NCBI GenBank assembly: GCA_937127245.1
Contig: CAKZLU010000032.1
Span: 62,001-126,000, forward strand
Reading direction: 5' to 3'
Length of the DNA: 64,000 nucleotides
Source of the DNA: an uncultured Actinomycetes bacterium
GTDB lineage: Bacteria > Actinomycetota > Geothermincolia > Fen-727 > JACVIW01
Numbering within the stretch: the first letter of the stretch is position 1; each line of letters starts with the position of its first letter. Position numbers and translations under genes: made by a program. The notes under the pieces are model-generated. The model saw nothing but the letters and a program-made list of their open reading frames with translations. It was not told where the DNA came from and searched no databases. Positions 1 through 64,000 of this stretch are shown piece after piece.

Positions 1-1
1 A

Positions 2-211
2 AACATTGACATAACCCATATCCTTGTTGATGCCTCGCGGGATGAGGTATTCGAGGCGGTGAAGCAAAGCATCAAAGCCGCAGGTGAGGGCGGCGGTTAT
101 ATTCTTGCTCCAACGAACAGCCATGAGGATATGTCTATTGACAGGCTGAGATGGATGCTTGAGGCTGTGGAAGAATACGGCTACTACCCTCTGAAAATCC
201 AGTCACTTTAA
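2..211 (+). CDS. C-terminal fragment of uroporphyrinogen decarboxylase/MtaA-CmuA-type methyltransferase (truncated by window start)
   Basis: Frame 2 reads NIDITHILVDASRDEVFEAVKQSIKAAGEGGGYILAPTNSHEDMSIDRLRWMLEAVEEYGYYPLKIQSL-stop; the GGGYILAPTN segment is typical of the C-terminus of UroD-family corrinoid methyltransferases; followed by a corrinoid protein gene. Confidence 0.75.
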   Translation, partial: NIDITHILVDASRDEVFEAVKQSIKAAGEGGGYILAPTNSHEDMSIDRLRWMLEAVEEYGYYPLKIQSL

Positions 212-279
212 CGGAGTGTTGGGGACGTTTTAAAACGAAATGACGCTTAAGCGTTGTACTTGTCTGAGAGGGGGTTGAA

Positions 280-915
280 ATGGGGGATTACACGGAAAAA
301 ATAGAGAAGGCTGTGTCAGACCTTGAGCTCGAGAGCATCTCAGGTCTTATCGGCGAGGCGCTCGAGGGGGGCGTTGACCCTCTTGAGATTCTGCGGGGTA
401 TGTCGGCGGGCATGACAAAGGTGGGTGAGCTCTTTGAGCGTGGCGAATACTTTCTTGCTGACCTTGTTCTCGCCGGTGAGGTTATGAAGGAAGGGGTAAA
501 GGTTTTGGAGCCGCACTTGAAGCCGGAGAGTATGGGCGCGAAGGGAACGGTGGTCATCTGCACCGTGAAGGGCGATATACACGACATCGGCAAGAATCTC
601 GTAGGCACCATGCTTTCGAGCGCTGGTTTCAAAGTAATTGATCTTGGCGTTGATGTTCACGAGGACAGGATTGTTGATGCGGTCAGAGAACACGATGCAA
701 GGGGCATCGGTTTGTCTGCACTGCTGACCTCGATGGTTGACTCCATCGGTGACGTGGTGAAAGCTCTGGAGCGTGCTGAGTTGAGGGATAAGGTAAAGAT
801 CGCGATTGGAGGGGCATGCACCACGGAGGAACTGGCGAGACGAATGAGAGTTGACGCGCTTGGACGCGAAGCTGTCGAAGCGGTAAAAATCTTTGAAAGC
901 TTCATGGCTTCGTGA
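280..915 (+). CDS. Corrinoid (B12-binding) methyltransferase protein, MtbC/MtaC-like
   Basis: Contains GDIHDIGKNLVGTMLSSAGFKVIDLG (DxHxxG cobalamin-binding motif) and SALLTSM, with an N-terminal helical B12-cap region. Confidence 0.9.
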   Translation: MGDYTEKIEKAVSDLELESISGLIGEALEGGVDPLEILRGMSAGMTKVGELFERGEYFLADLVLAGEVMKEGVKVLEPHLKPESMGAKGTVVICTVKGDIHDIGKNLVGTMLSSAGFKVIDLGVDVHEDRIVDAVREHDARGIGLSALLTSMVDSIGDVVKALERAELRDKVKIAIGGACTTEELARRMRVDALGREAVEAVKIFESFMAS

Positions 916-1061
916 GGTTGTTTTCCTCTTATGTTAAAGGAATATTTCTCCTTATTTCATTTAGCGCCTCCACTGGGCAGAGCTTAAAGATAACAAAAGC
1001 CTTAATGGAAGAGTACGCGCACATGAGGAGATACTTGTGAAATTCTAAATTGATTCTAAAT

Positions 1062-1580
1062 TTATTCTTCCTTTCCACCCTTCCTCAGGCGTGAGAGAAT
1101 GGGACCGTCCTCTGTCCAGCAGACGCAACTGTTAAACAACCCGAGCTCCCTCATGCCTATTTCCATCACCTTCCTAACGGCTTCGTTTTCTATGGAGTAT
1201 TCGGGAAAGTGCTTCCGCATATACGCTCCCCTGCCCTGGACGCTCACGTTTCCCATGTTGACCACAAGAGATGCAAGATGAGTGCAACCCGCGCTCGAGC
1301 CGACGGCCTGTCGCACCATTTCCGTGAATCCCGGTTTTATCGTGGCACCGTTTAACTGCTCGATTGATTTAAGACCGAGATGACACTCTTTTAGGGGTAT
1401 TGTGGGCATTGCTCCAATTATATCTTTGATTTTTCCGTCGAACACCGAGACGACCATCTCGGCCTCGATCTCATGGAGCGTTTCTCCCTCACGGATGTCC
1501 TTGAGTTTTCCCTTTACCAAGAGGTCAGAATCGCCTGTTTCCTCAACCTCTATTTCTATGCTTCTTTTGAACAAACTCAT
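1062..1580 (-). CDS. DUF2889-like protein
   Basis: 172-aa ORF; pattern of KDIIGAMPTIPLKECHLGLKSIEQLNGATIKPGFTEMVRQAVGSSAGCTHLASLV resembles the DUF2889 family. Confidence 0.7.
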   Translation of the reverse strand: MSLFKRSIEIEVEETGDSDLLVKGKLKDIREGETLHEIEAEMVVSVFDGKIKDIIGAMPTIPLKECHLGLKSIEQLNGATIKPGFTEMVRQAVGSSAGCTHLASLVVNMGNVSVQGRGAYMRKHFPEYSIENEAVRKVMEIGMRELGLFNSCVCWTEDGPILSRLRKGGKEE

Positions 1581-1963
1581 GGTGATACGACCCTCCTGCT
1601 CATGTTTCTTGCCTGCTTCTTTTACACAAATAGATTCTACATAACCCTCGGTCTCAAGCGTTAGACTTACTTCCTGGCTGTGGAAAGCCAGTGAAATGGA
1701 AAGGGTCTGTCTAAAGGTGAAACTGAGCGGGTCGAGTGGGCAACGATGGAGTAAACGGCGGGGTCAATCCATCTTTGGACATGCTTTATGCGACATAAGA
1801 AGCGAAAGCTTATCGGATGCAAGGAGCAAAGTAATCTTTCAATTGTGTTGATAAAATAGCGATTATTAGCCAGTAAGTTCAATTTTGTTGAAATTAAGAG
1901 AGGCTAACCGGTTCGTTTGTCAGGCTTTACCTGAAACCAGAATGCAAGACGGGAGGAGAAAAG

Positions 1964-2749
1964 ATGGAGGAAGTGAATTTCAAAAGGGATGGTAACGTAG
2001 AGATAATCACCCTGAACCGACCCGAAAAGATGAACGCGCTCAGTTACCAGATGGTAAAGGCGCTCGGTGACCGTTTCACGGAAATCCAGTACGAGGATGA
2101 TGTTCGCGCCGTTCTCCTGACAGCTAATGGGGAAGCCTTTTCCGCGGGCGCTGACCTGGGGGGCGCCGGAGGTAGGGAGGATGCCGCCACCCCACCGGGA
2201 ATGCGTTTGTCCGCGCGGATGTATTCCCGGATGATAAGAGCTATGTGGGATCTTGAAAAGCCGATAGTGGGAGCAATCAACGGGATTGCCGCAGGCGGCG
2301 GGTGCAACTTCGCCCTGTCCTGCGACATTATCGTTGCTTCAGAAAAAGCAGAGTTCATCCAGGTTTTCGCCAGGCGAGGACTCGTCGCGGACAGCGGGGG
2401 GACTTTTCTGCTCCCGAGACTTGTCGGGCTTGCCAAGGCAAAAGAGCTGATGTTTTTTGCAGAGCCACTAAAAGCGGAAGAGGCATATAGGCTGGGCGCG
2501 ATATACCGGGTGGTTCCTCCCGACAGATTGATGGATGAGGCGATGGCGGTCGCAAGGAGGCTCGCGGAAGGACCTACACGCGCGATCGGCATGACGAAAA
2601 TCATGCTCAACCGGTCTTTTGAGTCTGACCTTGAAAGCGCTTTGGACAGGGAAGGGACGTACCAGGGAATAGCCGTTGGGACTTCTGATGTCCTTGAGGG
2701 AATCACCGCGTTTCTGGAGAAGAGAAAGCCTGATTTCAAGGGGAAGTAG
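1964..2749 (+). CDS. Enoyl-CoA hydratase/isomerase family protein
   Basis: Crotonase motifs: NRPEKMNALSYQMVKAL, AFSAGADLGG, KPIVGAINGIAAGGGCNFALSCDIIVASEKAEF. Confidence 0.95.
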   Translation: MEEVNFKRDGNVEIITLNRPEKMNALSYQMVKALGDRFTEIQYEDDVRAVLLTANGEAFSAGADLGGAGGREDAATPPGMRLSARMYSRMIRAMWDLEKPIVGAINGIAAGGGCNFALSCDIIVASEKAEFIQVFARRGLVADSGGTFLLPRLVGLAKAKELMFFAEPLKAEEAYRLGAIYRVVPPDRLMDEAMAVARRLAEGPTRAIGMTKIMLNRSFESDLESALDREGTYQGIAVGTSDVLEGITAFLEKRKPDFKGK

Positions 2750-2799
2750 GTATTTACTAAATTTTGGTCGGTTGTTCATTGCCGCTTTGTTGAGGTTTT

Positions 2800-3501
2800 T
2801 TGAAGATGGGCGAGGTCATAAGGGTTGAGGATATAAGCAGAACTTATTTGATGGGTGAAGTGCGGGTGCCAGCACTCAGAGGTGTTTCCCTTACCGTGAA
2901 TGAAGGCGATTTTCTGATCATCACTGGCAGAAATGGCTCCGGGAAATCGACCTTCCTGCACCAGCTCGGGCTTCTCGATCGCCCTGATACCGGTCGCATT
3001 TTCCTTAGGGGCAGAGACGTGACAAGCATGCATGAGAGAATGAGGGCTGAAATTCGCTTACGGGACCTTGGCTACATTTTCCAGGAATTCGCTCTCATAA
3101 GCGAGCTTACGGCGCTGGAAAACGTGATGTTGCCCGCGATGATGCTTGATGGCACCGCCAGCTGCAAAAAGAGGGCGCTTGCGATTCTCGAAATGCTCGA
3201 GATGGCATCTTTAAGGGACCATCTCCCCTCCCAGTTGTCCGGCGGTGAGCAGCAGAAAGTGGCAATCGCTCGCGCTCTGATGAACGACCCTTCCCTGATA
3301 CTCGCCGATGAACCCACGGCAAACCTTGACAGCGTGTCAGCCGCTGAAGTCCTCGAAATTTTCCGCATGCTCAATTCTCGAGGAAACCACACAATCGTGA
3401 TGGTGACTCATGAGCAGGAGGAGACTGTTTACGGAAACAGGGTAATCAAGCTTTCAGATGGCAGGATTGTAAGCGAAACAGCGGGGAGCGCTTTTCTTTA
3501 A
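2800..3501 (+). CDS. ABC transporter ATP-binding protein (LolD/MacB type)
   Basis: Walker A GRNGSGKST, signature LSGGEQQKVAIARAL, Walker B LILADEPTANLD. Confidence 0.95.
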   Translation: MKMGEVIRVEDISRTYLMGEVRVPALRGVSLTVNEGDFLIITGRNGSGKSTFLHQLGLLDRPDTGRIFLRGRDVTSMHERMRAEIRLRDLGYIFQEFALISELTALENVMLPAMMLDGTASCKKRALAILEMLEMASLRDHLPSQLSGGEQQKVAIARALMNDPSLILADEPTANLDSVSAAEVLEIFRMLNSRGNHTIVMVTHEQEETVYGNRVIKLSDGRIVSETAGSAFL

Positions 3502-3601
3502 GCATCGGAGAAGAAATGTTTGGCTTTACCCAAGTCTCGATTGACAAAAAATTCTCAAAGCTGAGTTCAAGAAAGAGGCGAGAATTCCGTTCTTCCTTAT
3601 C

Positions 3602-4759
3602 TTGAGACATCTCAAGCGAACGAATAAGTGGACGCTCGCGTTTATAATTTTTCTCATGTCGGTGGCTTTCATAAACCTCGTTTTCATAAACTCGCTCTTT
3701 CAGGGAGTGATAGAGACAGACCACAGGCAGCTTATCAGCACCACAACGGGCAACATTATGCTTTCTCCCAGGGAGGAGGGGGCGCTCTTCGGAGGGGTCG
3801 AGGATGCCGTGGCAAAGATCTCGAGAGTGGAAGGAATAACAGGTGTCTCGGACCAGATTGTTCTCCCAGCCGTGATTGAGCGCGAGGAATCCAGAAAAAA
3901 TATCGAGGTTTGGGCGGTGAATCCATCCAGGGAGAAAAGGGTTACCGTGATACACGAGAAGGTTATTTCCGGTTACTACTTCAGAAGAGATAATGAGCCT
4001 GGGATTTTGATAGGTAAAAGAATCGCGTATGACGAAAAGCCTGGCGGAAGGTCTCTTATTGTAAAAGAGAGCAAATCGGTGGCGCTGCAAATCGCCGGGG
4101 AAAGTATTGAGCTGCCGGTATTGGGCGTTTTTGAAACGCTTTCTGATTACGCTGACAGCAGGGCTTACCTACCGCGTAGCGTCATTGAAGACATGTTTCC
4201 CGAATATCGGGATAAAGCAACTCGGATTATTATCAAGGCTGCCAAAAGGGGCGGCGAGGAAGAACTTGTTAAAAAACTCAAAAACACCGGGCTGCCTGGC
4301 AAATTCGTGACGTGGCAGGAGGCTTCCGAGCGCTCTGAGTCCCTTACCGAAAGCTTTGTCACGATAAACGCTCTTCTTACGTCTGTGGGTTTTATGATAG
4401 CCGCGGTGACCATTTTCATAATCATGTATGTTGATATCACTCACAAGAGACTTGAAATCGGCATATTACGTGCTCTTGGGATAAAGTCTCATATTATAGC
4501 GACAACCTTTGTTCTCCAGACGATTGTGTACTCGCTGTTCGGCGTCATGGTCGGCGCGGGCTTATTTTTCGGGATAATCATGCCCTATTTCAGGTGGAAA
4601 CCTTTCATAATCCCGATAGGGGATGTCAAGCTTGCGGTTGTTCCCGCAGATTTTATTTCCCGTGCTGTGGCGGTGGTGTTGGTGGCGATTGCCTCAGGGC
4701 TTATTCCAGCAATAATAAGCCTCAGAAAAAGAATTCTCGACGAAATCCTTGGCAGGTAA
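3602..4759 (+). CDS. ABC transporter permease, FtsX/MacB family
   Basis: TTG start; N-terminal TM segment, periplasmic domain and three C-terminal TMs with DITHKRLEIGILRALGIKSHII (FtsX motif); downstream of a LolD-like ATPase. Confidence 0.88.
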   Translation: MRHLKRTNKWTLAFIIFLMSVAFINLVFINSLFQGVIETDHRQLISTTTGNIMLSPREEGALFGGVEDAVAKISRVEGITGVSDQIVLPAVIEREESRKNIEVWAVNPSREKRVTVIHEKVISGYYFRRDNEPGILIGKRIAYDEKPGGRSLIVKESKSVALQIAGESIELPVLGVFETLSDYADSRAYLPRSVIEDMFPEYRDKATRIIIKAAKRGGEEELVKKLKNTGLPGKFVTWQEASERSESLTESFVTINALLTSVGFMIAAVTIFIIMYVDITHKRLEIGILRALGIKSHIIATTFVLQTIVYSLFGVMVGAGLFFGIIMPYFRWKPFIIPIGDVKLAVVPADFISRAVAVVLVAIASGLIPAIISLRKRILDEILGR

Positions 4760-4878
4760 GACGGATTTCCTGTTATCCACCGCTTTAAAGCACTTTCCAT
4801 CTTATTTCCCCAAAGCCCGTTTTCGCCTCGCCTGCGTCAAAAAATACCTGTCGAATCTTTCATTTTTCTTTCTAAAGA

Positions 4879-5586
4879 ATGCACCGCATAATGTCGATTC
4901 CGCTAATAGAGAAGCGGATTTTCGGGGTGGTCCTTATGAAAGAGCGAATAAAAAAATTTTTGGGAGGACCATGCGGTTTTTCCCTTTTTGAACTCATGAT
5001 TGTATTGCTCATAATAAGCTTTCTGGTTAGCATTGCTGTTCTCGTGATGATGAGGCCAACCGATAAGGCTGAGAGGACCGTCGCTAAGGCTAACGACAGG
5101 ATCGGATAAAGCCTTCTGCAGTCGGTCTGGTTGAGAATTACGGGAAACGGAGGGGACAGATACCGCGACCCGAAGCCTCCCGAGGGTTTCACAGCCCCGG
5201 CAGACGTGGATGCGGAGTACCTTTCCGCCGTTGAGCCAAGGGTTAAGTTCTGGCAAGCCAAAAGAGTGGGAAATCGTTTCATGATCGCAGGTGTTTATAT
5301 AGACGGCAGACTTATCCCCGGAACAGGCACCTGGGAAGATCCGGTGAGCGACTGGAATCTGATTTACAAGATGATAGGCGTTTCGTTTGTACATTACTGG
5401 GACCCCGAAAGCGAGTCCTACAGAAGGAACGACGCTGGAGCGCAAAATAATAGGTACCGGCATCTCATGACGCTTGTAGTCACCAAAAACGGAGAAACAT
5501 ACTGGGCGACATATCGCACTGGTGATATATTGAAATCAGGCACGTTCAGAGATCCTGGATGGGATGACGGAAGTGGTAGACCGTGA
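4879..5586 (+). pseudogene. Type IV pilin-like protein interrupted by one in-frame TAA (5107-5109)
   Basis: ORFs 4879-5109 (GFSLFELMIVLLIISFLVSIAVLVMM, class III prepilin N-terminus) and 5131-5586 are in the same frame; reading through TAA gives NDRIG*SLLQSVWLRITGNGGDRYRDPKPPEGF, which aligns with IKIGEKCYDAIWYSRLAIQGKDAYRDYDPPEAL of the intact paralogue at 17840-19087. Confidence 0.8.
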
Positions 5587-5618
5587 TGAGGCGTTGAGCC
5601 GGGAAATTTGGCATGAGC

Positions 5619-6419
5619 TTACGGCGCAACGTTCATTCTCTCAAACTGGATTGTCGCCACAAAGTAGCACACAGCTCCCACCGCGATCAAAACAAGAACA
5701 TCCGTTGCTGGAGGAGTACCCGTCTTCAACACTTTGGCAGGATCATAGAAGTTGAAAATGGAGATGAACCTCAGTCGGTGGATGGGTTCAGCGACGTCCG
5801 TCGCGAATTTGACCATGTAAAAAACAAGGGTCAATCCTATTGCCGCCATCGTTCCATGCTTCGGAAGTACGGACGTCAAAAGCAGAGTATAGCCGCCGAT
5901 GCAGAAAAAAAGCGAAAAGGCGACGGGAATGTACGCGGCGAAACCAAGGAAAGAGACGCTCAGTTTAAATATTGCGCCAAAGACGAATGTGGAAAGCACA
6001 ATAGAAACCACGATCGAGATGATCCCGGCAAGCATTACGAGAACTTGAGTGGATATAACCTTCCAGCGCTCCACAGGCTGGGAGAGAAGAATTTCCAGAG
6101 TCCCTTCTTTCAATTCACCGGATATTATGCCTCGCGTGAAGCTAAAAACGTAAGCGCCGATAATCACTATTGCGATAAGACCGAGGAACTCTATAGTGAC
6201 GTAGTTGTTGAAATCCGCAATGTTTATTTCTGAGGCGCCGAACAGTTTGAGGATTTCCTTGGGATAGCTTTCTATGAGTTCTTCTATACCCTTCATCTTC
6301 TTAAATGATGGGAATATAGCGGAAAGCATTAGCATATACGAGCATACGCCGGTAATGTAGTACAGAGTCGATTTCCACTTGTCTTTTATCGTTTTCTTCG
6401 CAATGTTCCAATTAAACAT
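5619..6419 (-). CDS. ABC-2 type transporter permease
   Basis: Multiple TM segments, 'ISGELKEGTLEILLSQPVERWKVISTQVLVML' motif of ABC-2 permeases; start set at MFNWN (short overlap with the upstream ATPase gene) instead of the longer ORF start. Confidence 0.88.
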   Translation of the reverse strand: MFNWNIAKKTIKDKWKSTLYYITGVCSYMLMLSAIFPSFKKMKGIEELIESYPKEILKLFGASEINIADFNNYVTIEFLGLIAIVIIGAYVFSFTRGIISGELKEGTLEILLSQPVERWKVISTQVLVMLAGIISIVVSIVLSTFVFGAIFKLSVSFLGFAAYIPVAFSLFFCIGGYTLLLTSVLPKHGTMAAIGLTLVFYMVKFATDVAEPIHRLRFISIFNFYDPAKVLKTGTPPATDVLVLIAVGAVCYFVATIQFERMNVAP

Positions 6420-7308
6420 AGGGTTCATCCCGACCCTTCTCGTAGAATTCAATGAAAACGTCCTCAAGGCTTGCGTGAGAGATACTAAGATCGCTGATGC
6501 GATGTTTTGAAAGTAAAGCGATAAGGGGATTCAGATTGCCGCTTGTCTTAATCCTCGCTCGATTGGCGCTCATTTCAATTTCGATGATCCCAGCGATTGT
6601 TTCCAGTTGGGGTGGTATCCCATTCTCAAAGGTAACCTCGATGTTTCTGATTCGCTTGTTCCGCAAGTCTTCGATCGACTCCACCGCGACAAGGCTTCCG
6701 TCCTTTATGATTCCCACGCGGTTGCAGACTCGCTCCACCTCCGGCAGATTATGAGAGGAAAGCATTATAGTAGTGCCGTTATCACGGAAATCATTTAGTA
6801 TTTCGTAAAGAAGATACTGCATCAGCGGGTCAAGACCGCTTGTCGGCTCGTCCATAATCAGAATTCTTGGCCTTTTCATCAGCGCGAGTATGAGCGCGAG
6901 CTGCTGTTTCATCCCCCTTGAATACTCCTCCGTGCGGCGGTTAAGGTCAAGTTCGAAACGGGAGGCGAGTTTCAAGGCAAAAGAACGGTCGGCATGACCG
7001 AAACCCGCCACGAAATTGATATGCTCGATACCTGTGAGCCTTGCGTAAAGCCTGGTTTCACCGGGCAGATAGCCCGTATCTCTTGCTATTTCAACCCGCT
7101 TGGACCAGGAGTCCTTTCCAAGCACGTATGCTTTACCAGCGCTCGGGCGAAGAAGTCCAACGAGAAGCCTCATTGTAGTTGTCTTCCCCGCACCGTTCGG
7201 ACCAAGAAAACCGAATATTTCGCCTGAGTGAATGCTCAAGTTAAGATCACGGACCCCGGTAACCTTCCCGTAGTATTTGGTTAAACCTTCAGTTTTGATG
7301 ACTTCCAT
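6412..7308 (-). CDS. ABC transporter ATP-binding protein (DrrA/CcmA-like)
   Basis: GPNGAGKTTTMRLL, EYSRGMKQQLALILAL, ILIMDEPTSGLDP. Confidence 0.95.
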   Translation of the reverse strand: MEVIKTEGLTKYYGKVTGVRDLNLSIHSGEIFGFLGPNGAGKTTTMRLLVGLLRPSAGKAYVLGKDSWSKRVEIARDTGYLPGETRLYARLTGIEHINFVAGFGHADRSFALKLASRFELDLNRRTEEYSRGMKQQLALILALMKRPRILIMDEPTSGLDPLMQYLLYEILNDFRDNGTTIMLSSHNLPEVERVCNRVGIIKDGSLVAVESIEDLRNKRIRNIEVTFENGIPPQLETIAGIIEIEMSANRARIKTSGNLNPLIALLSKHRISDLSISHASLEDVFIEFYEKGRDEPYV

Positions 7309-7540
7309 ATTTTCTCGCTTGTCCGCTTATGACGTGAATATGATATAACACCTGTAAGATTATACCCTTGGGAGGCCAAGTTCATTTCGCTGGATAATTG
7401 AAGACTGGACTGCGGCGCATATGTTAATGATAATTGAATAAATTCGGTCTTGCGGCAGGCACCCTATTTCTCTTCTCATCGATAAGTAATAAAGTTCCGC
7501 GATAATGTTCTGCGGATCATGGTGAGAGTGACAGCAAAGA

Positions 7541-9121
7541 GCGTCTGAACCGATGTGGTGAGAATCAAAGGCGCACAAGCGGTTCAGATACAGCTTGGCT
7601 TCTTGAGAAAAAGGCATCAGATGCGCAATCCTTGAAAAGGAGAAGGTCGAGTCTCTCGGGAAGAAGATCGGACCTTTTTACTTTTAAGAAGTGACTTTAG
7701 AAGGATTCGGATTTCTTACCCTCCCGATGAGGAGATCACCCACAGAGAGGAAGATTTTACAACATAGTCTCCCGCGGGGAGGCGGTTGAATCTTTAAATT
7801 TTCTCCACCTGCGTGCCTGATAGACTGCTGTCCATAAGAAGGTTTGCCGGGTAATAGAAAGACGCTGGCGCGGAACTTCTGGAGAAGACCACTTTTAAGG
7901 ACATACTCTTGTGGCGAGGGATTCGGTGTGGTGTGGTGGCGACAGCAAATAGCCAAAGCGGTTCTGAATAGATCCAGGTCCGCGGAAAGATTTTTTATTG
8001 ACCCCTCAGGCATAGATGGCGCCTTGGGGTGTGTCCAGCCCAAAATTCGAGGGTATGAAAATGACATGAACGGGTCGAAAGACACGATTTTTGTCTGCAT
8101 GGAAACATGGGAGGATGTTGAAGAGAGGCAAATTTCAGGGATAAACGATTTCGTGAATTATCAGGGATGATTTGCGCAGTGTCACCGTTAAACGACAATT
8201 GTGAAAATGGGAATGGCCAAAAGTAGCGAAGCCGCAAGAAGGCGGCATCAAAGGTTTGTGAAAAAATTTGCTCCTAAGAGTAAGGTTTCTTCAATCACGA
8301 ACGGAAGGATAACCTATAGAGGACAACCTTTCTCTTTTCGATAACTGGATAATGACAGTCGGCGATACTGCGTTTCAAAACAAGGCGTATTTGGGCCAGA
8401 TGGGTTACTTCAGGTTTTATCCCTTACAAAATATTTGCCGATGTCGTCCGGAGCTCGCTTGAGAAAGACTACGTAACCCGTGAACCCCTACGGGACTATG
8501 ACGGTTCCAATTTATTTAACAAGTGACTTAACCCCTCTCGAATGATTTAAGGTTTGCGCCCTATGGGACTACGACAAGCTTAATTTCTCCGACAAGGGTG
8601 TCAAGTTCTAGTAAATCATGGCGACTTATCCGGTCGAAAATATACATTTCGGGACTGACCATGTTAGGCTTGTGGCAGGTTCGCGCAAATCGTGGCGACT
8701 TACCCGGTTGCGTTGAAGGCTACCACAGATGAGATCGATTACCTTGCGGGGCTCCCCCAGGCTTGAGAGCGCGGAATCCTCCGTTGCGCTCGGGCTAAAT
8801 TATGAAATGGGACAAGGATTGGCGAATCTTGAGGCGCTCGGTTATATCTTGCAAGGTGTGGCATCGCGGAAGATTCTTTCGCAGCTTTTCGGGGAGAGTG
8901 TATTTGCCAAAACGCTCGGAGTTTTACTGAGGAAGTACGGGGAGGATTATCCCATATGTAAGCGGCGAAAAGTATTTTCGTACACCGGGGGCGCAGTTTT
9001 ACTGAGGAAGCATATGGAGGATTATCCCCGAGCACCCTGTTGATTTTTCTTGCATGAAGGAGAGTGCACAAGCTTTGTAGGGCCGGGCTGATGCGATTCG
9101 TTATTTATATTTTGAGAAGGC
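7541..9121 (+). pseudogene. Decayed paralogue of the FAD-dependent oxidoreductase at 9563-10942, with internal partial duplications
   Basis: Collinear DNA similarity, e.g. GACACGATTTTTGTCTGCATGGAAACATGGGAGGATGTTGAAGAGAGG vs GACACGATTTTTGTTTACATGGAAACATGGGAAGATATCCAAGGAAGG; ATAAGAAGGTTTGCCG vs ATAAGAAGGTTTGCTG; GCTGATGCGATTCGTTATTTATATTTTGAGAAGG vs GCTGAAGCGATCCGTTATTCATACTTCGAGAACG. No continuous ORF. Confidence 0.9.
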
Positions 9122-9330
9122 ATCTTTGAGGTGAGGGCGAATCCCATGTCTTGATCCAGGCATTATTCTACCTCCCGCATCCCTCTTGGTTATTGACCCG
9201 TAGTTTGACCAAATCAGGATGTTTTCAGACTATGCTAAATTAGAGGCTTCGCGAATCTTAAATTGTTTTTCTTTTCCTTGATACTTGATGTTTTCGCCGG
9301 ATTAAGGATAATTCTTATTGGACTTGCAAA

Positions 9331-9406
9331 GGGGGTATAGCTCAGTCGGGAGAGCGCGGGCTTTGCACGCCCGAGGTCGGCGGTTCGATCCCGCCTACCT
9401 CCACCA
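9331..9406 (+). tRNA. tRNA-Ala(TGC), CCA encoded
   Basis: GGGGGTATAGCTCAGTCGGGAGAGCGCGGGCTTTGCACGCCCGAGGTCGGCGGTTCGATCCCGCCTACCTCCACCA: cloverleaf with CGGGC-TTTGCAC-GCCCG anticodon arm and GGTTCGATC T-loop. Confidence 0.97.
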
Positions 9407-9562
9407 TTTTTTGTTTTTGTCGATTTCAAGTTAGCGTCCGAGGAATTGAAAACCGTCAAAGAATGTTAACCATCTTTTTGCCCCAGATGTGTCAGTTAGA
9501 AAATTTAATTAGTTAAAAGGGTTCAAGGCGTCGCGCTATATTATCAAAAGGGGTGGGGGCAG

Positions 9563-10942
9563 ATGGAAACGATTGAAACAGACGTTGTGATAATCGGGGC
9601 AAGTACCAGCGGTTCATACACCTCTTGGCTCCTTGGCAAGAAAGGCGTCAGGTGCGTGATTGTCGAGAAGGAAAAAATTGAATCTCTGGGGAGAGCGATC
9701 GGACCTTTTCACGTAGAGGAAGTGGCTCTGGAAAGATTTGGGCTTCCTTACCCTCCTGATGAGGAGATCCTTCACATCGAGAAGAACAGCACGACCTGGT
9801 CCCCGGGCGGGGATGCCGTGGTAGAGTTCGAGTTCCCCACACTGGTTCTCGATAAGCCCCATTTCATAAGAAGGTTTGCTGAGTACGCGAAAGATGCCGG
9901 GGCAGAAATTTTAGAGGAAACCTCCTTTGAAAGCATTATTTGGGAAAAGGGAATCCCATCGGGGGTAATCGCGGTAAAAGAAGCCGAGGGCTCACCGGAA
10001 AAATTCCACATCAAAGCCAAAATCCTCATTGACGCATCGGGCATAGAGGGTGTTCTAAGGTGCGCCATGCCAGGCTCACCCTGGTTTGAAAACGATAGGA
10101 TTTCCGATAAAGACACGATTTTTGTTTACATGGAAACATGGGAAGATATCCAAGGAAGGCTCAATCTTGGCTTTAATAGTTTTATCCATTATCAGGCCTG
10201 GTGCGCTCCCGGACCCGGCGATACCACTATTGTGGGAATCGGAATGGCGGGAAGCAGCGAAGCGGCAAGGGAACGTCACCGGAGGTTCGTCGAGAAGGTT
10301 GGGCTCAAGGGAAAAGTACTTTCGAGCACGAATGGAAGGATTCCCTACCGAAGACCGCCGTTTTCATTGGTTGATAACGGGGTTATGGTGGCGGGGGATG
10401 CGGCGTTTCAAAACAAGCCGTTTTCCGGCGAGGGCGTGACTTCCGCTTTTACCGCGTGTCAGATAGTCGCCGATGTCGCTTATTCCGCTCTTGAGAAAGA
10501 CGATGTAACCCGAGAATCTCTCTGGGATTACAACAGGCTTTACTTCTCAGGACAAGGCGCGAAATTCGCTCAAATCATGGCTACCGTTCCCGCGACGATG
10601 AAAGCCACCGAAGATGAAATGAATTATCTGCTCAAGACCCCCGGTTTCATGACCGCCGAGTCATCTATCGCGCTTCAGCGCGATTATGAGACTGGTGGCG
10701 GCTCTCTGGATCTCAATGCCCTTTCATATCTTGCGCGCTGCATCGCCTCGCGGAAGATTAGTCCGCGTCTGATAGGGGAGATAATATTTTCGGGGTTTCT
10801 CGGGTCCGCCCTGAGGAAGCACTATGAAAACTATCCAGAGCACCCGGCTCAATTTTATTCATGGAAAAAGAGGGCTGAAGCCCTCTGGCGTCGAGCTGAA
10901 GCGATCCGTTATTCATACTTCGAGAACGCGCCGCTGACATGA
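9563..10942 (+). CDS. FAD-dependent oxidoreductase, geranylgeranyl reductase family
   Basis: N-terminal Rossmann VVIIGASTSGSYTSWLLGKKGVRCVIVEK, and VMVAGDAAFQNKPFSGEGVTSAFTACQIVADVAYSAL (GD motif of the GGR/PHBH-like family). Confidence 0.88.
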   Translation: METIETDVVIIGASTSGSYTSWLLGKKGVRCVIVEKEKIESLGRAIGPFHVEEVALERFGLPYPPDEEILHIEKNSTTWSPGGDAVVEFEFPTLVLDKPHFIRRFAEYAKDAGAEILEETSFESIIWEKGIPSGVIAVKEAEGSPEKFHIKAKILIDASGIEGVLRCAMPGSPWFENDRISDKDTIFVYMETWEDIQGRLNLGFNSFIHYQAWCAPGPGDTTIVGIGMAGSSEAARERHRRFVEKVGLKGKVLSSTNGRIPYRRPPFSLVDNGVMVAGDAAFQNKPFSGEGVTSAFTACQIVADVAYSALEKDDVTRESLWDYNRLYFSGQGAKFAQIMATVPATMKATEDEMNYLLKTPGFMTAESSIALQRDYETGGGSLDLNALSYLARCIASRKISPRLIGEIIFSGFLGSALRKHYENYPEHPAQFYSWKKRAEALWRRAEAIRYSYFENAPLT

Positions 10943-11355
10943 AAACGGCTGTGGGGTTTTGAACGGACCATTCTTGTTCATCGGTTAGCCTGGTTTTCGC
11001 TATTCATTCGGGCGCTTTCGGGTTACTTTGTGATTGCGGATATGGAAAAATTCTTCCGCAAGACTCTTCGGGGTAAAGCTCCAGTATATTTTTATTCGCT
11101 TCCCTACTTGCTGTTTTTACTACATTTGAAGAGGATTCCTGACGAACCCACAAAGGCGGTATTGCTCGTTCTGGCGCGGACCTTTCGCGCTTTAGAGGTG
11201 TGGCTTGACGCTGCTTACTCCACCACAAGAACTCTATCCAAAACCGGCAAAGCCTTTGATTTTGCTCTGCCCTAAGATGGTGGAGTTTCACAACATCTTT
11301 TATTAGCGCCTCCGCGACTGAGCGTGCGGAAACATCATGGCACACAGGGCGGAGT

Positions 11356-11453
11356 GAAAACGCGAGAAAGAGTAGTTATCCAGGCTCATGGCGAAGATAA
11401 AACCATTTTTGTTGCTCGCTAATGCGCGAAAACGCGAGAAAAATTCGTTATCC
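11356..11453 (+). repeat. Pair of ~26-bp direct repeats, 72 bp apart
   Basis: GAAAACGCGAGAAAGAGTAGTTATCC (11356) and GAAAACGCGAGAAAAATTCGTTATCC (11428). Confidence 0.7.
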
Positions 11454-12101
11454 GCACAGGGAATAGAGAACGATACCGGCAGATAAAGGTTGAAAAATCG
11501 TTTTGTGAGGTTACGTAATAGATATTCGCGCCGGATTCGCGATTCTCTTTAGCGCCAGAGCCTGATAATTAGAATTAGGTGAAAACATGCATTTGTAGTA
11601 ATCTGGCCGATAATCATGGGAACCCTTGATTGAAGCAGGGATTGAGCGTTAGCGTTTAATAGTAAATCTAGCCATAAGCCGCGATGGCTCAAAACCTGAG
11701 CGCTCAAATCTTCATCTTAAAGGCACGGACGGCGGTTTAGCCGCTTTAACGCCCTTCAGTTATCCAAGCTTTTCTGCTGGATTCTTCTCATGGTTGCTCA
11801 TCTTGGTTAAATCATGGGTGAGTATACCAGTGTTTTGTATTACCGGAATTATTCACCGCCTCACATTAACGATATTTCCACGAAATATTCTTCTTCGCGT
11901 AATTTGACCTGAAACTCAAACAATTAAACACGGCAATCCTTTGTCGTTTTGTAAAGCGCGTGCTGATTAAGCATTTTCGCATATCATTTGTTTTACCTGA
12001 CGGATAAGGCGTTTTAGTCCAGGAAGGGGCAAGGGGCTTCTTGCCCAAGATGAGATATATGCTTTAAAATCGCGGCTGGATTTTTTTCAAGGAGGTGTGA
12101 A

Positions 12102-12551
12102 ATGGCGTATAGAAAGCAAGTGGTGTCCCTAATCATTGTTGTCTTACTCTTCTCGGCCTTCGCAGTGGTGAATGTCTGCGGTTGTGGTTCCGGGGAGAAG
12201 AAAGGTGCCACGGAGACGGAAAAAAGCGCAAAATCCGGCGCAAAGGAGGAGCCCACCACGCAGACGGGGCAGTCTCAGAACTGCGTGTTTTCCACAACCG
12301 TGAGCGAGGATACCAAAACTGGCACCTTCACGGTCAAGACCACCTCACAGGAGCTGTCCTACAACGTTGAGGGGGGAGACGACGCCAGCGTCACAATAAC
12401 TGTACACTTGCATCCCGATGGGAAGATGCGGGCGGGCGCAAACGCTTTCGAAGCCGGTCTCCATAAAAAAACCATATATCTTGAGCCCGGCACATATTAT
12501 ATGAACATCATGCCGAGCAAATGCTCGGTGAAGGTGGAGGTTTTCGACTGA
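12102..12551 (+). CDS. Putative secreted protein/lipoprotein, unknown function
   Basis: N-terminal hydrophobic signal segment followed by VCGC (possible lipobox), a charged linker and a small beta-rich domain; AAGGAGGTG ribosome-binding site just upstream of ATG. Confidence 0.7.
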   Translation: MAYRKQVVSLIIVVLLFSAFAVVNVCGCGSGEKKGATETEKSAKSGAKEEPTTQTGQSQNCVFSTTVSEDTKTGTFTVKTTSQELSYNVEGGDDASVTITVHLHPDGKMRAGANAFEAGLHKKTIYLEPGTYYMNIMPSKCSVKVEVFD

Positions 12552-12693
12552 GCACAAAAGCGAAATTCATTTCGGGTTTAAGGAAGGTGGGTGCTCTTGG
12601 GAAAACTCGAAAGTAATAGCGCCTACAAAAGCGCAATTCTTTACGGGTACGAGGAAGGTGGAGCTCTGCCTGGTGCCGGTAAGCTCATAGCGC
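12552..12693 (+). repeat. Two imperfect tandem copies of a ~71-bp unit
   Basis: GCACAAAAGCGAAATTCATTTCGGGTTTAAGGAAGGTGGGTGCTCTTGGG...AATAGCG followed by CCTACAAAAGCGCAATTCTTTACGGGTACGAGGAAGGTGGAGCTCTGCCTGG...CATAGCG; ACAAAAG anchors at 12554 and 12625. Confidence 0.75.
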
Positions 12694-13305
12694 GAAACTG
12701 AATAAGTCATGTGGCTTTCTGGTGGCGGCGGTAAGGCTGTTGAGGAAATTTGCCTTTGCGAGCTTTCCATGGGTCAGCGTTTTCTCTCTTCTTTCTTCCC
12801 AAAATCTTTTTACACGCACCCCGCTGCGAGGGCAGTCGGTTTTAGCGGACCACGGTGCTGGTGGGCGTTACAACGGATTGCCGAATCCTTTCCCTTAGGG
12901 TTAGACGGGCACGGAAAAAATATTATTTGGAGTCGGGAAAAGCGTTCCGCGCGAAGGTGGACAGACGTGTCTTGGGGCAATTCACGCGTATCTGCGGGTG
13001 AATTTCCTTCAAGGATCACATACTGCACGGTCATGTTTATCCCTGTGCTTTGAGAACTAAAGCTTTAACCTCTTGCGCCTTCTGGATTTTGAAGATGTTA
13101 GCGCTCTGGTTAACCGACTGTGTGGCACCTTTCAATCTTGGTAACGGCATAACGCTCAACCGAATATTTCTTACCCTTAAAAGGGCGCCTGTTTTATCCC
13201 AGAACCACCAATTCAAAACTTGTTCGGAGGCTAAATGGCGCAAGGGGCGCTAAATGTTATCAGATACGCCAAGTTCCATTGGCCGAAATCTCCTTTTTCA
13301 CACAT

Positions 13306-14641
13306 TCACGGTGTCTTGAAGACGTAAACCTTACCCTCTTCCAAAAGTGAAAAGAGGGTTCCGTCCTTGGCGATCGCGGGCGGGGTGAAGTTCTTCGAGC
13401 CTCCAAGCATCGGCTGCCTTCCGTCCATGGAAGCCAGGGGTTGTTCGCGTCGTAGCGCCATTTTCCTACCCTTCCGGCGTTAAGCAGAAGATTCTCGATT
13501 TCGTTGTGGCCACGTAGAGCAAGCCGTCTTTTCCAATCGTGGGACTGTATACCGATGAGCACTCGTTGGTTTCTTCGTCCGTGGTGAACTCCCAGAACTG
13601 CTTTCCTGTCGGATCAAGCGCGACCACTACCCATCGAGAAGTCCCGGCATAAATGGTTCCGTCGCGACCAATGGTTGGGGTGTGTATCATGTACATCTGT
13701 CCGCCTGAACGGGTGTACTCCCACTTTAGCTTTCCGTCCGGTGTGACCGCGTATATCTTTGTCTGCAGAGGCACCGAATAGTTTGGTATCTGCTGCCAGG
13801 TGCTGGTTATTCCCGGCGTGACCGGGCTAACAGCGTAAATCGTGCCGTCATCTCCTATGGAGGGGGTTTCCAGGGTGTTGGACCAATTACTGAGACCTTG
13901 ATACTAAGGGAGATCGCCAGCCGGCTTGAATTCCCACTTTTTGTTCCCATTTTTATCCAGGCATTAGAGAACAAGGGTCGAGGCGCCGCAGTAGAGATTT
14001 CCGCTTTTGTCGATTGATGGGGAGCGGATGTTGCCCGATATATTGAACTCCCACTTCGGATTACCTTCATCGGAAAGGGCAACTATCCTTCCGCCTGTGC
14101 TTCCTACGTGAATCGTTCCGTCCTCGGAAAGCGCGGGATCATCAGTAGTGCTTCCCACATCATAAGTCCACTTTTGTTTCCCCTGGGGGAAAGGGCGACC
14201 ACCTTGTTGTCCGCGCACACGTATATAGTGCCGTCCTCCGCCACGCGGCACGATGAAACCGTGGAAGCGCTCAAGAGAAACTCCCAAGCGACGGTCCCGT
14301 CCGTGGCGTTGATGCTGACAACTTTATCCGGAAATCCAGCAAGGGCGTTGCCGTCTTTTCCTATGACTACCCACGAGGACATCGATTTTGTGCCGCCCGA
14401 ATAGGTACACATTATATTCGCTGCGCTCGGACCGCTTAGAGGGCTTCTTCCGGTGCGCTGATTGTCGTAGTAAACGGCTGATCATTCAAGCGAGTTTGGC
14501 TCCTTTTTGCCCCTATCAACGGTTCTTTCTTCTTCAGCCTTCTTGGCCCCCACGCCCGACTGAAATAATCGTTATCAGCGTCAGAATGACCAAAAACGCG
14601 GCCGCCACCAGATGCCGTTTGTTACCTTTTGTAAGCGACAT
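13306..14641 (-). pseudogene. Frameshifted PQQ-like beta-propeller (WD40-like/BamB-like) secreted protein
   Basis: Minus-strand frames carry repeats such as IYAVTPDGKLKWEYTRSGGQMYMIHTPTIGRDGTIYAGTSRWVVVALDPTGKQFWEF and SINATDGTVAWEFLLSASTVSSCRVAEDGTIYVCADNKVVALSPRGNK distributed over several frames; an N-terminal signal-like MSLTKGNKRHLVAAAFLVILTLITIIS at 14641 ends soon after in a stop; LLEEGKVYVFKTP-stop at 13306. Confidence 0.82.
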
Positions 14642-15084
14642 GATGCTACACTTCGGATCAATTTGCTCCGAAAGAATATTTCTATCGGCCATGTTTGAAC
14701 GTTTCTTAACTTTTCAGTCTCATCAGGGCCCACGTTATCCTGCCAACTTGTCGTAGATCATATCCTCTTAGGCTAAAGCGCTTGTCGAAGCTTTAAGAAT
14801 TGAACAAATTCCAGCGGATTTTAAAACTATTCAGAAAATGGCGCGCTTTTAATATATTTATCTTCTTTGCGAAATAAGCGTCGATGAAGAAGGGTAAATG
14901 CAAGAATGAAAACTACTAAAACTGGTTAGGCACTGTGTTGTCTCGAACATAGCATCAGCGCACGCTTGACGTGTGTTTTTCCTCTGTCTTCCCTGGTATG
15001 AGTTTGTCTCAACGGTACTTGCACACCCAGAAGACGGGCGTTGACAGCGCCCGCTGCCAAGCGATAATTTCATAGTATCCACAT

Positions 15085-15160
15085 GGGGGTATAGCTCAGT
15101 CGGGAGAGCGCGGGCTTTGCACGCCCGAGGTCGGCGGTTCGATCCCGCCTACCTCCACCA
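15085..15160 (+). tRNA. tRNA-Ala(TGC), identical second copy
   Basis: Same 76-nt sequence as 9331-9406, CCA encoded. Confidence 0.97.
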
Positions 15161-15211
15161 TTTTTCGAATGATTTCTCGTCTGCACGCCAACCGAAAATC
15201 AAAAGCGAGGT

Positions 15212-16309
15212 TCAAATGTTCTCCTCGCTGACGAACTCAACCCTGAACCCGTCTGGATCAAGCTTAGTTTCCACAATCCGAATTCCCATCGCGCGCTTAT
15301 CGGTGAGACCAAGCTCGTTTATCTCTTTTTTGAAATCCTCTATGGTTTGCGGTTCGTCTGGGAGAAGGACGGTCATGGATCCACCGCTCCCTCCCGCTCC
15401 GTTCACTTTCCAGCCCAAAGCGTCGTTCCGCTTTGCTATCTCGATGACGAGGTCTGCCTCTTTTGGGATCAGCTCTGGGTGAAGGCTTCTCTGAGCTTCG
15501 TTGTTTTCTATCATCACAGAGCCGTAAAGCTCAAGGTCGCCTAAAAGAAGCGCTTGTAACCCTTTGAAAGCTGTCTTCCTCAAGGTTTCGATCTCAGGCG
15601 TATCCAAACCCTCCGACTTGAGTTTTTCTATCACCCTCGTGTGGACTTCGCTTGACTGATGAGCGGACCCCAGAAAGACTAAAAGCAAAGTTCGGTCGAG
15701 GTTCTTTACAATTTCTTCCGGCAGAGATACACGGCTTATTTTCGCGTCGGGGTACTGAGGTATTTCTATGAAACAAATTCCCCCGTAAGAGGCGCATATC
15801 TGGTCCTGAATGCCGGACTCAAGCCCCAGGACCTCCGTTTCTATCCTGTGTGCTTCACGCCAGAGAGAAGCGGGAGAGCAATCGGCGCTTTTGAGCTTTC
15901 GGAGAGTGCCGAGGAGGGCGACAGCGAGCGATGCCGATGTGCCGGTACCAGCGCCAAACGGCATAGCCGAGCGCACTGATATTTCTGTGTGGAAATCTTT
16001 TGGGACGCCCTCTGAGAAAATCACTGCCTCGATTATGGGGTTTTTCTTGAAGGTGAGTTCGTTCGGATCAACATAGAAGGATTCACCGGTTGTTTTTATC
16101 TTTATCGCGACCCCGCCTTTGGAAATATCCCCGGTATCCTCTACCACCAGCAAGCATTCAATTCCCGGCTGGACCGATACCGAAAGCACTGAGCCGAAGC
16201 CCGCAAACCACGTGTCGGTCCATCCGCCCAGGTCATTGATCCTTGCCGGTGCCACCCCTCTTAAGATTTTCAAGACCTGCCGCCTCCATATCCGCTTTTC
16301 GCGGGGCAC
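15212..16309 (-). CDS. GHMP-family sugar kinase
   Basis: APARINDLGGWTDTWFAGFGSVLS N-terminal motif; PFGAGTGTSASLAVALLG (GHMP ATP-binding); VNGAGGSGGSMTVLL C-terminal motif. Confidence 0.88.
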   Translation of the reverse strand: MPREKRIWRRQVLKILRGVAPARINDLGGWTDTWFAGFGSVLSVSVQPGIECLLVVEDTGDISKGGVAIKIKTTGESFYVDPNELTFKKNPIIEAVIFSEGVPKDFHTEISVRSAMPFGAGTGTSASLAVALLGTLRKLKSADCSPASLWREAHRIETEVLGLESGIQDQICASYGGICFIEIPQYPDAKISRVSLPEEIVKNLDRTLLLVFLGSAHQSSEVHTRVIEKLKSEGLDTPEIETLRKTAFKGLQALLLGDLELYGSVMIENNEAQRSLHPELIPKEADLVIEIAKRNDALGWKVNGAGGSGGSMTVLLPDEPQTIEDFKKEINELGLTDKRAMGIRIVETKLDPDGFRVEFVSEENI

Positions 16310-17213
16310 CAGACTCCGCGCCTTCTCCGGGCAATTCGGTCAATAGCATTCCGGCAAATATCAACGCGCACCCAAGCCAACCCCGTGCCGAGAGTCTTTC
16401 TGCGAGCAGGAGCATGCCGAATCCTACAGAGAAGACCGGCTCCATAATGAGAACCATCGCGGTCTTCACCGGTGAGAACACTCGTTGTGCGTATCCCTGT
16501 ATGTAGAACGCCACGGCTGACGCAAAAATCCCGCAGATTATGAGGGAAATCCAAACAATCTGTGTTTTTGGAGCCCTTAGATTCTCGAAAAGAGAGGCGC
16601 ATATCAGGCTGCAAATCGCAAGCACCCACATCTGGGTCATGGTCAAAATGATTAAATCGTGCTTTTTCACGTATCTGTCTAAAAGGATTATGTGCACTGA
16701 ATAGCTGAAAGCGCAGGCAAGAACAAGCAAATCCCCTATTTTAATATGGAAACCGTTTTGGATTGAGAGGAAACCAAGACCAGTAAGTGCGATAATAACG
16801 GAAAACACCGATTTGACATCCGGCTTTTGCTTGAGGGCGAGAAACGAGAGTATTGGAACGAAAACGATAAAAAGCCCGGTTATAAACCCGGCGTTTCCCG
16901 CGGTGGTGTATTTTAATCCCACAGTCTGGAAAGTGTAGGAGGCGTATAAGATAACTCCGAGGATGACGCCAGCCAGAAGCGCTTTCCTGCGCGCGGTTTT
17001 CAGATTCGCTGCGCCAATGGCGGTCATAGCGACAGAGGCGATAATAAATCGCCATGACAAGAACGTGAATGGTCCCATGAACTTGAGGCTCATCTTTACG
17101 AGCGAAAACGTGAGTCCCCACACGACCGTCACGAGGATTAAAAGAAACTGCGCAAGATTTTTCTTTCCTCTCGGTCGTTTCACCGGTTTTCTCGTGTTTT
17201 TCTCGTTTTTCAT
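16233..17213 (-). CDS. DMT-family (EamA) transporter
   Basis: Ten hydrophobic segments; VTVVWGLTFSLVKMSL and C-terminal AMVLIMEPVFSVGFGMLLLAERLSARGWLGCALIFAGMLLTE. Confidence 0.93.
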   Translation of the reverse strand: MKNEKNTRKPVKRPRGKKNLAQFLLILVTVVWGLTFSLVKMSLKFMGPFTFLSWRFIIASVAMTAIGAANLKTARRKALLAGVILGVILYASYTFQTVGLKYTTAGNAGFITGLFIVFVPILSFLALKQKPDVKSVFSVIIALTGLGFLSIQNGFHIKIGDLLVLACAFSYSVHIILLDRYVKKHDLIILTMTQMWVLAICSLICASLFENLRAPKTQIVWISLIICGIFASAVAFYIQGYAQRVFSPVKTAMVLIMEPVFSVGFGMLLLAERLSARGWLGCALIFAGMLLTELPGEGAESGAPRKADMEAAGLENLKRGGTGKDQ

Positions 17214-17301
17214 TTGCCTTCTTTCTTAGCGGCGTCACGAATTTCAGAGCCGAGATAAAGAGTATATCCGAGTATCCAAATCAATTGGAGCATGATCTAC
17301 T

Positions 17302-17510
17302 TGCCCCGCCCCCCGCAGGGATATGTTTTTAATATTCCCTCCTTACTTCAGAAGTTTTCAATTCCCCCGCCCCCGCAGTGATATATTGTGATGGCATGAT
17401 AAAGTGGCAACCCTTTGAACACTCACCCCGCCCTCGCAGGGGTATCTGTCGATACTAATGAGTCGCCGCGCGGGGGGTCTCGCTTCCCCAGCTACCGCAA
17501 AGATATCTTT
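17302..17510 (+). repeat. Four degenerate ~22-28 bp repeats at regular 60-61 bp spacing (CRISPR-like geometry)
   Basis: CCCCGCCCCCCGCAGGGATATG, CCCCGCCCCCGCAGTGATATA, CCCCGCCCTCGCAGGGGTATCT, CCCCAGCTACCGCAAAGATATCT; the GCAG/GCAA anchors are at 17315, 17375, 17436 and 17497; spacers are dissimilar. Confidence 0.65.
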
Positions 17511-17839
17511 GGCTCCTTTTTTCACTGGAACACCCCTGAGGGAAAAATGAAGAGATGGCGTTTCTGCTCGAACCGTTCGCGTTAAACAGGAGAATGAATG
17601 CAAAATGCAAACTGACTTTCACTGTTCTTGAGTGTGTTTGAAATGGGAAAAATCGATATAGCTGGCATGGATTGTCCATGTGGCTGATGTTTATCGTCCC
17701 GCTTTTGGGCTAATACTGCGCTAGTCATGGTGAGAAGGAAATCATAATCTTGACCACTATTGAGCGCTCTATTTATTCCGATAACGATTTTGAGAGCAAA
17801 TATGCCTCGGCAATAAATTGATAAAGAAGACGAGGTCAA

Positions 17840-19087
17840 ATGAGGGAGCGAAAGTTCCAAATTCTAACGAATATTATGAAAAAGACGGGCAAAAAAGATG
17901 GGTTCAACCTTCTTGAACTTATGATAACTATTCTTGTGCTTTCAATACTTGTGGGAATATGCGTTCCTGTTTTCATGGGCAGGGCAAAGAGCGCTGATAA
18001 GACTACCGCGATGGCAAACATTAAAATCGGTGAGAAGTGTTACGACGCTATCTGGTATTCGAGACTTGCAATTCAGGGAAAGGATGCCTATCGCGATTAT
18101 GACCCGCCTGAAGCCCTGAAAGCCAAACCAGAATTCCAGGCAAACGGATGGATTCCCGTGGACGGGTATTACATGAGCCTCGAGGAGCCGAAGATAGGAT
18201 GGGCAGACCTCGAGGTTAGTGAAGGCTCTGAACCAATCGCGAGTGCTTATGTCGAGGGGCTCGGGATCGCCGCAGCGCCGGAGGGCTTCAGAATAAAGGC
18301 GGTATGGCTTGCGGGCACGAGGCTTGATAAAGGAAGCGAGGATTCAAGGAATTGGTCGCTGCTTGCGCACAAAGTAGGGGTTGTGACTGATTATTACTGG
18401 GAAAACGAATGGAAGCCCAACCCGGATAACAAATACGTTACGCTCATAGTTTTAGAAAAGTCTGGAACTGCCCACTATATTGTGTTGAATCTCGGAAAGA
18501 AAATCGCTGGCGGCAGTTTTGCTTGGGAAAATGGTCGCGGTAACCCCGGGGATGGAACCCAAGAGGGCGACCCTTCCGAAGAGGAGCCTGCGGAGCCTCC
18601 TGAGTACGAAGACGGTGAAGGGGGCTCGGAGGGCGATGAGCCGGTAACACCCGACCCTCCCGACGAACCGGTAAACCCGGGAGACCCTGGCACTCCTGGT
18701 GATCCGGGAGAACCGGGCAATCCGGGGGAGCCCGGAGACCCAGGGGTTTCTGAACCGCCTGATCAGCCGCCGGCTAGTTTCCTTGCGACGATAGTGAGGG
18801 TCGAGCCTGAAACTCTGAACCTCGCAAGTCAGGGGCTGTTCACGGTATACATAACCTTTCCCCAGGGAAGAAACGTTGCGGACACGGACATGACGTCTCT
18901 GAGATGCAGTGGGGCAATCGGGATTGAGTGCAATGTCGCATCCAGCCGGCTCGTGGTGAAATTCTACCGGCAGGATCTCGTGAACGTCCCTACGGGCAAC
19001 AATGTGGTTATAACCGTTTCAGGAAGACTTATGGACGGTACTACATTCGTGGCCTACGACTCTATAAGGGTCATAAGAAATAAGTAA
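17840..19087 (+). CDS. Type IV pilin-like protein with collagen-like/proline-rich linker and C-terminal domain
   Basis: KDGFNLLELMITILVLSILVGICVPVFMGRA prepilin motif; PGDPGTPGDPGEPGNPGEPGDPG repeat; C-terminal ~90-aa beta-type domain starting at VEPETLNLASQGLFTVYI. Confidence 0.85.
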   Translation: MRERKFQILTNIMKKTGKKDGFNLLELMITILVLSILVGICVPVFMGRAKSADKTTAMANIKIGEKCYDAIWYSRLAIQGKDAYRDYDPPEALKAKPEFQANGWIPVDGYYMSLEEPKIGWADLEVSEGSEPIASAYVEGLGIAAAPEGFRIKAVWLAGTRLDKGSEDSRNWSLLAHKVGVVTDYYWENEWKPNPDNKYVTLIVLEKSGTAHYIVLNLGKKIAGGSFAWENGRGNPGDGTQEGDPSEEEPAEPPEYEDGEGGSEGDEPVTPDPPDEPVNPGDPGTPGDPGEPGNPGEPGDPGVSEPPDQPPASFLATIVRVEPETLNLASQGLFTVYITFPQGRNVADTDMTSLRCSGAIGIECNVASSRLVVKFYRQDLVNVPTGNNVVITVSGRLMDGTTFVAYDSIRVIRNK

Positions 19088-19153
19088 GTTTGGTCCGAGA
19101 CGGCGGGACCTATGGTGATCTCCGGGAAATCGAAAAACCCGGGGAGAAGGGGT

Positions 19154-19181
19154 GAGCGGCGCTGTTGAGGCAGCGCCGCTC
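19154..19181 (+). terminator. Perfect 11-bp stem hairpin downstream of the pilin-like gene
   Basis: GAGCGGCGCTG-TTGAGG-CAGCGCCGCTC, 67 nt after the stop codon; no U-tract follows, so intrinsic terminator function is uncertain. Confidence 0.5.
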
Positions 19182-19593
19182 TGAATTTGAGCTCAAATCC
19201 GAACGAAAGAATCCCTCATCGTCCAAGCCCACATCAGGGGCATGATTTACCATCGAAAATTAAGACGCGCAGGAGCGCGCTACAATGCATGTAAAGAAGA
19301 AATTCATATCTTTTTGTTGTTGGACCAGGATGACTTGAGAAAACATTGACAAACTCCCAAATCAATCCCTGACGCTTTTGAAATTTGATTCAACTTGTGC
19401 GCGTTTCGCATGCGCCGCCGGAAAAAATATGGCCACCGGGGATTGTGTGAAAGACTCAATCAGTTAAAGAAAATATATTCGCTTAATGATAATATTTTAA
19501 AGTTAAGATTTCTTGGGGTTTAAATTTATGCCGGCGTTATCGTGCTGAGTTAAGAAAGGGACGGCGCGGTTTTTGCTATGGCGGGAGGCGGCC

Positions 19594-21165
19594 ATGGGAT
19601 TCGAAAGACATTTTACCAGGAAAAATCTCGAGGAGGTTTTCTCTGAAGGTTTCAAGTTGCCGGAAGATTTCCTGTTTGGTGTGGCTAATTCAGGTTTTCA
19701 GGTTGAGGGTGGCTTCAACGGACCAGGAGAGCCGCTCAATAACTGGGCTCAGCTTGAAAGATCGGGAAAGGTTGAAAGGTCCGGAGAGGGTATCCGTTTC
19801 TGGGACGAGTACGAGCAAGACGTGAGGACCGCAAGCGGTATTGGCTTGAATGCTTTTAGAATGGGCATTGAATGGGCGAGGGTCCAGCCCTCGACTCTCA
19901 TGCGCTCCGGCCAAATTCCCCCGTTCGATCGCGAGGCAATCGAACATTACGCTAATATCGCGGCCTGCGTTATGAAAGCAGGAATGGAACCCGTCATAAC
20001 TCTTCATCATTTCACCCATCCAGTTTGGGCGGGAGTTGATTTCTGGCTCGAGGATGAAAAGATGCCTCTTTTCGAGAAGTATGTCGAGACGATTGCGGAA
20101 AGGTTAAATTCAATCCTGATAGAGAAACACAGCCTCCATCCGATAAAGTACTGGATTACTTTGAACGAGCCCAATGCTTTTGCTCTGGGGACGTACCTCG
20201 TGGGGGCAATGCCTCACAAGAAATGGGGAATAAAATGGGCTGGAAGAGCATGGGGGAATATGATCGATGCTCATTCGCGCGCTTATGACATACTTCACGG
20301 GGTTTACCGGGACCACGGTTGGGATGAGCCGCAGGTAAGCTGCAACACTACTCAGCAATCCATTTACTATCTTGAGAAAGTAATGGTTGATCTTCTGAAC
20401 GCGAGAATTAACGGGATTGAGAAAGGTGAATTAAGCGAATACCTAAAAGAGGGCAAAAAAAAGTGGGATGAGGAAATCTCAAAATGTGAGCATGCGCGAA
20501 AGGCGCCTGTGCTGACCGTTTTCATGGAGAAGGTTCTTGAGAAGGGAACGGAGTTCTTCTTCGACCTTTCCGATTTCGAGAACGGCATAAAAGCCGTATA
20601 TTCGTCTCCGGAGCCGAAGAAACTCGACTTTCTCTCCGTTGATTTCTACGACCCGTTCTTCAGAAACGCCGTGAGATTGCCCTCTATTGAGGACATCAAA
20701 GAGAGACGCGCGAACCTCCATGCGGAGCATTGGCAGTGGGTTCTCAACCCAAAGGCGCTTTACCACTTCTTGAAGGCGGAATGCATAAACTCGAAAGACC
20801 TTCCAATAATGATTCTCGAAAACGGGATGGCTTATAAGGTTCGCGACGGCAAAGTTTCGGCAAGGGAGGACGGGGCGACAAGAGATAAGTTTCTTCAGTC
20901 CTTTATATTCGAGGCCATGAGGGCGCTGAAAGATGGAGTGCCTCTTAAAGGATATTTCTACTGGACTTTAACGGATAATTATGAATGGGGCTCTTACGAG
21001 CCGCGGTTCGGTTTGTACACTGTTGACAGGTCCAGAGGGGTGGTCCGCAGGTCTGTTGACGCGTGGGGTGTTGATGCTGGCGCAGTGTATTCCGAGATTG
21101 TCCATGCATTGAGGTCCGGCGACAAAAAGCGGATTTTAGAAGTGTTCACCAAGGACTACTGGTAG
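19594..21165 (+). CDS. Glycoside hydrolase family 1 (beta-glucosidase-like)
   Basis: FLFGVANSGFQVEGG N-terminus, ITLNEPNAFALGTYLVGAMPHKKWG (acid/base region), LPIMILENGMAY (nucleophile region), YWTLTDNYEWGSYEPRFGLYTVD. Start chosen at MGFERH preceded by GGGAGGCGG. Confidence 0.93.
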   Translation: MGFERHFTRKNLEEVFSEGFKLPEDFLFGVANSGFQVEGGFNGPGEPLNNWAQLERSGKVERSGEGIRFWDEYEQDVRTASGIGLNAFRMGIEWARVQPSTLMRSGQIPPFDREAIEHYANIAACVMKAGMEPVITLHHFTHPVWAGVDFWLEDEKMPLFEKYVETIAERLNSILIEKHSLHPIKYWITLNEPNAFALGTYLVGAMPHKKWGIKWAGRAWGNMIDAHSRAYDILHGVYRDHGWDEPQVSCNTTQQSIYYLEKVMVDLLNARINGIEKGELSEYLKEGKKKWDEEISKCEHARKAPVLTVFMEKVLEKGTEFFFDLSDFENGIKAVYSSPEPKKLDFLSVDFYDPFFRNAVRLPSIEDIKERRANLHAEHWQWVLNPKALYHFLKAECINSKDLPIMILENGMAYKVRDGKVSAREDGATRDKFLQSFIFEAMRALKDGVPLKGYFYWTLTDNYEWGSYEPRFGLYTVDRSRGVVRRSVDAWGVDAGAVYSEIVHALRSGDKKRILEVFTKDYW

Positions 21166-21188
21166 ATGTTTGTTTAAATGTCATTTGT

Positions 21189-21701
21189 TTGAATGTGGTC
21201 AATTTGGTGGGGGAGATGGACAGGGAAATCTCAGGTCTGCCCGGTGTTACGAACGAGATATTTCGAGAGTTTATAGAAAGAATGATGAGATATTATGTTT
21301 CCGAGGCAAGAGAGGTTATAGCAAAAACATTCAAGGACAAGAATCGTTTCTTCACATATGAGATAAGCGACATTGGCATATCCTTCCAGGCGGGAGTGAC
21401 CGATGATGGTGATTGTATAATCCATTGGAATTCCATGCGTGAATCCGGAATGAAATATGTCGCGGACGCGCTGACATTCGATGATATGATGACCACGAGA
21501 GTCCCGCCGGCTGTAGCTTTCCTGCAAAAGCGAGTAAAGATCCACGGTCCGCTTGGTGACGCCATAAGATTCCTGGCGGTTGTGCCGTACCTTCAGAAGG
21601 CTTACATTAAAGCACGCGGGGAGATCGTCCGCGAATATGGTCTTGGAGAACTGGCATGTAATTATCCCGTCCCAGAAGATTACCTTGAGAGGCTCGGGTG
21701 A
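21189..21701 (+). CDS. Uncharacterised protein, possibly SCP2 sterol-carrier-like
   Basis: 170-aa ORF; the pattern ...FDDMMTTRVPPAVAFLQKRVKIHGPLGDAIRFLAVVPYLQKAY resembles the SCP2 fold's C-terminal half; 4-nt overlap (GTGA) with the next gene. Confidence 0.5.
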   Translation: MNVVNLVGEMDREISGLPGVTNEIFREFIERMMRYYVSEAREVIAKTFKDKNRFFTYEISDIGISFQAGVTDDGDCIIHWNSMRESGMKYVADALTFDDMMTTRVPPAVAFLQKRVKIHGPLGDAIRFLAVVPYLQKAYIKARGEIVREYGLGELACNYPVPEDYLERLG

Positions 21702-23149
21702 AAAACAGGAAGAAGGTTCTTCTCACAACCACATTTTCGGAGGGGGAAGGTTTAAGACTTCCCGCCTCTACTAAGATTGAGCAGGTCATATCCCGAAGGG
21801 AGCCTGTCTCATTTACGCCTGGAGACGAGCGGGGTAGCATTGAGGGCACTTTCGATGATACGCGATTTATCCAGAAGTGCGCTGAAGACCCAAATGCCTC
21901 CCGCGGCATTTTTTCCAACGAGCTGACGCGTGATGCGGAAGGTCTGAAGAAGCGGTATCCGAGCGCTTTGGGTTACCTGCCTTATTTTGCCGAACTTCCG
22001 GACATTTCGGATTTCTTTTATGTGCCCACCCCGGCTTTTGGGCTCAGGTTTATCAAAGAGTCCGTGGATTATCCGATTGACGTTTTAGAGTATCCAACCC
22101 GGAAGGAATACAGACTCGCCCTGGAAAGCGGGTATGACATAGTTGGCATATCTTTTATGACCTTCAAAACGTATGAAGCTCTCCTAATGGCGAAGGAAGC
22201 AAAGGAGTGCGGGGTTAAGGAGGTGTGGGGAGGTGGATACGGGGTTGACACGCCCGCGGGACTTGAACGTTATTTCGACAGGCTAATCAGGGGTCACGGC
22301 GAGGAAAAGGTAAGCCTACTGCTCACCGGCAACGCGAGAATGAATAAAAGACATCCCGTATTTATCATGGAAGCCAAGGTAGGATTCTACGAGTTCAAAA
22401 TCGGGTATCTGATTTCGAGTATGGGGTGCAATATGGGTTGCACTTTCTGTCACGCCACCACCTATATGCCTAAGAGGGTAGAGGTTGATATCGCCGAAAT
22501 TGAGAGGGTGCTTGACATATATGTGGAAAACGGGGTGGCAGGAGTTCTTCTCTACGACGACAATTTTTCGGTCAGAAGCGAGCATGCGCGCAGGGTGGTG
22601 GACCTTCTCCACGAAAGGCAGATACCTTTCTGGTTTGAGTGCAGGGCTGATGACATCTTGGGAAAAGTTCACGAACTTGCGGAAAAAGGACTTTTCGGCA
22701 TTTGCATGGGCGTGGAGTCGCTCAGGCAACAGGACCTTGATTCATCGAGGAAAAGGGAGACAACCAAGCAGATATTGTCTTGCATAAATGAGTTGAAGGA
22801 GAACGACATTTGGTTTATGACAACTTATATGCTGGGCTGGGAAGATTACACGCCGGAGAGCATCGAGCGCGATCTGGAGCGCATTTCATCCCTGGGTATT
22901 CCCTATTTCCAGGCGATGATAATAACTCCTTTTCCGGGTACGCTTATCTGGAAAGATTGGCAAGACATCATAACAGACAGGAATTGGTCCCATTATGACC
23001 ATCAGCATCTTGTTTTCAATCATCCTAATTTAACCGCCGAGGAGGCTTCAAAAGCGCTTAACAGGTGCTACGAGATGCTCACGGCTGAGACCGCTATTTC
23101 CACGCTCGATGCCTGGGAAAAGAAGTTCGGTCATAGGATATCCTCTTAG
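21698..23149 (+). CDS. B12-binding-domain radical SAM protein
   Basis: SSMGCNMGCTFCHATTYMPKR (CxxxCxxC), preceded by a B12-binding-like region (GYDIVGISFMTFKTYEALLMAKEAKECGVKEVWGGGYG); ELP3-like MiaB-B12 architecture. Confidence 0.88.
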   Translation: MKNRKKVLLTTTFSEGEGLRLPASTKIEQVISRREPVSFTPGDERGSIEGTFDDTRFIQKCAEDPNASRGIFSNELTRDAEGLKKRYPSALGYLPYFAELPDISDFFYVPTPAFGLRFIKESVDYPIDVLEYPTRKEYRLALESGYDIVGISFMTFKTYEALLMAKEAKECGVKEVWGGGYGVDTPAGLERYFDRLIRGHGEEKVSLLLTGNARMNKRHPVFIMEAKVGFYEFKIGYLISSMGCNMGCTFCHATTYMPKRVEVDIAEIERVLDIYVENGVAGVLLYDDNFSVRSEHARRVVDLLHERQIPFWFECRADDILGKVHELAEKGLFGICMGVESLRQQDLDSSRKRETTKQILSCINELKENDIWFMTTYMLGWEDYTPESIERDLERISSLGIPYFQAMIITPFPGTLIWKDWQDIITDRNWSHYDHQHLVFNHPNLTAEEASKALNRCYEMLTAETAISTLDAWEKKFGHRISS

Positions 23150-23311
23150 GAGGAAACTATTACGTTGGGTTTCCGTCGATTCAACTAAATCCTGATATCT
23201 TAACATCGGCAGGCTCATTAACTGTTTTGGTTGTAATGAATTACGATGGGCGTTTTTCTTGCCGCCTTTCTATACGGGACTTGCGTTTATGTGATTTTGG
23301 GGTGATGTTAT

Positions 23312-24088
23312 ATGGGTCTTGGAGCTGGCAGGCCCATTGAAGGTGATAGCGCACTTCTTTCAGTCGGGGACCTTCCGCACGGGGGCGTCTTGGCGCAGAA
23401 AGGCAACTCCTGCGGCACGTGCTCACTTTCCGCCATAATGAATTTCTTCGGTACGCGAATAACCTTTGATCAAATAGATAAAGAGATCAGAAAGTTCAAT
23501 ATTTATTCCTCGCCCGACCTGCTTGTCTGGTTTGCCCGCAGGAAAGGTTACGCGAGCGCATTCCTCAACCGAACATCACGTGAGGAGCTCACTTATTACC
23601 TCGATATTGGGGTGCCGGTGATATTGTTGGTTGATACTCGCCCTGACGAACCATATAACCCTTTCCATTTCCACTATATAGTGGCGCTATCATACAGGAA
23701 TGCCGAGGATGGTTTTAGATTAGGCATATATAATCCATGGGGAATTCGCGAGGAGATAACGGGAGAAGAGCTTGACAAGATATGGCGTGGGTTGAGGATA
23801 GGTCCATTTGGATGCTGGGATGCCGCCTCAATTCCCGTGGGACCCAGGGGCAGTTTCAAACCTAAGGGGCGCAGACGGGGAGCGCTTGGCATTAATATGA
23901 TCGCTCTTTCCGGCTCGTTTGCGGTCAACGGAGCCACGCGTTTGCTTGAGGACCGAAAGCCCATAAAAGGACTTGCCGAATTTTTCCTCTCCGTCATGCT
24001 CGCCCCCGCAGGTGTTCTTGTATTCGCTTTCGAGCGGATCACAGCATTTTTGCGCAAAGCTTCAAGACCATTTTCAAATCCGAGATGA
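23312..24088 (+). CDS. C39-like/papain-like cysteine peptidase domain protein with C-terminal hydrophobic segment
   Basis: QKGNSCGTCSLSAIMNFFG (Cys), NPFHFHYIVALSY (His), LGIYNPWG (Asn/Asp) in the expected order; C-terminal FFLSVMLAPAGVLVFAFERI. Confidence 0.65.
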   Translation: MGLGAGRPIEGDSALLSVGDLPHGGVLAQKGNSCGTCSLSAIMNFFGTRITFDQIDKEIRKFNIYSSPDLLVWFARRKGYASAFLNRTSREELTYYLDIGVPVILLVDTRPDEPYNPFHFHYIVALSYRNAEDGFRLGIYNPWGIREEITGEELDKIWRGLRIGPFGCWDAASIPVGPRGSFKPKGRRRGALGINMIALSGSFAVNGATRLLEDRKPIKGLAEFFLSVMLAPAGVLVFAFERITAFLRKASRPFSNPR

Positions 24089-24786
24089 AGCGGGGATTGT
24101 TTCAAAAATCACATTCTCACAAACTTGCCTATCACGTTGATTTCATACGTTTCTTGTTCAAGGTTGACATAGTGGAGGTCCCTCTCGCTCTTTTCGCTCC
24201 CGGCTTAAGAAAGAAGATTGCTTCGTTTGCTGGAGGGAAGCCGAAACTCGTTGTGGACCTCTTGTCAGGGATTGGGTCTGCCGCGATCGAGTTTGCGCGC
24301 CGCTGTCCGAGCGCTCGAGTTATCGCGGTCGATCTTGATCCAGGTGTTCTGGATTTTGTGCGGATGAGGGCTCGAAGAGCGGGGGTTTCGAATATTGAAA
24401 TGGTCGTTGCCGACGCGAGGGAGCTACCCTTTCAGGCTGATTTTGCAGATGTCGTAAACATTTCTTTCGGGCTTCATGAGAATAAGAGCCATGATAGAAG
24501 GATGATAATTGGGGAGAGCATGAGGATACTCAAAAGCGGCGGAGTACTGCTTGTGGCTGATTACGGAGAGGGAAAAACTCCCGCGCAAAAAGCAGCGGCG
24601 CGTTTTTTCTTGAAATTCTTTGAGCCAAGCCACGCCAGGGAGGTGCTTACAGGTCAGGTCGAGCGCGAAATTGAGGATGCGGGATTCATCATAGAGGGAT
24701 TATATGGAGACCTTCCTTTATGCAGGCTTGTGCGAGCGGTAAAACCACACTTTCACACGGTCGATCGTGAGAACCGCCGCGGTTGA
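24085..24786 (+). CDS. Class I SAM-dependent methyltransferase
   Basis: VVDLLSGIGSAAIEFARRCPSARVIAVDLDPGVLDF, VVADARELPFQADFADVVNISFGLHE, MRILKSGGVLLVADYGE; ATGA overlap with the upstream gene. Confidence 0.88.
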   Translation: MKRGLFQKSHSHKLAYHVDFIRFLFKVDIVEVPLALFAPGLRKKIASFAGGKPKLVVDLLSGIGSAAIEFARRCPSARVIAVDLDPGVLDFVRMRARRAGVSNIEMVVADARELPFQADFADVVNISFGLHENKSHDRRMIIGESMRILKSGGVLLVADYGEGKTPAQKAAARFFLKFFEPSHAREVLTGQVEREIEDAGFIIEGLYGDLPLCRLVRAVKPHFHTVDRENRRG

Positions 24787-27483
24787 ACAAATCAGGATAA
24801 CCCCCCACATAGAAGCCGAGGGCGCGATTGTGTGGAAGGCTTGCTGCATCGGCGGGATATAGAGCACGGAAATCTGCAGCAGGAGCGATACGATTAGCGC
24901 AAGCAGGAGATAGATGTTTTCCCAGGGAACCGTTCGCAAAAATGAGCGCCTTTCAAATCTCCAGTTAAAGGAGTGCAAGACATCGGAGACGACAATCGTG
25001 GTGAAAAGGACAGTCCTGTGAGCTTCAAGCCCACTGGCAGTATTCCATGAGAAACCGAGAAGATACCTTGTGGCGAGCATAGCGGCGACAGCGCCAATCG
25101 TGAGCGCGCATCCTTGCCAAAGTAGTCTTGCGAGTCTTGAAAGCGAGAGTATGTTCTCATCGGGTGATCGCGGAGGTTCCTCCATGATATGCGGCTCGGG
25201 AGGCTCGAAACCCAGCGCGAGCGCTGGCATGCCGTTAGTCACAAGGTTTATCCAGAGAACCTGCACCGGAAGAAGTGGTAGGGGGTATCCGATGAGCATC
25301 GCTATGAACAATGAAAACACGATTCCGATGTTCGTGGAGAGAAGATAGTAGATGAACTTCTTAAGATTAGCGTATATGATTCTGCCTTCCCTCACGGCGG
25401 CAACAATGGTTGCGAAATTGTCATCTGCAAGTATCATGTCGCTCGCTTCTTTTGCTACTTCGGTTCCCGTGACTCCCATAGCCACGCCTATATCCGCTTT
25501 CTTAAGGGCTGGGGCGTCGTTGACTCCGTCGCCAGTCATCGCCACTATATGATTTTTGGACTTCAAGGCCTCGATGATTTTAACCTTGTGTAGAGGTGAG
25601 ACCCGGGCGTAAACACCAATTTTCTCAACTTTTTTGGCAAGTTCTTGAGCGCTCATTTCCTCCAGCGCGGTTCCATCGATGAATTCGCTTTTCCCGTTGA
25701 GTATTCCCAGTTCCCGTGCTATTGCGACCGCTGTGGCGAGATGGTCCCCCGTAATCATCGCAACTTCTATGTGCGCTTTCCTGCATGTCTGGAGCGCCTC
25801 TTTTGCCTCCGGTCTCGGTGGGTCTATCATGGAGAGAGCCCCGAGGAAGGTCATGTCGCTTTCAAGGCTTATGAATTTGCCTTGTTCTGAAAAATCTGGA
25901 AGATACCTGTATGCTGCCGCGATTGATCTTAAACCTGAGTTTCCCTCCCGCTCGACCGTTTCAAGTATTCTGTTTCTCAATTCCCTGTCGAGGGTAACCA
26001 TATTATCGCCTACCATAGCGGTCGAACACGCCTTGAGCACGCTTTCTGTAGCTCCTTTCGAAAGCATTATTGCTTTACCAAGTGATGAGTTATTCAGGTC
26101 GCGGTGGATGGTTGTCATCATCTTGCGTTCCGAATCAAAGGGGATCTCCGCAATCCTCGGGAATTTCACGTTCACTTCTTCCCTGTTCAGGCCGGCCGCT
26201 TTAGCTGCCTCTACAAGGGCGGTTTCGGTCGGGTCTCCAATCGCGCCTCCGGCGTGGTCTTCTCTGGCGTCGTTGCAAAGGGAGACAGCCATAAGCAGCA
26301 ACTCTTTTTCTTTGGTTGAAAGAGGGCTTTCCGCTATGTAGTCCTTAAACGCGAGACTCTCTCCGTTGGCTGTGATAGCTTTGACAACGGTCATGTGATT
26401 TTCGGTGAGCGTTCCCGTCTTGTCCGAGCAGATGTAACTCGCGCAGCCGAGGGTTTCAACTGCCGGAAGCCTTCTGATTATGGCGTTTCTCTTGGCCATT
26501 GCCTGGGTTCCCATGGCAAGCGTTACGGTAAGCACCGCCGGAAGCCCTTCCGGTATAGCCGCAACCGCGAGGCTTACCGCGAAAAGAAGCATTGCCACGA
26601 ACTTGTTGCCACGTAAAAGCCCCAGAACGAAAACCGCGCAAGCGATAATCAGGCATGCGTAGACGACCCTCTTGCCGAATTCCTTAATACTTACCTGCAG
26701 AGGTGTCAGAGGCTCTTTTGCCTCTTCAAGAATGGATGCAATTTTCCCCAGTTCAGTATATTTTCCTGTCGTGGTAACTACCGCAATCCCCCTGCCGTAG
26801 TCGATGTGCGTTCCCGTGAAGACCATGTTTATCCTGTCTGCCACGGGACAGTCGCCTTCCACGAGCGCGTTGGCGTCCTTGTCTATTGAGGTTGATTCTC
26901 CGGTCAGCCTCGATTCGTTCGTGCGTAGGTTGACGGAGGTTACAAGACGCGCATCGGCTGGGACTATGTCACCCACTTCGAGAACGAGCAGGTCGCCCGG
27001 AACAATCTGCTCAGCCGAAATCACGAACTCTTCGCTTGAGCGAATAACGTTAGCCGTCGGTGCCGCCATTTTCCTGATCTCTCTTAAGGCTTTTTCGGCG
27101 CGTGATTCTTGCGCGTAGCCGAGAACGGCATTGAGGATGACAATCGCCATTATTACGGAGGCGTCCACGTACTCTCTGAGCACGAACCCGCTTAGCACCG
27201 CGGCGGCGAGAAGAACCCAGATTATAAAATCGTTGAACTGTGAGAAAAACAGAAAAATTCGATTTTTTCCCTTACGCTCCTCGATCGTGTTTGATCCGTA
27301 TAACATTAACCTTCTACGGACCTCATCGACCGTCAGCCCATTTTGCGCATCCGTCCTTAGGCGCGAGAGAGCCTCACTGAAATCAAGGGCGTGCCACGGC
27401 GTTCCAGCAATTTCCTCAAGGGTTTGATTTTGAGTGTTATTTTCCTGTTCCGTCATTTCCCGCCTGTCAATCATTCTGCTCAA
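24718..27483 (-). CDS. Cation-translocating P-type ATPase (Ca2+/P2-type)
   Basis: DKTGTLTEN, TGES, PEGLPAVLTVTLAMG, MTGDGVNDAPALKKADIGVAMG, and conserved C-terminal TM region PVQVLWINLVTNGMPALALGFEPPE; actual start may be MTEQENN (27456). Confidence 0.95.
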   Translation of the reverse strand: MSRMIDRREMTEQENNTQNQTLEEIAGTPWHALDFSEALSRLRTDAQNGLTVDEVRRRLMLYGSNTIEERKGKNRIFLFFSQFNDFIIWVLLAAAVLSGFVLREYVDASVIMAIVILNAVLGYAQESRAEKALREIRKMAAPTANVIRSSEEFVISAEQIVPGDLLVLEVGDIVPADARLVTSVNLRTNESRLTGESTSIDKDANALVEGDCPVADRINMVFTGTHIDYGRGIAVVTTTGKYTELGKIASILEEAKEPLTPLQVSIKEFGKRVVYACLIIACAVFVLGLLRGNKFVAMLLFAVSLAVAAIPEGLPAVLTVTLAMGTQAMAKRNAIIRRLPAVETLGCASYICSDKTGTLTENHMTVVKAITANGESLAFKDYIAESPLSTKEKELLLMAVSLCNDAREDHAGGAIGDPTETALVEAAKAAGLNREEVNVKFPRIAEIPFDSERKMMTTIHRDLNNSSLGKAIMLSKGATESVLKACSTAMVGDNMVTLDRELRNRILETVEREGNSGLRSIAAAYRYLPDFSEQGKFISLESDMTFLGALSMIDPPRPEAKEALQTCRKAHIEVAMITGDHLATAVAIARELGILNGKSEFIDGTALEEMSAQELAKKVEKIGVYARVSPLHKVKIIEALKSKNHIVAMTGDGVNDAPALKKADIGVAMGVTGTEVAKEASDMILADDNFATIVAAVREGRIIYANLKKFIYYLLSTNIGIVFSLFIAMLIGYPLPLLPVQVLWINLVTNGMPALALGFEPPEPHIMEEPPRSPDENILSLSRLARLLWQGCALTIGAVAAMLATRYLLGFSWNTASGLEAHRTVLFTTIVVSDVLHSFNWRFERRSFLRTVPWENIYLLLALIVSLLLQISVLYIPPMQQAFHTIAPSASMWGVILICSTAAVLTIDRVKVWFYRSHKPA

Positions 27484-28519
27484 TTTGATTTTTCCGTTTC
27501 CCTGGTGAAACGCGAGCGTAATTTCGCGTTTCGGGTTTCGTTCGGCGTCTTAAAGGGTCATCCCGCTCACAGAGAAGGTTAGATAACTTGACGAATTCTA
27601 ACACACTCAAATCCTCCGCCCTGGCGTCCTCGTTTCCGCATATTTCAAGTAGAGCGTCCCTTATTCTTTTCTGCTCGATGTTAATTTTTGGGTGAGCCGA
27701 AAGCGAGTTCGCAAACTTTTTTCTGCGCTGCTGGAAACCGGCTGAGACGACCAAATCAAACAGCTTTTCATCCTTCGCTTTGGGTGCCAGACGAGTTCTT
27801 CTGATGCCGAAGTCGTACCTCTGAAGGCGAAGTATTGCCGTCTCGACTCTCGGTTTCGGGAAGAAGCAGTTGGATGAGACCGAGGCTATCTTTTCAACTT
27901 TTGAGTAGTAATTTATTTTCACGGTCGCCTGGGAATAATCTTTGCTGCGCGGTTTTGCTATGAACCTTTGTGCGACTTCCCGCTGAACCATAATGGTATA
28001 CTCCGTGATCCAGGGGTGGTCCCTGAGCCATGAAAGGACAAGAGTCGCCGCTATGCCGTAGGGAAGGTTGGAGACCATTTTCGCTCTTTCTGGAATCTCC
28101 GCAAACAATTTTGCCGGCGAGATTTTCAAGGCGTCACCCCGGATAATGTTCACATTCTTCTCTCTTCCGAACTCAGTCTTCAAGAAATTCGAAAGACCAG
28201 GGTCCACTTCGATTGCTATCACGCGGGCGCATTTCTTCGCGAGAACCTGGGTCAAAGCCCCAGCCCCCGCGCCCACTTCGATCACGATGTCGTCGCTTTT
28301 GAGTCCCGCGCTCTTCCCGATAATCTTTAAGACATTGGGGTCTATGAGGAAATTCTGACCAAGCGAGCTTCTTGGTTTTACGCCATATTCTCTCAAGACT
28401 TCTCTTAGATATGAGGGAGACAGCAGCCTCATGCGGTCTTCATTCATCTTGTTTGGGTCTTTCATCCTCTTAAGATTATCTTTTGCGTTTTTAAATCGAG
28501 ACGAAAGGTTTTTGTTCAC
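27467..28519 (-). CDS. rsmA: 16S rRNA (adenine1518-N6/1519-N6)-dimethyltransferase
   Basis: SSLGQNFLIDPNVLKII, VIEVGAGAGALTQVLAKKCARVIAIEVDPGL, KMVSNLPYGIAATLVLSWL (NLPY), MVQREVAQRFIAKPRSKDYSQATV. Confidence 0.93.
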   Translation of the reverse strand: MNKNLSSRFKNAKDNLKRMKDPNKMNEDRMRLLSPSYLREVLREYGVKPRSSLGQNFLIDPNVLKIIGKSAGLKSDDIVIEVGAGAGALTQVLAKKCARVIAIEVDPGLSNFLKTEFGREKNVNIIRGDALKISPAKLFAEIPERAKMVSNLPYGIAATLVLSWLRDHPWITEYTIMVQREVAQRFIAKPRSKDYSQATVKINYYSKVEKIASVSSNCFFPKPRVETAILRLQRYDFGIRRTRLAPKAKDEKLFDLVVSAGFQQRRKKFANSLSAHPKINIEQKRIRDALLEICGNEDARAEDLSVLEFVKLSNLLCERDDPLRRRTKPETRNYARVSPGKRKNQIEQND

Positions 28520-28552
28520 TTTTTCAAAATATGCCGGATAAGCTGGTTTGTC

Positions 28553-29332
28553 TCATATGTCGACCAGGAACGCGGCGCCTGTGTTTTCCCGAAGAATGGC
28601 AGACATCTCTGTTGGGTCAACGCGGTGAATGGAGGAGAGTGCCTCCGCCACGAGTCTTGCCCTTTCCGGGAGATTTTTCTTTCCTCTAAAAGGGTGAGGG
28701 GAGAGAAATGGCGCGTCTGTTTCGACAAGCACGGATTTGAGTGGGACGCAGGAGGCGATTTCCCTCGTTCGCTGGGCGTTAGGAAACGTGAGCGGTCCGG
28801 CAAATGATATGTAAAAGCCTCGCCGAAGACATTGACTTAAGAAATCCTCATCCCCGGAAAAACAGTGCATCACAACCGGAAATTCAGGTCGCTCCTCATC
28901 GAGAGTGCGCAAAACATCAAGGTGGGCGTCCCTGTCATGGATTATCAGGGTCTTGCTGAGCTCCTTAGCTAATCTAATGTGAGCCCTGAATGATTTCTCT
29001 TGAGATTCTTTTTGGGCTGCTTTCCTGTAATAATCAAGACCGGTTTCCCCAATCGCGACGACGTTCTTTTTCCCGCTTATGATTTCCTTTAACAGATCAA
29101 ACGTATCAGGCTTTAAATCTTGAGTGCTGTTTGGGTGTATTCCTACACTTGCGAATACCCCGGCTATTGTCTCAGCATGTTTAGCCGCAAGACGGCTTGA
29201 GCTTAGGTCAATGCCTACGGTTATGATGGGGGAAACGTCATGTTCGCGCGCCCTTTCGACGACATTTCTTGCGTCCTCATCGATCAAGTCCAAATGGGCG
29301 TGAGTGTCCGGTATCATGGGAAAGGCTGACAT
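28553..29332 (-). CDS. TatD-family metal-dependent hydrolase
   Basis: MIPDTHAHLDLIDEDARNVVERAREHDV, VAIGETGLDYYRKAAQKESQEKSFRAHIRLAKELSKTLIIHDRDAH, VMHCFSGDEDF, LVETDAPFLSPHPFRGKKNLPER. Confidence 0.95.
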   Translation of the reverse strand: MSAFPMIPDTHAHLDLIDEDARNVVERAREHDVSPIITVGIDLSSSRLAAKHAETIAGVFASVGIHPNSTQDLKPDTFDLLKEIISGKKNVVAIGETGLDYYRKAAQKESQEKSFRAHIRLAKELSKTLIIHDRDAHLDVLRTLDEERPEFPVVMHCFSGDEDFLSQCLRRGFYISFAGPLTFPNAQRTREIASCVPLKSVLVETDAPFLSPHPFRGKKNLPERARLVAEALSSIHRVDPTEMSAILRENTGAAFLVDI

Positions 29333-29360
29333 AGAAAATCCGGTTCCTTACGCTTTGAGG

Positions 29361-30893
29361 TCATTCTGGTTTTCTCGGGAAAAGCGCATCGCCTGAGACG
29401 GTTTTCGAGCCGTGGGGGAGCATTCCCCATTTTGCCGCCTCGTCAAGTTTCATATCCGATATCTTATCCGTCATTCCCGTCCTCATCCATATCTTTTCCG
29501 CTGTCTCCGGCATGAAGGGCAGTATCAAAAGGGCGATGATTCTCAAACCCTCCAAACTTGTGTAAAGAATTGTGTCGAGTTCTCTTTCCCTTGACGGGTC
29601 GGAAGCGATTGACCAGGGAGCGCGAATGTCAACATAACGGTTTAGAGCGTGAACGAGGTCCCACACGGAGGATAAAGCCTCGTTGAAAGCAAGCTCAGAC
29701 ATCTTCTCATCCAGTTCAGAAAGAACGAGCGGTACTGTCTCGATAACCCCATTCTCTTCGGCGCCCGGGGTATCAGGCTCGGGCACCGTGCCATTGCGGT
29801 ATTTCTTGACCATGGTCAGCACTCGACTTACGAGATTCCCAAGGTCGTTTGCGAGTTCGGCGTTGTATCTTCCAAGCAGAGTTCTTCTCGAGAAGTTTCC
29901 GTCAATCCCAAACGAAAACTCCCTCAGGAAATAGTAGCGGTAGGCGTCGGTACCGTACTCGACAACAAGTTCCTTTGGAGAGATGACATTTCCAAGGGAT
30001 TTTGACATTTTTTGACCCTCGACGGTAAGCCACCCGTGGGCGAATATCCTTTTCGGGAGAGGGAGTTCCGCGGCGAAGAGCATCGCGGGCCATATGATGG
30101 CGTGAAACCTAAGTATTTCCTTGCCCACAAGATGGAGATCAGCAGGCCATGTCTGTACAAACCTTTTCATGTCTGATCCGTAGTCTATGGCGCTTATGTA
30201 GTTTAATAGCGCGTCAAACCACACGTACATCACATGTCTCGCGTCAAAGGGTAGAGGGATGCCCCATGTGAAACTCGTTCGCGAAATGCTTTGGTCTGAA
30301 AGACCGCTTTTGATGAAACTTATCACCTCGTTTCGTCTTGTCTCGGGCTGGACGAATTCGGGGTTTTCCTCAATGTGCTTAAGGACCGCATGGGCGTATT
30401 TCGATAGCTTGAAGAAGTAGTTCTCCTCTTTTACCCATTCAACTGGACGCCGGCACTCGGGACAATTGCCATCCACAAGTTGGCTTGAAAGCAGGAAAGA
30501 TTCATCATGAACACAGTACCAGCCTTCGTAGGTCCCGAGATATATGTCACCCTTATCCTTTAATTTTTGTATGAAAATTTGCGCGACTCTTGTGTGTCGG
30601 TTGTCCGTGGTGCGGATGAAGTCATCGTTGCTGATGTTCAAAATACGCCATGTCTCCTTGAAATGGGGGACCATAGAGTCCGCCCAGACTTGGGGGTTCT
30701 GGTTCCTTTCCGCGGCTGCCTGCGCCACTTTTTGACCATGTTCATCTGTCCCGGTGAGAAAGAAAACTTTTCTGCCTTTTAAGCGTTGGTATCTTGCCAC
30801 CGCGTCAGCGGCGACTGTGGTGTAAGCGGTGCCAATGTGCGGCATATCGTTAACGTAATAAATAGGTGTCGTTACGTAGAAAATCTCTCCCAT
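29361..30893 (-). CDS. metG: Methionine-tRNA ligase
   Basis: FYVTTPIYYVNDMPHIGTAYTTVAADAVARYQRLKG, FFLTGTDEHGQKV, HGWLTVEGQKMSKSLGNVISP (KMSKS). Confidence 0.97.
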   Translation of the reverse strand: MGEIFYVTTPIYYVNDMPHIGTAYTTVAADAVARYQRLKGRKVFFLTGTDEHGQKVAQAAAERNQNPQVWADSMVPHFKETWRILNISNDDFIRTTDNRHTRVAQIFIQKLKDKGDIYLGTYEGWYCVHDESFLLSSQLVDGNCPECRRPVEWVKEENYFFKLSKYAHAVLKHIEENPEFVQPETRRNEVISFIKSGLSDQSISRTSFTWGIPLPFDARHVMYVWFDALLNYISAIDYGSDMKRFVQTWPADLHLVGKEILRFHAIIWPAMLFAAELPLPKRIFAHGWLTVEGQKMSKSLGNVISPKELVVEYGTDAYRYYFLREFSFGIDGNFSRRTLLGRYNAELANDLGNLVSRVLTMVKKYRNGTVPEPDTPGAEENGVIETVPLVLSELDEKMSELAFNEALSSVWDLVHALNRYVDIRAPWSIASDPSRERELDTILYTSLEGLRIIALLILPFMPETAEKIWMRTGMTDKISDMKLDEAAKWGMLPHGSKTVSGDALFPRKPE

Positions 30894-31197
30894 TCATCCT
30901 CCCGATTCAGCGTGACACAAGAATAATATCAGATGCGCTGATTCATGGACCCTTTTCATGGCTCAATTTGCGAGCAAAGTGAATTTACGCCTTGTTGTTT
31001 AAATTACAAGAGAGGGATCGCAAAGTGTTTCTTGTTCTATTAGGGATTAAATTTAGCTTAAAACTTGGTCCGGCGCTAAAGATTTGATTTCTTGCATTTT
31101 CTTTTTGAAGTGGTTTAAACCTTGCTTTTGTCATAGTTTTTGTTTTTTATTTATCTGACGGATGGGTTGAATGCTGTTAGTGGAGGAGGGGTAATTT

Positions 31198-32589
31198 GTG
31201 GAGAATCCTTCTTTAGGAATTACTGTTGCCGAGCGGGTGGTTGAGATATGCGAGCGGCACGGCGCACCTCAATCCGAAGCCTTCTTTGTTACCTCGTATG
31301 GCACGTCGATAAAAGTCTTCGATTTGAATCTTGAATCGTTTCGACGCTCCGAGCATGCAGGCGTGGGAATCAGGGTATTCAAGGGCGATAAGATTGGACG
31401 TTCATACACTACCGATGTCTCCGAGGGGGCTTTAATACAGGCTGTCGAAAATGCGATAGCAAGCGCGGATATTTCCGAGCCCGATCTACACATTCGTCTG
31501 CCTGAAGATTCATACTGTCCTAAGGGTGCCAGAGAGGGCGGAGAGCTTGGAAGTGAATTGGACATATGGCAGGAGGACCCGGACGACATTTCCGCAGAGG
31601 AGAAGATCGAGTTCACTCTCAACCTCGAGCGCAATGCCCGCGCATTTGACCCCAGAGTAAAAGGCGTCGAAACCGCTTTTTATTCTGATTCTGCTTCTAA
31701 TATCGTTATTGCTAACAGCCTCGGTTTCAGGGCGGGATATCGGACATCATCCTTTTACGGTTATCTTATCGCCATTGCTGAGGAAGACGGGGAATTCCAG
31801 ACGGGTTTTGGTTTCACCGCGGCGCGCAGGTTTTCCCGCCTCGAAGGAGACGCCGCCTCGGAAGAAGCCGCGGGGCTTGCGGTTAGTCTTTTGGGCTCAA
31901 GCGCGATTGAAACAAAAAAAATGCCTTTGATATTGAGAAATCTTCCGGCGGCGGAAATAATCGCCGCGGTAGCGTTTGCCCTTTCCGCGGATGCGGTTGT
32001 GAAGGGTAGGTCGTATCTCGCGGATAGAATCGGCGAAAGCGTTGGCTCTGACCTTTTGAATTTAGAGGACGATGGAACAATCAAAGGCGGTTTCGGCACC
32101 GCGCCTTTTGATGATGAGGGCGTTAGAATGACAAGGAAGACGCTAATAGAAAGGGGTGTTTTAAAAGGGTTTCTTCACAACTGCTACACGGCATCACGAA
32201 TGGGCTGCGCGCTTACCGGGAACGCAAGCAGGGCTTCTTTCCGTGACAACATCGGGGTTTCTCCTACCAATCTCTACATTCCCGCCGGTGGCTCAAGTTT
32301 TGAAGAGCTCCGCGCCGGAATCGAAAACGGTCTTGAGGTTACCGAGCTTCAGGGCGTCCACGTTGGTTTGAATCCTGTCACAGGGGAAATTTCTGTTGGC
32401 GTGAAGGGCATCTTCATCAGGAACGGTAAACCGGATAAGGGAGTCCGTGAGGTCACGGTCGCAGGAAAAATGGAAGATTTTCTCAAAGGCTTGATCGCCA
32501 TCGGCAATGACTTGAGGTTTATCCCTTTGCGTGGCGGGATAGGCGCACCATCCATTGTTGTCAAAGACATTGTGGTGGCGGGAAGGTAA
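31198..32589 (+). CDS. TldD/PmbA family metalloprotease-like protein
   Basis: GTG start; GFTAARRFSRLEGDAASEEAAGLAVSLLGS, LSADAVVKGRSYLADRIGESV, LIERGVLKGFLHNCYTASRMG, GVHVGLNPVTGEISVGVKGIFIRNGK. Confidence 0.92.
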   Translation: MENPSLGITVAERVVEICERHGAPQSEAFFVTSYGTSIKVFDLNLESFRRSEHAGVGIRVFKGDKIGRSYTTDVSEGALIQAVENAIASADISEPDLHIRLPEDSYCPKGAREGGELGSELDIWQEDPDDISAEEKIEFTLNLERNARAFDPRVKGVETAFYSDSASNIVIANSLGFRAGYRTSSFYGYLIAIAEEDGEFQTGFGFTAARRFSRLEGDAASEEAAGLAVSLLGSSAIETKKMPLILRNLPAAEIIAAVAFALSADAVVKGRSYLADRIGESVGSDLLNLEDDGTIKGGFGTAPFDDEGVRMTRKTLIERGVLKGFLHNCYTASRMGCALTGNASRASFRDNIGVSPTNLYIPAGGSSFEELRAGIENGLEVTELQGVHVGLNPVTGEISVGVKGIFIRNGKPDKGVREVTVAGKMEDFLKGLIAIGNDLRFIPLRGGIGAPSIVVKDIVVAGR

Positions 32590-32738
32590 GTTGATGATTT
32601 TTTCTTCGCGCCGGCTGTCGTCTGATTCACATGATAAGCCAGTTATTTCCTGCGGGACGGAATCTTGATACCTCGCTTATCAATCAGTGTGGGAATTATG
32701 GAAAACTCCAAGAAATAGAAAGGGGAAAGAGAGAGGTG

Positions 32739-34319
32739 ATGGCAATGCTTATCCACGAATTGCTCGAGAGGCACGCTAAGGAGGCTCCGGATAAGGAAGC
32801 GCTTGTCCTGAGAGAAAGAAGAGTGACTTATGCGGAGTACTGGGATAACGTTAACCGCGTGGCAAACGGCATGCTCTCTTTAGGCGTTAAGAGAGGGGAT
32901 CACGTTGCCCTGTATATCGGTAACATGCCAGAGTTTATGTACTGCTACATTGCGGCGAATTCAATAGGCGCTGCCGCAGTTCCCGTTGCTACGAGATTCG
33001 CCGCGCAGGAAGCAGGATTTGTCGTAGATAACTCTGATTCGCGCTTCCTTATTATGGTTCCACGCTATGGGGAAGCCGATTTCATAGATGTGGCAAAGCA
33101 ATTCATACCAAATTGCCCGAAACTTGAGAAGGTTGTCATTATCGGAGAAGACAAGGATGTCGCAAAGATAGAGGGCGCTGTTTCGGGAAACATTCTATTC
33201 AAGCCTTCAAGCGATGAGGAACAAAAAAGACTGGAGGAAGCGCGTTCGCTTGTCGAAGAAGATGACACCGCTTTCATGGTCTATACCTCTGGCACCACCG
33301 GCGTTCCCAAAGCGGCGATGCTTACGCACAAAAACCTGATTTCCTATGTTAAAGGTCAGATAGCCGCCTCGGATGTCACATCCGATGACAGACTTCTTTT
33401 GGATATCCCGGTAAACCACGTTGGCGGTGGGGTTATGGCGATAATGTCAATGCTTTATGTGGGCGGGACGCTCGTAATGCTCGATGCGTTTGTGCCCGAT
33501 GAGGTCTTAAGGACAGTTGAAAAAGAGAGAATCACGATCATGGGCCAGGTTCCCGCTCAGTACATTCTTTTGATGATGGTGCCTGATTTTGATAAATATG
33601 ACCTTTCTTCGCTCCGCATAGGGGTTGTTTCTGCGGCGCCTTGCCCACCTGAGGTTTTCAAACAAGCCAAGGAAAAGTTCGGCATTTATCTTACTAACGG
33701 CTACGGCCTGTCCGAGGTCTCCGGGGCGGTTACTTTCACAAGAGTTGATGAGGATTCCTTCGAGCGAATTTCGAGAAGCATTGGAAAGCCTAACGAGGGG
33801 ATTGAGATAAGGATAAAGGATAGCGAGGGCAACGACTTTCCGGTGGGAAGCGAGGGCGAGATCTGCATCAGAGGGGATGCGGTCATGAAGGGTTATTACA
33901 AGAGGCCCGAAGAGACCGCTCTAGTGATGACACCAGATGGGTTCTTCCGCACGGGTGATATCGGGAAGATGGACGAGGACGGCTACGTTTACATACTCGG
34001 TCGGAAGAAGGAAATGTACATCAGAGGCGGGGAAAACGTATATCCTCCGGAGGTTGAAGAGGTCCTTCAAAAACACCCGAAGGTTCTTTTCGCCGCGGTC
34101 ATCGGGGTTCCTGATGAGGTTATGGGCGAGGAGGGCAAGGCTTTCATCGTGCCCCAGCCCGGGGTTGAAAAACCCACCGAGGAAGAGCTCAAAGAATGGT
34201 GCCGCGAGCGTCTCGCGGGATACAAGGTACCCAAATACATCGAGTTCCGCGACTCGCTTCCATTAACCCCTCTGGGCAAGGTCATGAAAAAAGAACTGTA
34301 CAGGGAAATAGAGAGCTAG
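32739..34319 (+). CDS. Class I adenylate-forming enzyme (acyl-CoA synthetase/long-chain-fatty-acid-CoA ligase-like)
   Basis: MVYTSGTTGVPKAAMLTHKN, NGYGLSEVSGAVTF, FFRTGDIGKMDEDGYVYILGRKKEMYIRGGENVYPPEVEE, PLTPLGKVMKKEL. Start placed at MAMLIHELL, preceded by a purine-rich RBS. Confidence 0.95.
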   Translation: MAMLIHELLERHAKEAPDKEALVLRERRVTYAEYWDNVNRVANGMLSLGVKRGDHVALYIGNMPEFMYCYIAANSIGAAAVPVATRFAAQEAGFVVDNSDSRFLIMVPRYGEADFIDVAKQFIPNCPKLEKVVIIGEDKDVAKIEGAVSGNILFKPSSDEEQKRLEEARSLVEEDDTAFMVYTSGTTGVPKAAMLTHKNLISYVKGQIAASDVTSDDRLLLDIPVNHVGGGVMAIMSMLYVGGTLVMLDAFVPDEVLRTVEKERITIMGQVPAQYILLMMVPDFDKYDLSSLRIGVVSAAPCPPEVFKQAKEKFGIYLTNGYGLSEVSGAVTFTRVDEDSFERISRSIGKPNEGIEIRIKDSEGNDFPVGSEGEICIRGDAVMKGYYKRPEETALVMTPDGFFRTGDIGKMDEDGYVYILGRKKEMYIRGGENVYPPEVEEVLQKHPKVLFAAVIGVPDEVMGEEGKAFIVPQPGVEKPTEEELKEWCRERLAGYKVPKYIEFRDSLPLTPLGKVMKKELYREIES

Positions 34320-34434
34320 GCTTAAGCGCGTTGAGAACCAGGGTTTGTGGTAGGTCCGTAACGTGAACTGGGTGTATAGAAGCTTACCTTGTTACCGCAT
34401 TTCACCATTGACGTGCAAAGAGCCTTACTGACGG

Positions 34435-35055
34435 TTAATCGAAGATGATTTCTTCCAGAGAGCGTCGCGGTCTTTGCGGGGGGTCTTCGTTTGGATATCC
34501 TAAGGTGAGAAGGCATAAAACAACCTGGTTTTCCGGTGGATTTACTATTTCGGTTACTTTTTTGTGCTCGAAAGCCCTTACCCAGCAGGAACCGATGCCC
34601 AAATCCGTAGCCATAAGGACGATATGCTCTGCTGCAATGGCAACGTTTATTATTCCGTTGATGAAACTTCTCTCCTCCTCGTAGTCTCGATCGCTCCCGC
34701 CTTTAAGCGCCCGCATTATCATTTCAGGGCTCGGGCGTACCGCGCCAATCATAACGAGCTCTTTTGTCCTTTCCCCCTTTAGTTTGAACTGGTCAAGGTC
34801 AACGCAACAGGCGATAACGACGCCGCATTCTTCGACGAAATCCTGGTTATAGCATGCCTCTCTGAGTTTTCTTTTCACGGATGGGTCGGTTATGATTTTA
34901 AAACCCCATGACTGCGTGTTGCTTGACGAGGGCGCAAGCCTTGCCGCTTCCATGAGTTTTAAAAGCGTCTTTCGGGGAATCTGCTCTTGTTTGTATTGCC
35001 TGATGCTTCTTCTTTTCTGTATAGCATCGAAAGTCTCCATCTTCGCACCCTCCAT
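34435..35055 (-). CDS. Nitroreductase family protein
   Basis: AIQKRRSIRQYKQEQIPRKTLLKLMEAARLAPSSSNTQSWGFKIITD; IAAEHIVLMATDLGIGSCWVRAFE. Confidence 0.93.
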   Translation of the reverse strand: MEGAKMETFDAIQKRRSIRQYKQEQIPRKTLLKLMEAARLAPSSSNTQSWGFKIITDPSVKRKLREACYNQDFVEECGVVIACCVDLDQFKLKGERTKELVMIGAVRPSPEMIMRALKGGSDRDYEEERSFINGIINVAIAAEHIVLMATDLGIGSCWVRAFEHKKVTEIVNPPENQVVLCLLTLGYPNEDPPQRPRRSLEEIIFD

Positions 35056-35313
35056 TGATACTGAAATTACCTGACATCGTTAGATTATAGGGAACAATGA
35101 AGGCAAGAGCGAAGATATTTTCAAATAACGAAGTATTAGGTATGAGGCTTTTAGATATTGGAAAGCTTTGGTCTTGTGCCGGCTGATGTTATCTGGTGAA
35201 TTACGTCGGCATTTGCGTCGATACTTGGTATGCTCTGGTTTTTAACCACGTATATTTTGACGATGGGTGATTGCAGGCTTCGGTAAGGTTCGCTTTGCAC
35301 CGAGGTTAGAAAG

Positions 35314-37875
35314 TTGAATCCGTTTAACAAGAAGATACTGAGGGACATAGCCAACTACTGGCACCAGGTAATCGCGATTTTAGGGGTGCTATCCCTCGGG
35401 ATAGTCATGTTCACTGGTCCTCTGCACGCGCAGAAGGACCTGGGAGAATCCATAAACCGTATCTACGCGGAAACTCTGTATGAGGATTTCTCAATACGCA
35501 TATCTGGTGCCGAGCGTTCAGTTTTGAGGAAATTGAAAAGAATAGACGGGCTTGTCGCGGTTGAGGGAAGGCTTACTTTCGACTCGCACGCCAAAGTCGA
35601 TGGTAGAAAAATAATCGTGAGAATAATCTCGTTGCCTGAGAATGGTCCGCCGCAAGTAAACAGGCCAAAAATTCTGAAGGGTCGGTATCCTTTGGGGGCT
35701 TCCACCGGCGAGTTCATGGCCGCCCATCAGCTTGCTCGCGCCTTCGGTCTCAAGCTCGGCGAAACGATGGAGGTTTCATATTCCGGCAAAACGCGAACGC
35801 TAAGAATTTCTGGCGTCTGCGTTTCTCCCGAATACTTGCGCCTTTTGCGCAGCAGTTCTGAGTATGTGACTGATCCGAAATCTTTTGGGGTCGTTTTCAC
35901 TGATTATAGCGTGGCCTCAGGCTTATATGGCAAGGCCGATGTCATAAATGACGTCGCTTTCAGGGTCTCAAATGTGCGCGGTTTGCGCCGAGTGATGGAG
36001 CGGGCAAAGAAAATCCTTGAGGGTTACGGCATTGTCGGAATGAGCAGGGGCAGGGATAAGCCGCAAGCGGCAGCACTTGATGATGAGGTCTCCGATATCG
36101 GGAAGATCGCGGCTTTCTTCACTGTTCTCATTTTGCTTGTCTCTTCTCTTTCGATTTATATCACCATGACCCGGGTAGTGCGCTCACAACAGAGGGAGAT
36201 CGGCGTCATAAGGGCTTTGGGTTATAGCCAGCGCAGTGTGGTCACGCACTACTTTCTCTACGGAATATTTCTAGGATTCACCGGCTCTCTAATTGGTCTT
36301 ACAGCGGGATACCTCCTCTCAATTCTTTTCATAAAGATATATTCTGACATTTTCGACCTACCGTTTATCAGAACGTCTTTTTCACCGCTGGTTGCGTTTT
36401 TGGGCATTCTCGTAGGTTCGCTTTTCTCCATTGCGGGGTCATTTTTTCCGGCGAGGCAGGCGGTCAGGATGAAACCTGCCGAAGCTATGCGAAACGGGAA
36501 CGGGGGCTTATCATCGAGGACGGGCGCCGCAAAATCTCGCGGAGCCTGGAAAAAGTCTTTAATTCCCACGCGCAAAAAGCCCGTTGGGTCAAGGTTGCTG
36601 GTTCTATCAGTTCGTAACATAGCAAGAAACTGGAGGAGAACGTTTCTTACCGCAGTGGGGGTCGCGGCCACGGTCTGCCTGATGACAACGGCGAGTGGAG
36701 GCAAAGACTCGCTCGATTACGCCGTAAAGAAGTATTCTGAGGAAATTCTGAAATGGGACGTGGCGATATTATGGGAAAAACCTGTGGACGAGGAAATTCT
36801 CGGCGAGGTTAGAAAGATACCCAATGTTATTAAAGCGGAACCGCTCATCGATCTCCCTGTTTCCCTTTATGTGGAGGGACGCTCTCTTGACCTCCAGTTA
36901 AACGCTTATAAAGATGAAACAGACCTTCACCGGCTCCACCCTGTCTCAGGGAAGTCCGCTCGTCCCGGCTTTGGTGAGGTTCTCTTAAACAGGGGTGTCG
37001 GCAAAGAGCTTTCCATAAAGAAGGGTGACACCGTGACCGTTCAAACTGTGGTTGGGTCTCTTCCTTTCAGGGTAAGGAGTTTCGTGTCCGAACCTTTTGG
37101 TGGAGTCTGCTATGTGAGTTATTCATATATTCAGTTTCTCGCATCGAGTTTCTTAAACGATCATGAGAGATACATTCAAGGACAAAAGAATGTCTTTTCG
37201 GAGCGCGTTTCAAAAGATATCCTGATCAAGGAAACTTTACGTAAGATCCTTGAAATGGGGAAATCCGGAACGGGAAGCGAATGGTTCGGCGCCTCTTTTA
37301 ACACCGAGGATATTCAAAAGGATACTGAATTTTATAACGCCATAATAATCAAAGCAAAAGCCCCCTTCTTGCCCGGTGTCTTAAGGGATGTTGAACGCGT
37401 TTCATCCGACGGGTATGTCGTGACAAAGAGCGGTATGCTCAAGACATTCAGTCAACTTGTGCGCGGTATCAAGAGCCTTTTCTACGTCTTTTATCTGATG
37501 GCCTTCGCGATGGGGTTTTCAATTCTTTTCTCTATGGTAACGGTTACTGCCTTAGAAAGGAGAAGGGAAGTCGCGACGTTGCGAACTCTGGGAGCGGGAA
37601 AGGGCAAGATTTTTTCATTCTTGACAGTAGAAACCTTGTTTGTTGTGCTCTTGGGGCTTGTCCCCGGCATCGCGGCCGGTAGGTTTCTCGAATGGCTCTT
37701 GATCGACAAAATTTTGATGTCGGGTCGCATCGCTCCTGACTGCGTAATAACACCGATGACAATTCTCGTTATCGTGATTGCCACCTTCGTGGTTACCCTG
37801 GTTGCTGAACTGCCGGCGATATCGGCTTTGTTGAGACTGGATCTCGCGAGGGTGACCAAAGAACGGGCTGATTGA
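35314..37875 (+). CDS. Large ABC transporter permease with two FtsX domains
   Basis: TTG start; SQQREIGVIRALGYSQRSVVTHYFLYGIFLG and LERRREVATLRTLGAGKGKIFSFLTVETLFVVLLG FtsX motifs, ~8-10 TM segments, 853 aa. Confidence 0.9.
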   Translation: MNPFNKKILRDIANYWHQVIAILGVLSLGIVMFTGPLHAQKDLGESINRIYAETLYEDFSIRISGAERSVLRKLKRIDGLVAVEGRLTFDSHAKVDGRKIIVRIISLPENGPPQVNRPKILKGRYPLGASTGEFMAAHQLARAFGLKLGETMEVSYSGKTRTLRISGVCVSPEYLRLLRSSSEYVTDPKSFGVVFTDYSVASGLYGKADVINDVAFRVSNVRGLRRVMERAKKILEGYGIVGMSRGRDKPQAAALDDEVSDIGKIAAFFTVLILLVSSLSIYITMTRVVRSQQREIGVIRALGYSQRSVVTHYFLYGIFLGFTGSLIGLTAGYLLSILFIKIYSDIFDLPFIRTSFSPLVAFLGILVGSLFSIAGSFFPARQAVRMKPAEAMRNGNGGLSSRTGAAKSRGAWKKSLIPTRKKPVGSRLLVLSVRNIARNWRRTFLTAVGVAATVCLMTTASGGKDSLDYAVKKYSEEILKWDVAILWEKPVDEEILGEVRKIPNVIKAEPLIDLPVSLYVEGRSLDLQLNAYKDETDLHRLHPVSGKSARPGFGEVLLNRGVGKELSIKKGDTVTVQTVVGSLPFRVRSFVSEPFGGVCYVSYSYIQFLASSFLNDHERYIQGQKNVFSERVSKDILIKETLRKILEMGKSGTGSEWFGASFNTEDIQKDTEFYNAIIIKAKAPFLPGVLRDVERVSSDGYVVTKSGMLKTFSQLVRGIKSLFYVFYLMAFAMGFSILFSMVTVTALERRREVATLRTLGAGKGKIFSFLTVETLFVVLLGLVPGIAAGRFLEWLLIDKILMSGRIAPDCVITPMTILVIVIATFVVTLVAELPAISALLRLDLARVTKERAD

Positions 37876-37885
37876 GGCGCCCTTA

Positions 37886-40800
37886 TTACCTTCCGGTGAA
37901 ATCTTTGATGAAGAATTCGAACACCGCGCCATTTCTGTTTTTGATGCTTATATTCCCCCCGTAGAGATTGACGATTTTGTCAACGATCGCAAGCCCTATC
38001 CCGGTCTTACCGTTCTTTCCCCTAAAAAAGGGCTGGAAGACCGCTTCTGTCAATTCCGGTGGGATTCCCGGACCATTGTCCTGAACGATGTAATGGTGTC
38101 CGGTCACTCGGTCCCATCCAAGGTATTTAATCGAAACACCTGGGTGTTCGGATGGGTTGTGCACGATAGCGTTCTCAATGAGGTTGGAGAAAATCTGGTA
38201 CATATGGGTCGGGCTTGCGACAACGATTCCGAGGTCGCGGTTGTGGTTAACTTTCGCGCCTCTCGAGGAAATCAATGCGTTTCTTTCATTGATGATCTCC
38301 GCAACCAGCAGGCCAATGTCGATCTCTTCCACGTCTTTTGGTTTCTGTCCGGCGTAGGCCAGAGAAAGCAAATCATCAATGAGCGCGTTGGCTTTTGAGA
38401 CCCCTTCCTGGATTATTTCAACTGCTCTTACTATGTCCTTGTCTATTTCCGATGCACTAAGGTTGTCTCGCATTGCCCAGATTTTAATTAGGTTCTCAGC
38501 GGAAAGTTTAATGGCTGAAAGTGGTCTTTTAAGGTCGTGTGAAACAGTCTGAGCGTAAGTCTCGAGTTCCTTGTTGAGCCTTCTTAACTCTTCTTCCGCT
38601 TCTTTTCTGTCGGTGATATCTCGCGCGGTGCAAAGAGCCCCGATGATTCGACCTTCAGATGAAAGCGGAGATTCATTGACTTCGATTGTCTTGGTTTCCC
38701 CGCTCTTTGTGTAAATAAGGTATTCAGCGGTTATTTTCTCACCACTTATAACCCTTACGAGGTCATTTATGACCCTTTCAATGGATTGGGGAGAGATTAC
38801 TTTTAAGTCGGTGAAATTTCTACCAACAATTTCCTCAGGCTTGTAGCCAGTAATGTTTTCTATCGAGGGAGAGACGCTTGAGACGGTGAAGGAGGAATTG
38901 ACAAAGATTATCACATCGAAAGCGTTCTCGAAGTATGATCTGTATTTTTCCTCGCTTTCCTTCAAAGCTTCCTGCGCATGGGTAAGCTCAGTTATGTCGA
39001 TCGCGGTCGCCGCCATATAGCTCGGCTGGTTGTTTTCATCTCTTATGAGGATGCCGTTCATTAGCATGGGGAACCGCTTACCGTCTTTTTTCGCATGCCA
39101 TACCACTTCTGCATCGAATGAGCCCTCTTTTTTCAACTTATCTAAAAGTTCTCTCACGCGGGGCATCTGGTCGGCGGAGTGTAAGATGTCAACGGGCTTT
39201 CCTTTAAGTTCTTCCTGATTGAAGCCGTGGACGGATGCGAAATATGGGTTGACGTAAAGTATCTCCTCAGAAAGTGAGACAATCGAAATCCCGAAGTTCG
39301 CTCTCTCGTATATGGTTTCGAATTTCCTTATTTCTTTTTCCGCTTTCTTGTGCTCGGTGATGTCTGTTGAAAAGAAGGCAACTTTTTCCACTTCCCCGTT
39401 CTTTCCGAATACGGGATAAAGCCTGTGCTCGAAATGCGTTCCACGGTGAAAGTCCTCGAATTTCACCGGCTTGCCCGTTTGAAGAACCTCATCCACCTTC
39501 TCTTCTCTGAGTTTGGCCACTTGTGGATCAAGCAAGCCAGACTCGTATAGCCTCGCTCCCAAGAGTTCATCGATATTCTTTCCCAACCTTTCGGCAAGCA
39601 CTTTATTTGCGGTGACAATCCTCTTTTCACTATCGAAAAGAACCGCGACCTCTGATGTAGCGTCCAAAAAAGCGCGCAAAGTCTTCGACTTCTCCCGTAA
39701 CTCTTCCTCCGCCGCTTTTCTTTCTGTGACGTCCCTGGAGTTTATTATGATCTTGGATTCACCCTCCGTGTCTTGGAAGCGTTGTCCCACAATTTCCAGC
39801 GTTCTCCAGGAACTGTCACTTTGATGAATTCTTAGCTCGAGGGGTTTGGAGAGGCTTCCGGTATCTATTATTTGAGCCCATGCTTTCAGCGCTAATTTTA
39901 AGTCCTCAGGGTGAATGTAGGTTCGAAAATTGTATAAGTCGAACTGACCAGGCTCGATTCCGAAATAGCGCCGGGCAGCCGGATTTGCGTAAAGCAAAGA
40001 ACCATCGCGTGAGATGACAAGGATGTAGTCCCTTATGTTATCGAGAATCGATGAGTGAAACTTCCTGCTTTCGCGAAGTTCTTTTTCAATCTGTTCGCGC
40101 TCTCTTACCTGACTCTTAAGGTAGGTGTTTAGCTCCTTCAAAAGGGTTGCTCTCTCACCGGAAATTTGCCGTTCCCTCTCGATTCTCTCGATTAACCCTT
40201 TCTCTTTCTTTGACCTTGCCGTCACGTCGCGCGCGGTTCCGCTGAAGCCTATGATTTCACCCCTATCGTTTCTAACCGCGCGCCCCCTCAGCTCGGCAGC
40301 GAAGACCCTGCCATCCTTTTTGACGAGTAGCAAATCGGCTATTCCCTCTTTTCCTTCAAGCATGGCGGTTGTTCCCAGCCAGAACAAATCCATTGATGAT
40401 TCTTCAATGAAATCATAAACATGCATATTTTCCAGTTCTTTGGAAGTGTAACCGGTCAAATCCTCGAGGCGCCTGTTCCAGATTAAAAGTTTTGTGGTGA
40501 TATCAACAACGGCGAAAATATCCGGAAGGGCGTTCAACGTTTTCTCAAAAAGTATATTATTTCTCAAAAGTTCCACTCTCGAAGAGGATAGAGGGTTTTC
40601 CCATATCGCTTTCTCGGCAATTGTTGGAATGAGGGAGGCGATTCGATTCTCTTCTACAACATAGACTCTTTTTCCCTTGAATAAATTTAAATCGGGATGG
40701 TAGGCTTTTTTTGAAATTTCCTGCACGACCAATATTAAAGAGGGGTGATAAGGATTTTTCGAGACCTCGTTTACATATCCTATTAAGGTTTCATTGATTT

Positions 40801-41011
40801 CTTTCCCATATATCGTGATCAGGTCAAAATCGGTGATCGGTTTTTGTTCCTTTTTAGCGATGGCTTCAGACAGGTCATTGAGCGTTTCAAGGTCAATATC
40901 GAAAGCATCAGAGAGCAAAGATGCCATCACACTGGAAAGCTCCGGCTTATCTGAAATAATCAATCCTTTCAATTTCCCTTTTTTAAGAGAATTCTCATTT
41001 ATGTCTTTCAT
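37886..41011 (-). CDS. Multi-PAS sensor histidine kinase
   Basis: At least five PAS/PAC units (e.g. DIFAVVDITTKLLIWNRRLEDLTGYTSKELE; DVIIFVNSSFTVSSVSPSIENITGYKPEEIVG), HisKA TVSHDLKRPLSAIKLSAENL, HATPase YQIFSNLIENAIVHNP and GKNGKTGIGLAIVDKIVNLYGG. Confidence 0.95.
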   Translation of the reverse strand: MKDINENSLKKGKLKGLIISDKPELSSVMASLLSDAFDIDLETLNDLSEAIAKKEQKPITDFDLITIYGKEINETLIGYVNEVSKNPYHPSLILVVQEISKKAYHPDLNLFKGKRVYVVEENRIASLIPTIAEKAIWENPLSSSRVELLRNNILFEKTLNALPDIFAVVDITTKLLIWNRRLEDLTGYTSKELENMHVYDFIEESSMDLFWLGTTAMLEGKEGIADLLLVKKDGRVFAAELRGRAVRNDRGEIIGFSGTARDVTARSKKEKGLIERIERERQISGERATLLKELNTYLKSQVREREQIEKELRESRKFHSSILDNIRDYILVISRDGSLLYANPAARRYFGIEPGQFDLYNFRTYIHPEDLKLALKAWAQIIDTGSLSKPLELRIHQSDSSWRTLEIVGQRFQDTEGESKIIINSRDVTERKAAEEELREKSKTLRAFLDATSEVAVLFDSEKRIVTANKVLAERLGKNIDELLGARLYESGLLDPQVAKLREEKVDEVLQTGKPVKFEDFHRGTHFEHRLYPVFGKNGEVEKVAFFSTDITEHKKAEKEIRKFETIYERANFGISIVSLSEEILYVNPYFASVHGFNQEELKGKPVDILHSADQMPRVRELLDKLKKEGSFDAEVVWHAKKDGKRFPMLMNGILIRDENNQPSYMAATAIDITELTHAQEALKESEEKYRSYFENAFDVIIFVNSSFTVSSVSPSIENITGYKPEEIVGRNFTDLKVISPQSIERVINDLVRVISGEKITAEYLIYTKSGETKTIEVNESPLSSEGRIIGALCTARDITDRKEAEEELRRLNKELETYAQTVSHDLKRPLSAIKLSAENLIKIWAMRDNLSASEIDKDIVRAVEIIQEGVSKANALIDDLLSLAYAGQKPKDVEEIDIGLLVAEIINERNALISSRGAKVNHNRDLGIVVASPTHMYQIFSNLIENAIVHNPSEHPGVSIKYLGWDRVTGHHYIVQDNGPGIPPELTEAVFQPFFRGKNGKTGIGLAIVDKIVNLYGGNISIKNRNGAVFEFFIKDFTGR

Positions 41012-41357
41012 CTTTCAAAATCGATCTCCTGACCACGATTTAAGGTTAGCAAAAATGGAAACAATCTTGACAAAAGGAACAAGCTGTCGCATTAGCTTGA
41101 AAAGAGTCTAACATTATGATGTCCTCATGTAAAAGTTTCTTGCTCAAATATTTCTTTCAAAGAATCGATACTTTAACCGAGCGACTTTAGTCTTTTGAAG
41201 CGCGTATTCCGATATTAGGGACATTTACGTCGTGGAGTGTTTTCTTTGCTTGTTGACGCCGCGTCTTCATTTATTTTTATTTACGCAAGACGTGAAATAC
41301 CAGAGAGCCTGTTTAAGTAAACTTCTTTTCTCATACAGAAGCTCGATTGTCGCGCGG

Positions 41358-42689
41358 TTAGGCGCGTTCGAGAACGTCCCCTGCCGCTTTTATCCCGCTT
41401 GCGAGAGCCGCCTCAACCGAAGGCATCCCCATGAACTCCCCGGCCAAATAAAGCCCGCGGTATCCCTGCGCGGCTTCAGCCGCTCTCTTAGCCGCGACGA
41501 TTTTTCCCGGAGGAGAAAGGCATACCGCCTCCTCCCATCTTACCACCTCCGAGAAAATGCGCTCTTCTCCAAACGAAGGCAAAACTGAAACTAAATCAGC
41601 TGCTACTCTGTTTATTACCTCGCTTTCCTTTTTATTCAAAAGTTCTTTGGCGTATTTCCCGTAAGTGTAAACATGGAGAAGCGAACAGCCTTCCGGAGCG
41701 TATGTTTCCACCTTGTTGGAATTATCGGTAAGTCCGCAGAAAACGAGCCCTTCCTTCCTCGGCACGGCGATGGCATAAGTCTCACCCATGATTTTGTGAG
41801 GAAGAGCGAATATGACATGAACGCAGGAACTGTAAGTTGTTCGAGACAAGTTATCCGTTATGAGAGGATGAACGCCGTTTAAGATTTTCGCTGCCTCGGT
41901 TGCCGTAACGCAGCAAATGACGTTCTTCGCCTGAATCGATTCTTTTTTCCTTTTTATATTCACTCTTACGCCCTTGACGCGATTGTTCTCTACGATGATT
42001 TTCTCCACACGCGCGCCTGTGAGGATGTTTTTGACTTTGACTGAGAGTGAGTCCGCGAGAAGACCGATCCCGTCCCTGGTGGTCAGAAGACCCGGGACCC
42101 CCCAGCTGATAAGCGAGAGCGCGTAGGCGGCAGAGATTTCCTCAGGCTCGCCGAGGGTGAGAGCGCTTACCAGAGGCTGCACAGCGTATTCAAGAACTTC
42201 TTCTCCGTAGTTTCGGCGGGCGTAATCGGACGCGCTCCATGTATCTAAGTCGAGTGCCTTTTCCGCCTCAACAAAATGAAGATTTTTCCAACGGCGGGCC
42301 AGATCGAGCCCCAGTTTCGCCGCCTTCAGTGTTCCCGGAAAAGAAAGGAATCTTGCATTAAAAAGAGAGCGGGGAGATTTGAGCATTTTTTTTATGTCCG
42401 GGTCAACCAGGTGCACTTTTCCTTTTTTCAAGATACCAATCGGTTTGGCAAACCTGATGAGTTTGTCTTTTATTTCTAAGGATTCCATAAGCCTGAAAGT
42501 TGTCGCGTATCTTGTGAAAAAGAACTGAGCGCCTGCGTCGATTATGAATCCATCGCGCTTTTTCCCGGCGATTCTTCCACCCGTCTCATCTCTCTTCTCA
42601 AGCACAAGACAATCGCATCCGGACCGTTGTAGCGTATAAGCTGCGGCAAGACCGCTCGTTCCACCTCCGATAATTATCGTTTCAGGCAT
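41358..42689 (-). CDS. FAD-dependent amine oxidase/protoporphyrinogen oxidase-like protein
   Basis: IIIGGGTSGLAAAYTLQRSGCDCLVLEKRDETGGRI, C-terminal GLYLAGEFMGMPSVEAALASGIKAA. Confidence 0.88.
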   Translation of the reverse strand: MPETIIIGGGTSGLAAAYTLQRSGCDCLVLEKRDETGGRIAGKKRDGFIIDAGAQFFFTRYATTFRLMESLEIKDKLIRFAKPIGILKKGKVHLVDPDIKKMLKSPRSLFNARFLSFPGTLKAAKLGLDLARRWKNLHFVEAEKALDLDTWSASDYARRNYGEEVLEYAVQPLVSALTLGEPEEISAAYALSLISWGVPGLLTTRDGIGLLADSLSVKVKNILTGARVEKIIVENNRVKGVRVNIKRKKESIQAKNVICCVTATEAAKILNGVHPLITDNLSRTTYSSCVHVIFALPHKIMGETYAIAVPRKEGLVFCGLTDNSNKVETYAPEGCSLLHVYTYGKYAKELLNKKESEVINRVAADLVSVLPSFGEERIFSEVVRWEEAVCLSPPGKIVAAKRAAEAAQGYRGLYLAGEFMGMPSVEAALASGIKAAGDVLERA

Positions 42690-42793
42690 GTTAGATACCT
42701 CCCATCAACCTCACGCATTTGAAGCAGGGGTTTGTAACGCTTGGTTCAAACCGCTTCGCCATATAAGTAATGGAGCGCATAACTCTCTGGCTT

Positions 42794-44251
42794 TCAGTAT
42801 TTTATCCATTCTGGTTCATGTTTCCCCGCGTTCCTCTTTATGAAAGACTCGAAAAATTTGCGCCTGACGCTCTGAGGGATTTTCTTATTTGTCAGCGCAG
42901 CTTCAATGGCGCCCACGGTAATTTTCCCGAGCGCTGCGGGTTTCTTTGGGTAAAGGTGAGAAAAAGTGTATGCAAGGGTATGGAAGTGCATCCTGGCGGC
43001 TCGGTTCTCCCAACTGTTATCAACCTTTTTTAAAGGCGAGCGCCCCTCGAAGATTGAGTCAACGCGCTCGTTTACAAGCAGGCCCTCCCTCTCGCAAAGC
43101 GAGTGAAGTTCCGTTCCAGGGTAAGGGATAAATGTCGAGACCTGGATTGTGTCGGGCCTGCATTCCGCGTTTATCTTTATGGTGTCGAGCACCATTTCGG
43201 TTGTCTCGTAAGGAAGCCCCACCATGTTAGTGGAGACGGTCTTCATGCCGTATTCTTTGCAGAGTTTGAAAGCTCTGACGATTTGCCTGTTGCTCATGTG
43301 TCTGTTTAGCACCTTGCTTCTTAGCCACTCGTTTCCACTTTCAATTCCCATACAAACGACCAGGCAGCCCATATCAGCAAGCAACTCGGCGGTTTTCTCG
43401 TTTATGAAATTAACGCGTGAATTGCATATGAACGGCATACTGATTCTCTTCTTGTAAAGGTTAGAAAGGTTTTCAAGCCAACGGACATCGAGTGTGAGTA
43501 TGTCATCGTCAAACCTTATGAACTTGATGTCCGGATCGCTTCTTATGAGTTCCTCGATCTCGGCAATTACATTCTCGGGTGACCTAAACCTGACGTAGCG
43601 CTCTGGATTGGGATAGACCGACTTTTGCGCGTGGTTTGAGCAATAGGTGCAGTTGAACGGGCATCCACGGGATGCCATCACTGTTCCCCTGGGTATCTGG
43701 TCGGGGCAAAGCAGTCTACGATCGAATATCTGCCGGTCCGGAAAGGGAATTTGATCAAGGTCCTCGATTAAAGGTCGTACTCTGTTTCTTATGATTGAAT
43801 CGCCGCGCTTTACCCAAATATTATCGATTCGTGAATAATCTTTGCCCGCTTCTATAGCGTCGCACAGTTCCAGTAGCGCCTCTTCTCCCTCGCCTATGCA
43901 GACCATGTCAATTCCTCGGGTTTGGAGCGCTTCAATTGGCGCAATCGTTGGGTGTACCCCTCCGCAGATTGAAGGGATTTTAAGTTCGGCTGTCCAGCTG
44001 GCGACACGCGCGGTATGTCTGAACATGTGGGTCGTGCTTGAAAAGCCTATCAAGTCGGGGTTTTGAGATTTTACGGCTTGGATAAGTTCGTCCCTGCCAG
44101 GTGGAGCGACAAGATGGATGAGTGATACGTCGTGACCAGCTTTTTTCAAAACCGCGGAAAGATAGCCAATCCCGAGGTATATCCTTCCTTCTGGCAGAAA
44201 CGAGCCGTCTGGAAACTGGAAAAAATCCGGATATATGAAAGTTATTCGCAT
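42794..44251 (-). CDS. B12-binding-domain radical SAM protein
   Basis: ASRGCPFNCTYCSNHAQK (CxxxCxxC), N-terminal IYLGIGYLSAVLKKAGHDVSLIHLVAPPGRDELIQAVKSQNPDLIGFSSTTHMF, GGVHPTIAPIEAL. Confidence 0.92.
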   Translation of the reverse strand: MRITFIYPDFFQFPDGSFLPEGRIYLGIGYLSAVLKKAGHDVSLIHLVAPPGRDELIQAVKSQNPDLIGFSSTTHMFRHTARVASWTAELKIPSICGGVHPTIAPIEALQTRGIDMVCIGEGEEALLELCDAIEAGKDYSRIDNIWVKRGDSIIRNRVRPLIEDLDQIPFPDRQIFDRRLLCPDQIPRGTVMASRGCPFNCTYCSNHAQKSVYPNPERYVRFRSPENVIAEIEELIRSDPDIKFIRFDDDILTLDVRWLENLSNLYKKRISMPFICNSRVNFINEKTAELLADMGCLVVCMGIESGNEWLRSKVLNRHMSNRQIVRAFKLCKEYGMKTVSTNMVGLPYETTEMVLDTIKINAECRPDTIQVSTFIPYPGTELHSLCEREGLLVNERVDSIFEGRSPLKKVDNSWENRAARMHFHTLAYTFSHLYPKKPAALGKITVGAIEAALTNKKIPQSVRRKFFESFIKRNAGKHEPEWIKY

Positions 44252-44384
44252 TTTCGAATCCCTTTTGCTGGTCGCTTAAGTCTTTTAACGCTTTCGTCTA
44301 TTTGCTTTTTCTGGCATCGTCTCGATTAAGAGCCGCTGATGCTGCTCAGGCTGCCTGAGAGTAAGAATTTCTTCGGAAAACTCA

Positions 44385-45554
44385 TCAATGGCGAAGATAC
44401 ATAAGCGCCCTCACCATGTATTCCCGTCTTTCCTTGCTCCTCGACATCACGTAAAGCAGGGGTTTCATGAACATGGGTCTGTTCCCCCACCTGATGCAGC
44501 GCCACCCCTTCCTAAAATAATTGCCGTATCTTGAAATGAGTTTCTCGCGAAAGGAGTCCTCCCGTGGGACGTGATGGTAGCCTCGCCCGCTCATCCTGCT
44601 CTCCAGTATATGCTCCGCCGCCATCTCGCCTGTCTCAAGCGCGTAAGTTATTCCTTCTCCGCTTACCGGATTTGTCGCACTTGCCGCGTCGCCGATCAGA
44701 ATCAGCCCTGGGCACTCTATCTTGCTTCCTCCAAGGCCAACCCGAAGGATCGCGCCTTTAAGCGGAGAGATGGGCTTGGCGCGCTTAAGTTTTCCGGAAG
44801 CGTGCGATGAATCATTTATGAACCTGTCAAGATACTCCCTTAAGTTTATGTTTTTCTGTTTTATGTGATAAAGCATCGCCCCAACGCCGACGTTTGCGAT
44901 TCCCTCCCCCAAAGGAAATATCCAGCCGCTTGCGGGGCTTATTACCCTCTCCGGATAGACCTCCAGACAGTCGCCGATCTCTTCAACTCCCTCGAAATAC
45001 TGCCTTATAGATACTCCGATGTATCTGGGATCGTTTGAAATGAGGTTTAGAGATGAGCCGAGAGTCGAGCGAGCTCCATCCGCCCCAACAACCACATCCG
45101 CGGTTATTTCAAGGCGCCCCCCTTCACGCTCGGCTAAGACCCCCACCACCCTTCCGCCTTCGACGAGAGGTTCTTTCACCTCGCAGTTCTCAAGGATTTC
45201 CGCTCCGCGCTCTCTTGCGTGGTCCAGCAGTATCTTATCAAGGTCGTGTCTTTTGATGATGTAGCCGTGGTCGGGGAATCTCGGTGTTGGCGGGATTGGG
45301 TTATATACCACGGATTTGCCGGCTCCGGCGAAGAGAAATGAGTGAAATTTGTTGAAGTGCCCATCAAAGCGGTCCTGAAGCCCCATTTTATATAGGCTTC
45401 TTACCGCCCTTGGGGCTATTCCGTCACCGCATACTTTTTCTCTCGGGAAATTTTCCTTGTCGATTAGCAGAACGTTAACGCCGTGAACGGCCAGGTAATA
45501 GGCGCAGGTCGAGCCGGCTGGTCCTGCCCCGACTATAACCACCTCGTAGTGCAT
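44385..45554 (-). CDS. Geranylgeranyl reductase family FAD-dependent oxidoreductase
   Basis: YEVVIVGAGPAGSTCAYYLAVHGVNVLLIDKENFPREKVCGDGIAPRAV; VVGADGARSTLGSSL; GLILIGDAASATNPVSGEGITYALETGEMAAEHI. Confidence 0.93.
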   Translation of the reverse strand: MHYEVVIVGAGPAGSTCAYYLAVHGVNVLLIDKENFPREKVCGDGIAPRAVRSLYKMGLQDRFDGHFNKFHSFLFAGAGKSVVYNPIPPTPRFPDHGYIIKRHDLDKILLDHARERGAEILENCEVKEPLVEGGRVVGVLAEREGGRLEITADVVVGADGARSTLGSSLNLISNDPRYIGVSIRQYFEGVEEIGDCLEVYPERVISPASGWIFPLGEGIANVGVGAMLYHIKQKNINLREYLDRFINDSSHASGKLKRAKPISPLKGAILRVGLGGSKIECPGLILIGDAASATNPVSGEGITYALETGEMAAEHILESRMSGRGYHHVPREDSFREKLISRYGNYFRKGWRCIRWGNRPMFMKPLLYVMSRSKERREYMVRALMYLRH

Positions 45555-45800
45555 AATGGGATTATATAGAAATCAGCGGCTCTGGTGGAGTCATCCCCGC
45601 CTGAGAGTGACTGATTTTCTGAAGCTTTAATAATCCTTAGTCATTGTGCTCTTATGATGTGAGGGTTGGTCAGGCTGTTTGGCGTACTGTTTGGGATTAA
45701 TAGCGCTAACGCGCTGGGTTTGTTTTGCTGCTGATTTACACGACCTGGGCTTTGGTTTTCTGCCTTTCGCTTGTTATGCCCGGGACAGCGGCGCTCATGC

Positions 45801-46823
45801 TCATAAGACTATGTTTATCGCTGAGGAGCAGGAGGGACATTTCCGCTCTTTGAGTCTGTTACTTAAAACCCTGAATGCGGACCTTTTAATCAAAAGCGCT
45901 CCGCAGTTGGGGCAGTAAGTGTTCTCAAATGGAGGCATGCCAACGTTTCCCATGTATGCAAACTTTATCCCCGCTGATTTCGCTATGTGCCAGGCGCTTT
46001 TCAGAAAATCGACGCTTGTGGGAGGCTCGTTATATTTACAGGCGGGAAAGTACGCCGTGATATGAAGGGGAACATCCGGACTCGCGAACCGGAGATGTTT
46101 TTCACACACTTCTTTTATCGCCCGGACATTGTCGTTCAAACCTGTGACCACGAGGTGAACGACCTCCACATGGACGCCAAGATTGAGCGCATGCCTTATC
46201 GTTTCCCAGGGCGGAGAATCACCTTTCCTGGCCGAACAGTATTTCCTATAAACCTCATCCGAGCCTTTGACGTCAACGTTAATCGCGTCAAGCCCGGCGT
46301 TGACAAGCATTTCGAGCGCCCGGGCGCTCATGTAACCGTTTGAGACCATCGTGTTGACCATATCACGCTCTTTGGTTATGGGAAAAAGGTCAAGCAAGTA
46401 CTCGAAGAGCAGCGTCGGCTCCGTGAAGCTTGCGCAAACCCCTATATCCCCGCAAGCTTCCGCGGCTGTGAGGATCTCCTCTGGCGGGACATGCCTCGCT
46501 TTCAGCGGGCGGGGCTCACGCCTGGAGAGATGATTGTTCTGGCACCACTGGCACCGCAGATTGCAGGAAGGCGCGCAGAAAGTCATGGTGGTTTTTCCAG
46601 GATAGAAATGAAAGAAGGGTTTTATTTCCATGGGTCTGCTTTCGCAGGCGACTATGTCCCCATATATCAGGGTGTAGAGCTTCCCCTCCTCGTTTAGCCT
46701 GGTGTTGCAAAAGCCCCGTTTTCTCAATGGTATCTTGCAGTTCTGCGCGCAAAGGAGGCATTCAATCAAGCCGTTTTTTCTTTCATACAACCTGGCTTCC
46801 CTCACGGTTGGCAGTTCAATCAT
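45801..46823 (-). CDS. amrS: AmmeMemoRadiSam system radical SAM enzyme
   Basis: CLLCAQNCKIPLRKRGFCNTRLNEEGKLYTLIYG, TMTFCAPSCNLRCQWCQNNHLSR, IEKPFFHFYPG-type motif (MEIKPFFHFYPGKTT). Confidence 0.93.
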   Translation of the reverse strand: MIELPTVREARLYERKNGLIECLLCAQNCKIPLRKRGFCNTRLNEEGKLYTLIYGDIVACESRPMEIKPFFHFYPGKTTMTFCAPSCNLRCQWCQNNHLSRREPRPLKARHVPPEEILTAAEACGDIGVCASFTEPTLLFEYLLDLFPITKERDMVNTMVSNGYMSARALEMLVNAGLDAINVDVKGSDEVYRKYCSARKGDSPPWETIRHALNLGVHVEVVHLVVTGLNDNVRAIKEVCEKHLRFASPDVPLHITAYFPACKYNEPPTSVDFLKSAWHIAKSAGIKFAYMGNVGMPPFENTYCPNCGALLIKRSAFRVLSNRLKERKCPSCSSAINIVL

Positions 46824-47041
46824 TTTCGCCTCGTTTGAGGAAATTCCATCTTATCTTCTCGAGAAGATTGTCACTCACTTGTTTACCTAAGACGTTTTCG
46901 TGCTCCAAAAAAATATTATCCTTAAATGGAGCGATGTGCTGGTGTATGTATCGATTCTGCCGGATGATGCGTGTTGGTGCGCGAGGAGTTGATGTAATAA
47001 AATCAGTTGCCAACTTGTGTTTATTGAACGAGGAGCCGAAG

Positions 47042-47524
47042 ATGCTGGACAAAAAATTCCCGGATGTTGTGAATGTGGTTGTCGAAGTCCCGAAGGGTTC
47101 GAGAAATAAATACGAATTCGACCATGAATCGGGAAGAATAAAACTAAATCGCGTTTTGATGAGTTCGGTGCACTATCCAGCGGACTACGGGTACATTCCA
47201 GGAACCAAAGCGGAGGACGGGGACGAGGTGGACATACTCGTCTTGATCGACGAGCCGACATTTTCAGGCTGCCTTATGGAAGCAAAGCCGATCGGAATCC
47301 TTATGATGGAGGACGAAAAGGGACCGGACAACAAGGTACTCGGTGTTCCAACGGGTGACCCTCTTTGGAATTACGCAGAGAATATCTCCGATATCCCCCA
47401 GCACCTCCTGTTGGAGGTAGAGGAGTTTTTCCTGACCTATAAGAGGCTTGAATCCAAAGAAGTTGTCACCTTCGGCTGGAAGAATGCCCAAAAGGCGCGT
47501 GAGTATCTTTTATCATCGGTGTGA
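47042..47524 (+). CDS. ppa: Inorganic pyrophosphatase
   Basis: VVVEVPKGSRNKYEFDHESGRIKLNRVLMSSVHYPADYGYIPGT, EDGDEVDILVLIDEPTFSG; internal ATG used instead of the 46727 ORF start. Confidence 0.95.
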   Translation: MLDKKFPDVVNVVVEVPKGSRNKYEFDHESGRIKLNRVLMSSVHYPADYGYIPGTKAEDGDEVDILVLIDEPTFSGCLMEAKPIGILMMEDEKGPDNKVLGVPTGDPLWNYAENISDIPQHLLLEVEEFFLTYKRLESKEVVTFGWKNAQKAREYLLSSV

Positions 47525-47625
47525 ACTTGGTGCTAACACTGATGGTTAATCGGGATTATAGAAGGTAAGGAAGCATTTGAATTTCAAATCCTAGCGAAAC
47601 TGTTTTGGCAGTCTTCAAAATAACA

Positions 47626-48540
47626 TCAATCCGATTCGAAGTCATCCTCTATGGTTTCCATCGGAACTGTAGGGGCAAGTTCCCTTTTTACCTCTTCGTC
47701 TTCAGGGCTCTTGGGCAGAGGAGCCTCACGGGGCTCGTGGATCGTGGGAATGCCTTTTTCGCGTAGCTCGTTTAAAACCGCCTCGGTCACATCGGAGCGG
47801 AGCCTCTGGCTTTTGTTTCTGTCGGAATCAATCCAGAATCTCAGTATGAGTTCTACTTCCTTGCTTTCGGATTTCACGAGCACTACAGGGACCGGCTGTT
47901 TCATAATTCCCGGAAAGCCTCGCAAAACTCCCTTTGCGGTTTTTTTCGCAAGGTCAATATCCTCCGCATGCTTTATTTTGATAGGTAGGTCAACCCTTAA
48001 TGTCTGGGTGCTCGTGTAGTTAATTATTGGTCCGTTGAAAACAACTTTGTTCGGTATGTATATCCTTTCGCCGTTGTAGGTGAGAATCTGGGTGTCCCGC
48101 ACTCTGACGTTTTCCACTACACCTTCCAAATCCCCGACGCGCACCTGGTCTCCTATCGTGAAAGGGTGTTGAAGGAGTAGAATCACCCCCGCGAAGAGGT
48201 TGCTTAATATGTCCTGGAGTGCGAACCCTATTCCCACCGAGGCAAGTCCTATTGTCGCGAGCGCCGCGGAAAGGCTCATTCCGAGGATACTTAGTGCGAG
48301 CACGACACCTATACCGATTAAAACAGCTGAAACGCCACGAGAAATGAGAATGTCTATGTGGCCCTGGGTGCTCGTTTTGCTGATTATTTTCTGAACGGTT
48401 CTTCTTAACAGCCTTGCTACAGCCCAGGTGATAATTAGTATGGCAATGGCGACAACCCATCTGGGTCCCAGCTGGACCATCTTTTGCCATATTTCGATGA
48501 ATTCTGTTTTAAGCGTTTCAGTTATTGACGAGTACTGCAT
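47626..48540 (-). CDS. MscS-family mechanosensitive ion channel
   Basis: GLASVGIGFALQDILSNLFAGVILLLQHPFTIGDQVRVGDLEGVVENVRVRDTQILTYNGERIYIPNKVV. Confidence 0.95.
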   Translation of the reverse strand: MQYSSITETLKTEFIEIWQKMVQLGPRWVVAIAILIITWAVARLLRRTVQKIISKTSTQGHIDILISRGVSAVLIGIGVVLALSILGMSLSAALATIGLASVGIGFALQDILSNLFAGVILLLQHPFTIGDQVRVGDLEGVVENVRVRDTQILTYNGERIYIPNKVVFNGPIINYTSTQTLRVDLPIKIKHAEDIDLAKKTAKGVLRGFPGIMKQPVPVVLVKSESKEVELILRFWIDSDRNKSQRLRSDVTEAVLNELREKGIPTIHEPREAPLPKSPEDEEVKRELAPTVPMETIEDDFESD

Positions 48541-48643
48541 AGAAAGAAATTATACAAAAACCGAAAGTACCTTCTTAATTCAGTGGGAATTTGAAGGTTT
48601 TAAAATCCCGCGGCTGTAATTTATTTATGCGGGTGGTGTTGGC

Positions 48644-48892
48644 TTGAGCGATCAGAGCAGTCGTTATGAGAAACCGGGCAAAATAAAGTGGAAAATGGCA
48701 GTTTATGCCGGCGCGGGGGTGGGGCTGATAGGGGTTGGGGTGTTCATGGTTTGCAGGTATTTCACGCGTTCAGAGATTCAGGCGCTCCTTTTGGGGGTAG
48801 CATCCATGGTATTTAGCGCCCTTTTGTTTTATGAAGCGTGGCGGCATGCATTGGAGAATAGAAGAACGCGGGCGTACGAAAATGAGAAATGA
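48644..48892 (+). CDS. Small membrane protein, unknown function
   Basis: 82-aa ORF with TTG start and two hydrophobic segments (MAVYAGAGVGLIGVGVFMVCRYF; ALLLGVASMVFSALLFYEAW). Confidence 0.45.
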   Translation: MSDQSSRYEKPGKIKWKMAVYAGAGVGLIGVGVFMVCRYFTRSEIQALLLGVASMVFSALLFYEAWRHALENRRTRAYENEK

Positions 48893-49061
48893 GAATGAGA
48901 TACGAATCAAAGCGGTGAAATCTCTTTTGGAGAAAGGTGTTTTTGGCAAGCTTCTTGCGCGAATATGCAAGCCGGGGCTCGGATGCGGGAAGATAAGGAG
49001 TGAGGATTTTTCTCGGGGAAACCTTAACTCAAACCTCGCCGAGTAAAAAGGGTAAAGAAGA

Positions 49062-49898
49062 GTGAACCACGATCGCCTCGCCAGAATCCTTAAGTGTCCG
49101 ATATGTGGAAGCGTCACAAGATACAGGTCGCGCGCTTTGGCATATGTTTGCGAAGGCGCGATTCTTCACGCGTTTCCGGTGAAAAACGAAATCGTCGATT
49201 TTGTTTGCGGGGAAGAGGAGGGCAAGCAGGGAAAGGTTAACAGGGCTTTTTCATGGATAGCGGGAAGGCGGTACGAGGAAATCGCAACTGGAGCCACCCG
49301 CTTTGCCCGTATTATCAACCAAACACTGTGGGGGACTACTCGCTTTATACCCCTACTGTTTGAGATGCTTGAAAGCGTCACAGAGGATTGTGAACCCGGA
49401 TTCTTTCTTGATATCCCTGTTGGCACCGGCGTTTTCACGGCTGGCGAATACAGCCGTCAGCCTAATTTCGATTTCATCGCTGCTGACTACAATCGTGGAA
49501 TGCTCGAAAGCGCGCTTGAGAAAGTTCGCTCCCAGGACTTTGGCAACGTGATGCTAATGCGCGCGGACGCGCGTAAACTCCCGTTCTCTGACAATTCGTT
49601 TTCCGGAATCCTCACTATGAACGGGATCTGCGCGTTCCCCGATAAGGAAAGGGTGCTCGATGAGTTCGCCCGTGTGCTAAAGCCAGGTGGAAAACTTGCC
49701 GGGTCTTTCTATGCGAAAGGAGAAAGGCTTTTGACTGACATAATCGTGGGGGGAATCGCCGCATCTTTCGGCTGGTTTACCCGTCCTCTCTTCACCGAGG
49801 AGAGATTCATCGAAGAACTGGAAAAGAGGAATTTCAACAGGATAATCACGAAAAAAATAAACTCGATACTCTTTTTCAGCAGCCGTAAAATCGGCTGA
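49062..49898 (+). CDS. Class I methyltransferase with Trm112-like N-terminal zinc-ribbon-like region
   Basis: LARILKCPICGSVTRY..., FFLDIPVGTGVFTAGEYSRQPNFDFIAADYNRGMLESA, MRADARKLPFSDNSFSGILTMNGICAFPDKERVLDEFARVLKPGGKLAG. Confidence 0.87.
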   Translation: MNHDRLARILKCPICGSVTRYRSRALAYVCEGAILHAFPVKNEIVDFVCGEEEGKQGKVNRAFSWIAGRRYEEIATGATRFARIINQTLWGTTRFIPLLFEMLESVTEDCEPGFFLDIPVGTGVFTAGEYSRQPNFDFIAADYNRGMLESALEKVRSQDFGNVMLMRADARKLPFSDNSFSGILTMNGICAFPDKERVLDEFARVLKPGGKLAGSFYAKGERLLTDIIVGGIAASFGWFTRPLFTEERFIEELEKRNFNRIITKKINSILFFSSRKIG

Positions 49899-49988
49899 CA
49901 TTTGCTTTTTTGATGACCGCGTTTGGGGATAATGCGGCGACGCAATGAGGATTTTCCCTTTAAAAATCGGTCCGGGAGCGCGGTTTGA

Positions 49989-50840
49989 TCAGGCGAAAGC
50001 CTCGGGTATGTCCTTCAATGTCTCGTAACTGAAGACCGGTCCGTCTTTGCAAACGTAGAGGTGCCCCACGTTGCACCTTCCGCATTTGCCGATCCCGCAC
50101 TTCATCCTGTTCTCAAGGGTGGTATATATCTGATCGGGCTTAAACCCGAGTTTTTCGAGGTTCTGAATAACAAACTTTATCATTATGGGCGGACCGCAGG
50201 TTACCGCAATCGTGTTTTCGGGACTGGGGGAGACTTCCATCAATAGATCGGGGACAAACCCGACAAAGTGCTCCCAGTCCTTATCCTCGCATACGTCAAC
50301 GCTCAGGCGGCATGTTGTTTCTTCTTCTTCCAGGAAGCACTGAAGCTCGGGCTGAAAGCAGAGGTCATCCCTTGTCCTTGCCCCGTAGAGAACCGTAAGG
50401 TTTCTGTATTTTTCCTTGTTTGCCCTTATGTAGTTTATTACCGGTCTTAAAGGCGCCTGCCCTATTCCCCCGCCGATTGTCACGATATTCTTCCCCTCCC
50501 ACTCCTCAAGGGGAAACCAGTTCCCGAGCGGTCCCCTAACGGTGATGTAGTCACCCGCCTCAAGCTCGTGCAGAGCGTTCGTCACCTTTCCCATCTTCAT
50601 GATGGAAAATCTCAAGTAATCCTTTTCCGTGGGAGATGATGAAATGCAGAACATCGATTCACCAACGCCCAGGCGACCAACCATGGCGCATTGACCGGGT
50701 TTATGGCTCCAGGTCTCCCACACTTTCTCATCCGCGAAGTTGACCTTGAACGTCTTTATGCATCTATCTCCCGGGGTCTCATACCAGGTTTCCTCAATTT
50801 TGGCTATATATGGAAGGTAGGGGTTGCTATCGTCCATCAT
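49989..50840 (-). CDS. FAD/NAD(P)-binding iron-sulfur oxidoreductase (FlxA / hydrogenase-gamma / AsrB-like)
   Basis: ADEKVWETWSHKPGQCAMVG..., VTIGGGIGQAPLRPVINYI, VTCGPPIMIKFVIQNLEKLGF, C-terminal [2Fe-2S] ENRMKCGIGKCGRCNVGHLYVCKDGPVF. Confidence 0.88.
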   Translation of the reverse strand: MMDDSNPYLPYIAKIEETWYETPGDRCIKTFKVNFADEKVWETWSHKPGQCAMVGRLGVGESMFCISSSPTEKDYLRFSIMKMGKVTNALHELEAGDYITVRGPLGNWFPLEEWEGKNIVTIGGGIGQAPLRPVINYIRANKEKYRNLTVLYGARTRDDLCFQPELQCFLEEEETTCRLSVDVCEDKDWEHFVGFVPDLLMEVSPSPENTIAVTCGPPIMIKFVIQNLEKLGFKPDQIYTTLENRMKCGIGKCGRCNVGHLYVCKDGPVFSYETLKDIPEAFA

Positions 50841-50862
50841 CGCTTTTCAATCCTCCCTGGAA

Positions 50863-51891
50863 TCAAACTTCTTTTGACTTTTGAAGAACATCTATTATGT
50901 CAATGTTGACAGGACAGAAGTTTATGCATCTGCCGCACCCCACGCACGCGATAACGCCGAACTTGGTCGGGAAATAGGAATACTTGTGGCTTATCCTGTT
51001 CCTTGTTCTTTCCTTTCTCGTCGGCCTGGGGTTATGACCGGAAGCGTGAAGGGTGTACTCGGCAAACATGCAGGTGTCCCACATCCTGGCGCGCCTGCCG
51101 TCGAAAGCCTCTATCTCGTCCTGTATGTCGAAACAGTGGCAGGTCGGGCAGAGGAAAGTGCATATACCGCATCCCAGGCATCTGTTTGAATACTGAGTCC
51201 AGAACTCGTGATCGTAAAGAGACGGGAGTTTCTCGGGTATTCCCTCGGTCTTGATGGTTCTCTTTATCTTCTTTTCCGCGCTTCCCGCAAGCTCAGTTGC
51301 CTGCGCGCGCTCCGAGTCGCCCGCGCTCTCGAGCGCGTCACCGGCTGACGAGACGAATGCCTCGGATTTGTCGGTGATTGTTTTTAGGTAATAAAACTCC
51401 CCGAGATCGTAGAGAATCGCATCGAGCGGCTCTTCATTCGCCGGACCGCCTCCCAGGGAAGTGCAGAAACAGTTGGAACAAGGTTCGGCGCAGGCAAGCC
51501 CTACAAGTATGGAGTTTTCTCTTCTCTTCTGATAGTAGGGGTCCGGGAAGTCCCAGCCGAAAAGCCTGTCGACTATACTAAAAGCCATCGCGTCGCACGG
51601 TCTTATCCCGAGCACAACCCGCTTCTCTTCATCGCTGGGAACTTTCGGCTCAATTTCGGTAGAAACAACCCTGTAGCGGAAAAGGGTTTCCGTTTCAGGG
51701 AACATGAGTTCTTTCGGGGGAACGTTCGTGTTTGAAAAATCGAGCGTTGCCCGGGAAGGATCGTCGATTTTTTCAAATCTTACGGTGTCTCCTTTCTTCA
51801 CGGGCGCGAACACTTCAAACTTATCAAGCGCCTTGATGAAATCAGGGACCTTTTCCTTTAAGATTTTGTAATCGCCCATCTTTTCACCCAC
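50863..51891 (-). CDS. 4Fe-4S dicluster protein (FlxB / HydB / AsrA-like)
   Basis: VVLGIRPCDAMAFSIVDRLF, CLGCGICTFLCPTCHCFD, CVGCGRCINFCPVNIDI; true start may be MGDYK at 51879. Confidence 0.87.
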   Translation of the reverse strand: MGEKMGDYKILKEKVPDFIKALDKFEVFAPVKKGDTVRFEKIDDPSRATLDFSNTNVPPKELMFPETETLFRYRVVSTEIEPKVPSDEEKRVVLGIRPCDAMAFSIVDRLFGWDFPDPYYQKRRENSILVGLACAEPCSNCFCTSLGGGPANEEPLDAILYDLGEFYYLKTITDKSEAFVSSAGDALESAGDSERAQATELAGSAEKKIKRTIKTEGIPEKLPSLYDHEFWTQYSNRCLGCGICTFLCPTCHCFDIQDEIEAFDGRRARMWDTCMFAEYTLHASGHNPRPTRKERTRNRISHKYSYFPTKFGVIACVGCGRCINFCPVNIDIIDVLQKSKEV

Positions 51892-52875
51892 CTACATGAT
51901 GTATTCTTCGGGGTCCTGTGGATTGTAACTGGCAAGGAGCGGCTGAGCCTCCGCGTCCACCCCGGGTTCATAATCGAACAGTTCTTTCACGTCCTTAGTG
52001 AGTTTGCGGTTCAGCGTCATTATCGGTATGTCCATAGGGCACACCCTCTGGCATTCCATGCACTCTATGCATCTTCCGGCAAGGTGCCACGCCCGCTGGA
52101 TATGATAGACGGTGTTTTCGCTCAGGTCGGTTGACCTTCTTGTCCACTGAGGCTTTAGCTTCGTGACAATGCACTCCACGCAGTAGCACATCGGGCAGAC
52201 GTTTCGGCAGGCATAACACCTGATGCACTTGGAGAATTCCTCCTCCCAGAAAGCCCATTTCTCTTCGGGGGACTCCTTCTCAAACTCGCTCACGTCGGAG
52301 AAATCGTCATCTGCCCATTTCTCCACCTCGTCGCCGAGGGGGTAATCGGAGATGACAGGGTTTGGATACCTGCATCGCAGGCATTTGTCCGCTAAAATTT
52401 CCTCACGTGAAACCTTCTTCTCCTCGCCGTTTACCCTGATTACGACGCCGTCTTTCTCGGCGACGGCCAAGACCGGTTGGGGTGCCTCACCGAAAATCTT
52501 TTCGGCTTTTCTTCTGTCTATGACACCTCTACAGGGAATACCCAAGATAACAACGTCATCCCGGATGTAGGCTTTCTCTACCAGGTGCTGAACCACGGCG
52601 CGCGAATCGCAGCCCTTTACCATCACGGCAATTTTTCTTGTGTCAGGCTGTTGACCTCTTGGAACCGGGAGTTTTTCCTCGAGCGTGATGAAGGAGGCAG
52701 GATTCTGAACACAGGTGGCGTCAAAGATCAAGTCATCCGCCTGTGATGCATCAGTTATCACGCAGGGCGCCGCCTCGTACCCGTAGGTCCCGCGTTTCCA
52801 GCCAATCAGACGCCTTACCTCGCCCGAAGAAAGAATTTCCTTTGCTTTATCCCTGAGTACGTTTTCGTCTACCAA
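51892..52875 (-). CDS. 4Fe-4S protein (FlxC-like, FrhB-type N-terminal part)
   Basis: IAVMVKGCDSRAVVQHLVEKAYIRDDVVILGIPCRGVID, CLRCRYPNP, CIRCYACRNVCPMCYCVEC, CIECMECQRVCPMDIPI; TTG start overlapping the end of the upstream gene. Confidence 0.85.
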   Translation of the reverse strand: MVDENVLRDKAKEILSSGEVRRLIGWKRGTYGYEAAPCVITDASQADDLIFDATCVQNPASFITLEEKLPVPRGQQPDTRKIAVMVKGCDSRAVVQHLVEKAYIRDDVVILGIPCRGVIDRRKAEKIFGEAPQPVLAVAEKDGVVIRVNGEEKKVSREEILADKCLRCRYPNPVISDYPLGDEVEKWADDDFSDVSEFEKESPEEKWAFWEEEFSKCIRCYACRNVCPMCYCVECIVTKLKPQWTRRSTDLSENTVYHIQRAWHLAGRCIECMECQRVCPMDIPIMTLNRKLTKDVKELFDYEPGVDAEAQPLLASYNPQDPEEYIM

Positions 52876-53300
52876 TTTAACTGCCTCCGTCTGAATTGGT
52901 CCATCGGACCAGCTTCTTTGACATCACTGACTATCTTCTCGACAACGTCTTTGAACTTTGCTCCCTCTGAAGCCGACACCCAACTCATCTGCACGCGACG
53001 CGGGTCAACCCCGACGTGTTCGAGGAGCTTATGCATCAAGACGAATCGCCGCCTCGCGAAATAGTTACCCTCGAGGTAATGGCAATCTCCTGGATGACAG
53101 CCTGATATCAGAACACCGTCGGCTCCCTGTTGGAGAGCGTTGACTATGAACAGGGGGTTAACCCTTCCTGAGCACATGACCCTTATTATCTTTACGTTTG
53201 GCAGGTAGTGGGTTCGGGAAGTGCCGGCAAGGTCTGCTCCGGCATAAGAGCACCAGTTACAAAGGAAGCCTATTATGTTTGGTTCGAAATCGTTGCTCAT
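52869..53300 (-). CDS. MvhD/FlxD-type hydrogenase iron-sulfur subunit
   Basis: IIGFLCNWCSYAGADLAGTSRTHYLPNVKIIRVMCSGRVNPLFIVNALQQGADGVLISGCHPGDCHYLEGNYFARRR; ATGA overlap with hdrA-like gene sets the start at 53300. Confidence 0.93.
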   Translation of the reverse strand: MSNDFEPNIIGFLCNWCSYAGADLAGTSRTHYLPNVKIIRVMCSGRVNPLFIVNALQQGADGVLISGCHPGDCHYLEGNYFARRRFVLMHKLLEHVGVDPRRVQMSWVSASEGAKFKDVVEKIVSDVKEAGPMDQFRRRQLNW

Positions 53301-55321
53301 TCTGTCTTCACTCCCAGTACTGCGATCTGCGGAAGTATCTGCTCGTCCTTGAAGGACTTCGGCTGGATTGCCCCGGACAGGCACGCAGCGGCGCAACTCC
53401 CGCAGCCCTTGCAAAGCGCCTCGTTGACGCTCGCGACTTTAATGATGTTGCCCTGACGGTTCTCTTCGACAAGTTCGATCGCCGAGTACGGGCAAACTTC
53501 AACGCAGAAGCCGCAGCCCCTGCACTCGTCCTTGTTGACCACCGATATTTGCGCTTCCACCTTGACTTTTCCGGATGCCATCGGGATAAGCGCGCTCGAG
53601 GCGGCGCCTTTTGCCTGGGCTACGGTATCCGGGATGTCTTTCGGTCCTTGACAGCATCCCGCAAGGAATATCCCGTCAGATGCGGTGTCAACTGGGCGGA
53701 GTTTGGGATGCGCTTCAAGGAAGAACCCGTCGGTTGACTGTGATAGTTTGAAAAGGTTTATGATCTCACGCACATCCTTTCTGGGCTCAAGACCAACACC
53801 CAGCACAACCAGGTCCGCCTCGTATTCCATGGGGGTGCCGGTGAGGGTGTCCTCAACTTTGATGATAAGCGTGTGGTCGTCGCCTTTTCTGTAAATCTCC
53901 GAGGGGTTGCCTCTTATGTAGCGGATGCCCTCGCGGCGGACTCTGTCGTAGAACTCCTCGAAGCCTTTGCCAAAAGCGCGGACATCCATATAGAAAACGG
54001 TAATCTCGGCGTCGGGAAGTTTGTCTTTTATCAAGTGCGCCTGTTTGGCAAGATACATGCAGCACACCCTCGAGCAATACTCGTTCCCGACGGATTTATC
54101 TCTCGAACCTACGCAGTGGATGAAGCCTATTTTTTTCGGCTCGAACCCGCCTTCACCTTTACGGTCACGCCCAACGATTATTTTTCCGCCGGTTGGTCCA
54201 GATGCGGAGACGAGTCTCTCAAACTCAAGACCTGTCATGACGTTGGGATTCTCGGCGTAACCGTACTCCGGTTTCCTGGTTGGATCGAAGATGTCGTAGC
54301 CTGTCGCCACGATTATCGTTCCAATCTCGATTTCGACAAGTTCGTCTTGCTGTTCGAAGTTAATTGCTTTCGCGTCGCATACGGCGGCGCAAGCGGGACC
54401 CTCTTTGCCGCACTTGCCTTTGGTCAGCTGCAAGCAACGCTCGGGGTCGATCGTGTATTTGGCCGGAACGGCCTGCGGGAAGGGGATGTATATCGCGGAG
54501 CGGTATCCTATTCCCTCGTCAAACTCTGAGGGAATTCTGCCGGCAAGCCTGCAATTTTCCGCGCATATACCGCATCCGGTGCACTTGTCGAAATCAACGT
54601 ACCTTGCCTTCTTGCGGATTGTCGCTTTGAAATTGCCCACATAGCCCTCTATAGACTCGACCTGCGAGTAGGTCATGAGTTCTATGTTTGGATGATTCGC
54701 GACATCAACCATCTTGGGGGTCAGGATGCAGGCGGAGCAGTCAAGGGTTGGGAAGGTCTTATCAAGCTGCGCCATATGCCCGCCGACTGACGGGTTCTTT
54801 TCCACAAGATAGACCTTGAAACCAGCGTCGGCAATGTCGAGCGCGGCCTGGATTCCCGCAATCCCGGCGCCTATGATGAGGCACGCTGGCGTAACATCGA
54901 CTTCCTTTTCCTCCAAAGCCTCGAGCAGAAGCGCCTTGGCTACGGCTGCCTCCACGAGTTTTTTCGCTTTTTCCGTGGCTATGGCTGGGTCTTCATGTAC
55001 CCAGGAGCACTGCTCCCGTATGTTAGCCATCTCCAAATAATATGGGTTTAGACCGGCATCTTTAAGCGTGTTGCGGAAGGTCGGTTCGTGCATTCTTGGT
55101 GAACATGAAGCAACTACCACGCGGTTGAGTTTCTCTTTTTCGATATCCTCGCGAACCATCCCCTGACCCGGGTCGGAGCACATATAGGAGTAATCCCTTG
55201 CCACGACAACGCCGGGAAGTTTGGAGGCATGTTCAACGACAGCTTTAACGTCAATAACCGCAGCGATGTTTATTCCGCAGTGGCAAATATATACACCTAT
55301 TCGTGGCCTGTAATTGATCAT
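53297..55321 (-). CDS. hdrA: HdrA-type (CoB-CoM heterodisulfide reductase subunit A-like) FAD/Fe-S protein
   Basis: IGVYICHCGINIAAVIDV, SYMCSDPGQGMVREDI, VASCSPRMHEPTFRNTLKDAGLNPYYLEMANIREQCSWVH, IGAGIAGIQAALDIADAGFKVYLVEKNPSVGGHMAQLDKTFPTLDCSACILTPKM, C-terminal two 4Fe-4S motifs. Confidence 0.94.
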   Translation of the reverse strand: MINYRPRIGVYICHCGINIAAVIDVKAVVEHASKLPGVVVARDYSYMCSDPGQGMVREDIEKEKLNRVVVASCSPRMHEPTFRNTLKDAGLNPYYLEMANIREQCSWVHEDPAIATEKAKKLVEAAVAKALLLEALEEKEVDVTPACLIIGAGIAGIQAALDIADAGFKVYLVEKNPSVGGHMAQLDKTFPTLDCSACILTPKMVDVANHPNIELMTYSQVESIEGYVGNFKATIRKKARYVDFDKCTGCGICAENCRLAGRIPSEFDEGIGYRSAIYIPFPQAVPAKYTIDPERCLQLTKGKCGKEGPACAAVCDAKAINFEQQDELVEIEIGTIIVATGYDIFDPTRKPEYGYAENPNVMTGLEFERLVSASGPTGGKIIVGRDRKGEGGFEPKKIGFIHCVGSRDKSVGNEYCSRVCCMYLAKQAHLIKDKLPDAEITVFYMDVRAFGKGFEEFYDRVRREGIRYIRGNPSEIYRKGDDHTLIIKVEDTLTGTPMEYEADLVVLGVGLEPRKDVREIINLFKLSQSTDGFFLEAHPKLRPVDTASDGIFLAGCCQGPKDIPDTVAQAKGAASSALIPMASGKVKVEAQISVVNKDECRGCGFCVEVCPYSAIELVEENRQGNIIKVASVNEALCKGCGSCAAACLSGAIQPKSFKDEQILPQIAVLGVKTE

Positions 55322-55346
55322 TTCCTTGCGCCCTCCCTGGGCTTAA

Positions 55347-56309
55347 TTAACCCTTCAATTCCTTTATTTTCTCAATCAGCGCCGGAACCACTTTGAAAAG
55401 GTCATCGACAATGCCGTAATCGGCATACTGGAAAATGGGAGCGTCCGGGTCTTTGTTTATTGCGACAACAAGCTCAGAGCCCTTCATGCCCGTCACGTGC
55501 TGGAAAGCCCCGCTTATTCCAACGGCGAGGTACAGTTTCGGCTTGACCGTCTTGCCCGAGATTCCAACCTGCCTGTCGGGCGGGAGCCAACCGGCATCAA
55601 CGACCGCGCGGCTTCCGGCGAGGTCGGCTCCCAGCACCTGAGCGAGTTCTTCCATCATCGGCATGTTTTTGTCCTCGCGGATGCCTCTGCCGACAGCGAC
55701 CAGCATCGCCGATTGGGTGATGTCAACCTCGCCCACCGCGGCCTCAACGTATTCGAGGAATTTCTGGACTGTTATTTCGGTCGTGATGGGGTTTTCTATC
55801 TTCTGGATTTCTCCAGACTTCCCGAGCTCTTCAGCCGGGACGGCGGCCTCGCGCACGCCTATCAAATAAGTCTCGGCATCTTTGAACTCGATAGTACCGT
55901 TTATTTTACCCCCGTAAAACTGTCGAACCGCAACCGGCTTGTCACCTTCAAGGGTGAGAGAAATTACGTCGGTCGTGAATGGACAGCCCAGTTCGACCGC
56001 AAGAGAGGGAATGAGGTCCGAGCCCTGTCCGGTGTTGCCGATAAGCACAAGACCGGGCTTTTCCTTCTTTATTAGTTCGGAAAGCGCTGCCTGGTATGCT
56101 GAGCACACGTAGTTGGCGTACATCGAGTCGTCAACGTAGAGAACCCTGTCGGCGTAAGACGCAAGTTTGTTGGCGAATTCATCCACGCCACTTCCCAGGA
56201 GCACTGCAGTCACTTTGGGTCCGAGTTTGGATGCCAAGGTTAGAAGTTCGAGCGAAACCTCGCGGAGTTCGCCCTGCCTGTGTTCTGCCAGTACAAATAT
56301 TTCGTTCAT
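55347..56309 (-). CDS. etfA: Electron transfer flavoprotein alpha subunit
   Basis: VLIGNTGQGSDLIPSLAVELGCPFTTDV, AVVDAGWLPPDRQVGISGKTVKPKLYLAVGISGAFQHVTGMKGSELVVAINKDPDAPIFQYADYGIVDDL (ETF-alpha signature). Confidence 0.96.
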   Translation of the reverse strand: MNEIFVLAEHRQGELREVSLELLTLASKLGPKVTAVLLGSGVDEFANKLASYADRVLYVDDSMYANYVCSAYQAALSELIKKEKPGLVLIGNTGQGSDLIPSLAVELGCPFTTDVISLTLEGDKPVAVRQFYGGKINGTIEFKDAETYLIGVREAAVPAEELGKSGEIQKIENPITTEITVQKFLEYVEAAVGEVDITQSAMLVAVGRGIREDKNMPMMEELAQVLGADLAGSRAVVDAGWLPPDRQVGISGKTVKPKLYLAVGISGAFQHVTGMKGSELVVAINKDPDAPIFQYADYGIVDDLFKVVPALIEKIKELKG

Positions 56310-57134
56310 TTATACCAGCCCCTTTTCTTTGAGTATCGTTGCGAGTTTCGTGGAAGTCTCCGAAGCGTCTCCCTCAAGAATCTCGGCGAGCTCACCGACT
56401 TCTGGCATGGAGTAACCTTTGAGCACGCTGAGTGACCCGTTCTCTCCGACCTCATCTGAGGAAAGTCCGGTCGCCGCAAGATCCATGATTTTTATCTCTT
56501 TCTTTGAGGCTTCTCGAATGCCTTTAAAAGAAGCGTATCTCGGCTCATTTATTCCGGTCTGGATAGTAAGAACACAGGGCATCTTTATCTCGCTCATCTC
56601 GAGCAATCCGCCCTCGAGTTCTCTGCCGACTTTAAGCGTCTTTTCATCGATCACTTCTACGCTCTTTACGTACGCAGCGTGCGGCACTCCAAGCAATTGC
56701 GCTAAAGTCTGTCCGGTCGCCGCGTATCCGTCGTCGGAAGCCATGCATCCGGTCATGACGACGTCAAATTCGATGTCCTTTATGGCTGACTGCAAAATTT
56801 TGGCGGTAGCGTAAACATCGGAAAACGCGAACGCTTCGTCTTCGAGCCTGATGGCTCTGTCTCCGCCCTTTGCGAGCGCCATCCTGATCACTTGGTTGGC
56901 CGCTTCGGGACCAATGCTGACAATCACTACTTCCCCACCGTGCTTCTCCTTGAGGAGAATCGCTTCCTCCACCCCGTAGTTGTCAGCTTCGTTGATCACA
57001 AAACTGAACTTGCTCTGGTCCACACCCCTACCTGTTGAGTCAATGTGGACCTCGGTGTCGGGGTCTGAAGTGTCCGGCACCTGCTTGACGCAGACCACAA
57101 TGTTCATTGTGAACTCACCTCTCTTTTTCCGCAA
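56310..57134 (-). CDS. etfB: Electron transfer flavoprotein beta subunit
   Basis: IVVCVKQVPDTSDPDTEVHIDSTGRGVDQSKFSFVINEADNYGVEEAILLKEKHGGEVVIVSIGP; VKVGRELEGGLLE-type ETF-beta segment. Confidence 0.96.
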   Translation of the reverse strand: MRKKRGEFTMNIVVCVKQVPDTSDPDTEVHIDSTGRGVDQSKFSFVINEADNYGVEEAILLKEKHGGEVVIVSIGPEAANQVIRMALAKGGDRAIRLEDEAFAFSDVYATAKILQSAIKDIEFDVVMTGCMASDDGYAATGQTLAQLLGVPHAAYVKSVEVIDEKTLKVGRELEGGLLEMSEIKMPCVLTIQTGINEPRYASFKGIREASKKEIKIMDLAATGLSSDEVGENGSLSVLKGYSMPEVGELAEILEGDASETSTKLATILKEKGLV

Positions 57135-57142
57135 AGATTCTA

Positions 57143-58285
57143 CTAAATTGCTTCGCCAAGCAACTCGAGGATATCAGCGACCCTCATCTCTTCCTCTAAT
57201 CCCTTTACTTTGAGCGCGTCTTCGAGTGTTAGCAGGCAGAAGGGACATGCAACCGCGATAGTCTTTGCACCGAGCGCCTGCGCGTCGAGGACCCTTGTCT
57301 CGGCAAGTCTGGGGGCTTTCGACTGGGACTCAACCCACATCTTGCCGCCGCCGCCCTCGCAGCAAAGGCTTCTCTCCTTTGACCTGAAAAACTCAGCGAG
57401 TTCCACGCCCTTTATCTTGCCGAGAATGTATCTGGGCTCATCGAAAACAAGATTCTTCTTGCCCAAATAGCAAGGATCGTGGTAAACGACCTGCGTGGCG
57501 ATTTCCCCAGGCAACTCGAGGCTTCCGGATTCAATCATTTCCGCTATCAATTGGGTGTAATGCATGACGGGAAGGTTAAGGTTCTGGTACTCGTTTTTGA
57601 AAGTGTTAAAGCAGTGAGGCGAAAGGGTCACGAGCCTGTTGACGTCAAACCTTGAGAAAAGTTCACTGTTTTCCTCGTCAAAGTATTCGAAAAGACCTTC
57701 CTCGCCGAGCCTTCTTGCTTCACTACCGCAGTGTTTTTCCTCTGTTCCGATGAATCCGTAGTCAACGCCGGCTTTCTCGAGCACCCGAACGAGATTTCTG
57801 GCAAGCGGGATTATTCGAGGGTCGTAGCAGGCGGTGCAGCATACGTGAATCAGTACGTCGGCTTTTTCGCCCTCCTCAAGGATGCGCACCTTTTCAACTC
57901 CATCAATCCCATCCATCCAATCGCAGCGTTTGGCGGCTGGCTTACCCCAGGGATTTCCGTTATTAAACATGCTTTCTAAAGCGTCTCGCGCCGTGGGCTC
58001 TATGTTGCCTTCCTCGGCCTTCATGCTTCTCAGCCCAATCAAAACTTCGAAAGGCTCCAAACCCTTAGGGCAACGAAGCGCGCATGTGTTGCAGGTGGTG
58101 CAGTCCCAGATCTCGGGCTTGTCCGCAAGTTCTTCGAGAATTTCCTCGTTGAGCGCCTCGTAGACGAATTTTCTGACATTCAGCGGGGTCCTGACGGTAA
58201 CGGGACAACCGCCGGTGCATCTGCCGCACTGAATACATCCTAAAAGGTCGTATTTCTTGACAAAAGTTCCTTCTTCGATGCCCAT
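57143..58285 (-). CDS. HdrD-like (fused HdrC-HdrB) iron-sulfur heterodisulfide-reductase-type protein
   Basis: Two N-terminal 4Fe-4S motifs (CIQCGRCTGGCPVTV; CTTCNTCALRCPKG), then CCG-type cysteine-rich segments (HVCCTACYDPR; VVYHDPCYLGK...LCCEGGGGKMWVE). Start taken at MGIEEG. Confidence 0.87.
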   Translation of the reverse strand: MGIEEGTFVKKYDLLGCIQCGRCTGGCPVTVRTPLNVRKFVYEALNEEILEELADKPEIWDCTTCNTCALRCPKGLEPFEVLIGLRSMKAEEGNIEPTARDALESMFNNGNPWGKPAAKRCDWMDGIDGVEKVRILEEGEKADVLIHVCCTACYDPRIIPLARNLVRVLEKAGVDYGFIGTEEKHCGSEARRLGEEGLFEYFDEENSELFSRFDVNRLVTLSPHCFNTFKNEYQNLNLPVMHYTQLIAEMIESGSLELPGEIATQVVYHDPCYLGKKNLVFDEPRYILGKIKGVELAEFFRSKERSLCCEGGGGKMWVESQSKAPRLAETRVLDAQALGAKTIAVACPFCLLTLEDALKVKGLEEEMRVADILELLGEAI

Positions 58286-58319
58286 TTTCAACTCCAGTCC
58301 TGAAAACCGACAAAATTCA

Positions 58320-58339
58320 GTGCACCCTTTGAGGTGCAC
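58320..58339. promoter_or_regulatory. 7-bp inverted repeat upstream of the hdrD/etf/hdrA/flx operon
   Basis: GTGCACC-CTTTGA-GGTGCAC, about 35 bp upstream of the first gene's start codon. Confidence 0.45.
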
Positions 58340-58440
58340 CGCTTATACTCTCGACGATTCCGACCGTGCAATTCTAAACATAGTTGGGTTCAAATTTCAA
58401 ATGCTAATTATTTGCTAAGAAGATATTTTGAGACGCCAAA

Positions 58441-58592
58441 TGCTTTCACCATGCGGGTGCGAAGGTACCTACAAAACAGCTCATTCTCAAAATTCAACTT
58501 CGCTTTCGCCACGCGGGGCAGAGATATCTTCTTCGATCGCCGCCTCCAGCGGCTGCAGAACGCTTTCGCCACCCGAGCACGAAGATATCCGC
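58441..58592 (+). repeat. Three degenerate ~30-bp repeats with exact 60-bp period (CRISPR-like geometry)
   Basis: TGCTTTCACCATGCGGGTGCGAAGGTACCT (58441), CGCTTTCGCCACGCGGGGCAGAGATATCTT (58501), CGCTTTCGCCACCCGAGCACGAAGATATCC (58561); intervening ~30 nt dissimilar. Confidence 0.7.
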
Positions 58593-58744
58593 GGCTTTCC
58601 CTCTGGCTTGTTCACTTCGGGTCGCCGCCAGAAAATTAACTATAAACACCGTTTTTTAAAAACCCTGTATCTGTCTTGATAAAAGCCCGAAGGGACATTC
58701 GACCCCTCGTATGGGGTTGCGAACCTGTCTTAGCGATTGATTGC

Positions 58745-59506
58745 TCACGTCTTGAGAATGCCCCCGAGAATGCCCCCCGCTCCGCCGGTTGACCCACCGG
58801 GTGACTGAAGGCTTGTTTTAGGGGCTTCCTCGCTCGGCTGGACGATAACGTACCCGTTACCCTGAAAAGCGAGTTGGAACAGTTCACCGTGGGTTGAGCC
58901 GAATATTCCGGCGAGGCTCTTGAGGTTTGCGTCAACGTGAATGGTGGGCTCAAGCCCCTGAGACCATGCCACGGTTGCATTCGGGTCGGTGTACGTGGGC
59001 GTCTCGGGAGTTACTTGCAAGGTGAGCGGCTCTCCCTTGCAAATCAGGGCTAAGTAGCCGGTCCCGGACAGAGCTACCGTCCACAGCCCACCCGTGATGA
59101 TCCCGGCGGGACTCTTAAGCATCGTTATGTCCCAGGAGATTCCCTGGGTGAAGGCAAGAAGGTTAAGCGCTTCAACCGTCAGGCTTTCGTTTTCAAGATA
59201 AAGCAGGACGATGTCATTTGCCGCGTCTGCGAGAAACAGGTCCCCTTCGCCTGCCACTTCCATCAGGGTAAATTGCTCGCCGGAAATCTTCTTCTTAATC
59301 CATTTATCAATTCCGCCGCTTCCCTTTCTCTGAAAGCTCATCTCTCCCTGATAAGCGATCATCGAACCGGCTTTGGCCATCACCTTTCCCCTGGCTGACG
59401 CCATGTTTACCTTGAGGAGTTTTTTGTTCTGTAAAACGAAGGCGTCGGGTGTTTCCACCTCCCTGCCCTGTTCGAGAAGTTGATTAAGCCGCATCGCCTT
59501 TTCCAT
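58745..59506 (-). CDS. AIM24/TIGR00266 family protein
   Basis: VKAGSMIAYQGEMSFQRKGSGG-type motif (MAKAGSMIAYQGEMSF), GEGDLFLADAANDIVLLYLENESLTVEALNLLAFTQGISWDI, ALSGTGYLALICKGEPLTLQV; glycine-rich C-terminus. Confidence 0.9.
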   Translation of the reverse strand: MEKAMRLNQLLEQGREVETPDAFVLQNKKLLKVNMASARGKVMAKAGSMIAYQGEMSFQRKGSGGIDKWIKKKISGEQFTLMEVAGEGDLFLADAANDIVLLYLENESLTVEALNLLAFTQGISWDITMLKSPAGIITGGLWTVALSGTGYLALICKGEPLTLQVTPETPTYTDPNATVAWSQGLEPTIHVDANLKSLAGIFGSTHGELFQLAFQGNGYVIVQPSEEAPKTSLQSPGGSTGGAGGILGGILKT

Positions 59507-59938
59507 CGTTTTCTCCTTTCAGTAAAAGGCAAACCCGAAAGAATGTTTCAGGTGCTTACGAGTCTACATCTAAATATTATCACTAACCGGGTCTTGGGGT
59601 TTATTAACGAGGGATACGAAAACGTTTGAAGGAGGGTGGATTTGTTTTTCGCCGGTGGGTGATTTTCCCACTCTCTTTTAATTCTGCAGGTTTTTCGGGC
59701 TGTCTAAAACAGGCGCTGGTCTCCCGTTATTTCGCCGGAGTTATTTTTAAGTCCCGTCACGGAACCTCTATTCCGCGTGACGCGGAGAACGGTGCACACG
59801 CATTTTTTTCAAGTAGCAGATCGCTATACAGCGCGTCAAGCAATCTCTATTACGACTGATGCGTAAAACGATGGATGCTCTTGACTGATGTGCGCGGTTA
59901 AGTTGGGAAGATGGGAATGCAATTAAGAGGTTACTAAC

Positions 59939-61726
59939 TCAGAATTCGAGCCTTACCTCTGTGCCCTCATCGACAAGAGTCCCGCCTCGGGGGTTTTGCC
60001 CCGCTACTATCGTGTTGTCATTCGGTGATCCATCAAAACCGATGCTAAGCTTGGCGTTTAGAAGTTTGTCCTTAGCGTCTTTGAATCTCATCCCAACCAC
60101 ATTCGGAACGGTCACCTTTTTTGGTCGGACCGCTACCCTTATGGTCACGGACGTTCCTTTGGACACAGATTCTCCTTCCTTAGGTGTCTGTTCGAACACC
60201 AAACCTTCAGGGTGCTCCGTGGTCGTTGCCTCCTCTACGTTTGTCGTCAATCCTTTCTGTTCAAGAAGCTTCGTTGCGGCATCCCGGGTCATCCCGATCA
60301 AGCGGGGGACTGCGACCATTTCCGGACCCTTGCTTACCGCAAGATCGACGCTTGACCCTTTCCTGACGTCTGTTCCCGGAGCGGGATTTTGAGAGGATAC
60401 TTTTCCGGCTGGCTGACTTGAAGAAAACTCCTCGGTCACGTTGCCCACCTTCAAGCCCTCACTTTGAATTCTTGCCTTTGCCTCATCGAGGCTTAGACCC
60501 CTGCAGTCAGGTACACTGATGAGCGGGGCGCCTCTGCTTACCACTATATCGACTTTCATGTTCTTTGTTATCTTGCTTCCCGCCTTTGGGTTCTGGGAAA
60601 TTATTTTCCCTTCCGGCACCGTCTCGCTATAATCCTTGGTTACGTTGCCGAGCAGCAGTCCGGCATCTGAAAGAATCTTCTTGGCCTCGGCTTCTGATTT
60701 TCCGGTCAGGTCGGGAACGGTTATGGCTGAAGTTCCCCTCAAGACTCCCCAGACACCGAAAGCGATGGCGATTGCGGCAACGATGATAAGTACCACCCAC
60801 GGCCATTTTCTTGATTTCCCTCTCTGTGGAAGTGATGTCACGGGATATACTCTCGTGGCTTCCGTGGTTTTTTCCTCCGGGGGCAAAACTGGCGTGGCGT
60901 AAACCGGTGTTCCCTCGAGGCAGCGTTCCAGATCAGCTCTCATCTCAGTCGCGCTCTGATAGCGGTTTTGAGGATTTTTGGCAAGCGCTTTCAGCACTAT
61001 TGCCTCAAGCTCGGGCGAGATATCGGGGTTCAAGATTGACGGAGGGAGTGGATCTTCTCTCACATGTTTGTAAGCGATTGCCACCGGCGTTTCCCCATCG
61101 AACGGGACTTTGGCTGTCAGCAGTTCGTAAAGGACGATTCCGAGTGAATACAGGTCGGATCTCGGGTCAGCTGTTCTTCCCTGCGCTTGCTCCGGCGAAA
61201 TGTACTGCGCCGTGCCTATTATTGTCCCGGTCTGCGTTATCGAGGAACCACCGGAAGTGCGCGCTATCCCGAAATCCATAACTTTTATCTGGTTGTCTCT
61301 GGTCACGATGACATTGTGGGGCTTGATGTCACGGTGTACTATTCCGTGTGAATGCGCCGCCTCGAGCGCCATGCATATCGAGATAGCGATTTCAACCGCC
61401 CGCTCCGGCATGAGGGGAGCGTTCTCGAGAATGACGTCTTTAAGGCTTTTTCCCTCGACATACTCCATGATTATGTAATGGAGATCCCCTTCAACACCCC
61501 AGTCGTAAACGTTGACGATGTTCGGATGAGTGATGTTAGCCGCCGCCTGGGCTTCATGGCGGAAACGCTCTATGTAGACCGGGTCTCTGGAAAACTGCGG
61601 GTGAAGCACTTTTACGGCGACAGTCCGTCCCAGCAGGCGGTCTATCGCCATATAGACATCAGCCATGCCGCCGGTTCCGACCTGTCTTTTTATTTCATAT
61701 CTATCGTTTAGTATTTGTCCAATCAT
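59939..61726 (-). CDS. Stk1/PknB-family Ser/Thr protein kinase with PASTA repeats
   Basis: YEIKRQVGTGGMADVYMAIDRLLGRTVAVKVL, HGIVHRDIKPHNVIV, single TM KWPWVVLIIVAAIAIAFGVWGVL, four PASTA repeats (VPDLTGKSEAEAKKILSDAGLLLG...). Confidence 0.96.
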   Translation of the reverse strand: MIGQILNDRYEIKRQVGTGGMADVYMAIDRLLGRTVAVKVLHPQFSRDPVYIERFRHEAQAAANITHPNIVNVYDWGVEGDLHYIIMEYVEGKSLKDVILENAPLMPERAVEIAISICMALEAAHSHGIVHRDIKPHNVIVTRDNQIKVMDFGIARTSGGSSITQTGTIIGTAQYISPEQAQGRTADPRSDLYSLGIVLYELLTAKVPFDGETPVAIAYKHVREDPLPPSILNPDISPELEAIVLKALAKNPQNRYQSATEMRADLERCLEGTPVYATPVLPPEEKTTEATRVYPVTSLPQRGKSRKWPWVVLIIVAAIAIAFGVWGVLRGTSAITVPDLTGKSEAEAKKILSDAGLLLGNVTKDYSETVPEGKIISQNPKAGSKITKNMKVDIVVSRGAPLISVPDCRGLSLDEAKARIQSEGLKVGNVTEEFSSSQPAGKVSSQNPAPGTDVRKGSSVDLAVSKGPEMVAVPRLIGMTRDAATKLLEQKGLTTNVEEATTTEHPEGLVFEQTPKEGESVSKGTSVTIRVAVRPKKVTVPNVVGMRFKDAKDKLLNAKLSIGFDGSPNDNTIVAGQNPRGGTLVDEGTEVRLEF

Positions 61727-62019
61727 GTTTAATGGTTTTTCTTTCGTTATCGGTGATTACTGCGATTATATCACCACGGATGGGTACAATGCTTAAGAAT
61801 CCTTTATCCCTCATATTACACGGCTTTTCAAATAAGTTCTTGCCTATGAAGAATTTTGGCAAGAACGCGGATGTTATTCTTTTCAAAAAAATAAACGATT
61901 TAAGGAGCAATACCGTTTCCATACGGAATACCATTTGTGAAGCATGTTTTTCGCTTACGAATCTGGCCTTACCATTACGGAATCGGGTTTTTCGTCATCG
62001 GACCGTAAGGGTAGGAAAC

Positions 62020-62053
62020 CGGTCGTTTTCTGCGACCGAGTGACGCCACTCGG
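62020..62053 (-). terminator. Two overlapping, mutually exclusive hairpins downstream of rubrerythrin
   Basis: CGGTCG-TTTTCTG-CGACCG (62020-62038) and CCGAGTG-ACGC-CACTCGG (62036-62053). Confidence 0.45.
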
Positions 62054-62110
62054 ATGCTTGTAAATTGCGCGTCCTAACGCCTGGTTTGAATGGAGGTGGC
62101 TGATAATTCC

Positions 62111-62632
62111 TCACTTCTCGCAAACTGGCGGCGGAGGAGATTCGAAAAACGTGGAAGATGGACTTCCGCATACGGGGCATTTTTCGGGAATTTTTCCATC
62201 GGAGACATAACCGCAAACACTGCAGATATAGTATGTCGGCTCTTCTTCTGCAAGGAGGTGCTCGAGCGCTTTCTCATAAAGTTTAGCGTGGATTTCTTCA
62301 ACATCGCGGGCCCAGCTAAACATGAGGGCGGCGTTGCTGTTACCTTCTCGCTCGGCCTCGGCAATGAAATCTCCATAGGCAACACCGGCGATCTTTGTCT
62401 CCCTGGCAAGCGATTCAGATAGGTTTGTCTCGGTGTCTTTGATTTCGCCGAGCAGCTTCAAATTGTTCTTGGCGTGTATTGTCTCCGATTCCGCGATTGC
62501 GCGGAAGAGCCTTGCCACGCTCGGATAGCCTTCCTCTTCCGCTTTCTCCGCGTATATCTTAAGCCTTACGCTCGCTTTTGCTTCTCCCACATACGCCTTG
62601 TGTAGATTTTCGTTTGTCGTTCCGTCAGCCAT
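62111..62632 (-). CDS. Rubrerythrin
   Basis: Ferritin-like ENLHKAYVGEAKASVRLKIYAEKAEEEG...ESETIHAKN...DVEEIHAKLYEKAL, and C-terminal rubredoxin-like YICSVCGYVSDGKIPEKCPVCGSP. Confidence 0.96.
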   Translation of the reverse strand: MADGTTNENLHKAYVGEAKASVRLKIYAEKAEEEGYPSVARLFRAIAESETIHAKNNLKLLGEIKDTETNLSESLARETKIAGVAYGDFIAEAEREGNSNAALMFSWARDVEEIHAKLYEKALEHLLAEEEPTYYICSVCGYVSDGKIPEKCPVCGSPSSTFFESPPPPVCEK

Positions 62633-62691
62633 TGGGGACCTCCTTCGGTCGTGTCGAAAACAAGATATCGTGATTGCCCGGTCGGGCTAAC

Positions 62692-63357
62692 TTATGCCGA
62701 ACCGAAGAATAACATCAATTTCTCCCTGTCAAGTATGACAAGCTCTTTTCCCTTCGTTGCGATTACCCCCTCTTTTTTGAGGTTGCTCATGACCCTCGAT
62801 ACTGTTTCTTCCGTGGAGCCAATCAATCCCGATATATCGCGGTTTGTAAGGTTGGAGTCGAACCTTTCCCCGCACAACGGACTGATTCCGGCCTCATCGG
62901 CGAGCCTCAACAGCACGCAAGCAATCCTCTTTTCAACCCGCTCACCCGTTATGCATCTTGCTTTCGCGTAGGCATTTTCGAGCTTGCAGCCGACCGACCA
63001 GAGCAGGTGTTTAAGAAGCGAGGGGTTCTCTTTGAGGTTTTCTAAAAGGTGGCTTTTCTTAATTCTCCATACTTGAGAGTCCTTTCTCGCCGTGACTGAA
63101 AACGGATAGCGGTCCTGGTCGTACAAACATCCCTCGCCAGTAATGTCGCCGGGAAACAGGAAATGGAACACGTAAACCCTGCCCTCGCTTTGAACGGCGT
63201 TTACCTCGAGAACTCCCGACTCAACAATGTAGAAATTGGTTGCCTTGTCTCCCTCAAAGAAAAGATATTCTCCTTTCACGAGCTTCACCGGGGAAAAGCT
63301 TTGCCTCAAGCTCTCCCTGTAAATGGACTCTGATTTTTCGAGGAACATTGACAACAT
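62692..63357 (-). CDS. Crp/Fnr-family transcriptional regulator
   Basis: cNMP-binding fold KGEYLFFEGDKATNFYIVESGVLEVNAVQSEGRVYVFHFLFPGDITGE and HTH LTNRDISGLIGSTEETVSRVMSNLKKEGVIATKGKELVILD; start placed at MLSMFLEK rather than the 63558 ORF start. Confidence 0.92.
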   Translation of the reverse strand: MLSMFLEKSESIYRESLRQSFSPVKLVKGEYLFFEGDKATNFYIVESGVLEVNAVQSEGRVYVFHFLFPGDITGEGCLYDQDRYPFSVTARKDSQVWRIKKSHLLENLKENPSLLKHLLWSVGCKLENAYAKARCITGERVEKRIACVLLRLADEAGISPLCGERFDSNLTNRDISGLIGSTEETVSRVMSNLKKEGVIATKGKELVILDREKLMLFFGSA

Positions 63358-63667
63358 CTCATCTTTCAATTTTTTCCTCCCCGTGAGATTCCAAATTCCA
63401 AGTATAAACACATGCTTAAACTGCTTTGTGGTAAATAATAATCCAAAAACTAATTTTCTTAAAACTGTAAAACTGTGTTTGTAATGGATTTTGTGCGGGA
63501 CTTGCTTTAGGTCGCCTCGAAGCAGAAGGTGTTCGTCATGGATTTTATGAAGGATCATTGGAAGGTTTAATATGGTGGAGGTCTTATTTGCTTTTGAGTG
63601 GAGTCGCTTTGTGCTTGCCGCTTGACAATCTGTTGAGAGATTCCGAGGAAGCCCAGGAGTTTAGCGC

Positions 63668-64000
63668 ATGAGAGATGAAAAGATTTCCATCCTTATATCT
63701 ATCTGGCCGGGCTTGGGCGATGTCATGTTTTCAACGCCCGCAATAAGGTTGATCAAGCGTTCTTATCCTAGGTGCAGGCTGAGCGTTTGCTCTCTTTTTG
63801 GCGGCGCGGGAAAGCCGCTTCTGGAAACTAACCCCTACATAGACGAAATTTTCTTTCCTGACAAGCCGGTTTATACGCTTTCCGGGCTGAGGGAATCATT
63901 ATTGTGGGCGCGTGAAAGGTGCTTTGATGTTGGCATTGAACTCTCACAGCCTGCCCAGTGGTTTTTCAAGCTTTCGAGGATCGAAAAAAGAAGTCGCTTC
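63668..64000 (+). CDS. Glycosyltransferase family 9 (ADP-heptose:LPS heptosyltransferase-like), truncated by window end
   Basis: MRDEKISILISIWPGLGDVMFSTPAIRLIKRSYPRCRLSVCSLFGGAGKPLLETNPYIDEIFFPDK; GLGDVxxSTPAIRxLK motif. Not in the supplied ORF track because it runs off the end. Confidence 0.85.
   Translation, partial: MRDEKISILISIWPGLGDVMFSTPAIRLIKRSYPRCRLSVCSLFGGAGKPLLETNPYIDEIFFPDKPVYTLSGLRESLLWARERCFDVGIELSQPAQWFFKLSRIEKRSRF

Follow-up and report, generated by a model that had tools for sequence, protein, structure and literature searches.

The three degenerate repeats at positions 58441-58592 of the window, the whole 64,000-nucleotide stretch of DNA that was analysed, probably represent an eroded, non-functional CRISPR-type array (array V). 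It would belong to a set of about 14 in the genome that arose by spacer capture, with self DNA as one of the sources. Array V is probably neither a functional CRISPR array nor a tandem satellite, and most likely it does not regulate the neighbouring Hdr/Etf operon. Relics of CRISPR arrays were among the options raised by the original prediction, and this option is best supported by the subtype I-E period, the unrelated spacers, the I-E-like consensus of three sister arrays, and the spacers of sister arrays that come from the host chromosome. Standard array finders are expected to miss such arrays because they seek near-identical repeats, and decayed CRISPR-type arrays could be common yet uncounted. 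Moreover, spacers taken from self DNA and placed at scattered intergenic loci would document off-target integration in nature, for which the evidence cited so far comes from Cas1-Cas2 overexpression (PMC11788318), and the birth of new CRISPR loci would become accessible to comparative genomics.

Array V and its sister cluster

Array V consists of three units of about 29 nt that start at 58441, 58501, and 58561 with a spacing of 60/60, exactly as originally described in both sequence and coordinates. On the forward strand, unit V1 (TGCTTTCACCATGCGGGTGCGAAGGTACCT, 58441..58470), the most diverged of the three, is followed by spacer 1 (58471..58500), unit V2 (CGCTTTCGCCACGCGGGGCAGAGATATCTT, 58501..58530), spacer 2 (58531..58560), and unit V3 (CGCTTTCGCCACCCGAGCACGAAGATATCC, 58561..58590). 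The two spacers, each of about 31 nt, are uniform in length and mutually unrelated, and the direct repeats are regularly spaced, as in a CRISPR array. Pairwise identity of the units is 0.62 (ungapped); V2 and V3 have CGCTTTCGCCAC and a GATATC end in common, with a one-base indel inside the repeat of one of them. None of 300 dinucleotide shuffles reaches the three-copy periodicity of the real sequence. The dyad TTCGC...GCGAA that had been ascribed to the repeat is a composite and does not hold as a feature of a single unit, V1 having the right arm only and V2 the left arm only; what stands of it is the CTTTCG...CGAAG of V3. Rfam covariance models gave no match up to E = 1 over 57000-60000.

The second cluster announced near 17.3 kb is real. 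This sister array U (17300..17510, forward strand) has four units, starting at 17300, 17360, 17421, and 17482 with a spacing of 60/61/61, a pairwise identity of 0.68, and a three-copy periodicity above all 300 dinucleotide shuffles. Its consensus, TTCCCCGCCCCCGCAGGGATA, equals the I-E repeat at 18 of 21 positions. A matrix made from the four U units only was scored over both strands of the window, and V2 came first among all non-training positions (15.8 bits; next 10.4), while V3 ranked 44th and V1 431st. The reverse cross-test, in which the 58.4-kb units were used to find the 17.3-kb ones in the window, fails. The two clusters are therefore probably related, with most of the support coming from the single unit V2. 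As a separate observation, the window codes for a collagen-like GXY-type repeat at 18675-18741, within a predicted prepilin-like protein gene (17840-19087).

Similar arrays elsewhere in the genome

The proposal that V and U belong to one dispersed sequence family survives only in part. V2 does resemble U, but a profile built from all seven units, by which the family was to be traced through the 2.62-Mb genome, matched its seven training units only; under the refuting condition set out with the original prediction, the repeats as a sequence family would be confined to two loci. Across the genomes of the class (31 including the own genome), the same profile gave isolated matches only, with E values of 0.09-0.45 that were taken as chance. 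What is shared more widely is the architecture, each dispersed locus carrying its own repeat.

This architecture was traced by an agnostic lag scan, which assumes no sequence and asks only that three copies follow one another at a fixed lag (30-129 bp); it covered about 1.55 Mb, or 59%, of the genome. About 14 arrays came up, each with its own degenerate repeat: the period is 60-62 bp in eight of them and 70-74 bp in six or seven. Besides V and U, the 60-62-bp class includes array W (C32:145230), array X (C34:43845; 13-14 units), array Y (C22:7237; 8 units), array Z (C23:45112), array P (C25:46062), and array Q (C42:11757; 6 units). Among 26 scan hits outside long ORFs, 15 lie at lags of 60-62 or 70-74, which make up 8 of the 100 lags and would be expected to hold about two. 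At the main threshold, the scan found nothing in three shuffled versions of the sequence; the sibling species gave no hits outside ORFs in the 356 kb scanned, and the 70-74 hits in three other class or order relatives (400 kb) were one intact CRISPR array. An intact 61-bp array was not found, nor was the repeat of array P in 396 other genomes of the phylum sample. A search of the literature on decayed or relic arrays brought up no description of such a set. One 70-bp candidate (G000:C22:23636) was removed from the CRISPR-like arrays, being a tandem duplication in which the spacers are alike too (0.56); a glycosidase-like gene has its ribosome-binding site and its start codon in the last copy of this duplication (L131:3636-3820).

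Repeats are 28-30 nt long in the 60-62-bp class and around 36 nt in the 70-74-bp class. The identity profile of six arrays rises sharply at the left repeat edge, drops over positions 27-31, and stays at background elsewhere. Within the arrays, repeats are 50-82% alike, and those of V and U (62-68%) are far below the level of a live array. Differences between repeats comprise 56 transitions and 42 transversions, a transition-rich pattern that copies of one ancestor should show. The hairpins show no sign of structural selection: visual inspection of array X had suggested compensation, but in a test the two arms of a unit paired no better than arms exchanged among units. Rfam matches on arrays X and Y were all far below the gathering score. 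Neutral decay with indels might be expected to produce a less regular spacing, though the scan itself favours regular arrays.

Arrays of subtype I-E have a 28-29-nt repeat and a 32-33-nt spacer, giving a 60-61-bp period. Array V has the same 60-61-bp period and 28-29-nt repeat, and its class likewise combines C-rich/G-rich hairpin repeats of 28-29 nt with unrelated 32-33-nt spacers. Against the E. coli I-E repeat, taken as reference, the consensus sequences of U, X, and Y score 13.7-16.4, above the level of 13.6 that 99% of random C-armed hairpins fail to reach. The V consensus scores 9.1 and is only weakly I-E-like, and those of W, Z, P, and Q also align weakly with this reference. Unlike subtype I-E arrays, the present ones have repeats of limited likeness, a locus-specific consensus, no detected Cas6e or Cas7, and spacers that detectably come from self.

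Cas machinery and sources of the spacers

A single Cas1 is encoded in the genome, within a complete type I-G operon of Cas3g, Cas8g, Cas7g, Cas5/6g, Cas4-Cas1, and Cas2 (G000:C34:69350-78776; L017:9350-18776), which is followed at the contig end by the first two 36-nt repeats with a 74-bp period. This period is also that of some of the 70-74-bp arrays. By contrast, the 36-nt repeat of the resident system, GTATCCACGGATAAATCACCGTGGCCCAATTGAAGC, has no clear relation to V or U, and V lacks both the 36-nt repeat and the 74-bp period of a resident type I-G array. The sole Cas1 being of the I-G type, no I-E Cas1 was found. Cas6e (PF08798) is absent in the 31 class genomes and I-E Cas7 (PF09344) in the own genome, both being detected in two control genomes; since the genome is 94.85% complete, an I-E locus may sit in a gap. 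No cas remnant was seen among the ORFs that flank X, Y, and W.

The 53 spacers that remain when the duplication array is left out were compared with the own genome (59% read), with 250 shuffles each. Four of them, all in sister arrays, match host genes beyond every shuffle (shuffle maximum 25-26): spacer X12 matches dnaB at 29/33 positions, X3 an RND-like membrane protein gene at 28/34, B74-1 the 3' end of a recX-like gene at 28/36, and Y2 a membrane protein gene at 27/33, the gene names being putative ones read from the translated ORFs. The self-matches are centred on the spacer, with extensions of seven bases to the left in Y2 and three to the right in X3. Own-gene matches of spacers X8 and Z2 do not exceed chance and were not counted. 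When these two are included, the mismatches of the six best matches fall at codon positions in the ratio 14/12/15, an even spread that points to a decaying spacer as opposed to a mutating homologous gene; four of the six are antisense and two are sense. By eye, AAG lies beside one X match only, and no common protospacer-adjacent motif was seen. The two V spacers, for which a search had been proposed, do not match the compared 59% of the genome significantly, and neither do the three U spacers. Furthermore, two 21-22-mers from the V spacers found nothing among IMG/VR viral contigs, and the 53 spacers yielded no outlier against the sibling and class relatives.

The self-targeting cases of Stern et al. 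2010, as recounted in PMC6990116, likewise combine spacers from the own chromosome, missing cas genes, and mutated repeats. The share of self-targeting spacers in the survey quoted there is about 0.4%, in contrast to at least 4 of 53 here, despite decay and with 59% of the genome compared.

The sibling species and the origin of the arrays

The sibling species Ca. Geohydrothermomicrobium daggyaiense (G001) has none of the arrays at the four loci that could be compared (V, U, Y, and X). At the V locus it keeps the Hdr promoter block and the AIM24 gene, and the intergenic region is 97 bp shorter. The block that holds the promoter and the start of the Hdr/Etf operon (58260..58403, minus strand) is 90% identical in the sibling and lies outside the array, and the best promoter-like site is at 58371-58400 on the minus strand. 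The distance of about 155 bp from the first V unit to the first operon gene had been given correctly. Array V is located upstream of both the conserved promoter block and the best promoter-like site, and hence outside the 5' UTR; together with its absence in the sibling, this position goes against the regulatory or 5' UTR role that had been suggested. An exact 12-bp tandem, GAGAATGCCCCC, was also seen in this region at window 58754-58777, inside the terminal 3' part of the AIM24-family gene, which ends at 58745.

At U and Y, the intergenic regions of the sibling are shorter by 213 and 413 bp. For the 3, 4, and 8 units of V, U, and Y, (N-1) x 60-61 amounts to 120, 182, and 427, near the observed 97, 213, and 413, as expected if a single copy preceded each array and grew in place, a weak pattern of three points. 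The sibling intergenic regions are too diverged to display a single-copy repeat. At the X locus, the sibling (1.8 kb) lacks both the array and the neighbouring methyltransferase gene, which together lie at L061:3580-5636 (G000:C34) between xerC and a peptidase gene; for the array Q locus, the search in the sibling found nothing.

According to the proposed mechanism, a Cas1-Cas2-type integrase would have captured fragments of about 33 bp, for which the chromosome of the cell itself served as at least one source. Successive insertion of these fragments at intergenic sites would each time have duplicated a target of about 29 bp. Such duplication at each insertion site would account for the locus-specific repeats. 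With no matching effector left, the arrays would have been neither maintained nor lethal to the cell, and would then have decayed via independent point mutation. By extension from its sister arrays, V would share this history. Points that speak against it are the V spacers, for which no source was found, the weak I-E likeness of V, the low repeat identity, the failure to find an intact 61-bp array or an I-E Cas1, the different consensus repeats of the arrays, and the regular spacing. For the founding step, the analysis leans towards off-target sites, as the loci are scattered, cas remnants are missing where checked, and the repeats do not converge, at about even odds with relics of a lost I-E system. 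In its full form, in which an integrase measuring by two rulers, of 61 and of 70-74 bp, repeatedly founded intergenic arrays from own DNA and left a graded off-target record, this reading is tentative. It resembles the neo-CRISPR loci from Cas1-Cas2 off-target integration (Nivala et al. 2018, as cited in PMC11788318), where arrays likewise arise outside the CRISPR locus via integration and locus-specific repeats and self spacers are expected. It differs in that the cited case followed laboratory overexpression of Cas1-Cas2, whereas the present arrays are natural, several units long, and decayed.

The remaining possibility for the founding step, a sub-case of the best explanation that differs in how the arrays were founded, is that complete I-E (and other) systems lost their cas genes, perhaps after self-targeting, and that their arrays decayed in situ. 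It could account for the I-E period and the I-E-like consensus of X, Y, and U, and loss of cas genes following self-targeting is a known, precedented outcome (PMC6990116). One lost system would not, however, give consensus repeats that differ from array to array and fail to converge. Also weighing against it are the unrelated intergenic positions of the eight arrays, Cas6e of the I-E type in 0 of 31 class genomes, the absence of the P repeat from 396 other genomes of the phylum sample, and the lack of cas remnants among the ORFs next to X, Y, and W; this origin is somewhat doubtful.

Explanations outside CRISPR-type decay fare worse. It is improbable that the units are functional structured or guide RNAs, each a hairpin with a guide partly complementary to a regulated host gene. 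Own-gene matches that are antisense in four of the six best would suit such RNAs, as would the precedent of CreTA/CreA RNAs, which carry degenerate repeats and host-directed guides (PMC9458426), but hairpins without compensatory change, evenly spread mismatches, two sense matches among six, no I-E effector found, and arrays not conserved in the sibling tell against them. Repeated operator sites for the Hdr/Etf operon would fit the three copies, set apart from each other, that lie upstream of a promoter-like site; they are a very unlikely explanation, given that the sibling promoter block is kept at 90% identity without the sites and that a dozen loci unrelated to this one show the same architecture with other sequences. 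Drift between the copies of a plain tandem duplication of 60-74 bp does account for one array in this genome, that at G000:C22:23636 with its alike spacers. The other arrays, though, have unrelated spacers, alike repeats, and sharp edges, and four spacers derive from elsewhere in the chromosome; for V and U this reading is largely refuted by the unrelated spacers, and as a general account it is even less likely than operator sites. Chance resemblance in GC-rich intergenic DNA, which the three short units might invite, is scarcely credible against 0 of 300 shuffles, the lack of hits in shuffled genome sequence, and the finding of V2 by the U matrix.

Other repeats of different kinds were seen in passing. 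Degenerate spaced repeats of 94 bp (G016, L113:2471-2750) and of 71 bp (G000, L131:14200-14400) lie, in these two distant relatives, directly upstream of a 3-hydroxyacyl-CoA dehydrogenase-like gene, possibly by coincidence. Additionally, a near-exact 47-bp tandem repeat with TTGCGAGGAGCGCAGCGACGAAGCAATC is present at L153:3736-3923 (G000:C43), and the repeat containing this sequence is presumably of the palindromic repeat type of many uncultured bacteria.
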